Source: Chitinophagaceae bacterium
GTDB taxonomy: Bacteria > Bacteroidota > Bacteroidia > Chitinophagales > Chitinophagaceae
DNA: 64,000 nt
Direction: 5' to 3'
Assembly: GCA_016786745.1 (NCBI GenBank)
Contig: JAEUVS010000156.1
Location: 1-64,000, forward strand
The translations under genes and the position numbers were made by a program. Each line of letters begins with the position of its first letter. Within the stretch, counting starts at the first letter, position 1. Shown here in pieces: positions 1 through 64,000 of this stretch. The notes under the pieces are model-generated. The model was not told the origin of the DNA. It saw only the letters and a program-made list of their open reading frames with translations, and did not search any database.

Positions 1-72
1 ATATTATTTTGATATCAAATTAATATTTATTTCCGAATACACGAAATTTTTTCTTAAAAACCCGTTGAAGCA
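1..72. other. AT-rich window edge without a gene
   Basis: This short AT-rich stretch lies downstream of the Ada-like gene. It contains the perfect 12-bp palindrome TTTGATATCAAA at 8-19. No coding frame or T-tract hairpin can be assigned. Confidence 0.4.
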
Positions 73-297
73 TTATTCCGACCCTTTATCCTGCAGGAAT
101 TTTTTACCAGCCTTCCATTGCCTGTACTTTCCGGGCACGCAGTGGCCGCATGGGCGGTAACCTGCGTCAATAGCCTGCTGTTCGCTTTCGAAAAATATCC
201 TGTTTTTTGCCTTCATTCTTTTACCCGAAGAGCATGAAAGCGTTCCGTAGATTTTTCCCGGCTTATACCCGGCAAACCTGATAGTGCGCCCTTTCAT
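73..297 (-). CDS. Small Ada-type metal-binding domain protein
   Basis: This 74-residue protein resembles the N-terminal zinc domain of Ada (Pfam Ada_Zn_binding). The diagnostic stretch runs from Cys22 through 'KNRIFF' to 'AGYRPCGHC' (Cys51, Cys54), matching the FRPCKRC end of Ada. In E. coli Ada the zinc ligands are Cys38, Cys42, Cys69 and Cys72, with Cys38 the methyl acceptor. Here the Cys38 position is a Gly in 'IYGTLSC', so a methylphosphotriester-transfer role looks lost while three cysteines remain. Its start overlaps the stop of the upstream oxygenase gene by 4 nt, so the two are probably translationally coupled. A role in DNA binding or alkylation repair is inferred from the neighbour, not shown. 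Confidence 0.75.
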   Translation of the reverse strand: MKGRTIRFAGYKPGKIYGTLSCSSGKRMKAKNRIFFESEQQAIDAGYRPCGHCVPGKYRQWKAGKKFLQDKGSE

Positions 298-1004
298 AAC
301 CCATCATGAAAAATGATGCCTAACGTGTGGCGGGTGCCTCTATGAAGCGGACTCACTCCGTGCTTCATATTAACGCGGTAATATCCTTTGCTTCCCTTTA
401 CCGGGCGAAATTTAGTAGTGAAAAGCAGCATGTCGCCCCTTTTTGGCCGCAGCACATTAGCCTTCGACTGGGCTCGTGGTATTTGTTCTGTCAATACGAA
501 TTCTCCACCGTAATAATCTTTATCCGGTTCATTGAGGAAAAGTACCAGCTGCATAGGGAAATAGATATCTCCATATAAATCCTGGTGCAGCGTATTGAAA
601 CCTCCTTTACCGTATTTGAGAATGAGAACAGTCGGTTTCGTTTGACCATGCGCGTGACACTGTTTCCTTAATGCTTCATGCGTTGAAGGAAACCTTGTGT
701 CGATATTCAACTCTTCCATCCATTTATTCGCAACGGGAGCTATAAACGGATAAACCGTTTGCCGGATAGATTGAACCAGGTCGGGGAGAGGGTATTGAAA
801 ATACTTATACTCTCCGAGGCCAAACCTGTACCGCTCCATCGTGATTGTTTTGCGGTATGCATCTTCGGCGTTATATAACACGATCAACTCTTCACATTCG
901 TTTTTACCAAGTACATTTTCTAAAATAGCGTATCCATTATCGTGCAACGCGGTCGCTGCTACGTTCCAGTTTTTCTCACTGATGCGTTCGGTGATTGATT
1001 TCAT
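294..1004 (-). CDS. 2OG-Fe(II) oxygenase family protein
   Basis: This is a 236-residue non-heme iron, 2-oxoglutarate-dependent dioxygenase-type protein. The facial triad is visible as H140-x-D142 ('LHQDLYGD') and H215 ('KHGVS'). Arg225 in 'RHTLGIIFHD' is in the place expected for the 2-oxoglutarate carboxylate contact. There is no signal peptide, so it should act in the cytoplasm. It is the first gene of a two-gene operon with the Ada-like zinc-domain protein (4-nt overlap). That pairing suggests nucleic-acid or alkylation-damage chemistry, but the substrate cannot be read from the sequence; protein or small-molecule hydroxylation is possible. Confidence 0.85.
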   Translation of the reverse strand: MKSITERISEKNWNVAATALHDNGYAILENVLGKNECEELIVLYNAEDAYRKTITMERYRFGLGEYKYFQYPLPDLVQSIRQTVYPFIAPVANKWMEELNIDTRFPSTHEALRKQCHAHGQTKPTVLILKYGKGGFNTLHQDLYGDIYFPMQLVLFLNEPDKDYYGGEFVLTEQIPRAQSKANVLRPKRGDMLLFTTKFRPVKGSKGYYRVNMKHGVSPLHRGTRHTLGIIFHDGL

Positions 1005-1081
1005 TTTATTCTTTTTAAAGCAAAATTATGATCAACCACGCCGACTCGAAACCCGCTTCTTGCGGTATTGGAGATAGAGTT

Positions 1082-1945
1082 CTACTTGTCTTTGTCGCTA
1101 CTACACCTCCAGTCAATATATTTAGTACCCCCAACAAAAGAGCCGATTGAATAACTGGTCAGTTTTCCACCGGCGTCAAAAACGTGATCGCTATAATCTT
1201 CTTCGTGAGGCAATGGCTGCACATATTCGATGCTGATCAAAATGTTTTTCGGCCAAAAATCGTCTACCCAACCGAGATATTCCAGCAGCGCCATTGAAGG
1301 ATCAACCACAACCAAATAATTAAACTGAGGGATGTACAATTGCCGCCTACCTGCCGCTGCCACCCCGTAGGTATAGATCGCATCTTCAGCAATTGTAACC
1401 CCGCCGTCAGCGCTCTTCACACGACGCACAATATTTCCATCCGCATCGTATGTGAAAGTTTCAACATCATTAAATGTTTTCCAAATAGAATTGATGTTCG
1501 TAAGCCTTCCACCTGAGTATTCGAATGTGCGGTCGGCGAAAGAAGATGTATCGCCCTGTAACCTTTCCAATCTTTGCAACCGGCCCGAAGGGTGAAAAAT
1601 AGCTTTTAAAACAGCTGCGCCGCGTGCACTATCGGTGATAGTCACCGTGCGATCAGCGATATTATAATCGAGCGTAAACGAGTGCCAGTAAACGTCAGTG
1701 CTAACGGCCGAAAATGTATAAAATCCAATCTTTTTCACGCGTCCATCAGAATAATATGTCTTTTGCATCTGCACCTCTATGCCACCACCTTCCACATCTT
1801 GATAAATACGCTGGGCATCGCAATCGGGCACGAGAAATTTTCCGTGGTGTTTATCTTTCCAGTGTTTCCAGTCGAACTTCGAGCATGATGATAACAGGAT
1901 GAGTGCAAACGCGGCACTCATTAGCGCGTAGGTAAGTTGCTTCAT
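1082..1945 (-). CDS. Hypothetical lipoprotein
   Basis: This 287-residue protein starts with a lipoprotein signal ending in the lipobox 'LLSSC' at about residue 21, followed by a Lys/His-rich linker. The body has repeating short beta-strand phrases such as 'RTFEYSGGRLTNI' and 'FTYDADGNIVRRV'. These resemble the YD-type repeats of Bacteroidota surface lipoproteins related to DUF4595. It is probably anchored in the outer membrane or periplasm. Function is unknown. It is transcribed away from the DUF1080 gene at 2157. Confidence 0.7.
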   Translation of the reverse strand: MKQLTYALMSAAFALILLSSCSKFDWKHWKDKHHGKFLVPDCDAQRIYQDVEGGGIEVQMQKTYYSDGRVKKIGFYTFSAVSTDVYWHSFTLDYNIADRTVTITDSARGAAVLKAIFHPSGRLQRLERLQGDTSSFADRTFEYSGGRLTNINSIWKTFNDVETFTYDADGNIVRRVKSADGGVTIAEDAIYTYGVAAAGRRQLYIPQFNYLVVVDPSMALLEYLGWVDDFWPKNILISIEYVQPLPHEEDYSDHVFDAGGKLTSYSIGSFVGGTKYIDWRCSSDKDK

Positions 1946-2156
1946 AAAATGTTGTTTAATGAAGGATAATAAGAAAACGGATTTTCGAATGTAGCCCTAA
2001 AACCAGCCGCCAAAAACAGTGTTTTTACGGGTGCCAAGCAGGTGAAAATGAAGTGATATTCACCAGGTGTTTCTACGAAGCGAATGCTTGTTTTTGCGTT
2101 GTTGCGATCGTTCCAATCCCTCATAACCCGTATCTTCATCGCAATCTTTACGGTCC

Positions 2157-2843
2157 ATGAAAAAAGTTGTAATCTCCATATTTATTCTAGCAGTTATTGC
2201 CGTCACCACGAACGCGCAAACACGCAGCCTGTTCAATGGAAAAGACCTTACGGGCTGGCACGTGGACGTACCTGAAATGGACACCAACAGCGCAGCGAGA
2301 AATCCATTTATTGTAAGAAATGGTCTTCTCGTAAGCCTGGGCACCCCGAACGGACATCTCATCACCGACTCCGTTTTTGAAAATTATCGCCTGCATGCAG
2401 AATACCGTTTCGCCGGCACACCCGGAAATTGCGGCGTACTCCTCCACGCATCAACACCCCGCGCGCTCTATAAAATGTTTCCAAAATCCATCGAAGCGCA
2501 AATGATGCATGAAAACGCGGGCGACTTCTGGTGCATCGTTGAAGATATCACCGTGCCCGGCATGGAAAAACGCCGCGGACCGAAAGCAGAATGGGGAATT
2601 ACAGAAGGAAAACAACGGCGCATTCTTAACCTCACCGACGGCAGTGAAAAACCCGTTGGAGAATGGAATACCATGGTGATGGAATGTTTCAAAGATTCAA
2701 TCAAAATCTGGGTGAATGGAACATTCGTAAACTTAGGATACAACTGCACTGCCAGCAAAGGTCAAATAGCAGTGCAGGCCGAAGGCTCGGAAGTAGAATT
2801 TCGTAAGCTCGAACTCACCCCCATCACGCAGCTGAGCAAGTAA
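2157..2843 (+). CDS. DUF1080 (3-keto-disaccharide hydrolase-type) protein
   Basis: This 228-residue secreted protein has a signal peptide (residues 1-20, ending 'TNAQ'). A single DUF1080 domain begins with the family signature 'LFNGKDLTGWHV'. DUF1080 adopts a concanavalin-like beta sandwich, and some members hydrolyse 3-keto-glycosides. Other recognisable parts are 'GVLLHA' and 'GEWNTMVMECFKDSIKIWVNG'. It reads toward the methyltransferase gene at 2848, with only a few bases between the two stops. A carbohydrate substrate is likely from the family but not determined. Confidence 0.85.
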   Translation: MKKVVISIFILAVIAVTTNAQTRSLFNGKDLTGWHVDVPEMDTNSAARNPFIVRNGLLVSLGTPNGHLITDSVFENYRLHAEYRFAGTPGNCGVLLHASTPRALYKMFPKSIEAQMMHENAGDFWCIVEDITVPGMEKRRGPKAEWGITEGKQRRILNLTDGSEKPVGEWNTMVMECFKDSIKIWVNGTFVNLGYNCTASKGQIAVQAEGSEVEFRKLELTPITQLSK

Positions 2844-2847
2844 CCCG

Positions 2848-3885
2848 TTACTTAAACGCCAACGCAGCGCTCGAAGGACCGGTCAATTGCAAAATCGACG
2901 TCGACTTAAACCCTATTGATTTCGCCCATCGTGTAAAGTCGGCAAATGTGTAATCAAACCCGGTTGCGGTTTCAATAAGCATATTCAAACTCATCATCAA
3001 ACCAAATGCATTTTGTTTTCTTTCGTCATCAATAATCGCTTCAACAGCAATGAAAGCGCCGCCAGGAGTTAATGCCGCGTATGCTTTCTTCATCAACATT
3101 AACTTCTTTTCTTCATCCCAATCATGAAGAATATTTCCCATCGTAATCACATCAGCTTTAGGAAAATCATCAGTGAAAAAATCAATGTTTCGGGTTTTCA
3201 CCCGGTCGGACAATTGATATTGTTTAATAGTATCGCGGGCAATTGGCTCAACGGGCGGAAGATCAACAGTGGTGCAGGTCATGTGTGGTTGATGCTTCGC
3301 AACCATAATCGACAGAAGGCCTGCTGAACCCCCGATATCAACCAGCGTTTTATATTTTGAAAAGTCAACTTTCTGGGCCAATGCAATAAAATTTCCCATC
3401 TGGATCCCGGTCATTGCATTGATAAATTCTCTTAGTTTATCCTGATCCTGGTAAATTAACCCGAAGAAATCTTCTCCCCGCTTTGCCTCGTTTTGTGCCT
3501 CCCCGGTAAGCAATCCCTCTTCAAGATTACCCCAGAAAGTATACAGGCGATTGTTCAGCATCTCCAGCATTCCTCCGCAATACGAAGGCTTATTCTTATC
3601 CAAAAATGTATCCGTATCCGGTGTGTTGGAATAGATGGCTGTTTCCATCAACCCTTCGCGATTTAAAAGTTTGAAAGCAGTTAACGCGTCCAGGAAATCA
3701 TAGACGTGCCGGTCTGTGCATTTCAGGCTTAACGCATTCCTGATGTCTTTAGCCGACATCTTTTTGTTTTGCGCCAGTTTGGTAAACAATCCCAACTTTA
3801 ATGCAGCTAAAAGAATTTTGGAGGCCCAGAAGCCTGTACCAAGATTCATGATATTCGCAAGCGTAGGCTGGTTAGCATTTTCCAT
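2848..3885 (-). CDS. SAM-dependent O-methyltransferase family 2
   Basis: This 345-residue protein resembles the acetylserotonin/hydroxyindole O-methyltransferase group. It has an N-terminal helical dimerisation part (about residues 10-100). A Rossmann SAM-binding part begins at 'LVDIGGSAGLLSIMVAK', and the active-site region reads 'NILHDWDEEKKLMLMKKAY', with the His that usually deprotonates the acceptor hydroxyl. There is no export signal. The gene starts 11 nt after the stop of the DUF1080 gene at 3897, so the two are likely cotranscribed. The acceptor substrate is unknown; a small phenolic or polyketide-like metabolite would fit the family. Confidence 0.85.
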   Translation of the reverse strand: MENANQPTLANIMNLGTGFWASKILLAALKLGLFTKLAQNKKMSAKDIRNALSLKCTDRHVYDFLDALTAFKLLNREGLMETAIYSNTPDTDTFLDKNKPSYCGGMLEMLNNRLYTFWGNLEEGLLTGEAQNEAKRGEDFFGLIYQDQDKLREFINAMTGIQMGNFIALAQKVDFSKYKTLVDIGGSAGLLSIMVAKHQPHMTCTTVDLPPVEPIARDTIKQYQLSDRVKTRNIDFFTDDFPKADVITMGNILHDWDEEKKLMLMKKAYAALTPGGAFIAVEAIIDDERKQNAFGLMMSLNMLIETATGFDYTFADFTRWAKSIGFKSTSILQLTGPSSAALAFK

Positions 3886-3896
3886 TTTTTGTGTTT

Positions 3897-5321
3897 TTAG
3901 AGCTCCTTAATAAAAATGTTTCTGAACTGTACGAGACTTGGTGGTGAAACCCATTCGCCATTTTCTTTTGCTCCATGGTGTTGTAGTCCGATAGGCCCAC
4001 TTGCGGCTATGCCGGGCATGTGCGCATTTTCTATCACGGTAATTCCATTCAATTCAACCGTTAACCTCTCTCCTTTAAAAGTGATTTTAAATGTGTTCCA
4101 TTCTCCAATATTTTTATCGGCATTCGTTTTAGGAGTTGCACCCCGTCGTACCGAGGGCGGCATGGTCGTATCCATCCTGTATCCATACACTTCGCCGCAA
4201 CCGATTGGCCAGCACCAGATATTTGCCTGGCATTTTCCTTCACCACGTAAAAGAATTCCCGAGTCCGAGTCTGGCAGCACAATGTTTATTTCTTTCCCGT
4301 TCTCATCTTTCTTATGCAGGCCACTTGGTAAAATGATAGGTACGTGTTCATTTTTCCACGGCGTTGCCTTGATCCGGAAGTCTACATATAAAACAAAATT
4401 TTTGTACGATTTTTCTGACCATAAACTCTTGTCGCCACTCGATTCGCTTTCGGCATCGTAGTCGATCGCCGCGTTTATAACTTTCCAATGCCCGTTATCG
4501 CCTGCAGGAATTTTCCAGTTTGTTAAATCTTTCCCATTGAATAGAGACACAAAGCCCGGGGGAGTTTTTACGCTTGTATTCTCATCCTGCGCAATAAAAT
4601 CCGTCCATTCTTTGCTTTCCCAATAAGCAGCGGCGCCATTTGGTGGTTCGAGAAAGGAACCTCCTACAAGATAAGTGCCTAATTCTGCTGCAAGTGGATC
4701 CAAAGGTTTGAAAGCCTGCTTAAGCACGTCGGTTTCAGGAGCGCCGGTCGGCCAGTATTTATCTCGCGCTGCGGTCGATTCAATCGCAAAAATAGTAATG
4801 TAGCTTCCGGCATTCTCCCCGGCAGTTGCTTTGTAGTAGAGCAGCTGCATGTCCGGCAGTAAATTACCAACAGCAGGATGAAGTTTTTCTGCAACAAATT
4901 TTTCAAAATCTTTCGAACGTTCCGGCTTTACTTTTATGTAGTGCACTCCAAGAATACCGATTGTACGCGGAGGCTGCAACTTATCCGCTCCTATCAACTG
5001 GTATTTTGTATAAATGCTATTGTTATCCAGGAAAGGAGCAAGTCGAGGATGAGTGAAGGGATTTCCTGCTGAAGCGGATTCGGTACCTGATTTATAAAAC
5101 AAAAAATCTCCTTTACGATCTCCTCGATCAGCCTTAAATAAACTCCACGACGGGGCAATATGCTTACTGAATTGATCCTGGAACGCATCAGGCTTCATTT
5201 CTTTTTTCAACGGAACTTTTCCCAGGAAAATCACCTCTCCCATTTTTATTTGGGCAGGAGTTTGTTGAAAAGATGTCATCACAACCAGTAATGACAGCAT
5301 AGTTCTGATTACTGTATTCAT
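3897..5321 (-). CDS. Secreted two-domain protein with C-terminal DUF1080
   Basis: This 474-residue exported protein has a signal peptide at residues 1-24 ('FQQTPAQ'). The N-terminal half (about 30-235) carries two ferredoxin-like, dimeric alpha-beta-barrel-type stretches that I cannot assign firmly. The C-terminal half (about 255-474) is a DUF1080 domain starting 'SLFNGKDLTNWKIP', with 'GILLRGEGKCQANIW' and 'GEWNTFKITFKGERLTVELNG'. DUF1080 members act on, or bind, sugars, so an extracytoplasmic glycan role is likely. It is the first gene of a probable operon with the O-methyltransferase. Confidence 0.8.
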   Translation of the reverse strand: MNTVIRTMLSLLVVMTSFQQTPAQIKMGEVIFLGKVPLKKEMKPDAFQDQFSKHIAPSWSLFKADRGDRKGDFLFYKSGTESASAGNPFTHPRLAPFLDNNSIYTKYQLIGADKLQPPRTIGILGVHYIKVKPERSKDFEKFVAEKLHPAVGNLLPDMQLLYYKATAGENAGSYITIFAIESTAARDKYWPTGAPETDVLKQAFKPLDPLAAELGTYLVGGSFLEPPNGAAAYWESKEWTDFIAQDENTSVKTPPGFVSLFNGKDLTNWKIPAGDNGHWKVINAAIDYDAESESSGDKSLWSEKSYKNFVLYVDFRIKATPWKNEHVPIILPSGLHKKDENGKEINIVLPDSDSGILLRGEGKCQANIWCWPIGCGEVYGYRMDTTMPPSVRRGATPKTNADKNIGEWNTFKITFKGERLTVELNGITVIENAHMPGIAASGPIGLQHHGAKENGEWVSPPSLVQFRNIFIKEL

Positions 5322-5572
5322 TGTTATAAGTGTTGTTGGCGGGAAAAAACGGAGTAATGTTACTTAAATGTAAGATATTCTATCAGCTGACCGGCGAATT
5401 TGGAAAAAAGAGCAAGTGGTCAGCCACTTGATAACACGAAAGAAAATTGATCTTCTGTCGGTGATCTTTGGGAATAGAAAAACAGGAAGGTTAGTGTAAA
5501 AGAAGAGGTTTAAAATAGTAATATTTTCATCATATATGCGTTATAGGGGCGGTTAAATCCAAAAACCTGATT
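5322..5572. other. Intergenic divergent region with a small hairpin
   Basis: This 251-bp spacer separates two divergent genes and should hold both promoters. A perfect 7-bp hairpin with a 4-nt loop (CAAGTGG / CCACTTG) lies at 5413-5430. No T-tract follows, so it is not an obvious terminator. Nothing else can be assigned. Confidence 0.4.
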
Positions 5573-6229
5573 ATGAAAAACTTTGTACTCCTGTTTTCCC
5601 TCGCATTATTGTTTGTTTCGTGCCAAAAGGAGGGGGATTTAACCCTCCCCGACGAGAATAATAATAACAACAACAATAATAATAACGAAACCGACGACGA
5701 CGACGATAATACTACTTCGACGTATTATTTCACAGCCAAAATTGATGGCAAAGACGTAGAGTATGTAAACGACAGCCCCTTTTTTGGTGCAGGCGTCAAT
5801 ACCAAAGAGAATTCTATGGGTTGGGAAGATTTTGACGTATATGAAGGCACGATAATCAGCGACAAATTTTCGCTCGATTCAAGTGTTATCTATGTTCACC
5901 TTCTTAAATATTTTAATCACGACCCAACTGTTGAGGAACGCTGGTCGATATTTACTATGGGTGATCACGACTGGGGCCTGTCGCAATCATCTTCGGCTAC
6001 AATAAATGGAGCTTCTATCGATTATACTGACGACCATGGTAAATGGTGGACGTCCGAATTAGGCTCACAGAATGGAAGCACGTTTACTATTACCGAGCTG
6101 ATCGAAAACGATGAACACCTTTATGGAATGATCTTCACGGCAAATTTCAGCTGCAAACTTTATGACGAAGAAGGCAACTTCATTGAGGTAAAAAACGCTA
6201 CAATCAGGGGACCTATTTATGGAATGTAA
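5573..6229 (+). CDS. Acidic/Asn-rich lipoprotein
   Basis: This 218-residue protein has a lipoprotein signal with lipobox 'LFVSC' (Cys17). A spacer of ten consecutive Asn follows and then 'ETDDDDDN', which probably forms a flexible acidic tether to the membrane. The globular part (about 50-218) starts 'YYFTAKIDGKDVEYV', a phrase common in Bacteroidota lipoproteins of the DUF6252-like type. The Asn tract is encoded by mixed AAT/AAC codons in triplets, so length changes would keep the frame. Function unknown. Confidence 0.75.
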   Translation: MKNFVLLFSLALLFVSCQKEGDLTLPDENNNNNNNNNNETDDDDDNTTSTYYFTAKIDGKDVEYVNDSPFFGAGVNTKENSMGWEDFDVYEGTIISDKFSLDSSVIYVHLLKYFNHDPTVEERWSIFTMGDHDWGLSQSSSATINGASIDYTDDHGKWWTSELGSQNGSTFTITELIENDEHLYGMIFTANFSCKLYDEEGNFIEVKNATIRGPIYGM

Positions 6230-6254
6230 GTCTTCCGGTTACCGACCCTGATGC

Positions 6255-7073
6255 TCACACAAGTTTATCCTGGTTAATCGCCGTGTCGGGATTCATGACG
6301 TAGGTGATGACAGATCCATCCTTCATCACCTCCACAATGCGATAACCACGGTATTCAGTACCCCAACTCCCACCGAAGTGCGAATCAAAAACAAAAGGAG
6401 TGTTGTTCCTCTTCTTTATTCCATCTTCATCGTGATCGTGACCATTGAACACCGCCCTCACTTTCCCATGCTTTTCCAGCAGTTCAAAAAACGGCGGGCA
6501 ATCAACAGCATATTTTGTTAGCGCGCCAGGGTTAATATGAATGAAAATAAACACCTCCCTGTTTTTATGCTCCTTCAACTTTCCTGAAAGCCATTCAAGA
6601 TCAGGGCAGAGGTATTCACCTTTTTCATTTGAGGTAGTAGCTAAAAGAAATGCACATCTTTTATAAGTAAAATCGAAGTTGACAGGCATGTTCCATACAG
6701 ATTGCCATTCTTCAGCAGTCACATGGTCATGGTTACCCTGCGTAACATAATATTTGCACTCCAATCCATCGAGCGCTTTCTTCGCAGCAGGGTAATGCGC
6801 CTTATCATTGTGTACTATGTCGCCGTTAATCACTGAAAACTTAAACGGATGCCGGGCATGCTCTTTATTGATAGCGGCAACAACGTTACTGAAATGACTT
6901 TCATACTCTGTTTTCTCTTCACCAAAATGTCCATCCGACGCAACGGCGAAGCGAAACGCAACATTCGGTTTAACCGCTGAAAACCCGGAAATATTATTAG
7001 CCGTGGTAACTTGTCCATTAGCCAGCAGCACAGTAACCGAACCGGCAAGACGTAGAAATTCTTTTCTATTCAT
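6255..7073 (-). CDS. Calcineurin-like metallophosphoesterase
   Basis: This 272-residue protein has an N-terminal signal (about 1-25). The dinuclear metal motifs appear in order: 'FAVASDGHFGE', 'VINGDIVHND', 'VTQGNHDHV', 'FIHINPG' and 'NGHDHDED'. The first motif has S-D-G-H where most members have D-x-H, which is a tolerated variant. It is likely a periplasmic or surface phosphodiesterase or phosphatase. The substrate is not evident. It lies 54 nt downstream of the SIMPL gene on the same strand. Confidence 0.88.
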   Translation of the reverse strand: MNRKEFLRLAGSVTVLLANGQVTTANNISGFSAVKPNVAFRFAVASDGHFGEEKTEYESHFSNVVAAINKEHARHPFKFSVINGDIVHNDKAHYPAAKKALDGLECKYYVTQGNHDHVTAEEWQSVWNMPVNFDFTYKRCAFLLATTSNEKGEYLCPDLEWLSGKLKEHKNREVFIFIHINPGALTKYAVDCPPFFELLEKHGKVRAVFNGHDHDEDGIKKRNNTPFVFDSHFGGSWGTEYRGYRIVEVMKDGSVITYVMNPDTAINQDKLV

Positions 7074-7127
7074 ACGCCCGCTAAATTAAAGCGTAGCGCG
7101 ACCCGATCAAATTAAATCATTGCTATG

Positions 7128-7847
7128 TTATTTTAGAGCAAATACCGCGTTCACTTCGAAGCGCAATTGTATATTTTTGAAGTCAACGCCTTTTTCACCA
7201 TCGGCAACGCCGTCTTTATCTCTCGAAAGATATGCATAAGAATTACTTTGGGCAGCGCGGTATAAATCAGGAGCAAATGCGTCGCCTGGTTCGGTAATAG
7301 TAACGGCCGCGCCTAAATTTTCTCCTATTGCTTCTGCCATATACGTAGCCTTGTCTTTCGCTGCTTTGATTGCCTGTATTTTTAACTGCTTGCGGTATTC
7401 GGCGATTTTGCTGTGCGACAGTTTCGCGATCACGAAATTCTGTGTGGCGTCGTCATCCAGTTTGTCAACCAACTGATCCATTTTTGTGCTGCTGTTGAAC
7501 TTAACCTGGTACGAAATAGAGGAGTATAATTCGTCTTTCGTTTTTCTTTTTCTCCACCACGGGTAGTTGTTGTAACCCTCGTATGAAGCGATTGAAACCG
7601 CTGAGTCTGGAAGTCCGATATTTTTGCAGTAACCTAAAAAGTCGGATTTAATTTTGTCGAGCGAAATCTTACCAGTGCCCTTCTTTTCGTATTCTTTCAG
7701 AGTAACGATTACATAAATTTCATCGGGGATGATGTTTGTTTCGGCGCTGCCTGTTACCTGGATTGTCTTTGGATAAGGGTTAATTTGTTGAGCAAATGCA
7801 CCGATGGTGATTGAAAAAACGAGAAGCGTAATTATAAAACGTTTCAT
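7128..7847 (-). CDS. SIMPL domain protein (DUF541)
   Basis: This 239-residue exported protein has a signal peptide ending 'GAFAQQ' at about residue 21. The rest is one SIMPL/DUF541 domain: 'IQVTGSAETNIIPDEIYVIVTLKEYEK' at the start, a long helix with 'IKAAKDKATYMAEAIGENLGAAVTITEPG' near 160-190, and a final strand 'QLRFEVNAVFALK'. Family members are periplasmic or outer-membrane-associated beta-rich oligomers, some linked to oxidative-stress tolerance. No catalytic residues are known. Confidence 0.9.
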   Translation of the reverse strand: MKRFIITLLVFSITIGAFAQQINPYPKTIQVTGSAETNIIPDEIYVIVTLKEYEKKGTGKISLDKIKSDFLGYCKNIGLPDSAVSIASYEGYNNYPWWRKRKTKDELYSSISYQVKFNSSTKMDQLVDKLDDDATQNFVIAKLSHSKIAEYRKQLKIQAIKAAKDKATYMAEAIGENLGAAVTITEPGDAFAPDLYRAAQSNSYAYLSRDKDGVADGEKGVDFKNIQLRFEVNAVFALK

Positions 7848-7952
7848 ACCAAAAATTATTTAGGGGAATGATGAAGGCAGACGGTGAATTACATAACGGT
7901 CGTGGCAGTGCTTACCGCTAAATTTCCCGTATTAACATTTTTTTAGAAGCTG

Positions 7953-8603
7953 CTAGCGCCTGTACATGTAGAGGTACATAGAATAAACTCCCGCAAACAT
8001 TCCTTCATTTTCGGACCAGATTTTTATTCCGAGAGTAATTTCTTCATCGGGCAACGTTGAGTAGAGATTTTTTGAAACCACAAACCCGGTTTCATCAAGG
8101 CCCTTGTTCGAAGATATTGTACTGTTGGCAATGACGCTGTTATTGGTGAGGTCGTACAATTCAACGGTACACCTGTTAATTTCAGTTGGATTGATATAGG
8201 GCCTTCCTACGAATACAATTGAATCGTAACCCGGGTAATAAAGTTTTGAGAAGAAGGGGTATGCTCCCACTATTATTGGCGTAGCGGATCCGGTGTTGGC
8301 AATCATCATATTCAACTGAATAACCACCTGCTTCGGCCCGCCTGGATCTACGCCTGGTTCCACGCCGGCGGAGCCATTACAGATCATTTCGGTTTGATCG
8401 ATTTCTATAGAATCGAGGATATCGTTCTGGTTTTTATCTAATCCCGATTGGACTAGGACTCCGCCCGCCGGGCACTCCTCATTCGCAGGTACGTCAACCA
8501 GGTTGATTTTCGAACTGTAGTATACATTCCAGCCGGAGTATTCTTTTCGGCACGCGGTTAAAGAGAGAGCCACTAATATGGCAATCGGATAAAGTTTGAG
8601 CAT
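7953..8603 (-). CDS. Lipoprotein with DUF7151-like calcium-type repeat
   Basis: The frame is open to 8714, but the start chosen is the Met at 8603 because it gives a proper lipoprotein signal, 'MLKLYPIAILVALSLTAC', with Cys18 as the anchor. Upstream residues look non-coding. The mature part has 'ECPAGGVLVQSGLDKNQNDILDSIEIDQTEMICNG', the phrase typical of DUF7151-like segments of Bacteroidota and myxobacterial surface proteins (cited here only as a pattern). The rest is a beta-rich domain of unknown function. It is divergent from the gene at 8729. Confidence 0.7.
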   Translation of the reverse strand: MLKLYPIAILVALSLTACRKEYSGWNVYYSSKINLVDVPANEECPAGGVLVQSGLDKNQNDILDSIEIDQTEMICNGSAGVEPGVDPGGPKQVVIQLNMMIANTGSATPIIVGAYPFFSKLYYPGYDSIVFVGRPYINPTEINRCTVELYDLTNNSVIANSTISSNKGLDETGFVVSKNLYSTLPDEEITLGIKIWSENEGMFAGVYSMYLYMYRR

Positions 8604-8728
8604 CAGCGGCAAAAATAGTTTACAAAACCGGGGATTGCAAGTGTTGAGCGGATTGACTTTACGACCCGGACAAGATGTGCCCCCGTCGCCTGGCACAATT
8701 ACTGATGCATTCACGATAAACTTGTGTT

Positions 8729-9094
8729 ATGCCAGGAAGAGGAGACAAAAATACGCACGGCTCAGCAGGACGCGGAGCACGCAACCAAAGCAACGAGCCT
8801 TTTGTGGGCGACGGCCAGAATGAACCCGCATCCGATCACAACAAAAACAGGAACAGGACTGAAACATACCACCTGCGTGTGGATGAAGTTCCATATGTTG
8901 TGGAAACGTTTGCATTTATGTTCAACGATGAAAAACGGTTTAATGTTCGCGTAAACGGCGGACCTGAAAGTGTTTTCGCGTGGGACCCCGAAATGAACAG
9001 GCTGCGGCCGCTGGACGATGATGCAACCATACTTCCCGATGCGCTGGAAGAAACTATCAGCAAGCGAATTCTGTCTGGCCCCAAAAGACCTTAG
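8729..9094 (+). CDS. Hypothetical protein with disordered N-terminus
   Basis: This 121-residue protein is not recognised. The first 45 residues are Gly/Asn/Arg-rich and probably disordered. Residues about 45-110 look folded, with 'YHLRVDEVPYVVETFAFMFNDEKRFNVRVNGG' followed by 'VFAWDPEMNRLRPLDDDATILP'. It ends with a 4-nt convergent overlap with the methyltransferase gene. No signal peptide. Its composition and placement support a real gene; function unknown. Confidence 0.6.
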   Translation: MPGRGDKNTHGSAGRGARNQSNEPFVGDGQNEPASDHNKNRNRTETYHLRVDEVPYVVETFAFMFNDEKRFNVRVNGGPESVFAWDPEMNRLRPLDDDATILPDALEETISKRILSGPKRP

Positions 9095-9795
9095 CTTCTT
9101 TTGAATACCAGGAAATGTTGAATGGGAAATGTATCAACGCGCCGCTCAAGTTTAAGTCCCATAGAAGATAATTCGCGCGTGAGCTGCGCCACCGTCGTCT
9201 TGTGCAGGGGTTTAATGGCAACCGAGGGATCTTCGCCTTTATATTCCACGAGCACCAACCTGCCGCCCGGTTTCAGGCTTTGAACTATCGAGCGGATAAT
9301 TTCACGGGGCCACGACAGTTCGTGGTATACGTCAACCATCAGTGCCATGTCAACACTGCTTGAAGGAAGATTTGTTGTTGTGGTATCACCCCGAATAACT
9401 TCAACATTTGAAATATTCCGTTCACTTTTCTTATCGTTCAGTTTAGTGATCAGCTCATCCTGTATCTCGACAGCGTAAACCTTTCCATCGGGAACCAACT
9501 GCGAAATCCGAAATGTATAATAGCCTGTTCCTGCGCCAACATCCGCTACAACGGTTGACGGCTCAAGCTGCATACTTTTAACAATCTCATCCGTATTCTC
9601 CTGTTGCGAACGTTGCGGCCGCTCGAGCCAATCCGAACCACTCGCGTCCATGATACGCGCAATTTCGCGACCGAAATAAAATTTACCGATGCCGTCGCGC
9701 GATGGCGATTTATAAACATAGGAAGTATCAGCGGGTTGCTGACCGCAGGCCATGCCATAACAAAAAATAACAACGAGTAGCGTCGTCAATTTCAT
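9091..9795 (-). CDS. Class I SAM-methyltransferase with export signal
   Basis: This 234-residue protein combines a hydrophobic N-terminal export signal ('LLVVIFCYGMAC' at about 5-17) with a clear class I methyltransferase fold. The SAM motif is 'VVADVGAGTGYYTFRISQLVPDG' (about 82-104). Motif II is 'VYAVEIQDELI' and the later motif is 'LKPGGRLVLVEYKGEDPS'. The Cys at the end of the signal may be a weak lipobox (G-M-A-C). An extracytoplasmic location would be odd, because SAM is cytoplasmic. The substrate is unknown. Confidence 0.85.
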   Translation of the reverse strand: MKLTTLLVVIFCYGMACGQQPADTSYVYKSPSRDGIGKFYFGREIARIMDASGSDWLERPQRSQQENTDEIVKSMQLEPSTVVADVGAGTGYYTFRISQLVPDGKVYAVEIQDELITKLNDKKSERNISNVEVIRGDTTTTNLPSSSVDMALMVDVYHELSWPREIIRSIVQSLKPGGRLVLVEYKGEDPSVAIKPLHKTTVAQLTRELSSMGLKLERRVDTFPIQHFLVFKRS

Positions 9796-9843
9796 ATTGT
9801 AAATTTCATATTATAAATGTATGCATTTGGAAAGTACTGGCAC

Positions 9844-10188
9844 TTACTTAATCTGTTCGTAGAGATAGACTGCGGCAAAGTATAACCCCACCATCACAGC
9901 CAGAACGAGAATAACCAGGAGAACTTTGGCCCAGATAAGTTTCCTGCTATTCCTCACCGCTCTTTGCTCGGCTTTAGCGCGCACATCCGCAGGCAGCAAC
10001 TTCGTAGCAACGTTGAGTAGAAACGGAACAATAATGATGTCGTCGACGTAGCCTGCAAGCGGAATGATATCAGGAAGAATGTCGGCCGGACTGAGAAGGT
10101 ACACAATGGAAAGCAGTGCCGTCAACTTTGAATACCATGGAGTGCGTGGATCTTTGAGCGCATAGTAAAAAGTAAACAAAGTTTTCAT
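9844..10188 (-). CDS. DUF1232 (YkvA-type) small membrane protein
   Basis: This 114-residue protein has the DUF1232 core 'DPRTPWYSKLTALLSIVYLLSPADILPDIIPLAGYVDDIIIVPFLL', with the hallmark 'YLLSPxDxxPD' motif. A C-terminal membrane segment follows (about 88-108). Members are small inner-membrane proteins of unknown function. It is monocistronic as far as can be seen. Confidence 0.88.
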   Translation of the reverse strand: MKTLFTFYYALKDPRTPWYSKLTALLSIVYLLSPADILPDIIPLAGYVDDIIIVPFLLNVATKLLPADVRAKAEQRAVRNSRKLIWAKVLLVILVLAVMVGLYFAAVYLYEQIK

Positions 10189-10230
10189 CGCGCAGATGCG
10201 ATTTTGAGTTCAAGTAAACCAATTTATTTG

Positions 10231-10238
10231 TAAATTTG
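10231..10238 (+). promoter_or_regulatory. Putative -7 element TAAATTTG
   Basis: This matches the Bacteroidota primary-sigma -7 consensus TAnnTTTG. The nearest TTTTG upstream (10202-10206) is about 24 nt away, slightly too far for an ideal -33 box. If used, transcription would start near 10245 and cover the 15-codon frame at 10267. Confidence 0.4.
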
Positions 10239-10266
10239 ACTATTCACCAAAGAAAAGGAGGTATTC

Positions 10267-10314
10267 ATGAAATATACAGTCAATTCATGGAAACATCCAG
10301 TTAGTTTCGCCTAA
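10267..10314 (+). CDS. Candidate 15-residue peptide with strong Shine-Dalgarno
   Basis: The frame encodes MKYTVNSWKHPVSFA. It is preceded by AAGGAGG at 10255-10261, 5 nt before the ATG. Such a full Shine-Dalgarno is unusual in Bacteroidota, which mostly initiate without one. A TAAATTTG -7 element lies upstream and an intrinsic terminator lies 44 nt downstream, so the whole unit of about 140 nt could be an independent small mRNA or a dual-function RNA. It is also possible that it is a leader for the SDR gene at 10458. Function unknown. Confidence 0.4.
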   Translation: MKYTVNSWKHPVSFA

Positions 10315-10337
10315 CCAGATTTTTCATTAAGATACTG

Positions 10338-10387
10338 TGACGTTAAAAATCGTCAGAAGCCACAAGTTGAACTTGTGGCTTTTTATT
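10338..10387 (+). terminator. Intrinsic terminator after the 15-codon frame
   Basis: A perfect 10-bp stem AGCCACAAGT / ACTTGTGGCT (10358-10367 and 10371-10380) with a 3-nt loop is followed by TTTTATT. A smaller hairpin, TGACG / CGTCA (10338-10355), precedes it. This is a strong rho-independent terminator in the plus direction. Confidence 0.8.
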
Positions 10388-10457
10388 ACAACCATCACAA
10401 TGCCTTCGATATAAACGGTAACTAAAAAATACTGATCTTTAAATATAACCAACTTAT

Positions 10458-11222
10458 ATGTTCAGTCTCCAGAATAAAATCGCTGTTGTAACCGGGGCAG
10501 GCAGCGGCATCGGAAAAGAAACTGCTTTGATCTTCGGCAAACAGGGCGCCGAAGTGTTTGTTATCGATTTGAATGAAGAAACAGCAAAAAACACTGCAAA
10601 TGAAATTGTAAAGAATGGCGGCAGGGCTCACGCAAAAGCAGTCGACGTGAGCGACCACGAAAAAGTAAATAAATTATTCAGCGAAACAGGGCCCGTAGAT
10701 ATTCTTGTAAACAGTGCGGGAGTATCACACATTGGTAACATCGATAATGTTAGTGAAGAAGATTTCGAGAGGTTGTTCAGGATAAACGTAAAAGGAGTAT
10801 TCAACTGCATGAAAGCTGCTATTCCCTCTATGAAAAAGAAAAAATCCGGCGCCATTGTCAACCTTGCTTCGACTGCGAGCCATATTGGGTTACCTGAGCG
10901 GTTTGCTTATACTATGACAAAAGGCGCGGTCCATGCGATGACACTGTCGGTAGCGCGTGACTATCTCAATGATGGCATCAGGTGCAACTCGGTTTCCCCG
11001 GGTAGAGTACATACTTCATTTGTTGACGGCTTTATTAAAAAATATTATCCGGGTAAGGAAGAAGAAATGTTTGAGAAGCTTTCACAATTTCAACCGATAG
11101 GAAGAATGGCACAGCCTTCTGAAATCGCCTCAATTATATTGTTTCTGTGTTCCGATGAAGCAAGCTTTGCCACCGGCACAGATTATCCCATCGACGGCGG
11201 AACGATTACGCTGAGAACATAA
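10458..11222 (+). CDS. Short-chain dehydrogenase/reductase
   Basis: This 254-residue classical SDR has the cofactor motif TGAGSGIG at residues 12-19 and an acidic residue ('VIDLN') after beta-2 that favours NAD(H). The structural motif is 'NSAGVS', and the catalytic part is a Ser in 'NLASTASHIG' with Y151-x3-K155 ('YTMTK'). The C-terminal 'PIDGGTITL' is typical of sugar, polyol and cyclic-alcohol dehydrogenases. The P-loop ATPase gene follows 8 nt later, so they are likely cotranscribed. The exact alcohol substrate cannot be assigned. Confidence 0.9.
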   Translation: MFSLQNKIAVVTGAGSGIGKETALIFGKQGAEVFVIDLNEETAKNTANEIVKNGGRAHAKAVDVSDHEKVNKLFSETGPVDILVNSAGVSHIGNIDNVSEEDFERLFRINVKGVFNCMKAAIPSMKKKKSGAIVNLASTASHIGLPERFAYTMTKGAVHAMTLSVARDYLNDGIRCNSVSPGRVHTSFVDGFIKKYYPGKEEEMFEKLSQFQPIGRMAQPSEIASIILFLCSDEASFATGTDYPIDGGTITLRT

Positions 11223-11230
11223 GATCGTGC

Positions 11231-11779
11231 ATGATTAAACCGAATTTTTTTGTTTTTACAGGAGCGCCGGGTGCAGGTAAAACCACGCTATTGACAGCGT
11301 TAGAGCAACATGATATTGCTCACATTCATGAAACGGCACGCGAAGTGATCAGATCGAGAAAATTACAAAACCTTCCTCCACGACCCGATCCTGTTACCTT
11401 CGCGAAATTGCTGTTTGAAAAAGATGTCGAGAACTTTATATCCAATAGCTTTCGAAACGAAATCTTATTGTTCGATCGCAGCTTCCCCGATAGCGCAGCG
11501 ATGCTCAGAGAGGCCGACGAAAATTCTTTCAAAGAAATAGAAGAACAAATAAACCTGCGCCGTTTCAACAATAAAGTTTTCATCGCTCCTCCCTATCGTG
11601 AAATTTATACAACCGATGAAGAACGTGATCAATCTTTTGAAGATGCTGTTACCGTTTACGATAAGTTGTATCGTTGGTACGAGTCGTGCGGTTATGAGTT
11701 GATTATATTACCGAGAGTATCGGTTGGAGAGCGGGTTAACTTTTTCCGCCGATCCCTCGCTTCGCTCGGGATGACTTAA
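11231..11779 (+). CDS. P-loop ATPase (AAA_28, NadR/kinase-like)
   Basis: This 182-residue protein has Walker A 'GAPGAGKTT' at residues 11-19, a Walker B-like 'ILLFDRSFPD' (about 80-90) and 'ETAREVIRSRK', typical of the AAA_28/NadR-like small NTPases. These are predicted nucleotide-dependent kinases or ATPases. The last eight codons (SLASLGMT and stop) lie inside a dispersed repeat element at 11751-11776. The native C-terminus was therefore probably altered by repeat insertion or has co-opted it. Confidence 0.85.
   Translation: MIKPNFFVFTGAPGAGKTTLLTALEQHDIAHIHETAREVIRSRKLQNLPPRPDPVTFAKLLFEKDVENFISNSFRNEILLFDRSFPDSAAMLREADENSFKEIEEQINLRRFNNKVFIAPPYREIYTTDEERDQSFEDAVTVYDKLYRWYESCGYELIILPRVSVGERVNFFRRSLASLGMT
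11751..11776 (-). repeat. REP-like element, short GCGAAGC version
   Basis: Read on the minus strand it is TCATCCCGAGCGAAGCGAGG followed by GATC. It belongs to the same family as the two 47-bp elements at 63181 and 63271: an ATCCC/GGGAT outer stem, opposed GA/GA mismatches and a GAA loop. The inner stem here is only GC/GC, giving the core GCGAAGC. It overlaps the end of the ATPase gene. Confidence 0.7.
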
Positions 11780-11801
11780 TGCTGTTTGTATTGTCTGCTA
11801 T

Positions 11802-12893
11802 TTACCTCTTACAAAACGGCTGAGCGAAATCCAAGCCATTGTTGTCGGCAACTTTTACGAAGAATGAACCGGGTTTAAGCGTTGTAATATCCACACTCAC
11901 TACATTCGATCCTTCCTTAAGACTAACGTGCTTCGATATAAGAAGGCTGCCGGCGAGGTTATAAATTTGAACATTTGCAATTGTATTTGCTGAAGCAGGA
12001 AGAGATACTGCGATGTTTGAAACTGCAGGGTTCGGATAAACTTTAGCCTGTATAGCAGCGTTGCCGTTGAGAGCAATAACGCTTGAAAAAGAAATAACTT
12101 CGTTCGCATTAACAGCCTTTATCCTGTAATAGTTTACACCGTTAGAAAAGTTGTTATCGGTGAAAGTGTAGTCGGCACGTGAATCGTTTGCTTTAACTAT
12201 ACCAATCGAATCAAATTTGTTCTGACCATAAGATCTTTCAATCACGAAATAACGTCCCGACTGATCGTCGTTCGAAGCTGTCCAGTTCAATACAGCAGAA
12301 GCATTTTTGATCTTACCATTGAACGATATAAACTTCAAAGGAAGAATTCCGGCAGAACCGGTAGTTACACTTACATCATCTATCAATGTGCCATAAGTAC
12401 CTACCGTAACATAGTTTGAGAATTTCACGTTCACTTTTGTATCGGTGGTGTTCAACGGGAGTGTGAAAGAAAAAACTTCAATAGTATATGACCACGAAGT
12501 ATTGGTGTATGTGCGGTTAACATTTATATATTGCGTTCCCGACTGTACACCTGTAATCCTTACGTTCACACCAACTGTTGCGGGCGTAGAACCACCCTGC
12601 CTGCGACTTGCCTTATAAGTTATATAGTAAGTTGATCCTGCGGTTACATTTACCTGCTGATTGAAACAACGTTCAACGTCAATTTCCGTAACACGGTTCG
12701 TAGTGCTTGTTCCTCCATAAACATTCTCAGGATTTATTTCGATCGTACAATCCGTGATCCATCCTGTGGTACCATTTTCAAAACCAGGATTTGTAATAAG
12801 ATTCTGTGCGGAACCTTTTGTGATGAATAAACAAACAAATAACGCGAGAACCGCGAGATTTTTTGAGGCCTGTTTGTAAGAAGTCGTTCTCAT
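11802..12893 (-). CDS. Secreted protein with T9SS type A sorting domain
   Basis: This 363-residue protein has a signal peptide (about 1-29, 'KGSAQ'). A carbohydrate-binding-type jelly-roll (about 30-185) starts 'NLITNPGFENGTTGW', and a middle segment about 185-280 ('FNGKIKNASAVLNWTASNDDQSGRYFVIERS') is fibronectin-like. The C-terminal type IX sorting domain starts 'KVYPNPAVSNIAVSLP'. It should be exported by the T9SS and anchored on or released from the cell surface. No catalytic domain is seen, so an adhesin or glycan-binding role is likely. Confidence 0.88.
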   Translation of the reverse strand: MRTTSYKQASKNLAVLALFVCLFITKGSAQNLITNPGFENGTTGWITDCTIEINPENVYGGTSTTNRVTEIDVERCFNQQVNVTAGSTYYITYKASRRQGGSTPATVGVNVRITGVQSGTQYINVNRTYTNTSWSYTIEVFSFTLPLNTTDTKVNVKFSNYVTVGTYGTLIDDVSVTTGSAGILPLKFISFNGKIKNASAVLNWTASNDDQSGRYFVIERSYGQNKFDSIGIVKANDSRADYTFTDNNFSNGVNYYRIKAVNANEVISFSSVIALNGNAAIQAKVYPNPAVSNIAVSLPASANTIANVQIYNLAGSLLISKHVSLKEGSNVVSVDITTLKPGSFFVKVADNNGLDFAQPFCKR

Positions 12894-12922
12894 CAGTATC
12901 GGATTGTACCAATACTATCCAT

Positions 12923-12975
12923 AAAAAGAGCCAATCTCTTTTTTGATGTATTTCAACCAGTTACAGAGATTGGCT
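12923..12975 (-). terminator. Terminator after the DUF6340 gene
   Basis: Inverted repeat AGCCAATCTCT / AGAGATTGGCT (12929-12939 and 12965-12975), 11 bp with a 25-nt loop. On the minus strand it is followed by CTTTTTATGG. It lies between two minus-strand genes and would end transcription of the DUF6340 gene before the T9SS gene. Confidence 0.65.
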
Positions 12976-13022
12976 TATCACGTCGTTTCCCTTGTCGGGA
13001 ATATTTCTCAGATATGGAAACC

Positions 13023-14081
13023 TTATGGATTGGCGCCCGCTACTTCGTTCGACTGCTGCTCGCTGAGAATGCTATTGTCTATTTTACGCTGCTCAAGTAC
13101 CCTCACGTAGTACAAAGCAAGCCTGCAATTGTAATCTTCATAAGATTTTTGAGCCCAGCGGACAGCTTCATCAAGATTACCATTAATCTCACTGATGATG
13201 GCCATATTATAACAAGCTCTTCCTGCCACTTTTCGTTTACCGTTGTTCGTTTCCTGGAGCCATAATTTTCCTGCTTCGTCCCAATTGCCTGTTTGAGCTT
13301 TCCTTTTTGCGATACCGAAATTGTTGGTACCTCTTACATAGTAGTCCCTGCTAACACGCAACCAGTAAGGTAAAACACGCAGTGCATAACCTTCGCCTGT
13401 TCTGGCACCCACTTCTTTCACAGCTTCTTTTCGCCCGATTAGTGCATTCGCTGCGATAACAGGATTGATTCCTCTTGCTTTGAAGTTAAGATGACGCGCC
13501 ACTGCGAATTCATCAAGAACGAATTTGCTTCTTAAATCATAAATTCTCCATCCTGTTTTTACAGTTGTAAGCATATTTGCTTCCTGTTCTATAGCGGGAA
13601 CATTACCAAATGGAGTATTTACTTTCACTGGTTGTGCAGAATAACTGATTTTAGAATCTGTATCAAACATTTCGAGGGAGAACAATGCGTCGCTGTTATT
13701 TTCTGCACATAATTTTTCAACCTCATCCCATGTTAGTGGCGTCGGAAACATAGAAGGAACTTTGTTTCCAAATTGGGTTTGGTTGACAACATTTACACTC
13801 GTGAACCTCTCATTTCTTGAAAGTTCAGTTACCAACCCGTTGACCCCGGCTTTCGAACCTTCTTTATCGAGTTCCGCACCTTCGAAAGAAAGTATTTTAT
13901 CAGCTGCATCAAAAACCCTATTCTCTTTTAGAGGCAAACTTCTGTTGATGATGCTGACATTTTTTACGTGAGCCGGTATTGTTACCGGTGCCGGATTCAA
14001 TACACTTAACGACATTCGGTTGGTGGAACTGCAGGAGCAGATGACTGCTGAAAGAGCAACAAGCAGGTACAGGTTTTTCAT
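13023..14081 (-). CDS. DUF6340-like lipoprotein with TPR-type tail
   Basis: This 352-residue lipoprotein has the lipobox 'VICSC' at about residue 17. The first half includes 'VKNVSIINRSLPLKENRVFDAADKIL', the pattern of Bacteroidota DUF6340 proteins. The C-terminal part (about 250-330) contains helical pairs such as 'AKRKAQTGNWDEAGKLWLQ' and 'RACYNMAIISEINGNLDEAVRWAQKSYE' that look like tetratricopeptide repeats. It probably sits at the outer membrane in a protein complex. Function unknown. Confidence 0.8.
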   Translation of the reverse strand: MKNLYLLVALSAVICSCSSTNRMSLSVLNPAPVTIPAHVKNVSIINRSLPLKENRVFDAADKILSFEGAELDKEGSKAGVNGLVTELSRNERFTSVNVVNQTQFGNKVPSMFPTPLTWDEVEKLCAENNSDALFSLEMFDTDSKISYSAQPVKVNTPFGNVPAIEQEANMLTTVKTGWRIYDLRSKFVLDEFAVARHLNFKARGINPVIAANALIGRKEAVKEVGARTGEGYALRVLPYWLRVSRDYYVRGTNNFGIAKRKAQTGNWDEAGKLWLQETNNGKRKVAGRACYNMAIISEINGNLDEAVRWAQKSYEDYNCRLALYYVRVLEQRKIDNSILSEQQSNEVAGANP

Positions 14082-14181
14082 AATAGTCGGATGATTGTAA
14101 TATATAACGCTATTGCCCTTAATGTAGTATATGCAGCGGCAAATGCTTTATGGCCTGAGAGTCAAGCTAAAGGGACCTCTT

Positions 14182-14619
14182 TCATGCGTTTCGTTCGAGC
14201 GAGCTGCTCGTCAGTTTTTCTATCAGCCGCATCATTTTCTCGCGATCCCCGCGCAGGTTGACAATCTCTTCTTCGAGTAAAGCGATTTTTTCATCTTTTG
14301 TGCTAATGATCTGATCGTATAGCTGCTTCGAAAAATTCAGGAAATCATTTTTCATTTCTGCTTTGCCCTGGACGCTGCAATTGATTTCAGGTTCCGCATC
14401 TGAAAGAAGATCGGTTACTGGTATTTCGAGGAGTTCGGCAAGGCGCTGCAACCTGTCGGTTGTAATTTTTGTTTGATTGGTTTCGATGCGCGAATACGCA
14501 TTCTGCGTGATGCCTAACTTTTCAGCAACATATTCCTGCGAATAGTTCCGGAACTCGCGGAATATTCTGAGTTTGTTTCCAGTCATTGAAGTTAATTTAG
14601 GGCCACAATAAATTTTCAT
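14182..14619 (-). CDS. XRE-family HTH regulator with coiled coil
   Basis: This 145-residue regulator has an HTH_3 domain at about residues 16-70 ('LRIFREFRNYSQEYVAEKLGITQNAYSRIE'), the usual XRE recognition pattern. A C-terminal coiled coil follows at about 95-135 ('ISTKDEKIALLEEEIVNLRGDREKMMRLIEKL'), probably for oligomerisation. An internal ATG at 14586 ('MTGNKLRIF') may be the real start. It is divergent from the double-glycine peptide gene 217 nt away, so it is the best local candidate to control that gene, which is an inference. Confidence 0.88.
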   Translation of the reverse strand: MKIYCGPKLTSMTGNKLRIFREFRNYSQEYVAEKLGITQNAYSRIETNQTKITTDRLQRLAELLEIPVTDLLSDAEPEINCSVQGKAEMKNDFLNFSKQLYDQIISTKDEKIALLEEEIVNLRGDREKMMRLIEKLTSSSLERNA

Positions 14620-14789
14620 TGATCTGGGCGAGGTTGGGGTACGATCTGTTTCAGGACGAATTACGTACGGAAAAATTCTTTTAGGAGATTGGTTGTAAGA
14701 AATAATGGTATAAATCCACTTCTACATAAATCACGCCGAATTCGCATACTTTATCAGCATTCACGATAGGTTAATCTTTCACTCCCAAA

Positions 14790-14797
14790 TACATTTG
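14790..14797 (+). promoter_or_regulatory. Putative -7 element TACATTTG of the peptide gene
   Basis: TACATTTG fits TAnnTTTG. No clear TTTG -33 box is seen at the usual distance, which would fit a regulated promoter. Transcription would start near 14803, just at a small hairpin ACCAC / GTGGT (14802-14817), about 33 nt before the ATG. Confidence 0.5.
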
Positions 14798-14836
14798 TTT
14801 TACCACGATGTTGTGGTTATAAAAAACTGTTAGATT

Positions 14837-14977
14837 ATGAAAGCTTTAGAAAACAATGCAATGGCAAACATTCAAGGCGGCGGTGGACACAAAAAAGGTG
14901 GTGGTATCTCTATCGGTCTCGTGCTTGTTCTCGGTGTTAATTTAGGTTGTGGATGCGGGTTACTGGGCATCCTCTAA
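14837..14977 (+). CDS. Double-glycine leader peptide, bacteriocin/RiPP-like precursor
   Basis: The frame encodes 46 residues. The leader is MKALENNAMANIQGG: with Gly14-Gly15 as -2/-1, the hydrophobic residues Leu4, Met9 and Ile12 fall exactly at -12, -7 and -4, the known recognition pattern of C39 peptidases. The predicted 31-residue core starts GGHKKGGG. It continues with a hydrophobic stretch (ISIGLVLVLGVNL) and ends with a C-G-C motif (Cys38, Cys40) and GLLGIL. A C39-peptidase ABC transporter is encoded 0.8 kb downstream on the same strand. A hairpin terminator follows directly. No lanthionine, radical-SAM or YcaO enzyme is near, so an unmodified or disulphide-bearing peptide is most likely. 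Confidence 0.8.
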   Translation: MKALENNAMANIQGGGGHKKGGGISIGLVLVLGVNLGCGCGLLGIL

Positions 14978-14987
14978 AGTGAATCAG

Positions 14988-15034
14988 AACACAGGATGAT
15001 AGTCCACGAATAATTTATCATCCTGTGTTTTAAA
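14988..15034 (+). terminator. Terminator/attenuator behind the peptide gene
   Basis: A perfect 13-bp stem AACACAGGATGAT / ATCATCCTGTGTT (14988-15000 and 15017-15029) with a 16-nt loop is followed by TTTAAATT. It lies between the precursor gene and the membrane-protein and transporter genes. Partial readthrough would give much precursor and little transporter, as in many bacteriocin operons. Confidence 0.75.
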
Positions 15035-15069
15035 TTATCCTCTTATTTCTCACCTATTGTAATGTTGAA

Positions 15070-15762
15070 ATGGATCAACTTCTTTTTGAAGAATCAAAGT
15101 CTCAACGCAGAATCGAATACATAAATATTTACGACATAAAAGGCGTGTGGATATTCGGCGCTATCTGTGTGGTCTATCTATTCGCCGCTTACTATTTACA
15201 ATCAATCATTTTAACCGAGCAGACTTACTATAATTCGCTTAGCGGACAGGTAGCAGAAGAAGAAATTGCGGAAATGTATAAAATAAAAGAGCGCATGGGT
15301 ATACTCTCCTACCTCCTCGTGCCGGTAACTACGTTCCTTAAAATTTTTCTTCCTGCTGCCTGTTTATATGCCGCTGCTATTTTATTCTCTTATACACTCA
15401 GTTTCAGGAATGCGTTCAAAGTGGCGCTGGTGGCGGAATCCGCATTTGTATTGGCCACACTGCTGCGGTTGCTGCTGCTTGCGTTTTTTGTTGACATCAA
15501 CACGTTCGGTGAAATAAAACAATTTGCGCCGTTGTCGTTGTATAGCATACTCAATGCTTCTTCCATTCCATCATACCTGGTGTATCCATTACAGGTAATA
15601 AATGTTTTTGAAATTATTTATTGTGTTCTCCTTGCAATCGGGTTGTCGGGTTTGCTGAGAAAGAAATTCAAACCGATGCTGGTACTTGCTTTATCGGGTT
15701 ACGGCGCCGGTTTGTTTTGCTGGACAATTCTTATTGCGTTCCTGGGTGTTACATCTTCATAA
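15070..15762 (+). CDS. Polytopic membrane protein of peptide-export locus
   Basis: This 230-residue protein has about five membrane segments: about 27-50, 78-108, 116-140, 177-205 and 207-227. An acidic extracytoplasmic loop near 55-75 contains 'SGQVAEEEIAEMYKIKERMG'. The layout loosely resembles Yip1-type membrane proteins. It sits between the double-glycine precursor and the C39 transporter, ending 7 nt before the latter. Immunity protein or export partner are the two likely roles; neither is proven. Confidence 0.75.
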   Translation: MDQLLFEESKSQRRIEYINIYDIKGVWIFGAICVVYLFAAYYLQSIILTEQTYYNSLSGQVAEEEIAEMYKIKERMGILSYLLVPVTTFLKIFLPAACLYAAAILFSYTLSFRNAFKVALVAESAFVLATLLRLLLLAFFVDINTFGEIKQFAPLSLYSILNASSIPSYLVYPLQVINVFEIIYCVLLAIGLSGLLRKKFKPMLVLALSGYGAGLFCWTILIAFLGVTSS

Positions 15763-15769
15763 ACCCATC

Positions 15770-17920
15770 ATGAAACCAATTGAAAGATTACATAAACAAT
15801 TTGTTCTTCAGCACGATCAATCCGATTGTGGAGTGGCCTGTGTCCGGAATATATTATTATACTACGGCGCGGAAATCTCACTTGAAAAACTGCGGGAATG
15901 GAGCGGAACCACGTCAGAAGGAACAAGTTTGCTGGGATTGCAGGAAGCCGGGACGCAGGCAGGCTTTATAGCTCAAGGCGCGCAGGCAGAAAATATTTAC
16001 AATCTGAAAGAAGTGCAGGATCCGTGTATTCTGCACGTCGTGAAAGATGAAAGTGTGCTTCACTACGTGGTGTATTATCCTGATAATAGCAGCGACAGGT
16101 TCCTGGTCGGCGATCCGGCCACAGGAATATCTCATTTTTCAGCTGACGAACTCAATAGGATATGGATATCAAAAGCAGCATTGCTTCTGCAGCCTACAGA
16201 CAAATTACAAAGATGGCAGCGGCAGCAGGAGAAAAAAAGAAAATGGTTTCTTCAAACAATTAAAGAAGACGCACATCTACTTTACATAGCGGTGGCGCTT
16301 GGACTCGTAGCCGCAGCGTTAAATTTATCAACCGCTATCTTTTCGCAGAAACTAATTGATGACATTTTACCCAACTCCGACAGGCAAAGACTTTTTGCGG
16401 GACTCGGATTACTGGCCATACTTCTCGTAATAAAAAGTTTGTTTACTTATGTACGTCAGCTGATGCTTATTAGGCAAAGCTTTCAATTCAATACAAGGAT
16501 TACGGGAGGATTCTATAAATCTGTTCTATACCTCACGAAGTCATTTTTTGATAACCGTAAAACAGGTGATCTCATCGCGCGACTAAACGATACCATCCGC
16601 ATTCAGCAGGCCATAAGCTATGTATTTGGTGAGATGGCCATCCAGGCGATGATTTTTATCGTTTCGCTTGTATTTATTTTTATCTATTCATGGACGATTG
16701 GATTGTTTTGCCTGCTTATCTTTCCCGTTGTTGCCATGGTCGTGAAATATTTTCACAATGACATAGCCCTTCAGCAGCAGAGAGTGATGGTGGCGCACGC
16801 TCACAATGAAAGTAACTACATAGAAAGCATTAAAGGAATAAGTACAATAAAGGTGATGAACAGGGAGAACATGTTCATCAACGTTGCAAGAAATATTTTT
16901 GGCCTCTACCAGGGATCCATTTTCCGCCTTGGAAAAATTAAGAACAATTTTACCATCGCTCTTGAAATTACTGTTGCTGTACTGATGCTAACAGTAATTA
17001 CCTGGTGCTCTGTGGCCGTGCTCAATAAAAACCTGAATCCCGGTGAAATGATCGCCATCCTTCAAATGGCTACGCTACTTATGCAAACTTCGGTACTCGT
17101 TGCGCTTACAAATGTCCAGATACAGGAAGCGCGCGTTGCTGCCGACCGGATGTATGAATTTACCTCTGCCGAACCGGAATATAACCCGGATAAAATACCT
17201 GCAAGCGCCGTTGTTTCAATTCAGGACATTGATCGTCTTAGAGTGGAACACCTGGGCTTCAGGTTTCCAGGTAAAAAACAGCTATTGAGAGATATCTCAT
17301 TTGAAGTTGGCAGGGGTGAAATAATAGCGCTGACGGGTGAAAGCGGGCAGGGTAAAAGCACGATACTGCAAATACTTCAGAAATTCTACTTACCTGAAAA
17401 TGGAATCATTACAGTTGATGGCCATGATTTCTCGGAAATTGCCCAGGTGTTTTGGAGAAATGTTATCGGTGTGGTACCACAGGATATTACCGCTTTCAGC
17501 GGCTCGCTTGCGGCGAACATCTGTCTCACCACAGATACAATAAACCAGGAACAGGTTGAACAATTTTGCGCCGCTTATGGTTTTGATAAATATTTCAGGC
17601 AGTTTCCCCAGGGCTATGAAACGATGCTCGGTGAAGGCGGCGTATCGTTGTCGGGTGGCCAAAAACAATTACTCGCACTTGCGCGTTGCCTCTATAGTTC
17701 GCCATCATTGTTATTGCTCGACGAGCCAACATCCGCAATGGATGCGAACACTGAACGGTTTGTAATCGACCTACTGCAAAAAGTGAAAAACAGCGCAGCT
17801 ATTCTGATTATCTCACATAAAGATTCTCTCACACAAGTGGCTGATAGAATATATTCTATCCGTAGTGGAATAACTTCAGGTATCGTTAACCGCGTTGAGC
17901 GTGAAACAGCGGTCGTTTAA
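15770..17920 (+). CDS. C39 peptidase-containing ABC transporter (PCAT)
   Basis: This 716-residue exporter removes double-glycine leaders and secretes the peptide. The start at 15770 was chosen because the peptidase domain begins there; the upstream in-frame extension is antibiotic-family-unlike sequence lying within the previous gene. C39 peptidase (1-130): Gln14, Cys20 ('QSDCGVAC'), His98 and Asp115 ('GDPATG') form the catalytic set. Six membrane helices span about 155-440. The ATPase (about 480-716) has Walker A 'GESGQGKST', signature 'LSGGQ', Walker B 'LLLLDEPTSAMD' and H-loop 'ISHKDS'. No HlyD-type adaptor is adjacent. Confidence 0.95.
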   Translation: MKPIERLHKQFVLQHDQSDCGVACVRNILLYYGAEISLEKLREWSGTTSEGTSLLGLQEAGTQAGFIAQGAQAENIYNLKEVQDPCILHVVKDESVLHYVVYYPDNSSDRFLVGDPATGISHFSADELNRIWISKAALLLQPTDKLQRWQRQQEKKRKWFLQTIKEDAHLLYIAVALGLVAAALNLSTAIFSQKLIDDILPNSDRQRLFAGLGLLAILLVIKSLFTYVRQLMLIRQSFQFNTRITGGFYKSVLYLTKSFFDNRKTGDLIARLNDTIRIQQAISYVFGEMAIQAMIFIVSLVFIFIYSWTIGLFCLLIFPVVAMVVKYFHNDIALQQQRVMVAHAHNESNYIESIKGISTIKVMNRENMFINVARNIFGLYQGSIFRLGKIKNNFTIALEITVAVLMLTVITWCSVAVLNKNLNPGEMIAILQMATLLMQTSVLVALTNVQIQEARVAADRMYEFTSAEPEYNPDKIPASAVVSIQDIDRLRVEHLGFRFPGKKQLLRDISFEVGRGEIIALTGESGQGKSTILQILQKFYLPENGIITVDGHDFSEIAQVFWRNVIGVVPQDITAFSGSLAANICLTTDTINQEQVEQFCAAYGFDKYFRQFPQGYETMLGEGGVSLSGGQKQLLALARCLYSSPSLLLLDEPTSAMDANTERFVIDLLQKVKNSAAILIISHKDSLTQVADRIYSIRSGITSGIVNRVERETAVV

Positions 17921-17951
17921 TTTCATAACACAATCTTCACAAAAAAAATTT

Positions 17952-17981
17952 TTTGCAGGGACTGTAATGTCCTTACTTTTG
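17952..17981 (+). promoter_or_regulatory. Promoter of the tetR-efflux operon
   Basis: TTTG at 17952-17955 and TACTTTTG at 17974-17981 (consensus TAnnTTTG) are 18 nt apart, close to the Bacteroidota optimum. The spacer holds an inverted repeat GGAC / GTCC (17958-17971). Confidence 0.65.
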
Positions 17982-17996
17982 CCTAACAGCGTTAGG
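17982..17996. promoter_or_regulatory. TetR-type operator CCTAAC-AGC-GTTAGG
   Basis: A perfect inverted repeat with 6-bp arms and a 3-nt spacer abuts the -7 element and covers the expected transcription start, only 7 nt before the regulator's ATG. Its placement and symmetry fit autorepression by the TetR protein. Confidence 0.7.
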
Positions 17997-18002
17997 TAAA
18001 GT

Positions 18003-18599
18003 ATGTCGCCAGTAAAGCATAGCATAAGGGAGAAAGGAGATATCAGGGCTCGGATTCTTGCTACTGCGTGGCAGATGGTGAAAGAAGAAGGCTGGCCGTC
18101 GCTTTCGATTAGAAGAATTGCCGAAGCAGTTGATTACAGTGTGCCCGTTATCTATGACCACTTTGAAAACAAAGAAGCTATTGTCTTAGAGTTCGCGCGA
18201 CAGGGATTTCAGTTGCTGTCGAAGAACATTCAGAAAGCCATGGAGAAAGCTACCGAGCCCGCCGAACAGATAAGAGCGATTGCCGACGCCTATTGGAAAT
18301 TTGCCTCGAAACACAAAGAATATTACCAGCTTATGTTCAGTATGGGTATGCCGGGATGTGAACTTGAAAAGTGTTTTCCTGAACGCGCTGATTTCAGAGT
18401 CATGGTGATGAAACCCATCACGGCGCTGATCGAAAAAGGTGAGCATCCGAACGATAACCCGTTCCTGAAATATTTTACCTTTTGGTCTACTCTGCATGGA
18501 CTAATCTCGATCAGAAGCCTCAATGGGGTTGTCTCTGAAGAAGTAAATAAGATGGTAATGGACGATGCTGTCAACGGTTTTATAAAAAACCTGGGTTAG
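18003..18599 (+). CDS. TetR/AcrR-family regulator of the RND pump
   Basis: This 198-residue repressor has an N-terminal HTH (about 12-58): 'IRARILATAWQMVKEEGWPSLSIRRIAEAVDYSVPVIYDHFENKEAI'. A C-terminal ligand domain of the TetR_C_13-like kind (about 85-190) follows. It is the first gene before the RND adaptor, pump and outer-membrane genes. A perfect palindromic operator lies at its own promoter, so it likely represses itself and the pump until a ligand binds. The ligand is unknown. Confidence 0.9.
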   Translation: MSPVKHSIREKGDIRARILATAWQMVKEEGWPSLSIRRIAEAVDYSVPVIYDHFENKEAIVLEFARQGFQLLSKNIQKAMEKATEPAEQIRAIADAYWKFASKHKEYYQLMFSMGMPGCELEKCFPERADFRVMVMKPITALIEKGEHPNDNPFLKYFTFWSTLHGLISIRSLNGVVSEEVNKMVMDDAVNGFIKNLG

Positions 18600-18612
18600 C
18601 CCCCACTCCAAG

Positions 18613-18686
18613 GGATATGCAACGACATATCCACCCAACCGATTGAATACTGCCCTATAAAGAATGGCTGCACCGCCGTTGCAGCC
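18613..18686 (+). other. Two hairpins between tetR and the adaptor gene
   Basis: GGATATG / CATATCC (18613-18632, 7 bp, 6-nt loop) and GGCTGCA / TGCAGCC (18666-18686, 7 bp, 7-nt loop) lie in the 131-bp gap. Neither has a T-tract. They may adjust readthrough or mRNA stability between repressor and pump genes. Confidence 0.45.
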
Positions 18687-18730
18687 AAACAGATGATCCA
18701 TGTCCTGACATTTTCTTTTAAAAACACAAA

Positions 18731-19933
18731 ATGCTTATGTCATTCTTAGCAATTAAAAATCAGGTTTCTCATCAACTATATAATTTGAGAATACTGTTCG
18801 TAGCAATTGTCAGCGCTACAGTCCTGTATAGCTGCTCCGAGTCGTCCGGTAATGAGCCATCGTACCAGCCACAAATGCAATCGCTGCCTGTGGTGGCCAT
18901 CAATGCGCTTCCTGCCACAACGTACCAGGAGTTTACCGCTTCAATCGAAGGAACGAAGGATATAGAAATACGTCCGCAGGTAAACGGGTACATCGAAAAA
19001 ATATTTGTGGATGAAGGCGCCCATGTAAAGAAAGGGCAGAATTTATTCCAGATAAACGATCGTCCTTATCTCGAAGCATACAACAACGCAAAGGCAACGT
19101 TAACCGCTGCGAAAGCAAACCTGTCTACAGCTGAAATAAATGTTTCGAAACTTAAACCGCTTGTTGAAAGCAATATCATTTCTGATGTTCAATACAAAAC
19201 AGCGCAGTCGGCGTATGATGCGGCAAAGGCAAATGTGGCGCAGGCTGAAGCGATGGTGGAAAACGCGCACATCAATCTCGGCTACGCCCTGATCAAAGCG
19301 CCTGCTGATGGATATATCGGAAGAATTGTTTTTAAAACAGGAAGCCTCGTCGGAACATCAACAGCCGAACCGCTGACCGTTCTTTCCGACATCAACAGGG
19401 TGTATGCATACTTTTCGTTTAGTGAAAATGATTTCATCCGGTTCAAGGATCAGTTTCCCGGAAAATCTGTCGAAGAAAAAATAAAGCAACTTCCTGAAGT
19501 GGAACTGATGCTTTCTGATAACAGTATCTATCCGAAAAAGGGTAAAGTGGAAATGGTGGCAGGTCAATTCGATAATACTACAGGATCAATCAGCCTCAGG
19601 GCAATATTTCCAAACGCAGATGGATTGATACGTTCAGGAAATACTGGTAAGATCCGCATTCCCCGTTCGAGCACAAAAGATTTGATCGTGCCGCAGGAAG
19701 CGACATTTGAACTCCAGGATAAGGTGTTTGTATTTACTCTTGCCGACAGCAACAAAGTGAGCAGCACTCCTATTCATGTATCAGGAACAAGTGGCAACTA
19801 CTACCTGGTTGATAAAGGCATCGCGGAAGGACAAAAAATTGTGTACTCTGGTCTCGACCGCTTACAGGACGGAGCAATCATTCAACCTCAACCAATCACT
19901 ATGGACAGCCTTCTTAAAGTTAATCCACTTTAA
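18731..19933 (+). CDS. RND efflux periplasmic adaptor (MFP lipoprotein)
   Basis: This 400-residue adaptor of the AcrA/MexA type has a lipoprotein signal with lipobox 'LYSC' at about residue 34. The biotinyl-lipoyl half-motifs are 'IEIRPQVNGYIEKIFVDEGAHVKKGQNLFQI' (about 78-108) and 'ALIKAPADGYIGRIVFKTGSLVG'. Between them lies an alpha-helical hairpin (about 115-180) and after them beta-barrel and membrane-proximal domains. It bridges the inner-membrane pump encoded next with the outer-membrane channel. It lies 51 nt before the pump gene. Confidence 0.95.
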   Translation: MLMSFLAIKNQVSHQLYNLRILFVAIVSATVLYSCSESSGNEPSYQPQMQSLPVVAINALPATTYQEFTASIEGTKDIEIRPQVNGYIEKIFVDEGAHVKKGQNLFQINDRPYLEAYNNAKATLTAAKANLSTAEINVSKLKPLVESNIISDVQYKTAQSAYDAAKANVAQAEAMVENAHINLGYALIKAPADGYIGRIVFKTGSLVGTSTAEPLTVLSDINRVYAYFSFSENDFIRFKDQFPGKSVEEKIKQLPEVELMLSDNSIYPKKGKVEMVAGQFDNTTGSISLRAIFPNADGLIRSGNTGKIRIPRSSTKDLIVPQEATFELQDKVFVFTLADSNKVSSTPIHVSGTSGNYYLVDKGIAEGQKIVYSGLDRLQDGAIIQPQPITMDSLLKVNPL

Positions 19934-19984
19934 AGGCAGGAATGGCAACTCATCAGCCGATCATCGTATCAATAATCTATTTCT

Positions 19985-22900
19985 ATGTTTAAAAGATTTA
20001 TTGAACGGCCGGTCCTATCTACGGTCGTTTCTATCATACTCACTTTACTGGGATTGTTATCGCTGTTCACGCTACCGATAACATTATTTCCGGATATCGC
20101 GCCGCCGACTGTGCAGGTTACTGCTACCTATCCCGGTGCAAATGCCGAGGTAGTTGCAAGAGCCGTTGCGACACCACTCGAAGAAGCCATCAACGGAGTG
20201 GAAGACATGACATACATGACTTCCACTTCGAGCAACGATGGCACAATGACGATCAACGTTTATTTCAAAGTGGGCACGAACCCCGATTTGGCAGCTGTGA
20301 ATGTGCAGAGCCGCGTATCACGCGCGGTAAGCCAGGTACCGCAGGAAGTTGTGCTCGCGGGAATCTCAACGCAGAAACAACAGAACAGTATGATCATGGT
20401 GCCGCTTATTTACAGCGACAGCGCCGCATACGACGAAACTTTTCTGCAGAATTATGTCAAAATAAATATCGTTCCGGAACTGCAGCGTATTCCGGGTGTA
20501 GGTCAGGCAATGGTGTTTGGAGCTAAAGATTACTCAATGAGAATCTGGTTAAAACCAGACAGGCTCACAGCAAATAACCTATCTACTCAAAACGTGCTGG
20601 ATGCCATACATGAACAGAATGTGGAAGCAGCGCCTGGACGGTTCGGGCAAAGCAGCACCGCCGCGTTTGAATACATTTTGAAATACAAGGGTAAACTGTC
20701 GAAGAACCAGGATTACGAAAACATCATTTTAAAATCGGCTTCCGATGGATCGGTTGTACGATTGAAAGATGTTGCCAGGGTTGAGTTTGGCGCGTTCGCC
20801 TACAGCGCAAATACCACTGTAAGCGGTAGGCCCGGAATCGGTATTGCAATATTTCAGACAGCAGGTTCGAATGCAAATGATATCCTTACAGCGGCCGACG
20901 CGGCGTTGCAACGTGCTTCTAAAAATTTTCCAAAGGGTGTCGAATATTTCAATATGTACAGCGCGAAAGAATTTCTCGATGAATCAATCGCGCAGGTACT
21001 TGAAACACTTGTCATAGCTTTTATACTCGTGTTCATTGTCGTGTTCATCTTTTTGCAGGACTTCCGTTCAACGCTGATTCCGGCAATCGCGGTGCCTGTT
21101 GCCATAGTGGGTACATTCTTCTTCATGCAATTGTTTGGATTTACCATCAACCTGCTTACGTTGTTCGCGCTCGTGCTGGCGATTGGTATCGTAGTGGACG
21201 ATGCTATAGTTGTAGTGGAAGCGGTGCACTCGAAGATGGAGCGAACGAAACTCGCTGCCCGCGAGGCGACGATACAATCAATGAATGAAATATCCGGTGT
21301 AATTATTTCAATCACACTGGTGATGGCGGCGGTGTTTGTGCCGGTAGGATTTATGCAGGGGCCCGCAGGCGTGTTCTATAAGCAATTCGCGTTCACACTG
21401 GTTACTGCGATTCTCATTTCAGCGATAAACGCTTTAACGCTAAGCCCCGCCTTGTGTGCGCTATTCTTAAAAAATGAACATGCAGGTAAAGGTGAAAAGA
21501 GGCGCAGCTTCGGGCAAAGGTTTTTCGCAGGATTCAACGCAGGGTTCAAAGCAACAACCGATAAATACACAAGAGGAATTAATTATCTCATACATCATAA
21601 ATGGATTTCTGTTACGGCGCTCTTGCTGATAACATTGGTCACTGTTTGGCTGGTAAGAAAATCACCGACAGGATTTATTCCTACTGAGGACCAGGGATTC
21701 ATTGTGTACTCTGTGAATCTTCCGCCGGGTGCGTCGTTAGACAGAACACAGAAAGTGATGAACAAGGTCGACAGCCTGCTGAGCCAGGTGCCTGCTATCG
21801 ACAGGAAAGGAGCCGTAACAGGATTGAATTTCGTGGCGAATGCGAACAGTTCGAACTACGCAGTAGGATTTATCAGGATGAAGGCGCCGGGAGAAAGAGG
21901 CCCGGTTGATAATGTTGAAGGAGTGATGGGAATTATCAACCAGAAACTGAGCGTAATCAAGGAAGCAAGCATTTTTCTTTTCCAGTTCCCGACAGTGCAG
22001 GGATTTGGTAACACTAGCGGGTTTGAATTCATTTTGCAGGACAGAACCGGCGGATCGCTCGAAAAACTTTCAGGTACAGCCTATGGGTTGATCGGGCAGT
22101 TGATGCAGCAAAAAGAAATTGCATATGCGTTTACAACGTTCAATACTTCTAACCCTCAATACATGCTCGACATTAATGAGGAGAAAGCAAAACAGTTAGG
22201 TGTTTCTATAAACGATCTTCTTCAGACGTTGCAGGTGTATTATGGCAGCAGCTTCGCGTCGGACTTTAACCGTTTCGGAAAATTTTATCGCGTGATTGTG
22301 CAGGCTGATGTGAATTACAGAACGGACGCAAGTTCGCTCAACAACATTCATGTAAAAAACGATGCAGGAGAGATGGTTCCGGTTAACGGTCTTGTACAAT
22401 TGCGCAGGGTGTATGGTCCGGAAACGGTAACAAGGAACAACCTGTTCAACGCAGTTACCATTAACGGAGTAACAAAACCTGGTTACAGTACAGGTGATGC
22501 GATCAACGCGATTAAAAAAGTTGCGGAACAAACACTGCCAAGAGGGTATTCTTACGAATGGACGGGAATGTCGAGGGAAGAAATAGGCGCTGGTTCACAA
22601 CAAACACTGATCTTCCTGCTCAGTATTATTTTCGTGTACTTTTTACTTGCAGCACAATATGAAGGATATGTTCTTCCTCTTGCTGTAATTCTATCAGTAC
22701 CAACCGGCATACTTGGAGTATTCGCTTTCATTAACTTTTCGGGTATAGACAATAATATATACGTACAGGTTGGACTTATCATGCTCGTAGGCCTGCTCGC
22801 AAAGAACGCAATATTGATCGTTCAGTATGCGGTCGCGCGACGGAGGGCGGGTATGGATCTCATCAATGCGGCGTTGGAGGCATCGAGGCTCAGGTTACGC

Positions 22901-23134
22901 CCGATCCTCATGACTTCCTTCGCCTTCATTGTGGGGCTGCTACCTCTCACATGGGTTGAAGGCGGATCAGCGCTTGGTAACCGTTCTATCGGCACAAGTG
23001 CGATTGGTGGAATGCTCACCGGTGTAGTGCTCGGAATATTCATCATACCGGTGTTGTTTGTGATATTCCAGTACCTGCAGGAAAAAGTTTCAGGATCGCC
23101 GATACACCGGTCCGCAGAACATCTTGATGAATAA
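19985..23134 (+). CDS. RND multidrug efflux pump (HAE1 family)
   Basis: This 1049-residue inner-membrane proton/drug antiporter of the AcrB/MexB type begins with 'MFKRFIERPVLSTVVSIILTLLGL'. The proton-relay pair is seen in TM4 ('GIVVDDAIVVVEAVH', near 400-410), and 'GLLAKNAILIVQYA' marks TM10. Two large periplasmic loops with the porter and docking domains separate TM1-2 and TM7-8. The length matches AcrB (1049 residues). It forms a tripartite complex with the flanking adaptor and outer-membrane genes. The drug spectrum is unknown. Confidence 0.97.
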   Translation: MFKRFIERPVLSTVVSIILTLLGLLSLFTLPITLFPDIAPPTVQVTATYPGANAEVVARAVATPLEEAINGVEDMTYMTSTSSNDGTMTINVYFKVGTNPDLAAVNVQSRVSRAVSQVPQEVVLAGISTQKQQNSMIMVPLIYSDSAAYDETFLQNYVKINIVPELQRIPGVGQAMVFGAKDYSMRIWLKPDRLTANNLSTQNVLDAIHEQNVEAAPGRFGQSSTAAFEYILKYKGKLSKNQDYENIILKSASDGSVVRLKDVARVEFGAFAYSANTTVSGRPGIGIAIFQTAGSNANDILTAADAALQRASKNFPKGVEYFNMYSAKEFLDESIAQVLETLVIAFILVFIVVFIFLQDFRSTLIPAIAVPVAIVGTFFFMQLFGFTINLLTLFALVLAIGIVVDDAIVVVEAVHSKMERTKLAAREATIQSMNEISGVIISITLVMAAVFVPVGFMQGPAGVFYKQFAFTLVTAILISAINALTLSPALCALFLKNEHAGKGEKRRSFGQRFFAGFNAGFKATTDKYTRGINYLIHHKWISVTALLLITLVTVWLVRKSPTGFIPTEDQGFIVYSVNLPPGASLDRTQKVMNKVDSLLSQVPAIDRKGAVTGLNFVANANSSNYAVGFIRMKAPGERGPVDNVEGVMGIINQKLSVIKEASIFLFQFPTVQGFGNTSGFEFILQDRTGGSLEKLSGTAYGLIGQLMQQKEIAYAFTTFNTSNPQYMLDINEEKAKQLGVSINDLLQTLQVYYGSSFASDFNRFGKFYRVIVQADVNYRTDASSLNNIHVKNDAGEMVPVNGLVQLRRVYGPETVTRNNLFNAVTINGVTKPGYSTGDAINAIKKVAEQTLPRGYSYEWTGMSREEIGAGSQQTLIFLLSIIFVYFLLAAQYEGYVLPLAVILSVPTGILGVFAFINFSGIDNNIYVQVGLIMLVGLLAKNAILIVQYAVARRRAGMDLINAALEASRLRLRPILMTSFAFIVGLLPLTWVEGGSALGNRSIGTSAIGGMLTGVVLGIFIIPVLFVIFQYLQEKVSGSPIHRSAEHLDE

Positions 23135-23152
23135 AGCGTAAAAAAAATAATT

Positions 23153-24568
23153 ATGTTCAGACTCATATTAATAGTTATAGCCCTGGCGACGATGATGATT
23201 TTTACATCATCCTGCCGCGTGGGAAAACCATACGAAAGGCCCGAAGTACCGGCGCCTGAAAAGTTCAGAGGCGAAGTCACAGCAGACACGCTAAGCGTTG
23301 CGGATAAACAATGGAAAGAATTGTTTTCGGATACGAAGGTTAGTTCGCTGATCGATTCAGGAATTAAAAACAATTATGACCTGCTTATTGCAGTTAACAG
23401 GCTTGACATTGCGCGCAAAAGGATGAGACAGGCGAAACTGCTTCAGCTGCCGGAGTTGAATTTCCAGGTATCGGGTCAGTATAGCCGTCCATCGGATAAC
23501 AGTTTAAACGGTATCAGTATAAAAAGCTTTCTTAAGTCTACGCACGTAGAAAATTACCAGGCAATAGCATCGCTTTCATGGGAGGCGGATATATGGGGCA
23601 AAATAAGGAGTCAGAAAGAAGCAACGCTCGCTGAGTACATGCAGAGTTATGAAGCGGTGAAAGCAGTGCAGACGCAGGTTGTAGCGGATATAGCGCATGG
23701 ATATTTTAACCTGCTGATGCTCGACAGGCAACTGGAGATTTCAAAAAATAACCTGCAGTTAAGTGACAGCTTTCTCCTGGCGACGAAAAAAATGAAAGAT
23801 GCAGGGATTGTGAATCTTCTTGCTGTACAACAGGCTGAATCGCAGAAGCAGTCTACTTCAATACTGATACCGCAATTGCAGGAGAATATCGGTTTGCAGG
23901 AGAATGCTCTCCAGATTCTTACAGGTGAATTGCCTGACAGCGTGGAAAGACTGAGTGCGTTGGACAAAATTCTGGCTGTTGAAAATATTTCAGCTGGTGT
24001 ACCGGCATCATTGTTAAGCAGGCGACCTGATGTGCGCGCCGCCGAATTGGCCGTGGTAGCTGCTAATGCGCGTGTTGGTGTCGCAAAGGGAAATATGTAT
24101 CCTGCGTTGAACATTACGGCAGGTGCCGGATTGGAGTCGTTCAAATCGAGCAACTGGTTTAATATTCCCGGATCATTGTTTGGAATTGCTGCGGGTACTA
24201 TTACGCAGCCGGTTTTCAGAAGAAGGCAGTTAAAGACAGATTATGAAGTGGCCAAGCTCGAAAGAGAGCAGGCTGTTCTTCAGTTCAGGCAGCAGGTGTT
24301 GGTGGCCGTTGGTGAGGTATCGGATGCGCTTGTGCAGATTGAGAAGTTAAAGGAGCAGGAGACGATTGCGCGTGCACAGGTTGATACGTTGAAGCTTGCG
24401 GTGATTAATTCGCGCCGTTTGTTTAGTAGCGATCTCGCGAATTATTTAGAAGTGCTTACCGCGCAGGGGAATGCGTTGCAGGCGGAACTCGCCCTCGCGA
24501 CTATTCACAAACGACAGCTAGATGCGATGATTGAGTTGTACAGGGCCCTGGGAGGTGGATGGAAATAA
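23153..24568 (+). CDS. Outer-membrane efflux channel (TolC/NodT type)
   Basis: This 471-residue channel protein has a lipoprotein signal with lipobox-like 'FTSSC' at about residue 22. Two OEP repeats follow, with long helices such as 'ARKRMRQAKLLQLPELNFQVSG' and 'LLSRRPDVRAAELAVVAANARVGVAKGNMYPALNITAGAG', the NodT-family signature. It is the last gene of the RND operon, 18 nt after the pump gene, and completes the export duct. Confidence 0.95.
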   Translation: MFRLILIVIALATMMIFTSSCRVGKPYERPEVPAPEKFRGEVTADTLSVADKQWKELFSDTKVSSLIDSGIKNNYDLLIAVNRLDIARKRMRQAKLLQLPELNFQVSGQYSRPSDNSLNGISIKSFLKSTHVENYQAIASLSWEADIWGKIRSQKEATLAEYMQSYEAVKAVQTQVVADIAHGYFNLLMLDRQLEISKNNLQLSDSFLLATKKMKDAGIVNLLAVQQAESQKQSTSILIPQLQENIGLQENALQILTGELPDSVERLSALDKILAVENISAGVPASLLSRRPDVRAAELAVVAANARVGVAKGNMYPALNITAGAGLESFKSSNWFNIPGSLFGIAAGTITQPVFRRRQLKTDYEVAKLEREQAVLQFRQQVLVAVGEVSDALVQIEKLKEQETIARAQVDTLKLAVINSRRLFSSDLANYLEVLTAQGNALQAELALATIHKRQLDAMIELYRALGGGWK

Positions 24569-24783
24569 TTTTCTTAAGAGTTTATTTTTAAAAAGAGGAG
24601 AAGAAGAAGAAGAAGAAAAGAGATTTTTTCTGCTAATGAAAGAATAGACGATAGCTTTTAAGAAAGATTTTTTTAAAAGGGAAAAAATGAAAAATTTTTT
24701 TTGAGAGAATTGAAGTAGTGTCGAAAAAATTTCAAAACAAATTATTTCGTTTTTATGGTGCTGACCAATACGTTGCAGGTATT
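24569..24783. repeat. Gene-free purine-rich spacer with GAA repeats
   Basis: This 215-bp convergent spacer contains runs of GAAGAAGAAGAAGAAGAA near 24597-24616 and several long A- and T-tracts (for example TTTTTTT near 24668 and TTTTTTTT near 24695). No stable hairpin terminator was recognised in it. It is a simple-sequence region without a coding frame. Confidence 0.6.
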
Positions 24784-26085
24784 TTAAAGCGCCGATACCT
24801 CCGCTGTGCCTTTATTCGGCATTAGCTGATAGAGAATATAATTTCCCGACGCATCAGTGGTTACCGGAACGGTTTGCGTTTTGCCGGCCTGCTTCACCGA
24901 CACCTTTTTCCAATTGGCCGGCACAACAGTTTTAAGCGTAAGCGGCAGATCATACATTTTCTTATCGAGCGAATGAGTAAGCTCAACCGTAAATTTATTT
25001 TTTGACTCCTTCACTTTCACATCGCCATTCATCCTTTCGCGCATATACTTCGCTACATCACCAAATGTTGCTATCCACGCACGGTCATCATTTTTCCTGA
25101 TATATCCAAAATACTCCTTCAACAATGATCCGGGCAGCGCCTCCCATCCTTTTCCATCAACACCATGAAACACAAGCACCAGCCAGTTATTATTATGGGC
25201 TACAACTGTATCTATCCACGACTTCATCAATGGCAAAGAAGTTGTGGTAACAGCGCCACGCTGCCATTGTACATACTCCTTGTCGACAGTGCCTGGCTGA
25301 ATTTTGGAAGCACGGTTCAACTCACCTAAAAATTCTTCAGGCATGCGGTTACGTAGTGCGGGATAAATCTTATATGCATAGCTCATGGCTCTTTCATCTT
25401 CTGTGCCATAAGGGCCCTCTGCGGAAAAAGTATACTTTTCTCCCAGTTTATTCCTGATCTCTTCCTTGCTTTTCTCCAATTCATAAATCATGTTCGGCTC
25501 GGTGAGAACAGCGAGTCGAGGATGGGTAACGGTATGGCTGGCAAACTCATGTCCCTGCGCGGCATATTTTCTAACCGCATCCCACGTCAGGTGCCTATCC
25601 GCGTCCTGGGCGTTACCCGAGCGCTGAAATTCCCCGTTTCTCACCTTTTTATATGCTGAATCAATCAATTTGTATGCTGCGTCGAACTTTTCCTGCTCAA
25701 ACAAGGTGCCCGCATTGGTATGATAAGTAAGCGTTCCCTTATAGCCGAGAAAGCCAACCGCTGAAGCACGTTCAAAAAAATTCTGTTTATTTGTGGGCGT
25801 GTCGGCTGTACCCTTGATGATGTCTTCTACCGGCCGGCCGATAAATTTGCCGTGGTATTGAGAACCTTCAATTTCGCCCGTGATGATAAAGAAGGTCGCG
25901 GGAATTTTTAATTCGTTCAGCAAAGGCAGCGCTACAGAAAATTGGTTGGGAGAGCCATCGTCGAAGGTGAGTGAAATAGCTGCAGCCTTGCCATCCTGCC
26001 ATTTAGTAATTTCTGTTTCCTGGGAAAAACCTGCAAATAGTGAAAATAAAAAGCACACAGAAAGAAAAAGTCGTTTTGGTTGCAT
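24784..26085 (-). CDS. Secreted polysaccharide deacetylase
   Basis: This 433-residue exported NodB-fold enzyme has a signal peptide 1-22. Metal-site motif 1 is 'TFDDG' (40-44), with Asp43 the general ligand. Motif 2 is 'FASHTVTHPRL', the H-x4-H-type metal pair. A later catalytic His is seen in 'LVFHGVDGKGW'. Beyond about residue 350 there is a beta-rich C-terminal domain. It likely removes acetyl groups from a periplasmic or extracellular glycan, such as chitin, xylan or peptidoglycan. Confidence 0.92.
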   Translation of the reverse strand: MQPKRLFLSVCFLFSLFAGFSQETEITKWQDGKAAAISLTFDDGSPNQFSVALPLLNELKIPATFFIITGEIEGSQYHGKFIGRPVEDIIKGTADTPTNKQNFFERASAVGFLGYKGTLTYHTNAGTLFEQEKFDAAYKLIDSAYKKVRNGEFQRSGNAQDADRHLTWDAVRKYAAQGHEFASHTVTHPRLAVLTEPNMIYELEKSKEEIRNKLGEKYTFSAEGPYGTEDERAMSYAYKIYPALRNRMPEEFLGELNRASKIQPGTVDKEYVQWQRGAVTTTSLPLMKSWIDTVVAHNNNWLVLVFHGVDGKGWEALPGSLLKEYFGYIRKNDDRAWIATFGDVAKYMRERMNGDVKVKESKNKFTVELTHSLDKKMYDLPLTLKTVVPANWKKVSVKQAGKTQTVPVTTDASGNYILYQLMPNKGTAEVSAL

Positions 26086-26165
26086 AAGAATTCAGTGTAG
26101 TGAAAAATTACCTATATTCATCCATCCTGTCTTAGGACGACAAAAGAACGTAAAGCTTGCGATAA

Positions 26166-26882
26166 ATGCCTTCATCTAAATTAACCGGTTCCCTGTTGGT
26201 TGCAGGATCGGTAGCAGTCTTAATCCCCTATTCTATCCTCACAAAAACGTTCGATTATCCCGATATTCTACGAGAAGATACATCCGTGCTCCTCACAAAG
26301 TTTCACGATGGTGGCAGCGGGCTAATCCTCACCTGGTTTGCCTTTGCTTTATCTGGTCTCCCGTTGATACCGGCATTCATACTGCTTGGCCGAATTCTCC
26401 GTTCACGGTCGTCATTGGTAAGGGTAGCAACGACATTCGGCGTTGTAGGACTGGTTGTACAAATGGTCGGACTGCTGCGGTGGACTTTCGTGGTGCCCAT
26501 TCTCTCCGACATCTTCATGAATACGAACGACACCGCCATGAAATCTGCGGTGGTCGTAACATTTAAAGCGGTTCACCAATATGGCGGTGTTGTTTTAGGC
26601 GAACACATTGGCCAGTTGTTCACAATCTTCTGGACAGTCCTCATCTCGATGACATTCGCCAAGTTGAAATCAATGCCGAAATGGATCGTATGGTCCGGGT
26701 ATGTTACTGCATTCATCTACCTGATGGCGCAGGCAGAGTTGTTAGCAACGGTTATTCACGGATTTCCCTATTGGAGTTTAGCCGGCGTGATTGGCAGCAC
26801 GCTGTGGATCGCGTGGATGATTGTTATCGGGATACGGTTGCTTAATAACCCCATTTCTTCATCACGGCGAGATCCAGCTTAA
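26166..26882 (+). CDS. DUF4386-like membrane protein
   Basis: This 238-residue integral membrane protein has about six hydrophobic segments: 8-24, 55-75, 85-108, 145-163, 173-195 and 205-225. It includes 'KLTGSLLVAGSVAVLIPYSILTKTFDYPDIL', typical of the DUF4386 group. Its last 41 bp overlap the convergent TIM-barrel gene. No function is known. Confidence 0.75.
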   Translation: MPSSKLTGSLLVAGSVAVLIPYSILTKTFDYPDILREDTSVLLTKFHDGGSGLILTWFAFALSGLPLIPAFILLGRILRSRSSLVRVATTFGVVGLVVQMVGLLRWTFVVPILSDIFMNTNDTAMKSAVVVTFKAVHQYGGVVLGEHIGQLFTIFWTVLISMTFAKLKSMPKWIVWSGYVTAFIYLMAQAELLATVIHGFPYWSLAGVIGSTLWIAWMIVIGIRLLNNPISSSRRDPA

Positions 26883-27753
26883 CACACTCGAGCGGCGTTT
26901 TACCCTGGTACGATTCCTGTTCGATGATAAAGTGTTTGGTGCCGCCGGTTTTTTTGCCCGCGTCAACAATATCCTTTACAGGCAGTATGCCTTTGCCGAG
27001 AATCGTGCTTTCATATCCGCCCATTTCTCCGTGCTCACTCTTGATCTCATCCTTCACGTGCATAGATTCGAAACGACCCGGATATTTATTGATAATATCG
27101 AGAGCAATTCCACCGGCGCCATACATATTTCCCACATCAAGTTGCTGTGCCACGAGAGATGCATCGGTATTTTCAAGAATGATATCAAAAAGCTTTTTAC
27201 CATTCAATGATTCGCTGAATTCGAAATCATGATTGTGATAACCGAATTTCATTCCCGATTTTTTACACAGCTCCCCGCATTTGTTGAAAACATCCATAAA
27301 CTGGAGGAGGCCGTCGTAATCCTTACGCAGCTTGTCATCGAGTGAAGGACTGATTACAATTTGTTGCCCGACTGTCGCTGCATCTTCAACGGTATACTTC
27401 CATTCATCAGAGAAATCGTTCGATTCCTTGTTCCAATGATCGCCGCGCATTACGGTGTGGCCACTCGGCATGGTCATGCCGAGGTCGCCGAGGATTTTTT
27501 TAAATTCAGGGGCGCTGTACCCGTAAAATTTACGGTTGCCATAGCCGGCGTGTTCAACATGCTTATAGCCCATTGCAGCAAGTTTCTTCATTGTGCCGAG
27601 AGCGTCTTTCTTCATGTCGTCGCGCACCGAATAAAGTTGTATGCCTACCAGCTGTTCGATATTAACGGATGCCTTTAGCAAATCGGGAACAAGTGCAGCA
27701 CCCGCCACGGCCAGCGCGCCATTCCTGATAAAAACTCTTCTCGACGTTTTCAT
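26842..27753 (-). CDS. Tat-exported sugar isomerase/epimerase-type protein
   Basis: This 303-residue xylose-isomerase-like TIM barrel (AP_endonuc_2 family) has a twin-arginine signal 'TSRRVFIRNGALAVAGAAL' at residues 3-21. Barrel signatures include 'GIQLYSVRDDMKKDALGTMKKLAAMGYKHVE', 'FGYHNHDFEF', 'QQLDVGNM' and 'SMHVKDE', which supply the metal-binding Glu, His and Asp. Tat export suggests the metal is loaded in the cytoplasm. It acts in the periplasm on an unknown sugar. Confidence 0.92.
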   Translation of the reverse strand: MKTSRRVFIRNGALAVAGAALVPDLLKASVNIEQLVGIQLYSVRDDMKKDALGTMKKLAAMGYKHVEHAGYGNRKFYGYSAPEFKKILGDLGMTMPSGHTVMRGDHWNKESNDFSDEWKYTVEDAATVGQQIVISPSLDDKLRKDYDGLLQFMDVFNKCGELCKKSGMKFGYHNHDFEFSESLNGKKLFDIILENTDASLVAQQLDVGNMYGAGGIALDIINKYPGRFESMHVKDEIKSEHGEMGGYESTILGKGILPVKDIVDAGKKTGGTKHFIIEQESYQGKTPLECVKLDLAVMKKWGY

Positions 27754-27809
27754 TGATTGATCACTTTATGATTTAGAAATTAACTTCAATTGAATTCAAG
27801 ATAAACTAT

Positions 27810-28718
27810 TTATTCATGCTTTGCTCCTTCCGCAACACGGAACACATGCAGAATATGAGGAAACAAAGCGTCCATGGTTTCTGTAGCCGCCTTTTCTGAT
27901 CCCGGCAATGTAAGCACCAGCGTGTCTTTTATAAAACCAGCTACACCACGCGACAACATCGCATAGGGAGTGCGTTGCTGGCCGTAGTTACGTGCGGCCT
28001 CCATTATTCCCGGAATCGGGCGCTCGATCAACGGTTCTACCGCGTCGGGGGTTACATCGCGTGGAGATAGCCCGGTACCGCCGGTGAAAATAACCAGTCG
28101 GTGTCTTTCAGCCACCAGCGATTTTAACTTCGATTGTACAGCATCCCTGTCATCAGGTATGATGTCCGTGGTAGCCGTGAGATAATACTGTTTTAATTTT
28201 TCCACGATCGCCTTTCCGGATTTGTCTTCAGATTTTTTTTGAGAGACACTATCTGAACATACAACCACGGCGCACTTCAAATTTTCTGTTCCATTAGAAA
28301 ATGTATCGCTTTTGCCCCCGGTTTTTGAAACGAGTTTGATGGAAGATATCTGCACATTCTTATCGATAGGTTTCAGCATGTCGTACATCGTAAGCGCAGT
28401 AATACTGGCTCCGTGCATCGCTTCTACTTCTACACCCGTTTTATAAACGGTGTGCACTTCAACTATAATGATGATATTAAGTCCCTCGATGGAGTGTTTG
28501 ATCGATGTGTATTCAACAGGCAGCGGGTGACAATCAGGAATCACATCGCTAGTTTTCTTTACTGCAAGCAAACCGGCGGCGCGTGAAAATTCGAACACAT
28601 CGCCTTTCGGAACCGTTCCCTGTTCAATAGCAGTAATAGTTCGCTGGTCGGAAACGCTTACCGTAGCGCTGGCTATTGCTTTGCGGAGCGTATTGTATTT
28701 ATGTGTGATGTTTACCAT
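27810..28718 (-). CDS. moaCB: Bifunctional MoaC/MoaB molybdopterin protein
   Basis: This 302-residue fusion has MoaC at about 1-145, which makes cyclic pyranopterin monophosphate. Its catalytic parts are 'KKTSDVIPDCHPL', 'TGVEVEAMHGASITALTMYDMLKPIDK' and 'KTGGKSD'. The MoaB/MogA-like half (about 150-302) adenylylates molybdopterin and shows 'VVCSDSVSQ', 'FTGGTGLSPRDVTPDAV', 'PGIMEA' and 'LTLPGSEKAATE'. The fused form is known in Bacteroidota. It is the last gene of the molybdenum-cofactor operon. Confidence 0.95.
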   Translation of the reverse strand: MVNITHKYNTLRKAIASATVSVSDQRTITAIEQGTVPKGDVFEFSRAAGLLAVKKTSDVIPDCHPLPVEYTSIKHSIEGLNIIIIVEVHTVYKTGVEVEAMHGASITALTMYDMLKPIDKNVQISSIKLVSKTGGKSDTFSNGTENLKCAVVVCSDSVSQKKSEDKSGKAIVEKLKQYYLTATTDIIPDDRDAVQSKLKSLVAERHRLVIFTGGTGLSPRDVTPDAVEPLIERPIPGIMEAARNYGQQRTPYAMLSRGVAGFIKDTLVLTLPGSEKAATETMDALFPHILHVFRVAEGAKHE

Positions 28719-28735
28719 CTATCAGTTATTTCCCA

Positions 28736-29179
28736 TCAGTTGTTTACTTTCCACTTGTACGATTCATCATCAAACAATTCCTTTCCCCACACCGGTAGTT
28801 CCTTTTTTATTCTTTCAACCATTTCGCTACATGCGTCAATGGCTGCTCTTCTGTGTGGTGAAGAAGTGAAAACAAACAAAGAAATTTCACCCGATTTTAC
28901 TATTCCCAGGCTATGGTACACGTGCGCGCAGGTAAGTTCGAACTTTGAAAAAGTTTCCTCTCTTATAGCGTGCATCTTTACAAGCGCCATTTCTTCATAA
29001 GACGTGTACTCGATAGCTGTTACCGTCTTACCATTAATCTCGTCGGCGCGAACCTGTCCTAAAAAAATCGAATGTGCGCCGATATTCACTTTATCCTGGT
29101 GAGCCAGAATTTTTTCAGCAATAAAAGCCGGCGTAACAGGCCCTTCAATAAATATATTCTTGAACTTGGTTGCAGGCAT
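28736..29179 (-). CDS. moaE: Molybdopterin synthase catalytic subunit MoaE
   Basis: This 147-residue large subunit of molybdopterin synthase converts cyclic pyranopterin to molybdopterin using MoaD thiocarboxylate. Diagnostic parts are 'GAHSIFLGQVRADEINGKTVTAIEYTSYEEMA', 'HSLGIVKSGEISLFVFTSSPHRRAAIDACSEMVERIKKELPVWGKE'. The loop usually reads PIWKKE, and here one Lys is replaced by Gly (VWGKE), though the following Lys is kept. It starts 10 nt after the moaD stop. Confidence 0.95.
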   Translation of the reverse strand: MPATKFKNIFIEGPVTPAFIAEKILAHQDKVNIGAHSIFLGQVRADEINGKTVTAIEYTSYEEMALVKMHAIREETFSKFELTCAHVYHSLGIVKSGEISLFVFTSSPHRRAAIDACSEMVERIKKELPVWGKELFDDESYKWKVNN

Positions 29180-29189
29180 GTGTTGATTT

Positions 29190-29423
29190 TTAACCTCCGG
29201 AATATGGCGGTAACAGCGCTACAGTGAAGTTATCCCTGAGTATGGTGTTTCCCTGTATAATCTCTTTTTCCACAGCAACCAGGTACTTCATTTTTTTTAA
29301 TTCCGGGTAAACGTTATTCATCCTTTCAATTATTTCATTGGTATCGTTCACGTCTGTCACCTCAAATGAGGCAGACTGTGTAATGTCTTTCAGTTGTCCG
29401 AATATGAGCACTTTCACTTTCAT
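29190..29423 (-). CDS. moaD: Molybdopterin synthase sulfur carrier MoaD
   Basis: This 77-residue ubiquitin-fold protein ends 'LPPYSGG', with the C-terminal Gly-Gly that is adenylylated and thiocarboxylated. The start at 29423 was chosen; the same frame stays open further upstream, but that part lies within the TauE-like gene in another frame and is not MoaD-like. The core shows 'MKVKVLIFGQLKDIT' and 'YLVAVEKEII'. The enzyme that would activate it (MoeB) is not in this window. Confidence 0.93.
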   Translation of the reverse strand: MKVKVLIFGQLKDITQSASFEVTDVNDTNEIIERMNNVYPELKKMKYLVAVEKEIIQGNTILRDNFTVALLPPYSGG

Positions 29424-29428
29424 GCCTT

Positions 29429-30169
29429 TCACGCTGTTGTAAACAATAATTTGTATGCCGCAACGACCAGCACTGCTGCAAGCACATTGCGTAACGAAGC
29501 GGCCTTTAATTTCAATGAACCAATGTATGCGCCTAACAATCCGCCCGCAAAAGCCACGATAACATACATCAACATATCGGAACTGAAATTGATACCTTTG
29601 TACAGTTGACCGAGCAGTCCCGAAATGGAATTTACAAAGATAAACAAGGCGCTGATAGCGGCCGTCTGCTTCATATCCGACCATTTCAGCAGCAATAGCA
29701 CCGGGGAGAGAATAATGCCTCCCCCGATTCCTATCAAACCAGATAAAAAGCCAATGCCCGCTCCAATCAGCAACGACAAACCGATTTGCGGATGCCTAAG
29801 TTCCATGTTTCGGATATTTCCAAAGAAATACAACCGCGCGACTGCAATGACAAGCAAGGCTCCAAGAACTTTCTTGTATAAACCCGCATCAATATGCATC
29901 AGGCCACCAACGAACGCCATCGGAACCGATGCAATCGCGAGGGGCCAGAACAAATTCATCCTGAAATGTCCGCCCCGGTAAAATTGAACGAAGGATGTGC
30001 TCGCAACAAAAAGGTTAAGGAGAAGAGCGGAAGGTTTCATCACATCAGGCGCAACGCCCCAGATGGCCATCAATGCGAGATAGCCGCTCGCGCCTCCATG
30101 TCCCACCGACGCATATAAAAATGCGATGACAAAAAGCGCGATGTAAAAAATGACAATACTTTCGCCCAT
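29429..30169 (-). CDS. TauE/SafE-type sulfite exporter family protein
   Basis: This 246-residue membrane protein has seven to eight hydrophobic segments. Two repeats are typical of TauE/SafE: 'LYASVGHGGASGYLALMAIWG' (about 17-38) and 'GFLSGLIGIGGGIILSPVLLLLKWSD' (about 133-158). It is inserted between moeA and moaD with gaps of only 2 and 5 nt, so it is a real member of the cofactor operon. Possible roles are export of sulfite or another sulfur oxyanion, or an anion related to molybdoenzyme chemistry. This is inferred from context. Confidence 0.88.
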   Translation of the reverse strand: MGESIVIFYIALFVIAFLYASVGHGGASGYLALMAIWGVAPDVMKPSALLLNLFVASTSFVQFYRGGHFRMNLFWPLAIASVPMAFVGGLMHIDAGLYKKVLGALLVIAVARLYFFGNIRNMELRHPQIGLSLLIGAGIGFLSGLIGIGGGIILSPVLLLLKWSDMKQTAAISALFIFVNSISGLLGQLYKGINFSSDMLMYVIVAFAGGLLGAYIGSLKLKAASLRNVLAAVLVVAAYKLLFTTA

Positions 30170-30171
30170 AC

Positions 30172-31353
30172 TTAGAGGATTAGATGAATTTCTTTTATGT
30201 CGCCCGCCTTACACTCATTGTCATCTTCGTTCAGCACAATGAGGCAATTTGCTTTTGCAAAAGAATTCATTTTATACGATTCCTGCCCTGGGAGCGGAAC
30301 AACTTCCCGCCCGTTATAATATCCTTTCAAAAATTGCGTGAAAGGCGTTTTTTTAGCGAACGCCTGCGCCAGTGGTGCCCGAATAACACTCACGTGTTGA
30401 TTCCCATTCGATAAGTTCTTTATCGCGGGGATCACGTACTCATAAAAACAAGTAAGCACGGATGATGGATTACCGGGTAATCCGAATATTACTTTGCCGC
30501 CATGCATACCAAAATATAATGGCTTACCGGGTCGTTGTTTTATTTTATGAAATAGTGTTTTTACGCCGCAATCTTCAGCCACACTTCTTACAAAATCATA
30601 GTCACCAACGCTTACTCCACCGGTTAACAATATAAGGTCATACAGTGCGATAAATTTTTGCATGATCGCTTTCAGTTGAGCCGGATCATCCTTACATAAT
30701 GCCAAACCAGGAGTTGGAATATGAAAGTGCCGCAATGCCGCTGTCAACGCAAACGAGTTGCTTTCGTACACTTCGCCATATGCCAGGGGCTCGCCCGGCG
30801 ATTTTAATTCATTCCCTGTCAGGATGATGCCGACCGAGGGTTTCGGATATACAGTAGCGTTAGTAACACCTATATTGGCGAGGAAACCGATCGCGGCAGC
30901 GCTGAGGTATGAATCTTTTGGAAGCGCCAGCTCACCTTTGCCGATTTCTGCTCCTTTGGCTCTCACATTATTTCCTAATTCGAGCGCTTCATCGTCTATG
31001 ACCAGCTTTCCATTGTGCACTTTTGTCCTTTCCTGCATTACCACGGTATCCGCGCCCTCAGGAACGGCGGCCCCGGTAAATATCCTCGCAGCGGCGCGCT
31101 TAGGTATAGAAAAAGGCGACCTGTTACCCGCGGCCGACTCACCGACAATCGAAAATTCATTCTGCCCTTTCAAATCATCGAATGCTATCGCGTAACCATC
31201 CATCGAGGATTGCCGGTAAGCCGGTACATCTGCCGGCGCAAATATATCCCCGGCCAGCACCATGTCCCATGCGTCCTCGAGACAAACAAAAGCAGGAGGC
31301 AAACCTTTTACTGAATCGTTGATAATTTGCTTCGCCTCTTTTACGCTGATCAT
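30172..31353 (-). CDS. moeA: Molybdopterin molybdenumtransferase MoeA
   Basis: This 393-residue enzyme inserts molybdate into adenylylated molybdopterin. It has MoeA_N (about 1-160: 'PADVPAYRQSSMDGYAI', 'IFTGAAVPEGADTVVMQE'), the MoCF/MogA-like domain ('ILTGNELKSPGEPLAYGEVYESNS', 'LLTGGVSVGDYDFV', 'FGLPGNPSSVLTCFYEYV') and a MoeA_C domain at about 320-393. The motifs are intact. It follows moaA by 10 nt. Confidence 0.96.
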   Translation of the reverse strand: MISVKEAKQIINDSVKGLPPAFVCLEDAWDMVLAGDIFAPADVPAYRQSSMDGYAIAFDDLKGQNEFSIVGESAAGNRSPFSIPKRAAARIFTGAAVPEGADTVVMQERTKVHNGKLVIDDEALELGNNVRAKGAEIGKGELALPKDSYLSAAAIGFLANIGVTNATVYPKPSVGIILTGNELKSPGEPLAYGEVYESNSFALTAALRHFHIPTPGLALCKDDPAQLKAIMQKFIALYDLILLTGGVSVGDYDFVRSVAEDCGVKTLFHKIKQRPGKPLYFGMHGGKVIFGLPGNPSSVLTCFYEYVIPAIKNLSNGNQHVSVIRAPLAQAFAKKTPFTQFLKGYYNGREVVPLPGQESYKMNSFAKANCLIVLNEDDNECKAGDIKEIHLIL

Positions 31354-31363
31354 GAAAATTTTT

Positions 31364-32344
31364 TTATCCTCCTATGGTGATCATGCTCCGGTTGTTGATT
31401 TCCGATACATCAATGTGTTCGAAATCGTTTGAGAATTGTCCGCCCAACTCCTTTGCTTTCCGTTTTATATTCTGATGTATCAGGCCCCTTACATCCTGTC
31501 CCGCTCTTAATGCCGAAAGCAGATCGGTTTCATTTTTAGAAAACAGGCAGTTTTTCATCTTGCCATCAGCAGTAAGCCGGATGCGATTGCAGTCGCCGCA
31601 GAAGTTTTCACTCATAGTGCTGATCACTGCAAAAGTTCCTTTGTGCCCGGGCACATAAAACTTTTTCGACGTATCGTGCGCATCATTCTGTAAACGGATA
31701 AACAAATATTTTCCGGCGATTACATCCAGAATTTCCTGCAGTGTAAAAACTTTATTGCTTGTCCACCTGTTGCCTTCAAAAGGCATAAACTCAATAAATT
31801 TTATATGCACAGGTACGTCGCGGGTCCATTCTATAAAATCGTTGATTTCGTTGTCGTTCAGCCCTTTCATCACCACCACGTTAATCTTCACACTTAAACC
31901 ATTGTCAAGCATCAGCCTGATGTTGTTCATCACATTCGTGAACTGGTCGCGGCGGGTAATCAATTTGAATTTCTCTTCATGCAGTGTGTCGAGACTAATA
32001 TTTACAGAATTGATGTTTACCTCTTTAAAAAGCTCTACAAATTCATGAAGTCTTGTGCCGTTGGTAGTAATAGTAAGGTTAACGGGCAATTCCGCGAGCG
32101 ATCGTATAATTTTACCTGCGTCTTTTCTTACCAGCGGTTCGCCGCCTGTTAAACGGATTTTGTTCACGCCTTCCTCAACAAAAACTTCGGACAACTTTCT
32201 GATTTCATCTGTTTGCATCAATTGCGACGCAGGTGTAAAGAGATAATCCTCTTCGGGCATACAGTAGAAACACCGGAGGTTACAATTGTCTGTAAGTGAA
32301 ATCCGGAGATAGTTATGAATGCGGTTATGGCTGTCTACAATCAT
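31364..32344 (-). CDS. moaA: GTP 3',8-cyclase MoaA
   Basis: This 326-residue radical SAM enzyme starts molybdopterin synthesis from GTP. The SAM cluster motif is Cys21-x3-Cys25-x2-Cys28 ('CNLRCFYC'). The second cluster is formed by 'NFCGDCNRIRLTADGKMKNC' near 245-265. The C-terminus ends 'MITIGG', with the Gly-Gly tail needed for activity. It overlaps the mocA-like gene by 4 nt. Confidence 0.97.
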   Translation of the reverse strand: MIVDSHNRIHNYLRISLTDNCNLRCFYCMPEEDYLFTPASQLMQTDEIRKLSEVFVEEGVNKIRLTGGEPLVRKDAGKIIRSLAELPVNLTITTNGTRLHEFVELFKEVNINSVNISLDTLHEEKFKLITRRDQFTNVMNNIRLMLDNGLSVKINVVVMKGLNDNEINDFIEWTRDVPVHIKFIEFMPFEGNRWTSNKVFTLQEILDVIAGKYLFIRLQNDAHDTSKKFYVPGHKGTFAVISTMSENFCGDCNRIRLTADGKMKNCLFSKNETDLLSALRAGQDVRGLIHQNIKRKAKELGGQFSNDFEHIDVSEINNRSMITIGG

Positions 32345-32964
32345 GCCTCACTATTTTTCTTTACCAGCATTTCATAATCGTTCCGCGTGTCGATATCTAT
32401 ATCACCCAACGGAAATTTTACTTTATATACTTCACTGCTGTGATCGAGCATAATTTTTTTTGCCCCGGCATCACCATGCAATTCTTGCAGAGCAGGAAAA
32501 AATGACCTGTGAAAAAGCGCCGGCGTGCCAACTGTGTCCTTATATTGGGCAGCCACGATAGGTTCTTTTGAAGAATGCTGATGCGCAATTAGTTCGTTAA
32601 GAAAAGCTGTTGACACATAAGGCTGATCGCACACCATTAATATCACGCCATCCACCTCCGTATCCCGCGCCACGAATTCTACGCCTGTTCTGATTGATGA
32701 ACCGATCCCTTCACTCCATTTTTCATTCCTCACAATTTTTGCGCCTTTGTTCTCAACGCTTTTTATTATTTGTTCTGCGGATGAACCCACTACTACTACA
32801 ACGCCTTTCGCATCAGTTGCCCTGGCTTCCATCACCGCATGTTGAACCAGGTTCACATTTCCATACCGAAGCAACTGTTTCGGCTCACCCAGCCGGGTCG
32901 ATGCACCTGCTGCGAGTATAATAATGTTATACTTTTTTATTATCGTATCACTTCCTGCCACCAC
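32341..32964 (-). CDS. MocA/MobA-type molybdopterin nucleotidyltransferase
   Basis: This 207-residue NTP-transferase has 'IIILAAGASTRLGEPKQLLRYG' (about 14-35), the nucleotide-binding loop of MocA (CTP) and MobA (GTP) enzymes. It also has 'GVILMVCDQPYVS' and 'GTPALFHRSFFPALQELHGDAGAKKI'. It should attach CMP or GMP to the cofactor. Pairing with xdhC, whose stop is directly adjacent, favours the MocA (MCD-forming) type used by xanthine-dehydrogenase-family enzymes. That distinction is inferred. Confidence 0.9.
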   Translation of the reverse strand: MVAGSDTIIKKYNIIILAAGASTRLGEPKQLLRYGNVNLVQHAVMEARATDAKGVVVVVGSSAEQIIKSVENKGAKIVRNEKWSEGIGSSIRTGVEFVARDTEVDGVILMVCDQPYVSTAFLNELIAHQHSSKEPIVAAQYKDTVGTPALFHRSFFPALQELHGDAGAKKIMLDHSSEVYKVKFPLGDIDIDTRNDYEMLVKKNSEA

Positions 32965-34128
32965 TTACTTTTGAGCGAGAAAATCTCGTTGTTCTATAAT
33001 AGTTTCGCCGCGCGGATGAATTACATCCTGACCGTCTCTAAGGGGTTGCCCACTCCGTTCAGACATCACAGCCTTTATCTCTGCTACTATCGACAGTGCG
33101 ATTTCTTCAGGACTTTCAGCGCCGATGTCCATTCCAACCGGACTATAAATTGCCATAAGCTGTTCTTTTGCCGGATGGAAGCCTTCTGATCTTAATTCTC
33201 CTAACATGCGATCCATTTTCTTTCGTGGCCCCAACACGCCAATATACCTGGCATTTCGCTTCAACAACAAGCGCAACATCGCAAGGTCATAATTATAATT
33301 ATGCGTCATCAGTATAAAGAACGTGTACTGATCGATTTTCAGATCATCAAACGCCGACTCGGGCCTGGCAGCTTTCACGGTGCAGGCACCGGCAAAACGA
33401 CCGGTTTTTGTATTGCGGTCACGACCGTCATCTATCAGTGTTACTTCCCATCCCAGCATCGATGCCATCTGGACCACCGGTTCTGCGTCGTTTCCGGTTC
33501 CGGCAATTACAAGTGACGCAACCGGCGGGATATATTCTATGTACGCAGTGGCATCAGTTGTGCCGGAACAGTAGTTTTTAAACAATGTGCGCTGCTCACG
33601 CATGGCAGTGGCCATATCCTCATTCAGTGCCGCAGCTATTTCAGGAGATATTTCCTTCAGGTATTCAATTTTTTCTCCATCAAAACAAACGCAGGTACCG
33701 GGATGATCGGCACGCCGCTCGTTCAAAGAAAATAATGTGACAAGTATGTTCTCCTTGCGGCTGGCCGTTACTTTTTTCAATAGCGCCACCGGTGTTTCGG
33801 AACGCTGTAGCGGTTGAATAAGAACCTGTATAACGCCATTACAGCCCAGCCCCAAACCAAGCACAGCATCGTCTTCGTCGGTAGTGTCGTAGGTAACTAA
33901 AATATTTTTTTGCTGATGAATCGCGTGCAGGGCCTTATTGAGCGCGTCGCCTTCCAGGCACCCGCCGCTGATGGCGCCGGTCAGTTCGCCTGTCTCTGTT
34001 ACAAGCATCCGGGCACCTGGCCTGCGGTATGAAGAACCGTCCACGTGCACAAGCGTAACAAGAGCCGATTGCAGCCCCTCTTTCGACGCCTTTTCATATG
34101 CGGCCACTATTTCCTTTATTTCTTTCAT
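32965..34128 (-). CDS. XdhC/CoxI family maturation protein
   Basis: This 387-residue XdhC-type protein handles sulfurated Moco for xanthine-dehydrogenase-family enzymes. Start 34128 was chosen; the upstream in-frame codons are Arg/Lys/Ser-rich and not XdhC-like. The N-terminal domain has 'VTLVHVDGSSYRRPGARMLV' and 'GAISGGCLEGDAL'. The C-terminal Rossmann domain (about 220-340) has 'PPVASLVIAGTGNDAEPVVQMASMLGWEVTLIDDG' and 'YIGVLGPRKKMDRML'. It heads the cofactor operon. The matching enzyme is not in this window. Confidence 0.94.
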   Translation of the reverse strand: MKEIKEIVAAYEKASKEGLQSALVTLVHVDGSSYRRPGARMLVTETGELTGAISGGCLEGDALNKALHAIHQQKNILVTYDTTDEDDAVLGLGLGCNGVIQVLIQPLQRSETPVALLKKVTASRKENILVTLFSLNERRADHPGTCVCFDGEKIEYLKEISPEIAAALNEDMATAMREQRTLFKNYCSGTTDATAYIEYIPPVASLVIAGTGNDAEPVVQMASMLGWEVTLIDDGRDRNTKTGRFAGACTVKAARPESAFDDLKIDQYTFFILMTHNYNYDLAMLRLLLKRNARYIGVLGPRKKMDRMLGELRSEGFHPAKEQLMAIYSPVGMDIGAESPEEIALSIVAEIKAVMSERSGQPLRDGQDVIHPRGETIIEQRDFLAQK

Positions 34129-34241
34129 ATACTTATCCTTTCCGAAACAGAAAGAGAGCGGGGCGCGGGAAGAAATACTCTTTCTCTTTTTGTTTCTCTT
34201 TCTGATCCACATACCGGGAGGTGTAATTTACCAAATTGCTC
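34129..34241. other. Spacer between the metal regulator and the Moco operon
   Basis: These 113 bp separate the DtxR-type gene from the xdhC start on the same strand. There are imperfect inverted runs (AGAAAGAG / CTCTTTCT) and pyrimidine-rich tracts near 34141-34206. I cannot assign a promoter, terminator or riboswitch with confidence. Confidence 0.3.
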
Positions 34242-34916
34242 CTAAACAGTCACCAACACATTGTCGGCAAACTTTTTAGATACCGATATCTGCTGGCCTT
34301 TTCTCATACTGATTGTCAACGACCCATCATAAGCGATCCTTTCAATCAACTTTATTTTTGTGCCTATACCAATATTCAGTTGCTGGAGATATTGAAGAAA
34401 TGGAGATGTGCTGTCTTTTACTCCCACTACATAACACACTTTTCCTTCGCCCACATCTGAGAGGATTATCCTTTTTGCCTGTGTCAGTTCGCCATTAGCC
34501 GACGGAATCGGGTCGCCGTGAGGATCATTTGTAGGATAACCAAGAAATTTTTCGAGTCGCGAAATGAGCTCTTCGGAACGGATGTGCTCAAGCTGTTCGG
34601 CCACTTCGTGCACCTTATCCCACGTAAACTCCAGCTTGTCATGAAGAAAAACTTCCCAAAGGCGATGCTTTCTGATAACCTGGATCGCCACCTGCCGCCC
34701 GGATTTTGTAAGCTGCACGCGTTTGTATTTTTCATAGGTCACGAGTTTCTTGTCAGCCAGTTTTCGCAGCATATCTGAAACCGTAGGTGGCTTCGTGTTG
34801 GTTTTCAATGCTATTTCATTCGTTGAGGTATCGAACGACTCAGCCCTTTCACTCAACGAATAGATGGCTTTCAGATAGTTCTCCTCAGTAAAACTCAATG
34901 GTTGCAAATAGGCCAT
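34242..34916 (-). CDS. DtxR/MntR-family metal-dependent regulator
   Basis: This 224-residue repressor has an N-terminal winged helix ('YLKAIYSLSERAESFDTSTNEIALKTNTKPPTVSDMLRKLADKKLV', about 14-60). A dimerisation part holds the metal ligands: His84, Glu88, His103 and the E-x2-E-H motif (Glu107, Glu110, His111). Glu107 replaces the Cys of DtxR, as in manganese-sensing MntR. 'DPHGDPIP' (131-138) is a family marker, and the C-terminal SH3/FeoA-like domain spans about 155-224. It is divergent from the di-heme operon over a DtxR-type palindrome, so control of that operon is likely. Confidence 0.93.
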   Translation of the reverse strand: MAYLQPLSFTEENYLKAIYSLSERAESFDTSTNEIALKTNTKPPTVSDMLRKLADKKLVTYEKYKRVQLTKSGRQVAIQVIRKHRLWEVFLHDKLEFTWDKVHEVAEQLEHIRSEELISRLEKFLGYPTNDPHGDPIPSANGELTQAKRIILSDVGEGKVCYVVGVKDSTSPFLQYLQQLNIGIGTKIKLIERIAYDGSLTISMRKGQQISVSKKFADNVLVTV

Positions 34917-34949
34917 CTGCTAAAATACCAAATGCGCCTGATAACAAAA

Positions 34950-34986
34950 GTTAGATTAACCTAACATTTATTTTCGATATATCGAA
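34950..34986. promoter_or_regulatory. DtxR/MntR-type box plus second palindrome
   Basis: GTTAGATTAACCTAAC (34950-34965) is a near-perfect palindrome, one mismatch from TTAGGTTAACCTAA, the classic DtxR/MntR operator pattern. Next to it, TTCGATATATCGAA (34973-34986) is a perfect 14-bp palindrome. Both lie in the 83-bp divergent gap, so they could control both the regulator and the di-heme operon. Confidence 0.7.
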
Positions 34987-34999
34987 TTTTCAATTAATT

Positions 35000-36220
35000 T
35001 TGAGTTACTTAAAAAAGCAATTGAAAAAAAGCTATACGATACTTCTTTGTTTGGCAACGCTTATTACAGGCCTCCTGTCATGCGAGAAACTCGTGCCCAA
35101 AGCTGTCGCCGACGACCAATTACTCGACGGACCTTTAGAAGGATTGACACCCGAACAAAACAAGCGGTTCCTGCGTGGTGATATAGCATTCAATGATGAA
35201 ATCTTCAACAATGAAACGGGGCTTGGTCCGTTGTTCGTGGCCACTTCATGCGGCACATGTCATGCCGGTGATGGTAAAGGCCATCCATTTTCGACTCTTA
35301 CGCGATTTGGACAAACCGATTCTACCGGAAACCATTTTCTTCACCTCGGCGGTCCGCAACTGCAGCATCGCAGCGTGCCGGGTTATCAGCCGGAACAAAT
35401 TCCAGCAGGAGCGACGTTTTCCAAATTCACGCCACCGGCAAACACAGGCCTGGGCTTCCTCGAAGCAGTTCCCGACGCCACACTTTTAGCACTTTCGGAT
35501 GAATTTGATGCCGACGACGATGGCATTTCCGGAAGGCCCAACTGGATCAATGTTCCGGACTATTGTTTGATCCGACCCGGGACAGTGGTACGCAACAATA
35601 AGTACATCGGGCGATTTGGAAAGAAGGCGGCCGTTTACGATTTGTTTCAACAAACAGTAAATGCGTACAACCAGGATATGGGAATCACTTCAACTTACGA
35701 ATACCACAACACATACGACGGACAGGAATCGGATCCCGAAGTAACCAATCAAACCGTGCAGGATGTAGTTTTTTACCTGCAAACGCTGAAGGCACCTATT
35801 CAGCGTAGTCAAAATGACCAGCGAATAACTGAAGGACGACACGTGTTTGATGCAATAGGTTGCAGTAAGTGCCACACGCCGGAAATGCAGACAGGCAACT
35901 TTCCTATTGATGCGCTTTCAAACAAATCTTTCTCTCCTTTCAGTGATTTTCTTCTACACGATATGGGACCCGGCCTGGATGACGGTTACACCGAAGGAAA
36001 TGCACTCACTTCCGAATGGCGCACGCCGCCGTTGTGGGGATTGGGACTATCAAAAAATTCGCAGGGTGGTAATTATTTTTTGTTGCACGATGGCAGGGCC
36101 CGCTCAATTGAAGAAGCTATCATGTTGCATGGCGGTGAAGGGGAACAAAGCGGGAATGCGTTTTCGCAACTCACGGATTTAGATAAACAAAGGCTTATAG
36201 CATTTTTAGAATCACTCTGA
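35000..36220 (+). CDS. Di-heme oxidoreductase (DUF1111, c-type)
   Basis: This 406-residue exported c-type cytochrome has a lipoprotein-like signal with Cys28 ('GLLSC'). The two heme sites are 'CGTCH' (84-88) and 'CSKCH' (about 288-292), and the family is related to MauG/di-heme peroxidases. A region with 'DADDDGISGRPNW' resembles a calcium-binding segment. The only reasonable start in frame is TTG; no ATG exists early in the frame. It overlaps the Rieske gene by one base (TGATG). The electron donor or acceptor and the substrate are unknown. Confidence 0.9.
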   Translation: MSYLKKQLKKSYTILLCLATLITGLLSCEKLVPKAVADDQLLDGPLEGLTPEQNKRFLRGDIAFNDEIFNNETGLGPLFVATSCGTCHAGDGKGHPFSTLTRFGQTDSTGNHFLHLGGPQLQHRSVPGYQPEQIPAGATFSKFTPPANTGLGFLEAVPDATLLALSDEFDADDDGISGRPNWINVPDYCLIRPGTVVRNNKYIGRFGKKAAVYDLFQQTVNAYNQDMGITSTYEYHNTYDGQESDPEVTNQTVQDVVFYLQTLKAPIQRSQNDQRITEGRHVFDAIGCSKCHTPEMQTGNFPIDALSNKSFSPFSDFLLHDMGPGLDDGYTEGNALTSEWRTPPLWGLGLSKNSQGGNYFLLHDGRARSIEEAIMLHGGEGEQSGNAFSQLTDLDKQRLIAFLESL

Positions 36221-36666
36221 TGGACAGGCGGAAATTCATAAAAACAACATGTTCAGCTTGCGTCCCCGCATCGCTCCTTTCGTCATTTGTATTAAATGCG
36301 TGCACACCCACTCAATATATTACGGGACAACTCGACAAGGATGGACTCATTGTAAACAAGGACCAGTTTAAAATCGGGGATAAAGGCAGCTTCGCGTCGT
36401 TCATAGTAGTGCGAAATGAAAACTTGTTATTTCCTATTTGCATCTACCGGTTTAATGAATCCGACTACTCAGCCATCTGGTTGAAATGTGCGCACATGGG
36501 CGCTGAAGTAAATGTGGTAGGCGACACACTTCAATGTCCCGCTCATGGTAGTGAATATAATAACCGTGGTGTGGTGACGAATGGTCCCGCTGTTTCGAAT
36601 CTTCGCACTTTTCCTGTGGTAGTGCGACAAAATGATCTCTTCATCGACCTCCGCAAACAGTCATGA
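36220..36666 (+). CDS. Rieske 2Fe-2S lipoprotein, Tat-type signal
   Basis: This 148-residue Rieske protein has a twin-arginine signal ('DRRKFIK') and lipobox 'LNAC' (Cys28). The cluster ligands are Cys90-x-His92 and Cys106-x2-His109 ('CAHMG', 'CPAHG'). It should be a periplasmic electron carrier anchored in a membrane. It lies between the di-heme cytochrome and the porin genes with 1-nt and 4-nt overlaps, so the three products likely work together, with electrons passing between Rieske and heme centres. Confidence 0.93.
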   Translation: MDRRKFIKTTCSACVPASLLSSFVLNACTPTQYITGQLDKDGLIVNKDQFKIGDKGSFASFIVVRNENLLFPICIYRFNESDYSAIWLKCAHMGAEVNVVGDTLQCPAHGSEYNNRGVVTNGPAVSNLRTFPVVVRQNDLFIDLRKQS

Positions 36667-37889
36667 AAAAAATTGTACTATCCATATGCTGTTTAATTGC
36701 AAGTGTCGCGGCAATTAGCCAGATAGATCCTGAACTGCTGCGCAAACCACCAAAAGCGGCAGACAGTCTGAAACTCAACATGGACGCGGTGTACGACCGC
36801 CCAATGATTAAAGCGGGGAAATTACCGGTTTCACTCGGTGGTTATGTAGAAGCGAATTACCAGTACGTCAGCGAACAGGGCATTTCGGAAGGACATCAGT
36901 TCCAGATGCGCAGGCTGACTGTTTTTATGGCCTCTTCTATCGCGAAACGATTAAAATTTCTAACTGAAATTGAGTTTGAAGATGGCACCAAAGAAATTAA
37001 CATCGAGTTCGCTTCGATTGATTTTGAAATTTCTCCGCTGTTAAATTTCAGGGGTGGGGTTATTATGAACCCTATCGGCGCGTTCAACCAGAATCATGAT
37101 GGTCCTAAATGGGAATTTGTTGACAGGCCATTGTCCGCAACACAAATGCTGCCTGCCACGTGGAGCAACGCCGGCTTTGGAATATTCGGAAAAAAATATA
37201 CTAACGATTGGGTATATGCGTACGAATTATACCTCTCGAATGGCTTTGATGAACGCATCATAAACAATTCAGAAAACAAAACGTTTTTGCCCGCTACAAA
37301 AGAAAATAAGGAAAGGTTCGAAGAAAACTTTAATGGTCACATGCTCACTACCACCAAATTCGCTCTCCGTAATAAACGTATTGGTGAAATAGGTGTTTCA
37401 TATATGGGCGGTGTATATAATAAAAACGAAGATGATGGATTATTCCTCGATCACAAAAGGCGGGTGAACGTATTCGCTGTTGATTTTAACAGCACGCTGC
37501 CGTATTCACGAACGTTTATCAATGGAGAGTGGGCCTGGGTAAAAGTAAATGTGCCTTCCACGTTCACCGAACAATTTGGTTCGAAACAGCAGGGCGGGTT
37601 TATCGATGTTGTTCAGCCGGTATACCGGAAACCTGTTTTTGGATTCGAAGAATCGGTTGTAAATGTTTCGCTGCGCGTGGAATATGTTGACTGGAACAGG
37701 GGAACATTTAAATCGACCGGTGGAAATATTTCGGATCATGTTTTTTCAATTGTTCCTTCTATCAGTTTCAGACCCGTTCCTCAAACTGTGTTCCGCGTTA
37801 ACTACAGGCGCAACTGGCAAAGCGACCTGCTTGGCAACCCTGCGAGCAAACTCGCGGCGTTCCAGGTTGGGATTTCTTCATATTTCTAA
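36663..37889 (+). CDS. OprP/OprO-type porin (beta barrel)
   Basis: This 408-residue outer-membrane protein has a signal peptide of about 20 residues ('AAISQ'). Repeated amphipathic strands follow, such as 'SLGGYVEANYQYVSEQGISEGHQFQMRRLTVFMASSIAKRLKFLTEIEFEDG' and the C-terminal 'FRVNYRRNWQSDLLGNPASKLAAFQVGISSYF', with the final aromatic typical of barrels. This is the phosphate/anion-selective porin-like family. It ends the operon and has a terminator just after it. Confidence 0.85.
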   Translation: MKKIVLSICCLIASVAAISQIDPELLRKPPKAADSLKLNMDAVYDRPMIKAGKLPVSLGGYVEANYQYVSEQGISEGHQFQMRRLTVFMASSIAKRLKFLTEIEFEDGTKEINIEFASIDFEISPLLNFRGGVIMNPIGAFNQNHDGPKWEFVDRPLSATQMLPATWSNAGFGIFGKKYTNDWVYAYELYLSNGFDERIINNSENKTFLPATKENKERFEENFNGHMLTTTKFALRNKRIGEIGVSYMGGVYNKNEDDGLFLDHKRRVNVFAVDFNSTLPYSRTFINGEWAWVKVNVPSTFTEQFGSKQQGGFIDVVQPVYRKPVFGFEESVVNVSLRVEYVDWNRGTFKSTGGNISDHVFSIVPSISFRPVPQTVFRVNYRRNWQSDLLGNPASKLAAFQVGISSYF

Positions 37890-37913
37890 CCAGGCTTTCT
37901 GAAAAATAAAAAT

Positions 37914-37940
37914 GGGCGTGGTTATACCGAACGCCCTTTT
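37914..37940 (+). terminator. Terminator of the di-heme/Rieske/porin operon
   Basis: Stem GGGCGT / ACGCCC (37914-37919 and 37931-37936) with an inner GGT / ACC pairing, followed by TTTT. It closes the operon 25 nt after the porin stop. Confidence 0.75.
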
Positions 37941-37973
37941 GTCATACGACAGGTTTAATGGTTGAAGGATTGA

Positions 37974-38234
37974 TCAGAGTCCTCTCAGCCTCATCATCAC
38001 ACAATTCACAAAGTCTTTACGAGGCCGCGGAAACTGAGCATTATTGCTGCAAGCTTTTATGGCATTCTTAATAAGATCTTCAGAAAAGTGCGTATACACT
38101 CTCCTGATTTTTCCAATAAGGAAATCAACTTCCCATTTTTCGGTAAAAGCAAAATCGTCTGGGTTACCGTGTTCCCTGATTTTGCGGCTGTTGTAATCGT
38201 CCCAGTTCTCATTCAAAATTCTGATTCCCGACAT
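37974..38234 (-). CDS. Hypothetical 86-residue protein
   Basis: This small protein is rich in charged and aromatic residues: 'NENWDDYNSRKIREHGNPDDFAFTEKWEVDFLIGKIRRVYTHFSEDLIKNAIKAC'. It has helical periodicity and no membrane segment or signal. It is flanked by two operons and no function is evident. It is probably real because its composition is protein-like and it fills the gap, but there is no motif to confirm it. Confidence 0.6.
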   Translation of the reverse strand: MSGIRILNENWDDYNSRKIREHGNPDDFAFTEKWEVDFLIGKIRRVYTHFSEDLIKNAIKACSNNAQFPRPRKDFVNCVMMRLRGL

Positions 38235-38299
38235 GTCCGGAAGTATAAAAGTCCTCGGATAGGAAACCGGGCTTGAAGTTGAGGGATTTTACGCGCGTG

Positions 38300-38340
38300 A
38301 AAAAGGGTGAAAACACCTACTTAAAGAGGGGTGTTTTCAC
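38300..38340 (-). terminator. Terminator of the two-component operon
   Basis: A perfect 11-bp stem GTGAAAACACC / GGTGTTTTCAC (38307-38317 and 38330-38340) with a 12-nt loop. In the minus direction it is followed by a CCCTTTTT tract, placing it just after the response-regulator stop. Confidence 0.75.
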
Positions 38341-38345
38341 GGTAT

Positions 38346-38999
38346 TCAGACGTTGATGAGATGATTCCTGATGGCGAACATCACCAGGCCCACCCGGCTT
38401 TTTATGCCGAGTTTTTCGAAAAGCGCGTCGCGGTAACCGTCGATTGTGCGGGGGCTAAGCTTCATAACGGCGGAAATTTCCTTGTAAGTCATTTCCGAAC
38501 AAATCAGTTGAAGAAACTTCACTTCTTTGGTGCTGAGCTCGGGGTAACCATTTCTTGCGGAACCATTGTCTGCGTTCTGCATGGTGTGGATGAGTTTCGA
38601 ACTCACCAGCTCGTTATGATAATAGCCTTTTTGAAGAATAGCCTCGATGGCTATTTTAAGTTCGGCCGGCTCACAATCTTTCAAAATATATCCTCCTGCC
38701 CCGTTTCTCAGCATCCTGATGATGGAATGTTCGTCGTCGTACATGGAAAGGGCGAGTATTTTCATTTGAGGGTAGTGCTCCTTCAGCCAGATGGCCGTGG
38801 CATAGCCATCCATTACGGGCATATTGATATCGAGCAATACGATGTTAGGTATTTCGTCGCCACTGAGTTTGTCTATGAATTGTTTTCCGTTGTCGGCCTG
38901 GATCACCAACGGATAACCGTTATCAACCAGTAACGAAGCGAGACCCTTTCTCAATAAAACGTGATCATCTACTAGGCCTACGATTACAGGCTTACTCAT
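38346..38999 (-). CDS. NarL/FixJ-type response regulator
   Basis: This 217-residue regulator has a receiver domain (about 1-120) with the phospho-acceptor Asp in 'VLLDINMPVMDGYAT'. The switch Ser and Lys are in 'ILALSMY' and 'GYILKDCEP'. The C-terminal LuxR HTH is 'LSTKEVKFLQLICSEMTYKEISAVMKLSPRTIDGYRDALFEKLGI' (about 150-200). It overlaps the histidine kinase gene by 4 nt, so it is the kinase's partner. Confidence 0.95.
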   Translation of the reverse strand: MSKPVIVGLVDDHVLLRKGLASLLVDNGYPLVIQADNGKQFIDKLSGDEIPNIVLLDINMPVMDGYATAIWLKEHYPQMKILALSMYDDEHSIIRMLRNGAGGYILKDCEPAELKIAIEAILQKGYYHNELVSSKLIHTMQNADNGSARNGYPELSTKEVKFLQLICSEMTYKEISAVMKLSPRTIDGYRDALFEKLGIKSRVGLVMFAIRNHLINV

Positions 39000-39763
39000 G
39001 TATTTGGAATTGTAAGTGTTATCACTGTTCCGTTTGTTTTGGCCGGCTGCATGTCGAAATGTGCCCCGATGATGCGTGCCCTGTCGTTCATATTCCGGAG
39101 TCCGCTTCCTTTATCCTTACTCTCGGCCCAGCTGAATCCTTTGCCGTTATCGGCGATCGTGAGCCTGATCTGGTCCACCGAAAAATGAACGTTCATTTCA
39201 AGTATGGTAGCCTGCGCATGTTTTACAACGTTATGCAAAGCTTCCTGAACTATCCTGAAAATAATAAGACTTTTATCGGTTTCTACGGGCATTGGCTGGC
39301 CTTCCACCCGAAATACCGGGTGCAATATGCCAAGTTTTTCTATAATCCGGATCTCCGACTCGAGGGCCTGTACCAGCCCGATCTTTGAAATAATGTCGGC
39401 ATGAAGGTTTCGGGAAAGGTCCCTGATAGACTGTATGGTCTGGGTGATGAGGTCTATTGCGCCATTGATTTTTTCCCTTGATTGGTCGGGGTTATCGAGG
39501 CTCAGGGTGTTAAGGTTAAGTTTGGCAAGGGTAAGCACCTGGCCGAGGTTGTCGTGCAGTTCCTGCGAGATCGCCTTAAAGGTCTGTTCCTGTATTTCGA
39601 GGCGGCTCTGGAGTAAGGTGTGGTCAAATTCCATGAGTGTTTTCTCATGTGCACGTTTACGGTAATAGTAGCGCCAAACGGCGGTAACTACCACTGCAAC
39701 CAGTACAAGGAAAAAAACGGTGGCTAAGACAATCGTAAAGTAGAGGTCCGAGGTATCGCGCAT
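38996..39763 (-). CDS. Sensor histidine kinase (HisKA_3)
   Basis: This 255-residue membrane kinase has one membrane segment (about 9-29) and a short cytosolic linker. A HisKA_3 dimerisation domain with the phospho-His follows in 'ISQELHDNLGQVLTLAKLNL' (about 65-85). The HATPase_c motifs are 'VQEALHNVVKHAQAT', 'IADNGKGFSW' and 'GSGLRNMNDRARIIGA'. There is no obvious sensor domain; the upstream membrane protein may sense the signal. Its first 40 bp overlap that gene. Confidence 0.93.
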   Translation of the reverse strand: MRDTSDLYFTIVLATVFFLVLVAVVVTAVWRYYYRKRAHEKTLMEFDHTLLQSRLEIQEQTFKAISQELHDNLGQVLTLAKLNLNTLSLDNPDQSREKINGAIDLITQTIQSIRDLSRNLHADIISKIGLVQALESEIRIIEKLGILHPVFRVEGQPMPVETDKSLIIFRIVQEALHNVVKHAQATILEMNVHFSVDQIRLTIADNGKGFSWAESKDKGSGLRNMNDRARIIGAHFDMQPAKTNGTVITLTIPNT

Positions 39764-40341
39764 AAAAATCCTATGATAAAGCAGGCGTAAAGTATCAGGT
39801 TAAAAGGTTTGTTGATAATGCTGAACAATTGAAGGGCACGTTGCTGGTCCAAATCCAGGATGTATGTAAACAAGCCGTTTGAAAAGAAGGTGCCCGCGAA
39901 AAATACGAGCAGCCCCAGGCTGATCCAGAAATCGGGATTTTTATGGATGGCGCTGAATTCGTGTATGTCGAGATTAAGCAGTACATAAGTGCAAATAATA
40001 CATAGAAAAATGCCTTCCGTGTTGATATTGGCTCCGGGAAACACAGCGTAGTGATATAACCATTGTGAAATGCTGAGGCTGATAATGGCGAACAGCGGAA
40101 TACTGTACCTCACCAATTTCCGGATTTTCGGGGGCGTTATCTGCATAAAGTACAGGCATAAGAGCGTATACTCAAACAAAGCGTAAATATGGTATATCCA
40201 TATAAACTCCAGCTTTTTTGCCACCATCCAGGCAACGATCAGCTCCTCGGAAACAGTGATGGCAAAAAGAATACACAATGGCAGATAACGGCGCCTGCCC
40301 CTCATACATAAAATCAGCGAGAGGATCCACGCCACCAACAA
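39724..40341 (-). CDS. Membrane protein preceding the sensor kinase
   Basis: This 205-residue protein has about six hydrophobic segments, including 'ILSLILCM', 'LPLCILFAITVSEELIVAWMV', 'WIYHIYALFEYTLLCLYFM' and 'WISLGLLVFFAGTFF'. No ATG opens the frame; the start given is a TTG. The frame stays open upstream to about 40380 with protein-like sequence ('HLDLHYFIYHGLLLV'), so the true start may be a rarer codon further up. An internal ATG at 40305 is the other option. It may act as the input module of the kinase. Confidence 0.7.
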   Translation of the reverse strand: MLVAWILSLILCMRGRRRYLPLCILFAITVSEELIVAWMVAKKLEFIWIYHIYALFEYTLLCLYFMQITPPKIRKLVRYSIPLFAIISLSISQWLYHYAVFPGANINTEGIFLCIICTYVLLNLDIHEFSAIHKNPDFWISLGLLVFFAGTFFSNGLFTYILDLDQQRALQLFSIINKPFNLILYACFIIGFLCAIPRTSTLRLS

Positions 40342-40560
40342 CAGGCCATGATAGATAAAATAATGGAGGTCCAGATGCCAGTTTTATCTGAAATATAAGT
40401 CAAATCCCCGTTGCAGGTACCTAAAATATAATGTGGTTCCGGAAGTAAGCATCAAACCGTCGTGTTTCTCTTACAAAAATGAGGCAAGTTCGGGTAAAGT
40501 CGTACCGTGTTTTAACGGCTTGCAGCATGTTTTTTAACTGTCCCGTTCCAACGTTGCGAC
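40342..40560. other. Spacer before the T9SS type B protein gene
   Basis: This gap holds the possible N-terminal extension of the minus-strand membrane protein and the region upstream of the next promoter. A 28-codon ATG frame near 40489 exists but has no supporting features. No RNA or repeat was recognised. Confidence 0.35.
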
Positions 40561-40592
40561 TTTGATAAATACGCGGCAAAAACCTAAATTGA
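40561..40592 (+). promoter_or_regulatory. Putative promoter TTTG-N20-TAAATTGA
   Basis: TTTG at 40561-40564 and TAAATTGA at 40585-40592 are 20 nt apart; the -7 element has one mismatch to TAnnTTTG. Transcription would begin about 30 nt before the ATG of the type B protein gene. Confidence 0.45.
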
Positions 40593-40629
40593 GCATACCA
40601 ATTAACCCCTATTGGAGCGCCATTTCTGA

Positions 40630-42765
40630 ATGCCGCAAGGTCCTTTATGGAACCTTCTCAAAGGTTTCATATTAATGCTTATAACCCTCAACTCCGGCAC
40701 CGCTTATGCCCAGCAACCGCCTGCGCCTGATCTAACCCACCCCCCGGTTATATTTCAGAATCAAACGAACCTCGATCACAAACTCAAACCCGAAAGTGAT
40801 TGCTCCAATGGTATCGACGACAACAATAACGGCCTCACCGACCTCAACGATTTCCATTGCTATTTTAACAGCAACGCGTTCCTGGACGTGTGTACACCAG
40901 GGAAAATTATCTGGATGTCCACAAATCTTGGTATCCACTGGGTTAATCTTGAAACAAACGAGCAACGGCTCGTAATGAATTTGAACGGCTACAGGTATGA
41001 TGACCTCACATGGGGATCGAACGGAAAATTATACGGCGCCGAATATTGGGGGAACATAGTTGAGATTGACCCCTATACATTTCAGCAAACAGAATTAAGC
41101 ATACCTAAGGGTCATTATTATTCAAACGGCCTCACCGGCGACGCGGCGGGCAACCTCTTTCTCTCTTCTTTTACAACATCGCAGCTATCGAATATACTCC
41201 GGTACAATCCCGGTACGCGGCAAACCGAACAGGTGATCAGTTTAACCGAACATGGACTCACCAGTGCAGGCGATCTTAGCTTCATCGACGGTTACCTCTA
41301 TGTCGCCTGTCTCGGTAACATCATCGCGAAAATTGATATCTATAAGAAAACGCTTCAGAAACTTCCGATTATTAACAGCCCGGTTACTGATGGAACATAC
41401 GGGATGACTTACCTGGGAGATGGCTACCTGTATATCAGTGACAACCTCGACGCAATATACCGGGTTGATATAAATACCATGGAGGCCAGTCTTTACACCA
41501 AATTCAATCTTGATAATTTTTTTGTTCTCGGGTTTACCAGCTATTATGATTTGTGTAATGGGCCGGGTTGCAAAGCGAAACTAAATATCACTACCGACGG
41601 CTTTCCACCCTATTGTTCCAACAAAGGTGTTGTAATCACTGCAAACGGTCGTGGCATTACAGGTGAAAGCGGTTATAGATGGACGTTACCCGATGGAAGC
41701 ATCTCCACAGAAAAAACATTGACAGCAACCAAAAAGGGAACTTACTATGTGCGCTATCACACAATGCCCGACACCTGCGGGGTCATAGATTCGATTGTGT
41801 TGAATATTGTCGAAGTGCCGTCGGTGAATTTAGGGAACGACACGATTGTTTGTGCCGATATTCCACTGAAGATTTTCCCAAAAATGAATAGCGATGTCAG
41901 CGAATTTTATTGGGATGATGGAAGCACTGAACTTAACCGGTTAGTTACATCGCCGGGTAAATATTGGTTAGAAGGTGTGAATCGATGCGGAGTTTCTGCA
42001 GATACAATTGTTGTTGTCTCCAAAACCAAAGCGCATGTGTACCTCGGCAGCGACACCTCAATTTGTCCATACAATTCGATTACTATCCGTAACAATGAAC
42101 GTGACGATCCCCACACTACTTACACATGGTCGAATGGAGAAACAGGAAGTTCAATAGAAGTGAACGGCCCCGGATTGTACCGCCTACAATCGTCGAACGC
42201 CTGTGGTACGCTTGAAGATGAAATTGTTATTTCCGGGAAAGATTCATGCGTGTGCCGCCCGTTTCATCCTAAGATAGACATCGGCAAAGACCGGTGGCTC
42301 TGTACCAATGATACACTGATGATCGCCAATTCGCTTCACGCTGATGGATTCCGGTATTCATGGAGCAGTGGTTCGCAGGATAAATCGGTAGTGGTGAAAA
42401 ATCCCGGAACGTATGTAGTTGATGTTTCCACTTATTGCGGTACCGTTTCGGATACGATTGTAATTCATCAGAAAATAGATGATTGCGGATGTTTCCTGTA
42501 TACACCGAATGCGTTTTCACCTAACCACGATTCGAGGAACGATGTATTTGAGGTTCGATCGAACTGTATTATCAAAGGAACCATCAGAATTTTTAACAGG
42601 TGGGGCGGATTGGTTTACACTTCTGATGATCTAAGCAAAGGTTGGAATGGCCGTGTGGGCAATAACATTCAACCATCAGGATTATATCTTTACAATGTGC
42701 ACTATGAATATGTTAACAGGCCCGGTAAATTCTTCAAAAAGGGCACTATAACACTACTGCATTAG
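40630..42765 (+). CDS. Large T9SS type B (gliding-motility C-term) protein
   Basis: This 711-residue exported protein has a signal peptide ending 'AYAQQ' (about residue 28). A beta-propeller-like segment follows (about 90-310, e.g. 'PGKIIWMSTNLGIHWVNLET'), then Ig/PKD-like repeats ('VSLNLGNDTIVC', 'VYLGSDTSICPYNSITI', 'IDIGKDRWLCTNDTLMI', about every 80 residues). The last 85 residues, 'NAFSPNHDSRNDVF' to 'GTIRIFNRWGGLVYT', are the CHU_C-type B sorting domain. An adhesive or matrix function at the surface is likely. Confidence 0.9.
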   Translation: MPQGPLWNLLKGFILMLITLNSGTAYAQQPPAPDLTHPPVIFQNQTNLDHKLKPESDCSNGIDDNNNGLTDLNDFHCYFNSNAFLDVCTPGKIIWMSTNLGIHWVNLETNEQRLVMNLNGYRYDDLTWGSNGKLYGAEYWGNIVEIDPYTFQQTELSIPKGHYYSNGLTGDAAGNLFLSSFTTSQLSNILRYNPGTRQTEQVISLTEHGLTSAGDLSFIDGYLYVACLGNIIAKIDIYKKTLQKLPIINSPVTDGTYGMTYLGDGYLYISDNLDAIYRVDINTMEASLYTKFNLDNFFVLGFTSYYDLCNGPGCKAKLNITTDGFPPYCSNKGVVITANGRGITGESGYRWTLPDGSISTEKTLTATKKGTYYVRYHTMPDTCGVIDSIVLNIVEVPSVNLGNDTIVCADIPLKIFPKMNSDVSEFYWDDGSTELNRLVTSPGKYWLEGVNRCGVSADTIVVVSKTKAHVYLGSDTSICPYNSITIRNNERDDPHTTYTWSNGETGSSIEVNGPGLYRLQSSNACGTLEDEIVISGKDSCVCRPFHPKIDIGKDRWLCTNDTLMIANSLHADGFRYSWSSGSQDKSVVVKNPGTYVVDVSTYCGTVSDTIVIHQKIDDCGCFLYTPNAFSPNHDSRNDVFEVRSNCIIKGTIRIFNRWGGLVYTSDDLSKGWNGRVGNNIQPSGLYLYNVHYEYVNRPGKFFKKGTITLLH

Positions 42766-42834
42766 GGCATTTCTTTCGGCCCTGCGATTTACTTCAGTTC
42801 ACCCGCGGGTTTAAGCAATTCATTCCTTTTCTCA

Positions 42835-42865
42835 TTGACACGCCGGGCTACGCGATCTACATTTG
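42835..42865 (+). promoter_or_regulatory. Putative promoter ATTG-N20-TACATTTG
   Basis: TTG at 42835-42837 lies 20 nt before TACATTTG (42858-42865), a perfect TAnnTTTG match. A start near 42871 would place the small frame at 42900 about 30 nt into the mRNA. Confidence 0.5.
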
Positions 42866-42899
42866 TGCCTGAATTAAAGAAACAAGAAAATAAAAATTT

Positions 42900-42998
42900 A
42901 TGAAACAGCAAATTTCTTTCGGTCTCACAATATTCAGTACGCTGGTATTGTTTATGGCAATCTTTGTAACGTATCTCGAGAGAGGCAGTCTAAGCTGA
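42900..42998 (+). CDS. Candidate 32-residue single-pass membrane peptide
   Basis: The frame encodes a peptide starting MKQQISFGLTIFSTLVLFMA and ending LERGSLS. It has one strongly hydrophobic segment (about 6-24) with positive residues at the N-terminal side. A good promoter lies upstream and the sensor-kinase gene begins 0.2 kb downstream. It could be a small membrane partner of that kinase or a toxin-like peptide. No homologue can be cited. Confidence 0.4.
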   Translation: MKQQISFGLTIFSTLVLFMAIFVTYLERGSLS

Positions 42999-43202
42999 TA
43001 CGCGACTAAACCTCTACGCTTATTCGCGATCCATAGAAACACTTACCGTAAACGGAGAAAACTCATTTATTGGCGACATATATTTTGGCTTTTATTACAA
43101 CATTCTGGCGATCCTGCGTTGTTATACCAGGAAAATTGCCTGAAACTCACGGAATTCAGGTGATCGTGATCAATTCAAATTCCTTCAAAAGCCAAACACC
43201 TT
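42999..43202. other. Spacer upstream of the hybrid sensor gene
   Basis: About 200 bp between the small membrane frame and the hybrid kinase. No hairpin terminator or clear promoter was seen, so the kinase may be transcribed from the promoter at 42835. Confidence 0.3.
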
Positions 43203-46200
43203 ATGAATGTTCGCCGGTGCTGCTGGGTATTATGGGTATTTTTCATTGCGGTGCAAAGCTACGCGCAGAAGAACCGTCTCAGCTTCGAACACCTCACCTC
43301 GAACCAGGGTTTGTCGCAAAGCAACGTTCTCTGCATACTACAGGATAGCCGTGGCTTCATGTGGTTTGGCACGCAGGACGGCCTGAACAAATACGACGGC
43401 TATGAAGTGAAGGTCTACAGAAGAGACCCCTCGAATGCAAGCTCCCTGAGTAACGACTATATCCGCGACATTACTGAAGATAAATTCGGCAACCTGTGGC
43501 TCGCTACGTGGGGAAGCGGTATAAACAAGTTCGACAGAAAAACAGAAAAGTTCACAAGCTTTCAAAATAATCCGAACGATCTTAAAAGTCTTTTCAGCAA
43601 TTTCATCAACGGGATGATGACAGATCATGAAGGAATGATCTGGCTTGCTTCCGAATCAGGAATAGCCATCCTCGACCCGGGTTCCAACACTTTTAAGGGA
43701 TACCAGCACAAGGAAGGTGATTCTAAAAGTCTCGCGAGCAATCTCACGTCTGTTATTCTCGAAGATAGCAGGCACAACGTGTGGATCGGCACAAGCGGTG
43801 AAGGCCTCGAGATGTTCGATCGGAAATCGAATTCATTTCTTCATTTCAAAAATATCCCCGGAAACAAAAATTCTGTCGCCGGCAACACTATTTCATCTTT
43901 GTATGAAGACACACGCGGAAATATCTGGATCGGAACACAGGGAAGCGGTGTAAGCTGTTTCGATCCTGTTAAACAAACATTCAAAAACTACGTTGCTGAA
44001 AGCAACAACAAGAACAGTCTCGTTAACAATGTCGTATTCTCGATATCTGAAGATCATTCAGGTAACATCTGGATCGGTTCTGAAAATGGTGGAATAAGCG
44101 TGTTCGATCCGTTTTCCGGAACTTTCCAAACCTACAGGCAAAACACTTTGGACCAAAACGGACTCAGCAGCAGCTCTATAAATAAAATTTATACCGACCA
44201 GAAAGGAAACGTTTGGATCGGAACTTACAATGCGGGCATCAACCTGGTGAGCCGCGACATTACAAAATTTGTTCACTACAGGCATCGTGAAAACGAAAAC
44301 AGTCTCAGCCATAACAACGTTCTCTCCATTCTCGAAGATTCAAAAAACAGGCTTTGGATAGCGACTGACGGCGGCGGGTTAAATATGCTTGACCGGAAAA
44401 CCGGGGTGTTTACTCACTATAAACACCAGGAAGGAAATGCAAACAGCATCTGCGGAAACTATGTTCTGGCGCTGGCTGAAGATGCCGGTCACAACATCTG
44501 GTTAGGTACATGGGGAAACGGTGTCACTGTATTCAATCCCGACAAAAAGACCTACCGGCATTTTAGAAATGATCCGGCCAACCCGAACAGCCTCGCAGGA
44601 AACAATGTGTGGCACATATTCAGGGATCACAACAATGATATGTGGATAGGAACACTCGAAAAAGGTGTTTCAAAATACAACCATCTCTCAAACCAGTTCA
44701 CTACATATACACAGGAGGAAAACAATCTCAGCAGCAACAATGTGATGGCGATTACAGAAGACGCTTTTGGAGATCTGTGGATCGGAACAGATGGTGCGGG
44801 AGTAAACCTGTTCGATAGAAAATCCGGGACATTTACATCGTTTGTGCATGATGCAACCAAAAACAGTTTAAGCAACAACGGGGTTAATGCACTGTATGCC
44901 GATAAAACAGGCAAACTTTGGATTGGAACAAATGAAGGATTAAGCTGCCTGGATATTCACTCAAAAAAATTCAGAAACTATCACATCGCGGACGGTTTGC
45001 CGAACGCAACTATTTATGGTATTCTTGAAGACGATCAGTCTAAATTATGGCTCAGTACAAATAAAGGTTTGTCTCAGTTCGATCCTTTAAAAAACTCTTT
45101 TAGAAATTATGAACCTTCCGACGGATTGCAGGGAAATGAATTCAGGCAATCCTTCTGCAAAAGCCGCTCCGGCGCTTTGTACTTTGGGGGCATCAACGGT
45201 TTCAATGAGTTTTATCCCGACAGTTTAAAAGAAAATCCATATGATCCGCCATTGGTGCTTACCGACTTCCTCATTTCAAACAAACGTGTGGAAATCGGAA
45301 GTGATTCCACAGGATCACCACTAAAGCAGAGTATAACAGAAACCAGCGAGCTTACGCTGCCCTATAATCACAATGTTATTTCATTTCAATTCGCGTCGCT
45401 GAACTATACGAGCTCCAAAAGAAAAAAATATTCTTACATGCTCGAAGGATTCGATCATACGTGGAACGAAGTGGGCGGCCGGCGCACAGCTTACTATACC
45501 AACCTGGATCCCGGCACCTATACATTTAAAGTACGGGGAATGGACAACCAGGGAAAGTGGTCACCCAAGATGGCTACGTTAAAACTTATTGTTACGCCTC
45601 CATATTACATGACGTGGTGGTTCAGATTGATTGCAGCGATTACGGTGATATTCCTGGGAATCGCCTATTATCAATACCGCCTCATTACAATCAAAAAACA
45701 GAAAAAGGCGCTGCAGAAAGAGGTTCGCATACGGACCGCACAACTCGCCAATTCGACTGCCGAAGAGCGTAAGGCACGACAGGAAGCAGAGCAGGCAAAC
45801 AAGGCGAAGAGCGTGTTTCTTGCAACTATGAGTCATGAAATAAGAACGCCGATGAACGGTGTGATTGGGATGGCATCATTGCTTAAAAAAACGGCGTTAA
45901 CACCCGAACAAAAATTATATACCGATACCATCAGCACCAGCGGCGACGCGTTGCTGACTGTTATCAACGACATCCTGGATTTTTCAAAGATAGAATCAGG
46001 AAACCTTGAGCTGGAACAAAAAGATTTCAACCTGAGAACCTGCATCGAAGAGGTGCTCGATCTGTTTGCAGAAAAAGCCACTCAAAACGGTCTTGATCTC
46101 ATATACCAGATTGATGAAAATATTCCCGCAGATATTGTGGGTGATATTGTGCGTTTACGACAGGTGTTGATGAACCTCGTAGGCAACGCTGTTAAGTTTA

Positions 46201-47351
46201 CACACCATGGGGAGATATTCATCGAGGTGCAGCAGTTGCGGAAAACAGAAAAAAATCATCTCGAGCTTTTATTCAAGGTCAGAGATACGGGTGTCGGAAT
46301 TCCGGCAGACAAAATTGACAGGTTGTTCAAGGCGTTTTCACAGGTTGATTCGTCAACAACAAGAAAATATGGCGGAACAGGTTTGGGCTTAGTGATCTGC
46401 GAAAAAATCGTTACGCTGATGGGAGGAACTATCAATGTTCAGAGTACACCGGGTGCAGGCAGCACATTCTCATTCACATTGTTTACCGTTCCCGGAAAAG
46501 AAACTACCCGCGACGAAATAAATATGAACCTTGTTGGTGTTGAAGGAAAACGCGTGCTGGTAGTTGACGATAACTATACAAACCGGCTCATCCTGCAAAA
46601 ACTTCTTGAATACTGGAACCTTGTACCGGTGCTTGCAAGTACAGGAATGGAGGCAATTGAAATACTTAACCGCGACGATAACTTCGACCTTGTGCTCACA
46701 GATATGCAGATGCCGTTTATGGACGGGATAGAGCTCGGACGCGCAGTGAAAAAGAAGAGGCCCTCGATGCCTGTTATACTGCTGAGCTCTCTTGGAGATG
46801 AACGTAATAAAGACTATCCGGGATTATTCAACGCTGTGTTGACGAAACCGATAAAACACCAGGTACTTTGCAAATACATTCTGCAGGAATTGAGGAGCAA
46901 TGGAACCAAAACCCAGGTTGAGGAACGCACCGAAGCACAGCATGAGGAAGATTTTTCAAAACAATACCCGCTTCGCATATTACTCGCTGAAGATAATCCG
47001 ATCAACCAGCTCCTCGCCACAAAAATGCTCAATACAATCGGATACGAACCAGTTAAAGCGGAAAATGGCTTGCAGGTAATAGACCTGCTGAAGAGCGAGC
47101 GTTTTGATATGATCCTGATGGACGTGCAGATGCCTGAAATGGATGGATTGGAAGCGACTAAAATTATCAGGAGTAAAAATAGCATTCAACCGGTGATCAT
47201 TGCAATGACGGCAAATGCCATGCAAAGCGACCAGGAAGAATGTTTGAAAGCCGGTATGGATGATTACCTCAGTAAGCCGGTGCGTGTCGATACTTTGAAG
47301 TCGATGATTGAAAAATGGGCCATCGAAGCGCGTATGAAATCCGCTGGTTAA
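43203..47351 (+). CDS. Propeller hybrid sensor kinase with two receivers
   Basis: This 1382-residue one-polypeptide sensor has a signal peptide (about 1-22). Two seven-bladed periplasmic propellers follow (about 25-700) made of 'EDxxGNIWIGT' and 'FDRKxxxF' repeats, then a Y_Y_Y domain (about 725-795). The membrane segment is at about 805-825, HisKA is near 865-935 with His in '[11 protein letters not shown]', and HATPase_c ends with '[12 protein letters not shown]'. Two receiver domains (about 1115-1230 and 1257-1375) have Asp in '[11 protein letters not shown]' and '[11 protein letters not shown]'. Unlike typical Bacteroides sensors, no AraC HTH follows. Confidence 0.95.
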
Positions 47352-47357
47352 AATAAA

Positions 47358-47387
47358 AAAGGCCTCCGGCAAACCGGAAACCTTTAT
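47358..47387 (+). terminator. Terminator of the hybrid sensor gene
   Basis: Stem AAAGG-TCCGG / CCGGA-CCTTT with a 4-nt loop and a small internal loop (47358-47385) follows the stop directly, with a short T run overlapping its 3' arm (TTTATATG). Confidence 0.6.
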
Positions 47388-47463
47388 ATGTGTAATTGGG
47401 ATTAATCTGTTCCTGGATATTTGACCATATTTTTTAACCGGGGTTTAATAATGGCTTAAATTT

Positions 47464-49491
47464 CTAATCTCCCGAAACCGAAAATGTGTTTTTATTAATG
47501 CCCACACCAGTGATCTTCAGGGATTTCCATCCGGTAGGGAGTTTACTTTTTACCTGCACAATCCCCTTTGGGGTTATTTCGAGACCCCCGAATCCATTTA
47601 GTACAGCCTGCACCAGTCCTCCCGCGCCTGTGGCAAAATATGGATTGGTACCACCGGCTGTTTCAGCGATCACATTGAAAGGTTTTAACTGATTCGGCTT
47701 ATAGCCATTTTGAAATGCGGTAAACGCTTTTGCGCCATCGCCAAGCCGGGAGTAAAGAATTGTAAATATCGCGTGAGTCATAGCGGGCCCCGCGCCAACA
47801 CGGGGTTCATAATATTCCAGATCCCTTTTTATATCAGCAACGTTGGTCACTTCATGCAAAGGATATGCAAGCAGGTTGACGTCAGCCTGTTTTATTTTTT
47901 CGCCGTTATAAGTTGCATGCTCTTTTATAACTCCATCAGGAAATTTCAGTACAGGAATATTTGCCGCGACGTTCATCCAATCGGGATCCGCAGCAATGCC
48001 CAGGATTTTCGCGGCGTCGGTCGCATATTTCAAATTTGCTTTTGCGGCCGCGTTGGTGAACGCATTGTTATCTACATTCTCCGCCCACTCATCTGCCGCA
48101 ACAACATTTTTGATATCGTATTGGCCGGGCCCATTTCTCTCCACACGGCTCGCCCAAAAATCTGCCGTCGCGGAAAGTATTGGCCATCCTCTTTCTCTAA
48201 GCCATATTTTGTCCTGGGTAACGCAGTAGTAGTTCCACGCCGCGATAGCTACGCAGGCCGTGATGTGATGTTCAAATGGTCCGCTCAACGCCCACACCGG
48301 TGTTTCTTCCACTCCTGATTCAGCGCTTTCCCATGGAAACATCGCGCCTTTATATCCTTTGCCAAAAGCATTTCGTTTTGCTGCGGCCAATCTTTCAAAC
48401 CTGTACTCGATCATGCTTTTTGCAATTTCCGGGTGCATCATGAGAACAGCGGGATACATCCATAGTTCCGTATCCCAGAAGGCATGTCCGTTATAACCTA
48501 ATCCGCTCAATCCCATTGGGGATGGAGAATACGCTGCGCCTTCACGCGAAAACGCATACAAATGATACAGCATGGCATGAACATCCTGTTGCGATTGCGC
48601 ATCTCCTTCAATAATTACATCACTCTTCCACAAATCGTCCCACGCTTTGTTGTGAAATTGCAGCAAACGTTCCCTTCCCTCAAGTTTTGCAAAAAGAGTT
48701 AGTCGCTCCGCTTCATTGAGCGGATCGTCATGATGAGCCGAAGTAATAGATGTACCGGCAATTGAAAATTTATATGTTTGTCCTGCAGCGATTTTCCTGC
48801 TGAACTTTACAAGATGCATGTTGTTGTCCCACATCTCATGAATCACTCTCGGTTCATGTCCATGGTGCTCGGTAAATAAGAAAGTATTTGACGCGCACAT
48901 TGTCAATTTTCCTGTCGGACTTTTAGCGGAAGAAGTAAGCAGGCCCACTACCACGTGGGGACGGTCGATTTCGTTATAATAATTCTGAACATCCCGTAAT
49001 GCATCGGGAGCTTCCATCACGCTCGCCGCGGTGATATTTATATCTTTTCTTGCAGCAACAGAAACATCCATCAGCACAGTGTAGGGCAGATGACGCAAGG
49101 CGTAATAAGTATATGTAATGGTGGCTTTGTCGTTGTGCTGGAAAGTTGTGGTAAATGATGCATGACGCATATCGAGCTGCTGCGTCATTCCGCTCACATT
49201 GTTTGCACCAATCGATGCGCCATCAATTTCAAGACGCATATTCAACAGGTTAAAGCTTTTGAGGAAGTTGCTCACGCGGCCCCTGCCATATAAATCGTAG
49301 GCGCCGGCAAGTACAACATCCTTCACTTTCAGCGGCTCGGCCGAGGATACAATACCTACCATTCCATTAGCGACAGTTTCTCCGTAATAGTTAGCGGGGT
49401 CGATGGCGTCGGCCTTCAGGATCCATGGATCCTGGGCGTTGGAACAGAATGTGAAAAGGATAAAACAAAACTTAAGATAAAGTTTTCTCAT
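47464..49491 (-). CDS. Secreted glycoside hydrolase family 65-type enzyme
   Basis: This 675-residue enzyme belongs to the GH65 family of disaccharide phosphorylases and hydrolases (trehalose, kojibiose, maltose types). Start 49491 was chosen because it gives a signal peptide ('MRKLYLKFCFILFTFCSNAQ'); the upstream frame overlaps the oxidoreductase gene. The (alpha/alpha)6 barrel shows 'HAFWDTELWMYPAVLMMHPEIAKSMIEYRFERL', with the general-acid Glu in 'ADEWAENVDNNAFTN' near residue 467. Export suggests a hydrolase rather than a phosphorylase. The substrate is uncertain. Confidence 0.88.
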   Translation of the reverse strand: MRKLYLKFCFILFTFCSNAQDPWILKADAIDPANYYGETVANGMVGIVSSAEPLKVKDVVLAGAYDLYGRGRVSNFLKSFNLLNMRLEIDGASIGANNVSGMTQQLDMRHASFTTTFQHNDKATITYTYYALRHLPYTVLMDVSVAARKDINITAASVMEAPDALRDVQNYYNEIDRPHVVVGLLTSSAKSPTGKLTMCASNTFLFTEHHGHEPRVIHEMWDNNMHLVKFSRKIAAGQTYKFSIAGTSITSAHHDDPLNEAERLTLFAKLEGRERLLQFHNKAWDDLWKSDVIIEGDAQSQQDVHAMLYHLYAFSREGAAYSPSPMGLSGLGYNGHAFWDTELWMYPAVLMMHPEIAKSMIEYRFERLAAAKRNAFGKGYKGAMFPWESAESGVEETPVWALSGPFEHHITACVAIAAWNYYCVTQDKIWLRERGWPILSATADFWASRVERNGPGQYDIKNVVAADEWAENVDNNAFTNAAAKANLKYATDAAKILGIAADPDWMNVAANIPVLKFPDGVIKEHATYNGEKIKQADVNLLAYPLHEVTNVADIKRDLEYYEPRVGAGPAMTHAIFTILYSRLGDGAKAFTAFQNGYKPNQLKPFNVIAETAGGTNPYFATGAGGLVQAVLNGFGGLEITPKGIVQVKSKLPTGWKSLKITGVGINKNTFSVSGD

Positions 49492-49541
49492 TATGCAGCG
49501 GTTCGTTATGTTATCAACAAATCTACTAATACCTTTACTAT

Positions 49542-50570
49542 ATGGAGCTCGGAATTTACACGTTTGCAGATATAACACCCGATCCTGCGACAGGTCGGTT
49601 AAGCGCGCACGAACGACTTAAAAATCTTTTGGAAGAAGTTGAGCTTGCGGAGCAGGTTGGCCTTGAAGTTTTTGCTGTTGGTGAACATCATCGTCCCGAT
49701 TACGCGGTGTCTGCGCCTGCTGTTGTACTGGCGGCAGCTTCAGCACGTACAAAAAAAATCAGGCTTTCGAGTGCGGTGTCGGTTCTCAGCTCCGACGATC
49801 CTGTGCGCGTTTTCCAGGATTTTTCAACGCTTGATTTGTTGTCGGATGGACGCGCCGAAATAATGGCCGGACGAGGATCGTTCATTGAATCATTTCCGCT
49901 TTTTGGGTATGATCTTAAAGACTATGATACACTTTTTTCAGAAAAGCTTGAATTGCTTACGCAGTTAAATAAATCTGTAAAAGTAAACTGGAAGGGTAAG
50001 CACCGCCCGTCGATCAACAACCTGGGCGTTTATCCCCGGCCGTACCAGGATGAGCTTCCTGTTTGGGTAGCTGTAGGTGGCACGCCGGAGTCGGTGATAC
50101 GTGCGGCAAAAATGGGATTGCCGATGGCCCTCGCCATTATCGGCGGGATGCCGGAACGATTTGTGCCCATCATTGAGCTTTACAGGGAGGCCTGGAAGAA
50201 ATCAGGCCATTCTGCTGATAATATCAGGACAGGAATAAATTCACATGTATATGTAGCCGAAACATCGCAGCGGGCCGCTGATGAATTCTTTCCCTCATAT
50301 GCCGAAGTGATGACGAGAATTGGTCGTGAGCGCGGATGGCCGCCAACAACAAGAGCGCATTTTGAAGAAATGCGTTCCCCGCACGGTTCGCTGCTTGTTG
50401 GAAGTCCGAAGGAAGTAGCAGATAAGATCCTGTTCGAGCATAACATTTTTGGTAACACGCGTTTCCTGGCACAGATGGACGTCGGCACATTGCCCCACGA
50501 AAAGCTTATGAAGTCGATAGAATTGTTTGGCACCGAAGTAGCGCCATTGGTAAGGAAGGCTATCGGTTAA
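49542..50570 (+). CDS. LLM-class flavin-dependent oxidoreductase
   Basis: This 342-residue bacterial-luciferase-like TIM barrel starts '[15 protein letters not shown]' and shows '[71 protein letters not shown]' and '[23 protein letters not shown]'. These form the FMN/F420-type binding face. It is probably an FMN-dependent monooxygenase or reductase in the cytoplasm. It is divergent from the GH65 gene, 50 nt apart. Confidence 0.92.
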
Positions 50571-50672
50571 TCAGAGGGGAATTTGTAAGCCGTGTGAATT
50601 TTTTTCTACACCCTGTGGGGTCTGTTATTTGCACGAAAAATAAGGGCACCGACCACCTGGCCCATTACTCAT

Positions 50673-53600
50673 ATGGCGAACGAAAAAGCAACAACCAAAC
50701 ATAGAACGCTGGCCGGAAAAATTCTGCGGATCGTTTTCAGGACGTTGCTCATCATTGTATTGATTTTTGCCACGATCGCCTTACTCATCATCACTCCACC
50801 AGTTCAAAATTTTATCAGGCAAAAAGCTACCGCCTGGTTAAGTTCAAAGTTAAACACCACCGTATCGGTCGGTAGGATATATATCGGATTTCCAAAGAAA
50901 GTGGTGCTTGAAAATATCTACGTAGAAGATTTGCAAAAAGACACATTGCTCTCGGGCGGTCTCGTGAAAGTAGATGTGAGCATGATGAAGTTATTGAAGA
51001 ACGAATTGGAGATAAACGATGTGCAACTGTCGGACATAACCGCGAAGGTAAAACGCGTGCTTCCGGATACGGTTTATAATTTTCAATTTATAATTGACGC
51101 ATTTGCTACGGCGGATACTACACAGAAGACGCCAGCGGACACAACTGGAGGAATGAGGATCTCGGTACGGGATGTTGCACTCGATAAAATCCGTATTGTA
51201 TATGATGACGTTGTAACAGAAAGCGATATGACATTGTGGTTAGAGCATTTTGATACGCAGATAGATGAATTCGATTCGGAGAAATTGCGTTTCAACGTAC
51301 CCGAAACAAACCTGAAAGGCATTCGCGCGAATATTTACCAGCGAAAGCCGCTGATGGAACCCGCAGAAATCACACGAGATACAGCTCAGGCCGCGCCGAC
51401 ACAAGCTATTGATCTTGAAGTAGGCACATTCAACGCAAGCGATATACACGTAGACTACGGAAATGATGTTTCTGCATTTTATACCAAATTAGACCTCGGC
51501 ACCCTCGCGCTCGACGCAGATGATTTGGACATGCAAAACCAGGTTGTGAAACTGGATGGAATTCGCCTCGATAACACCACTGCCCAGATTAAACTCGGAA
51601 AGACCGGCAAAGCAAAGCTCGTTGCTGAAGACGCAAAACAGGAAACTCAACAGGCACAAAAGGGATGGCGCGTTGAAGTAAAAGAAATTCAGCTGAACAA
51701 TAACAACCTCGCATTTACGAACGACAATGAGCCGGCAGTTGCCAAAGGCATGGATTACGCGCATCTCGACGCAAAAGGTGTTACGCTGCATGCCGAAGAT
51801 TTTCTCTTCGATCCAGACTCTATCGCAGGAAAAATAACTAAGGGCCAGTTATCCGAAAAGAGCGGATTCAGGTTGAACACACTTCAAACACAATTTCTGT
51901 ACGCATTCAACCAGGCATACCTGCACGATTTGTTGCTGGAAACACCCGGTACCACATTAAGAAGATCAGCCGAAATAAAATATCCATCAATAGAAGCACT
52001 GCAGAAAGATCTGGGAAAAATGCAGTTGAATGTAGACCTCGACAACTCTAAAATACAAGTGAAAGATCTGCTTACGTTCGCACCGATGCTTGCTGAACAG
52101 CCAGCTTTCTCAAATCCGGAAGCAACGTGGACGGTAAACGGCGAGGTGAATGGAAGTGTGGCGAACATGAATATTGGGACGTTACAACTCAGTGCGTTTA
52201 ACAATACGGTTGTTGATATTAAAGGCAAAATCGCGGGCCTCCCTGATGGGAATAAAGTGGCCGGCAATCTTTCCATCAATAAAATTCAGACGAGCGGTCG
52301 CGATTTGAGAATGTTCATTCCGAAAGGCGCTCTTCCTTCAACGATTACTCTTCCCGAAGTATTCAACCTGAGTGGAACAGTAGCCGGTAGTATGAGAGAC
52401 GCGAAGGGGAAACTGAATCTTTCGACAGATCTTGGGAACGTGGCAGTTGACGGATCGATAAAAAACGCCACCGACAAAAACAATGCAGATTATAATGCAA
52501 CCGTCAACACACGTAATGTGAAGTTAGGCACCATCATGCAGAATGATTCGATGTTTGGCGATCTTACGGCGACGGTAAAAGCGTCAGGAAAAGGCTTCGA
52601 TCAAAAGACAGCCGCCGCAAATATAAATGCAGTAATAAATTCGGTTGTATATAATCGTTATACATACAAAGATATCAACTTTAAAGGCGACCTCGCCAAC
52701 CAGGTGGCTAATTTCGCATTGAATATCAAAGATCCAAATCTTACAATCGATCTCGATGGCGAAAGCGATATTTCGGGAGAGTTTCCCACGATTGCCCTCA
52801 ACGCCGTAATAGACAGCATCAATACAAAGCCGCTCAATCTCACCCCGGATACTATCATTTATAAGGGAACGATAACAGCAGATTTCAAAACGACCGATCC
52901 CGCAAATCCTGACGGCGAATTGAAAGTAGTGAAGTCGGCGCTGACTATGAATAACCAGCGTTATCCTTTCGATTCAATTTCGGTAATAGCAGGAAAAAGC
53001 GATTCGGGAAAATTCGTGCGTTTTAGTTCCGATGTGATGTCGGCGGAGTTGAGTGGCGAATACAATCTTGCTCAACTGGGCGCTGTTTTTCAACGGTCAA
53101 TTCAACCGTATTATGCATTGGTCGCCGACAGCGCATTTAAAGACACTTTACAGAACTACGATTTTAAACTGAAGGCGAATATCGTAGACGGACCACTGTT
53201 GAAAGCCTTTCTTCCAACACTTACACGCATTGAACCGGTAAATATTTCGGGGCGTTTTACAACAAATGATGGCTGGAATATGCACGCCGACGCTCCCCTG
53301 GTGCTGATGGGCGTAAACAGAATCCAAAAATTCAGTTTAAACGCCGGCACAAACAACAACTCCATAAGGCTGGTAACAGGTATCGAACAGTTTAGTTCAG
53401 GAACGTCGATGAATATTTATGAAAGCACATTGACGGCAAACGTAGCAGATAACAAAATAAACTTTCTTGTTAACCTGAAAGATGTTGAAAAGAAAAATAA
53501 GTACAGGCTGGGTGGTCAATTTGATCAATCACAGGATGGCGCGTTGGATTTTAAACTATACCGGGATTCTTTATTGCTCAATTACGATAAATGGCTGATC

Positions 53601-55718
53601 GCGGAAAATAATCTCATACGCATGAATAAGGGTGACGTGAATGTCACCAACTTCAACATCTCGAACGATGAACAGCAACTCAGCATCAATAGCCAGTCGA
53701 GAGAATCAAATTCACCAATTGATATAAAGCTGGGCAAATTCAAAATCAGCACCATCACCGCATTTGCGAAACAAGACACCGCTTTAGTGGACGGAGTAAT
53801 TAATGGAGCGGTGATGATCAACAATATCGCCACGCAACCAACTTTTACCAGTGATATTACCATTACGGACCTAACCGTGCAGGCAGATACAGTTGGTAAC
53901 CTGGCTTTGAAAGTAAACAATTCGCAGGCCAATATATTTACTGCGGATGTGTCACTAACCGGAAAAGGAAACGACATTGGCATAAATGGAACGTACCAGG
54001 TGAAGCCCGAAAATCAAAGTGTGATAAATCTTGTACTGGACATCCGCAAGCTGCAGATGACTTCGGTACAGGCATTTTCATTTGGAGCGATCGACGATGC
54101 ATCGGGATTCGTTAACGGCAGATTCGATATTGCGGGAACATTTGACAAACCAGACATCAACGGTAACATAAAGTTTAACCAGGCAGCGCTGAGGCCCGCA
54201 ATGCTCGGCAGCTATTTCAGGATAGACCAGGAAAAAATCGATTTCGACAATGCGGGTATTCACTTCAAGTCGTTCACTATTCTCGACACAGCAAAAAATA
54301 AATTAACGTTAAATGGCGATATCCTTACTTCAAACTTTATCAACTATAAACTCGATCTCGATATTTCAGCGAAAAACTTTGAAGCGCTGAACAGTACAAA
54401 ACAAAACAACAAACTGTTCTACGGACAATTTTACTTTGATACCGATCTTCATGTAACAGGCACCGAACTACGTCCCTCCGTAAACGGAAGATTGACCGTA
54501 AACGACAAGACAAAATTCACCGTTGTTTTACCGCAAACACAACCCGGCGTAGAAGACCGGGAAGGTGTAATCCGGTTTGTTGACATGGATTCGGTGCGAA
54601 TGGATACCTCACTATTGCTTACGCAGGTTGATTCGTTGGCAACTTCTGACGTAAAGGGAATGGATATTTCGGTAAATATCGAAGTAAACAAGAATGCTGA
54701 GCTTACTTTAATCGTTGACGAGGCCAATGGAGATTTTCTGCGGATGAAGGGTACCGCCCAGCTTACTGGTGGAATCGATCCGAGTGGAAAAGTGACGTTA
54801 ACAGGATCATACGAAATTGAAGAAGGCGCATACCAGTTATCGTTGAATCTTCTCCAACGCAAATTTCAGATTCAGAAAGGAAGTAAAATTGTTTGGCTGG
54901 GAGAACCAACGAGGGCCGATGTAAACCTTACAGCTGTATATGTTGCAAAGACCGCTCCTCTTACATTGGTGGAAAATCAAACCCAGGAGACTACCGCCAA
55001 CCAATACAAGCAGAAACTTCCATTCAACGTTCAGTTGATTTTGACAGGCGAACTTCTGAAACCTGAAATAAAATTTGACATCACTCTTCCTGAACAAACT
55101 GACCTGAGAGTTGACGCGCAGGTGATTGAAACCGTAGACACACGGCTCACACAATTACGCGGCCAGCCGTCAGAATTAAACAAACAGGTATTTGCATTGT
55201 TGCTTCTCAACAGGTTTGTTGCAGAGAATCCTTTTGCAAGCGGTGCAGGCGGGGGCGGCGGTGTTGAATCTATGGCGCGCCAGAGTGTGAGCAAATTATT
55301 GACAGAACAATTAAACAATCTCGCTGCTGACCTTATTTCGGGGGTGGAACTAAACTTTGATGTCGCTTCTACTGAAGATTACACAACAGGTGAGATGCAA
55401 AACAGGACCGACCTTAATGTATCACTTTCCAAACAATTGCTTAACGACCGGCTGAGGGTTACCGTGGGAAGCAATTTTGAGCTGGAAGGACCACAACAGG
55501 CAAGTCAACGTCAAAATAATCTCGCAGGTAATGTAGCGCTCGACTACCTGCTGAGTAAAGACGGACGTTATCTTTTGCGCGCTTACCGTAAGAATGAATA
55601 CGAAGGCGCCCTGGAAGGATATATTATTGAAACCGGCGTAAACTTTATCCTGTCTTTTGACTACGACAGCTTTCATGAGCTTCTGAGAAGAAGGGGCAGG
55701 CCATCAGTTTCAAAATGA
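50673..55718 (+). CDS. tamB: TamB-type envelope transport protein
   Basis: This 1681-residue AsmA/TamB family bridge protein has a single N-terminal membrane anchor (about 18-42, 'IVFRTLLIIVLIFATIALLIITPPV'). A very long beta-helical groove of repeated strands with alternating hydrophobic residues fills most of the protein, and the DUF490 domain is at about 1240-1660 ('LTGSYEIEEGAYQLSLNLLQRKFQIQKGS'). It would span the periplasm, moving phospholipid or helping membrane-protein assembly. TamL is encoded 20 nt later, as its outer-membrane partner. Confidence 0.95.
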   Translation: MANEKATTKHRTLAGKILRIVFRTLLIIVLIFATIALLIITPPVQNFIRQKATAWLSSKLNTTVSVGRIYIGFPKKVVLENIYVEDLQKDTLLSGGLVKVDVSMMKLLKNELEINDVQLSDITAKVKRVLPDTVYNFQFIIDAFATADTTQKTPADTTGGMRISVRDVALDKIRIVYDDVVTESDMTLWLEHFDTQIDEFDSEKLRFNVPETNLKGIRANIYQRKPLMEPAEITRDTAQAAPTQAIDLEVGTFNASDIHVDYGNDVSAFYTKLDLGTLALDADDLDMQNQVVKLDGIRLDNTTAQIKLGKTGKAKLVAEDAKQETQQAQKGWRVEVKEIQLNNNNLAFTNDNEPAVAKGMDYAHLDAKGVTLHAEDFLFDPDSIAGKITKGQLSEKSGFRLNTLQTQFLYAFNQAYLHDLLLETPGTTLRRSAEIKYPSIEALQKDLGKMQLNVDLDNSKIQVKDLLTFAPMLAEQPAFSNPEATWTVNGEVNGSVANMNIGTLQLSAFNNTVVDIKGKIAGLPDGNKVAGNLSINKIQTSGRDLRMFIPKGALPSTITLPEVFNLSGTVAGSMRDAKGKLNLSTDLGNVAVDGSIKNATDKNNADYNATVNTRNVKLGTIMQNDSMFGDLTATVKASGKGFDQKTAAANINAVINSVVYNRYTYKDINFKGDLANQVANFALNIKDPNLTIDLDGESDISGEFPTIALNAVIDSINTKPLNLTPDTIIYKGTITADFKTTDPANPDGELKVVKSALTMNNQRYPFDSISVIAGKSDSGKFVRFSSDVMSAELSGEYNLAQLGAVFQRSIQPYYALVADSAFKDTLQNYDFKLKANIVDGPLLKAFLPTLTRIEPVNISGRFTTNDGWNMHADAPLVLMGVNRIQKFSLNAGTNNNSIRLVTGIEQFSSGTSMNIYESTLTANVADNKINFLVNLKDVEKKNKYRLGGQFDQSQDGALDFKLYRDSLLLNYDKWLIAENNLIRMNKGDVNVTNFNISNDEQQLSINSQSRESNSPIDIKLGKFKISTITAFAKQDTALVDGVINGAVMINNIATQPTFTSDITITDLTVQADTVGNLALKVNNSQANIFTADVSLTGKGNDIGINGTYQVKPENQSVINLVLDIRKLQMTSVQAFSFGAIDDASGFVNGRFDIAGTFDKPDINGNIKFNQAALRPAMLGSYFRIDQEKIDFDNAGIHFKSFTILDTAKNKLTLNGDILTSNFINYKLDLDISAKNFEALNSTKQNNKLFYGQFYFDTDLHVTGTELRPSVNGRLTVNDKTKFTVVLPQTQPGVEDREGVIRFVDMDSVRMDTSLLLTQVDSLATSDVKGMDISVNIEVNKNAELTLIVDEANGDFLRMKGTAQLTGGIDPSGKVTLTGSYEIEEGAYQLSLNLLQRKFQIQKGSKIVWLGEPTRADVNLTAVYVAKTAPLTLVENQTQETTANQYKQKLPFNVQLILTGELLKPEIKFDITLPEQTDLRVDAQVIETVDTRLTQLRGQPSELNKQVFALLLLNRFVAENPFASGAGGGGGVESMARQSVSKLLTEQLNNLAADLISGVELNFDVASTEDYTTGEMQNRTDLNVSLSKQLLNDRLRVTVGSNFELEGPQQASQRQNNLAGNVALDYLLSKDGRYLLRAYRKNEYEGALEGYIIETGVNFILSFDYDSFHELLRRRGRPSVSK

Positions 55719-55738
55719 ATGTAAGATAAACCGGAGGC

Positions 55739-58036
55739 ATGAGGAACGGAACTATTATAGGATTTTTGGCTTTCGCATTTTTGTTGACGTTACTGACGTC
55801 GTGCAGCAATGTAAAATATCTCCCTAAGAACGAATCATTGTATACAGGCGCCGAAATTAAAGTCCGCGCGCCACAACTCAGTAAAAGCAAAAGGAAAACA
55901 ATCAGCAAACAACTGGCGGCATTAACGAGGCCCAAACCCAACTCGAGCATATTGGGATTGCGACCCAAATTATGGTTCTGGAATATCGGCGGAAATCCAA
56001 AGAAAAAATTTTCCATTAAAAGACTCATTAAAAATATGGGCGAACCGCCTGTTGTATTAAGCGATGTAAACGTGGAAAGAAATAATGCAGTACTAAAGAG
56101 TTACCTCGAAAACATCGGCTTCTTCACCGCAACAGTCGCAGGTGAGATAGAAAACAAAAACAGGCGCGCCAAAGCGATTTATACTGCTACTCCGGGCAGC
56201 GAGTACACCATCAACGAGGTAAAATTCCAATCGGACAGCTCTGTTCTGCAAAAGGCTATTTTAAGGACCAGCCGGCGGACACTTCTTCAACCTAAAAAAC
56301 CATTCAACCTTGAGGTTGTAAAAGCTGAGCGTACCAGGATCGACGAGCGGCTTAAGAACCAGGGCTTTTATTTTTTCAACCCCGAATACCTCCTCATCGA
56401 TGTCGACACTACTATTGGCGATCACAAGGTGAATATGTTTGTAAACACCAAACCCGAAACGCCGAAGTTGGCCCGGACAGTTTACCGCATAAAAGATGTA
56501 GTAATCTATCCAACTTACAGTATCAGGGGTTCGGGCAGTGATACGAGCAGAAAATATGCTGTAATGCACCAGGGGTATTATGTTGTTGACTCGGCGAAAT
56601 TTTACAAACCAAAATTATTTCAGCAGGCGATGCAATTCAGTACTGGTGAAATATACAGAAGGCGCGAACATAATGCAACGTTGAACCGCCTTATCAATCT
56701 CGGAATTTTCAAGTTTGTGAAAAATCGTTTTGAAATTACCGGCGACACACTTCTTAACGCCTACTATTACCTCACTCCGTTGCCAAAAAAATCCTTGAGA
56801 ATCGAGTTGGGTGGCAACACGAAATCCAACAACCTGACAGGAACGGAAATTACGCTTGGATTTACAAACAGAAACGCTTTTCGCGGGGGCGAAATATTAA
56901 ACGTAAGTGTGAGCGCAGGTTCCGAAGTGCAGGTGAGCGGAAACTACAAGGGTTATAACACTTACCGTTTAGGTGCAGAGATGAATATTGCTATTCCGCG
57001 ATTCATAATTCCATTTGTATATCTCAATCCGCGCGGAGGTTTTGTACCACGCACAAATGTGCAGCTGGCATATGAAATTTTAAACAGAAAGCAACTCTAC
57101 ACTCTTAACTCGTTCAAAGGAGCATATGGTTATACATGGAAGGAAACGTTACAGAAAGAACATACATTCTACCCGATAAGCGTTCAGTATGTGCAACCGG
57201 TGAAGGTTACACCTCTTTATCTTGAGCGGCAAAGAGACGACCCTACCCTTCAAAAAGTGGTAGATACGCAGTTTATTCTTGGCGCAAACTATAGTTACCT
57301 GCTTAACCAGATGGCCGGACCGAGAATTCCGAGAAATGGTTTTTACTTCAATGGAATGGTTGATGTGTCAGGAAATATCGCCGGTCTTATAAAGAGAAAT
57401 GTCATCAAAGGTGGAGATACTGCACGGATCTTCGGAGCGCCATTCTCACAATATCTGAAACTTGAAACGGATTTAAGGTACTACCGGCAGTTGGGTAACG
57501 ATGCGGTGTGGGCATCACGCATTGATGTGGGAAGTGGATTTCCCTATGGCAATTCGAAGGAGCTGCCATTTATAAAACAATTCTTTATCGGTGGAAATAA
57601 CAGCTTGCGCGCGTTCAGAAGCCGTTCACTTGGTCCTGGAACTTTCCTTGCCACCAGCACGGATGGCGGATTTCTTCCCGATCAATCGGGCGACATCAAG
57701 CTCGAACTGAATACTGAACTAAGATTCAAGATTGTGAAACCGGTATTCGGAGCGGCTTTCGTTGATGCAGGAAATATCTGGTTATATAATGATAACCGGG
57801 ATAAGCCCGGCGCAAAATTTTCGAAAGACTTTTTGAATGAACTCGCAGTAGGAACAGGCCTCGGTGTACGCGTTGATATCAATATTCTTGTCCTTCGCCT
57901 CGACCTTGCGTTTCCTGTACGCAAACCCTGGCTTCCTGAAAAAGACAGATGGGTAATTAAGGAGATAGATTTCGGCAGTTCCGATTGGAGAAAAGATAAT
58001 CTGATTTTCAACCTGGCCATCGGCTATCCTTTCTAA
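55739..58036 (+). CDS. tamL: TamL, lipoprotein variant of TamA (Omp85)
   Basis: This 765-residue Omp85 protein has a lipoprotein signal with Cys22 ('LLTSC'), the mark of Bacteroidota TamL versus non-lipidated TamA. POTRA-type repeats lie at about 90-370 ('YTINEVKFQSDSSVLQKAIL', 'YRIKDVVIYPTYS'). The barrel spans about 380-765 with 'SLRAFRSRSLGPGTF' and a final strand 'IFNLAIGYPF'. It inserts or threads outer-membrane material together with TamB, encoded immediately upstream. Confidence 0.95.
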   Translation: MRNGTIIGFLAFAFLLTLLTSCSNVKYLPKNESLYTGAEIKVRAPQLSKSKRKTISKQLAALTRPKPNSSILGLRPKLWFWNIGGNPKKKFSIKRLIKNMGEPPVVLSDVNVERNNAVLKSYLENIGFFTATVAGEIENKNRRAKAIYTATPGSEYTINEVKFQSDSSVLQKAILRTSRRTLLQPKKPFNLEVVKAERTRIDERLKNQGFYFFNPEYLLIDVDTTIGDHKVNMFVNTKPETPKLARTVYRIKDVVIYPTYSIRGSGSDTSRKYAVMHQGYYVVDSAKFYKPKLFQQAMQFSTGEIYRRREHNATLNRLINLGIFKFVKNRFEITGDTLLNAYYYLTPLPKKSLRIELGGNTKSNNLTGTEITLGFTNRNAFRGGEILNVSVSAGSEVQVSGNYKGYNTYRLGAEMNIAIPRFIIPFVYLNPRGGFVPRTNVQLAYEILNRKQLYTLNSFKGAYGYTWKETLQKEHTFYPISVQYVQPVKVTPLYLERQRDDPTLQKVVDTQFILGANYSYLLNQMAGPRIPRNGFYFNGMVDVSGNIAGLIKRNVIKGGDTARIFGAPFSQYLKLETDLRYYRQLGNDAVWASRIDVGSGFPYGNSKELPFIKQFFIGGNNSLRAFRSRSLGPGTFLATSTDGGFLPDQSGDIKLELNTELRFKIVKPVFGAAFVDAGNIWLYNDNRDKPGAKFSKDFLNELAVGTGLGVRVDINILVLRLDLAFPVRKPWLPEKDRWVIKEIDFGSSDWRKDNLIFNLAIGYPF

Positions 58037-58095
58037 GTGGTGAAATGATTCTACACATACGGGTAAAAACGAGTGGCGCTGTCTTAAGTTTTTCA

Positions 58096-58120
58096 GGCAT
58101 AATATTTTAACCAGTATGCC
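58096..58120. other. Inverted repeat upstream of the Q/S/G-rich gene
   Basis: GGCATA / TATGCC arms (58096-58101 and 58115-58120) flank 13 nt in the 119-bp gap before the low-complexity gene. Possible operator or mRNA structure; role unknown. Confidence 0.3.
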
Positions 58121-58155
58121 GTAAACATTTCTAACATAATTAAACTTACACAATT

Positions 58156-58485
58156 ATGGCAGACAACACTATGAACCAGGGCGGCCGTCAAAGCGGTTCT
58201 GATCAAAATCGTTCAGCCAATCAAGGCCAGGAGTCACAGAGGTCCAACACAGGCAGCCAACAGCAGACAGGACAGTCTGGACAAGGTGGAAGCCAGCAGG
58301 GCCAACAGTCGCAACAAGGACAAGGTTCACAGAGCTCTCAACAGAGAGGAAGCGATGCCAACCGTTCTGATGCTGACAGAGAAAACGTTTCACGCTCTCA
58401 GGACAGCGAATCAGACATGGACCAGGACATAGATGCTGATCAAAACAAATCAGGATCAGGAAGGTCATCTGGCAAAAGCATGTGA
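58156..58485 (+). CDS. Gln/Ser/Gly-rich disordered hydrophilic protein
   Basis: This 109-residue protein has no Leu, Ile-core or aromatic packing. Residues 1-80 are almost all Gln, Ser, Gly, Asn and Arg; the last 30 are acidic ('DSESDMDQDIDADQNKSGSG') before a basic tail. It has no signal peptide, so it is a cytoplasmic, intrinsically disordered, hydrophilin-like protein. It has its own terminator, so it is expressed as a separate unit. A stress or DNA-associated role is possible but unproven. Confidence 0.7.
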   Translation: MADNTMNQGGRQSGSDQNRSANQGQESQRSNTGSQQQTGQSGQGGSQQGQQSQQGQGSQSSQQRGSDANRSDADRENVSRSQDSESDMDQDIDADQNKSGSGRSSGKSM

Positions 58486-58508
58486 TTGCTCCATTTACTT
58501 ACTAAGAG

Positions 58509-58554
58509 AAAATCTTCAGGACTATACGTTTTGAAGATTTTTTCTTTTTATTTG
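58509..58554 (+). terminator. Terminator between disordered-protein and crtY genes
   Basis: Stem AAAATCTTCA / TGAAGATTTT (58509-58518 and 58532-58541) with a 13-nt loop is followed by a T-rich run on the plus strand. It separates two convergent genes. Confidence 0.75.
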
Positions 58555-59702
58555 AGTAGGTGAGAGACGGCCGCTTTAAGAAATTTTGTTTTAGGCAGAC
58601 CACTAATCAACCGGATATCTTCGGCAACAGTTGTTTCATTGTCGAGAAATTTGAAAACGGCGGTCATCTGATTAGTGGCAAACAACTTTGTAAAAATCGC
58701 AGCTCCCTGCGCATTGTCTTCGGATAAAATTTTCAACAATACGCTGTCATAAAACCTGAACTTTTTGGAGGGTTCCGTTGTTAAAGGGTTGCCCGAATCA
58801 ATGAGCGCCTGAACAATAGCAGCGCTGTGTTTTTGAATGTTCCTGAATGTATACCCGCTTGAGGCTTTGGTTCGACCCCCAGCTGTTCCGATAAAAAATA
58901 TCCTTCCCTTCGATTGCGGAAAATTGATATCGGTCATCGGGATCATTCCAAATTCAGATGCAGTGACCGAATACTGGTCACTTTCAAGTTCCAAAAAATT
59001 TCTACAATATGCAGATAATGCGCTGTCGTATTCCAGATCATTCAACTTCGCTTTTGAAAATACCGTGTACTCAATAAGGGCCTCACTATCACTAAAAGGC
59101 ATGACGTAAACGAAGCGCGTATCCCGTTGCTGATCTATCCTGAAATCCATCAATGTCGCCTCTTCGGGGTTGAATTTTTGGAGAGCAGTTTTAACAACCC
59201 ATCCCCTGAAATGCTGCCATAAAAAATGCTCGCCATCCCTGAGGATATCGACGTCCGGGTTGGTACTACTGAAAATATAATCGGCTTCAATCGCTCTTCC
59301 GTTGATTGTAAGCGTCGCACTTTCCCTGGAGCTTCGCAAATTTTGAGCGGTTCCATATTCAACCGAAACATTTTCACAAGTATCGATAATACTAAAACAA
59401 TAATTATAGAAATCAATTCCCCTTATCATTTTATATGAATAAGGATGAACGTCATGCAGCGCAGAATAGCCATCACTTCCGTGAAACCAAAGTTTGTCCC
59501 ATTTTTTAAAAACGATTGACTCATACAATCCAGGTTCCTGTTCCCAGAAACACCACGTGCGATCGTTTTCTGATTTTGGTGATTTATCTACAAGTAAAAT
59601 TTTCTTATCGCGAAAATGTCCGGAATTGATGATATGAATAAGAAGAGAGAGCCCACTCGCACCAGCGCCAACGACGATAAAATGATAGTGATCACTTCTC
59701 AC
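58548..59702 (-). CDS. crtY: Lycopene beta-cyclase CrtY-type
   Basis: This 384-residue flavoprotein cyclises lycopene to beta-carotene. It has the dinucleotide-binding start 'FIVVGAGASGLSLLIHI' (about 7-23), the cyclase motif 'DRTWCFWEQEPGLYESIVFKKW' near residue 47 and 'GTAGGRTKASSGYTF', the other conserved motif. It is the last gene of the carotenoid operon and overlaps crtZ by 4 nt. Confidence 0.93.
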   Translation of the reverse strand: MRSDHYHFIVVGAGASGLSLLIHIINSGHFRDKKILLVDKSPKSENDRTWCFWEQEPGLYESIVFKKWDKLWFHGSDGYSALHDVHPYSYKMIRGIDFYNYCFSIIDTCENVSVEYGTAQNLRSSRESATLTINGRAIEADYIFSSTNPDVDILRDGEHFLWQHFRGWVVKTALQKFNPEEATLMDFRIDQQRDTRFVYVMPFSDSEALIEYTVFSKAKLNDLEYDSALSAYCRNFLELESDQYSVTASEFGMIPMTDINFPQSKGRIFFIGTAGGRTKASSGYTFRNIQKHSAAIVQALIDSGNPLTTEPSKKFRFYDSVLLKILSEDNAQGAAIFTKLFATNQMTAVFKFLDNETTVAEDIRLISGLPKTKFLKAAVSHLLK

Positions 59703-60160
59703 GCTTCGCTTTTCACCTTTAATTTATATTTTTTTGCAACCCACAACATACCGAAGCTCTCGCCATCCTCTTTATTGAGATGTTTGTGATGCATTTTATG
59801 CGCCCACCTGATGGATTTGACGTACCGGTTGTTGCTCCTGGAAAACCATTTGAAGCGCTGATGAATGATGACATCGTGAACGAGAAAGTATGCAAAGCCA
59901 TAGGCCATTATACCAAATCCGCACGCCTGGAGCCAGTAGACTTTATCAATCGTTCCAAATAATATCGCCAAAAAGCTGGGCACGGCGAAGATGAAAAAGA
60001 ACGCATCATTTTTTTCGAAAAAGCCATCGCTTTTCTGATGATGATCCTTGTGGAGTGTCCATAAAAATCCATGCATTACGTATTTATGAGTAAGCCATGT
60101 CACTGCTTCCATTACTGCAAACGCAGCAATTACTATAGCGAGGTAAAGTAGCCAATGCAT
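59699..60160 (-). CDS. crtZ: Beta-carotene hydroxylase CrtZ
   Basis: This 153-residue membrane di-iron hydroxylase adds hydroxyls to the beta-ionone rings, giving zeaxanthin. The His clusters are H25-x4-H30, H37-x2-HH41, H95-x4-H100 and H121-x2-HH125. Hydrophobic segments lie about 4-22 and 52-95. It is in the crt operon between idi and crtY, with 6-nt and -4-nt spacing. Confidence 0.95.
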   Translation of the reverse strand: MHWLLYLAIVIAAFAVMEAVTWLTHKYVMHGFLWTLHKDHHQKSDGFFEKNDAFFFIFAVPSFLAILFGTIDKVYWLQACGFGIMAYGFAYFLVHDVIIHQRFKWFSRSNNRYVKSIRWAHKMHHKHLNKEDGESFGMLWVAKKYKLKVKSEA

Positions 60161-60166
60161 GTTCTT

Positions 60167-60706
60167 CTATTTTGGGGTGGCGGTTTGCGGAAGATCGGAT
60201 GACATGAGCCTTTTGACTTCCGGAAATGCGATAAGAAACCATGGAGTAAATTTCCAGGGTTGGATATTTATAGAAGATTCAATTTCGTCGAGCGACATAT
60301 AGGTGTAGTCCTTCACCTCGTCGGCATCCGGAATTATTTCCCCGTCATATACACCCGTAAATACGTGATCGAATTCATTTTCGGTCAAACCATTATCGAA
60401 ATCTGCGCGATATGTAAAAGTAAATGCCTCCTTCAAAGGCGTATCAAATCCCAATTCTTCGCGAAGACGTTTGCATGCAGCATCCCTGGTATCTTCACCG
60501 GGCGCGGGATGACTGCAACACGCGTTTGTCCACAAACCACCGCTATGGTATTTTTTGTCCGACCGCTGCTGTAACAGCATTTCACCTTTCCTGTTAAAAA
60601 TAAACACGCTGAACGCACGATGCATCAAAGCTTTCTGATGCGCTTCCATCTTTTCCATTGTGCCGATGGCTTCGTCTGAATCGTTTACCAGTATTACTTC
60701 TTTCAA
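60167..60706 (-). CDS. idi: Isopentenyl-diphosphate delta-isomerase, type I
   Basis: This 179-residue Nudix-fold enzyme interconverts IPP and DMAPP. The active-site Cys is in 'WTNACCSHPAPGEDTRDAACKRLREELGF', and the Glu/His metal site is completed by 'LTENEFDHVFTGVYDGEIIPDADEVKDYTYM'. Placement within the carotenoid operon suggests supply of precursor for the pigment. Confidence 0.95.
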   Translation of the reverse strand: MKEVILVNDSDEAIGTMEKMEAHQKALMHRAFSVFIFNRKGEMLLQQRSDKKYHSGGLWTNACCSHPAPGEDTRDAACKRLREELGFDTPLKEAFTFTYRADFDNGLTENEFDHVFTGVYDGEIIPDADEVKDYTYMSLDEIESSINIQPWKFTPWFLIAFPEVKRLMSSDLPQTATPK

Positions 60707-60711
60707 AATTT

Positions 60712-61551
60712 TTAAATCATTTTTAGTTGGTTCTTTACTCCCGCACGCGCCACAATCAACAGTTTCTGAAAGTCGGGTACCCGTATTCGCTGACGGAATA
60801 TCCGCGAAGCGTGTACCTGTTTTATGCGCCTGAACAATGAGAAATAGTATTTAAATGCCACATATACACCGAATCTCGCCTTCCACGGAAGTAACAATAT
60901 TCCTTTGTACCCATTTTCAAAATCCGAAGCTATATCTTTTTCTATTTCCTTTTTGTTATCGGTACTGAAGTTAGTGAAATCAACGCCGGGAAAGTAAACT
61001 CTCGACAGGTCATTGTAATCAGAGGCGACATCCCTCAGAAAATTAACTTTTTGAAAAGCGGCTCCCAGCGACCTGGCTGCCGGCGCAAGCTTTTGATACT
61101 CCGTGTGATTGCCATCGCAAAACACATATAAACACATCAACCCTACTACCTCGGCGCTGCCAAAAATGTACTCGTTGTATGATTTTTCGTTATAGGTAGT
61201 GGCCTGAAGATCCATTTCCATGCTCCGGAAAAAAGCATAAATCAGTTCATGGTCAATGGCATACCTGTTAATCGTTTGCTGAAAGCTATCTAAAATCGGG
61301 TTAAGGCTTATACCATTTTCTATTGCTTCAAATGTATCCGTACGAAATTTCTGCAAAAGCGTTTTCTTGTCATGATCGTGAAATGTATCAACGATCTCAT
61401 CTGCAAAGCGCACGAAGCCATAGATATTATAGATTGGCTGTCGCAGCTCCGGGTGAAGAAGTTTGATGGCTGAAGCAAAAGATGTACTGTAGCTCTCAGT
61501 GGTCGTTTTGCTGCATTGCCGGCTTACCGCGTGAAATGTTTCAATGTTCAT
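60712..61551 (-). CDS. crtB: Phytoene synthase CrtB
   Basis: This 279-residue squalene/phytoene synthase joins two GGPP molecules. The two Asp-rich metal motifs are D51-x3-D55 ('ADEIVD') and D174-x3-D178 ('RDVASD'). It overlaps crtI by 4 nt and precedes idi by 5 nt. The GGPP synthase gene is not in the window. Confidence 0.95.
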   Translation of the reverse strand: MNIETFHAVSRQCSKTTTESYSTSFASAIKLLHPELRQPIYNIYGFVRFADEIVDTFHDHDKKTLLQKFRTDTFEAIENGISLNPILDSFQQTINRYAIDHELIYAFFRSMEMDLQATTYNEKSYNEYIFGSAEVVGLMCLYVFCDGNHTEYQKLAPAARSLGAAFQKVNFLRDVASDYNDLSRVYFPGVDFTNFSTDNKKEIEKDIASDFENGYKGILLLPWKARFGVYVAFKYYFSLFRRIKQVHASRIFRQRIRVPDFQKLLIVARAGVKNQLKMI

Positions 61552-63029
61552 GACTGTTCGTTTTGATACCTGTGCGCTACACCGGCCACTACTTCGCCGC
61601 TTATTAAGCTGGGCGGCACCCCCGGCCCTGGCACAGTTAGCTGGCCTGTGTAATAAAGATTGCTGATCTTACTGCTTTTACATTTTGGTTTTAGAAATGC
61701 GGTCTGGTTGAGCGTGTTGGCCAATCCGTATGCATTTCCGTTGAAAGAATGGTACTCATTTACGAAATCGCTTGTGGCGAAAGATTCTTTGTAGATGATG
61801 TTGCCTGATATTTTTTCGCCCGTGTGTTTCTCGAGTCTTTTCACGATCATGTCGAAGTAATGTTCGCGAAGCCATTCATCGTCGTCGAAGAGGCCGGCGG
61901 AAATGGGTACGAGGAAGAAAAGATTTTCGCACCCGGGTGGTGCAACCGATGCATCGGTTACAGAGCTGGCGCACACATAGAACAACGGATCCGTTGGCCA
62001 CGATCTCGTTTTATAAATTTCCGTGCTGTGCGTTTCGAAAGGCGCATCGAAAAAAAGATTATGGTGCCTGATGTTGTTTAGTTTTTTATCGAGGCCCACG
62101 TAATAAATGAGGCACGATGGCGCCAGTTTCCGTCTCTGCCACCACGCTGAAGAATAGCTTCGATACCTGGCGGGCAATAATTTCTGCTCTATGAAATGAT
62201 AGTCTGCGCTTCCTATTACCACATCGGCGTGATAGTCGTTCAAATCTGTTAGCACACTATTAATCCGTGAATTGGAAATTTCGAATCCTGTTACGTGTTC
62301 ATTGAAAAAGAATCGCACGCCCAACTCTTTCGCGAGCTTATGCATACCATCTACAACACTGTACATGCCGCCCTGCGGATACCACGTGCCGCCATTGATA
62401 TCGGCATGGTTCATTAAAGTGTAAAGAGCGGGCGTGTTTTCAGGATGCGCGCCAAGAAAAAGTATGGGAAATTCAAGAAGCTGCCTGATTGCCGGGTGTT
62501 TAAAAAATTTCGAAATGTGCGTTCTGACAGAAGTAAACATATCGAGTTGCATCATGCCTTTCATCACTTCCCGATCGGCAAACTCGGTGAGGCGAAGTCC
62601 TGGTTTGTACACCATTTTTTGCATGCCCATCCTGTATTTGAAAGATGCTTCGTCGAGAAATTTTTCGAGGTTTTTCGCAGCGCCTGGTTCCCATTGTTCG
62701 AAGAGCCGCTTCAGATTTTCAACGCCGTGAGGGATGTCGTCGTAATGATCGTTCCAGAAAACACGATAGGATGGATCAAGTAGCGAAAGAGAATAATAGT
62801 CGCATACATTTTTTCCGAATGCGGCAAAATAGCGCTCAAACACATCAGGCATCCAGTACCAGCTCGGACCCATGTCGAAATGAAAACCACTTTTACTCAA
62901 CCTGCGCGCCCTGCCGCCGGGCATCGAATGTTTTTCGATCACCGTAACGTCGTAGCCGGCCTTCGCCATGAACGATGCCGACGACATTCCTGAAAAACCA
63001 CTACCGATAATGATCGCTTTCTTACCCAT
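61548..63029 (-). CDS. crtI: Phytoene desaturase CrtI
   Basis: This 493-residue FAD amine-oxidase-type enzyme makes lycopene from phytoene. The FAD-binding start is 'IIGSGFSGMSSASFMAKAGYDVTVIEKHSMPGGRAR' (about 6-41), with 'GFHFDMGPSWYWMPDVFE' next and a C-terminal 'YYTGQLTVPGPGVPPSLISGEVVA', the CrtI family signature. It is the first gene of the operon, just after the putative TGTTTAA operator repeats. Confidence 0.96.
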   Translation of the reverse strand: MGKKAIIIGSGFSGMSSASFMAKAGYDVTVIEKHSMPGGRARRLSKSGFHFDMGPSWYWMPDVFERYFAAFGKNVCDYYSLSLLDPSYRVFWNDHYDDIPHGVENLKRLFEQWEPGAAKNLEKFLDEASFKYRMGMQKMVYKPGLRLTEFADREVMKGMMQLDMFTSVRTHISKFFKHPAIRQLLEFPILFLGAHPENTPALYTLMNHADINGGTWYPQGGMYSVVDGMHKLAKELGVRFFFNEHVTGFEISNSRINSVLTDLNDYHADVVIGSADYHFIEQKLLPARYRSYSSAWWQRRKLAPSCLIYYVGLDKKLNNIRHHNLFFDAPFETHSTEIYKTRSWPTDPLFYVCASSVTDASVAPPGCENLFFLVPISAGLFDDDEWLREHYFDMIVKRLEKHTGEKISGNIIYKESFATSDFVNEYHSFNGNAYGLANTLNQTAFLKPKCKSSKISNLYYTGQLTVPGPGVPPSLISGEVVAGVAHRYQNEQS

Positions 63030-63033
63030 TTAT

Positions 63034-63064
63034 TGTTTAATAACCTGCTGTTTAAAATTAAACA
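63034..63064. promoter_or_regulatory. TGTTTAA repeats before crtI, putative operator
   Basis: TGTTTAA occurs at 63034-63040 and 63049-63055, 15 bp apart, and as an inverted copy TTAAACA at 63058-63064. All lie within 35 bp of the crtI start. They are good candidates for the binding site of the B12-dependent regulator encoded next to the operon. Confidence 0.4.
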
Positions 63065-63146
63065 AACGATGTGCCGCGGCAAAATGATTTTCAGCCTACT
63101 TTGTTGAAGAATAATGGCTTATGTGCGGGGGAAAGTTAAACAGAGG

Positions 63147-63174
63147 TGAGACGTGAGACGTGAGGCGTGAGAAA
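63147..63174. repeat. Four tandem 7-bp units GTGAGRC
   Basis: GTGAGAC, GTGAGAC, GTGAGGC and GTGAGAA occur in direct order. A two-unit version (GTGAGGC, GTGAAGC) recurs at 63245-63258, in each case shortly before a REP-like element. Confidence 0.8.
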
Positions 63175-63180
63175 CACTAA

Positions 63181-63227
63181 CTGTCATCCCGAATCCCGCC
63201 GAAGGCGGGTGAGGGATCTGCGGAGAA
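63181..63227 (+). repeat. REP-like palindromic element, copy 1
   Basis: A 47-bp unit starting CTGTCATCCCGA and ending GGATCTGCGGAGAA, identical to copy 2 at 63271, 90 bp away. It folds with an ATCCC / GGGAT outer stem, opposed G-A mismatches and an inner CCCGCC / GGCGGG stem closed by a GAA loop. Confidence 0.85.
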
Positions 63228-63270
63228 ACGAAACAGCAGAGGGCGTGAGGCGTGAAGCGAAGGAGCTAAA

Positions 63271-63317
63271 CTGTCATCCCGAATCCCGCCGAAGGCGGGT
63301 GAGGGATCTGCGGAGAA
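63271..63317 (+). repeat. REP-like palindromic element, copy 2
   Basis: Identical over 47 bp to the element at 63181. The short variant at 11751 has the same outer parts, so this is a dispersed family rather than a local duplication only. It separates the carotenoid operon from its presumed regulator. Confidence 0.85.
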
Positions 63318-63329
63318 GCGATTCGAGCA

Positions 63330-64000
63330 TTAAGCCGCTAAATGAAAAATGACTTCGTCGAGCGTTTTGCCGAAAGTTACGCCGGCAGGAATTTTTTTGG
63401 CGTATTGGTGTGTGACTCTGCCAGAGATTACCAGGGGAGTATTATTAGTATTCTGCCTGAGGTGAATGAGATATTTTTCGAAATTGAATTTTGCCGGCAG
63501 GCTGGTGAGATGGGTGTAAAGAATGCCGGGTTGTTTAGTGTTGCAGACATACGCAAGTTCCTCAACAGGCACATCTGCTCCCAGGTAAATAGTATCGCGG
63601 CCTTTCAGTTTCAGGAGGTATTGTACGTAAAGTAAGCCGAGTTCGTGGTACTCTCCATCCGGAAGAAAAAGCACAACAGTTTTTCCGTTTGTATTGTCTA
63701 CTTTAACCTCTTCTATTCCTTTAATCAACTTTTGTCTTACAATATTGCTTACAAGATGTTCCTGGGCAACACGCACATGGTTTGTCATCCAGAGAATGCC
63801 GACTTTATTCAAAAACGGGAATATGAGGCTAACTATAGTGCTTTCAATTCCGTTGGTATCTACGTACCTGTCAATTATTTTTTCGAATTCGTTCGGGTTC
63901 AGGTCGATCATCTGTTTCAGCATATCGTTAATGAGCATATCGTGGCGCGCGGAAGTGGAAGTGAGCGACAGAATTTTTTCACTTATTTCGTCGGGGGTCA
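63330..64000 (-). CDS. CarH/LitR-like B12-binding regulator, 5' end outside
   Basis: Only the C-terminal part of about 220 residues lies in the window; the frame is open to the edge ('SEKILSLTSTSARHDML' reads on), so the HTH domain should lie beyond 64000. The B12 module shows W-x9-E-H ('ILWMTNHVRVAQEHL'), the photoreceptor motif of CarH, and the lower-ligand motif E-x-H-x2-G ('GEYHELG'). The second half, 'IYLGADVPVEELAYVC', is the B12-binding Rossmann fold. It is next to the carotenoid operon, so light-dependent control of pigment is the natural inference. Confidence 0.88.
   Translation of the reverse strand, partial: TPDEISEKILSLTSTSARHDMLINDMLKQMIDLNPNEFEKIIDRYVDTNGIESTIVSLIFPFLNKVGILWMTNHVRVAQEHLVSNIVRQKLIKGIEEVKVDNTNGKTVVLFLPDGEYHELGLLYVQYLLKLKGRDTIYLGADVPVEELAYVCNTKQPGILYTHLTSLPAKFNFEKYLIHLRQNTNNTPLVISGRVTHQYAKKIPAGVTFGKTLDEVIFHLAA

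Follow-up and report, generated by a model that had tools for sequence, protein, structure and literature searches.

The window, a stretch of 64,000 nucleotides from a Chitinophagaceae bacterium (contig JAEUVS010000156.1 of assembly GCA_016786745.1), contained a locus that is probably a compact and mobile bacteriocin cassette of the bacteroidetocin type (class IIf-like), composed of an XRE regulator, a peptide precursor, a five-helix membrane protein and a C39 ABC exporter. Judged from the sequence, all parts of the cassette are intact, the leader of the peptide belongs to the leader family of related loci, and the gene order, the regulator and a hairpin recur in one near relative. By analogy with the published loci, the most likely function of the peptide is antibacterial, in the manner of bacteroidetocins. 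It is a new peptide at a locus of a type already known from related bacteria. The features of the locus were as follows.

14182–14586, minus strand: XRE-family HTH regulator whose C-terminus is coiled-coil, oriented divergently to the peptide gene (homologue in the same position in the nearest relative, L172)
14790–14797, plus strand: putative promoter, TACATTTG (script match to the Bacteroidota −7 consensus TAnnTTTG)
14803–14816, no strand assigned: candidate XRE operator, imperfect palindrome CCACGATGTTGTGG (CACGATnTTGTGG before the start codon also in L172)
14837–14881, plus strand: double-glycine leader of 15 residues, MKALENNAMANIQGG (profile score of 33.1 bits)
14882–14977, plus strand: core of 31 residues, GGHKKGGGISIGLVLVLGVNLGCGCGLLGIL, and stop codon (translation; GCGCG in common with L172)
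14986–15031, plus strand: 17-bp hairpin between the peptide and membrane-protein genes (−22.6 kcal/mol, z −5.1)
15070–15762, plus strand: five-helix membrane protein P0002, 230 aa (family alignments, AlphaFold model, co-occurrence with C39 ABC genes)
15770–17920, plus strand: C39 peptidase/ABC exporter, 716 aa (PF03412, PF00664, PF00005, TIGR01193; catalytic and ATPase motifs intact)

The peptide gene was a 46-codon open reading frame on the plus strand (14837–14977), which was translated as MKALENNAMANIQGG followed by GGHKKGGGISIGLVLVLGVNLGCGCGLLGIL. An in-frame stop codon was present in the sequence at 14831–14833; hence, the start was fixed at the ATG at 14837. Leu at −12, Met at −7 and Ile at −4 preceded the Gly-Gly pair of the leader, in agreement with the C39 recognition rule by which the earlier note had singled out this gene. 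As a test of chance, the 99 distinct 15-residue leaders from other loci were turned into a position profile, to which neither the window nor L172 contributed. The window leader scored 33.1 bits on this profile, and the corresponding values were 36.5 bits for the mean of the set and 26.3 bits for L172. Second-order random sequence, 20 Mb in total, contained no open reading frame that reached 33.1 bits, which excluded chance as the origin of the leader. Moreover, the peptide reading frame was the sole one of the window, on both strands, within 8 bits of this value.

The core had a calculated mass of 2875.5 Da, a pI of 8.9 and a GRAVY value of 1.23. Its length of 31 residues was short for the group (the related peptides had a median of 48 and a 5th percentile of 33), and it had no significant sequence similarity to the other cores. 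The peptide contained two cysteines in total, Cys38 and Cys40, which were unusually close and spaced by Gly39, thereby forming the C-G-C motif already described in the earlier note. The surrounding GCGCG motif was shared, among the mature peptides compared, only with L172.

The next two genes on the strand had previously been read as a membrane protein and a C39 ABC exporter, and both assignments held at 15070–15762 and 15770–17920. The exporter matched PF03412 (6.6e-30), ABC_membrane, ABC_tran and TIGR01193. The C39 residues Cys20, His98 and Asp115 were intact as claimed, and Gln14 was also present. The ATPase motifs were complete (Walker A GESGQGKS, signature LSGGQ and Walker B LLLLDE). In alignments that covered most of the window transporter, its identity to almost every transporter of the related loci was 36–47%, and to the majority of them 40–47%.

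No Pfam family was matched by P0002, and a weak match to Pfam Yip1 was found in five of its relatives. The AlphaFold model of P0002 had a pLDDT of 90.7 and five hydrophobic helical segments, as counted from the DSSP string, and a fold search with this model against the PDB gave no significant match. Bacteroidota genomes were searched with the sequence of the membrane protein itself, which yielded 136 related loci, including some duplicates and five loci that were chosen through the transporter. A C39 ABC gene lay within 5 kb of the membrane-protein relative in 110 of the 136 loci, and a thioredoxin-like oxidoreductase was encoded in 104 of these 110. Many of the related loci carried one to several small double-glycine peptides, with 15-residue leaders near MKxLELNQMExLEGG. 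Exactly two cysteines were present in 82 of 100 mature peptides from the oxidoreductase-bearing loci. The membrane-protein family can be used as a search handle for the whole group, and it picks up peptide genes that might be overlooked by gene callers.

Several of these loci had features of their own. Nine double-glycine peptides with at least two leader types, followed by one membrane protein, an oxidoreductase and a C39 exporter, were found in each of two Aquimarina loci (L111 and L112, 981–4856). An identical peptide occurred in a Paludibacter MAG contig (L152) and in Flavobacterium frigoris (L153), reflecting either MAG contamination or recent transfer. Loci L091, L094 and L097 were high in GC; a 42-residue core with four cysteines (e.g., IGIPCDGKSPRYLLAWFICTSTGPFNPMGLAGNGLCYALCGS) was present in L094 and L097, and its size and number of cysteines are those of bacteroidetocins A and B. 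In four further loci (L085, L169, L177 and L179), a relative of the membrane protein lay downstream of a divergent XRE gene but had no C39 exporter within 5–6 kb, possibly representing another use of the membrane-protein family.

The potential of Bacteroidota for class II bacteriocins has already been reported in computational surveys (PMC12648078). Bacteroidetocins are class IIf bacteriocins, and their regions, according to the report by Coyne et al. (2019; PMC6671954), encode a C39 ABC transporter, a five-TM protein, a double-glycine peptide whose leader has 15–16 residues and, in most cases, a thiol oxidoreductase. The target of these peptides is BamA (PMC8546649). The window locus shares with them the 15-residue double-glycine leader, at least two cysteines, the C39 ABC transporter, the Bacteroidota host and the lack of an obvious immunity gene. 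The membrane protein of the window probably corresponds to the five-TM protein: its family has like neighbours, and its model, with five helices, agrees with the published description. Differences were also apparent. The mature bacteroidetocins are generally 35–50 aa in length (PMC6671954), and the known set spans 42–53 residues (PMC8546649), whereas the window core of 31 residues lies outside the range of about 35–53. The cysteine pair of the window takes the form C-G-C, and the locus is without the thiol oxidoreductase gene, which is present in "most" regions only according to PMC6671954. The divergent XRE gene and the 3′ hairpin of the window had no mention in the available text of the same report. 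No Prevotella or Bacteroides locus was among those returned by the scan for membrane-protein relatives. Because the published proteins were compared by description, membership among the bacteroidetocins, suggested by the genes present, the host phylum and the length of the leader, is likely only, and the locus is better called bacteroidetocin-like than a bacteroidetocin. One more Bacteroidota genome is thus added to those with bacteroidetocin-like loci, and the core that it encodes is unusually short. Compared with the Gram-positive class IIa and IIc bacteriocins, the double-glycine leader, the C39 exporter and the hydrophobic, Gly-rich core are alike, whereas the window locus has no YGNGV motif and no immunity gene of that type. 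The match of the peptide to Bacteriocin_IIc (PF10439) was below the cutoff of 27.1 bits (12.3 bits, E 0.17).

The nearest relative was locus L172 (MKTZ01000014.1) from the MAG Sphingobacteriales bacterium 50-39, with identities of 57% for the transporter and 39% for the membrane protein. The order of XRE gene, peptide, membrane protein and C39 ABC gene was the same in both, and both were without a thiol oxidoreductase. The L172 peptide began at an ATG giving a 15-residue leader (MKMLERSSLEQIQGG) and contained GCGCG within its core; a hairpin was located at the same place 3′ of the peptide gene (z −5.0), and CACGATnTTGTGG stood directly before the start codon in both loci. The L172 core differed in having 54 residues and six cysteines, and its flanks were also different, with SusC/SusD-like genes upstream and a quinone-oxidoreductase-like gene downstream. 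Homology of the two cores beyond GCGCG was rejected, since 17% of shuffles scored as well and the cores of L178 and L062 scored higher. The conservation in relatives that the earlier note had called for was therefore found in L172 for the leader and the start, and the similarity of the core outside GCGCG was not significant.

Three regulatory elements were absent from the earlier note: the divergent XRE gene, the hairpin 3′ of the peptide gene and the putative operator. The start of the XRE gene was placed at the Met at 14586 by comparison with L172, and its reading frame opens at 14619. The homologue in L172 was also divergent (phmmer E 1.4e-36), and a divergent XRE gene was located upstream of the membrane-protein gene in 30 of the 136 related loci. 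This regulator, recurring in part of the group, suggests how such peptides get switched on. The −7 element of Bacteroidota promoters has the consensus TAnnTTTG, and no site like TACATTTG was found in L172. The palindrome CCACGATGTTGTGG is a candidate operator of the XRE protein, a proposal derived from two loci. The full 14-mer had one exact copy in the genome; matches at one or two mismatches looked like background, and a wider regulon was rejected. The hairpin at 14986–15031 likely forms the 3′ end or an attenuator of the peptide mRNA.

A working scheme for the cassette can be proposed as follows. The XRE protein would bind the palindrome at the promoter and hold the operon down until induction, and the hairpin 3′ of the peptide gene would keep the peptide transcript above the downstream genes in abundance. 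The C39 domain would cut after Gly15, and the ABC part, helped by the membrane protein, would export the 31-residue hydrophobic and slightly basic core. The exported peptide may then act on the envelope of competing Bacteroidota. No immunity gene would be expected for the window locus. Against the bacteriocin reading stand the short core, the absence of significant core similarity and the missing oxidoreductase, in comparison with the 104 of 110 related loci that have one.

The earlier note had left the choice between a Gram-negative class II-type bacteriocin and a signalling peptide. The bacteriocin was best supported, with the bacteroidetocin loci as its relatives, and the signal was retained as a rival. 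It is unlikely that the locus encodes such a signal, which would leave through the C39 transporter, be perceived by the producing population and elicit a response via the XRE protein. Pheromones do occur among C39-processed double-glycine peptides, and the divergent regulator, which is kept in L172 and upstream in part of the related loci, would also fit a signalling peptide. Nevertheless, the ORF list held no receptor or kinase gene beside the peptide gene, XRE genes are equally often mere repressors of toxin operons, and the related loci often encode several different Cys-paired, Gly-rich cores, as expected for bacteriocins. Similarly improbable, to a greater degree, is a RiPP proper modified by an enzyme encoded elsewhere in the genome. 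The core is Gly-rich and contains cysteines, and C39 exporters also serve modified peptides, but the leader belongs to the unmodified, bacteroidetocin-like kind and a modifying enzyme was absent from L172 and from the ORF list of the cassette, the latter as the earlier note had stated. It is very hard to credit that the reading frame is dead or arose by chance, next to a transporter that exports other peptides. The frame has 46 codons only and its core is without significant likeness to other cores, but its leader score was unreached in the random sequence, and L172 shares its start, its position, the length of its leader and the hairpin that comes after it.

The membrane protein had been regarded previously as a possible immunity protein, and a dedicated role of this kind for the peptide now appears rather improbable. 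Its gene lies directly 3′ of the peptide gene, and P0002 weakly resembles the YknW family (E 1e-4, well short of the cutoff), which is part of a peptide-toxin protection system in Bacillus. Against this, one membrane-protein gene serves up to nine peptides in L111 and L112, which fits a role in production better. Furthermore, the five-TM protein of the bacteroidetocins is required for toxin activity and gives no protection in trans, and the producers stay sensitive, as stated in PMC6671954. By this analogy, the membrane protein is likely needed for export or maturation.

It is also doubtful that the window represents a separate sub-lineage without a dedicated thiol oxidoreductase, in which the GCGCG motif would itself provide redox or metal-binding chemistry and an XRE-controlled, self-contained cassette would move between Bacteroidota. 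A tie between oxidoreductase loss and CxC (window, L172 and L070) was considered and rejected; after removal of the two defining loci, the ratios were 1/4 and 1/78 (Fisher p 0.096), and the link was broken by L243 and L101. L070 (6819–8353), a locus without a thiol oxidoreductase, contained five tandem, near-identical double-glycine peptides with six cysteines and the ending CxGCxC.

The distribution of the bacteriocin-like cassette was compared with that of its surroundings. The best other transporters of the host's own family were only about 39–42% identical, and the cassette was absent from three sibling species of the host genus. In one sibling (G002), the neighbouring TetR gene and the first two efflux genes were kept at 58–71% without the cassette, and hence the TetR/RND efflux operon (18003–24568) was rejected as a part of the system. 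Considering these observations together with the different flanks in L172, the cassette looks to have been acquired as a unit. An exact empty site could not be defined, and plasmid searches gave remote matches only. Contig C42 of the host genome carried another C39-type ABC gene, truncated where the contig ends (L018, 6800–8949); it was preceded by two open reading frames with longer double-glycine leaders (MEKQLKVDPKGHFMLSYDEMRNITGG... and METLHTTGKQSRELSRDEAMMVVGG...).
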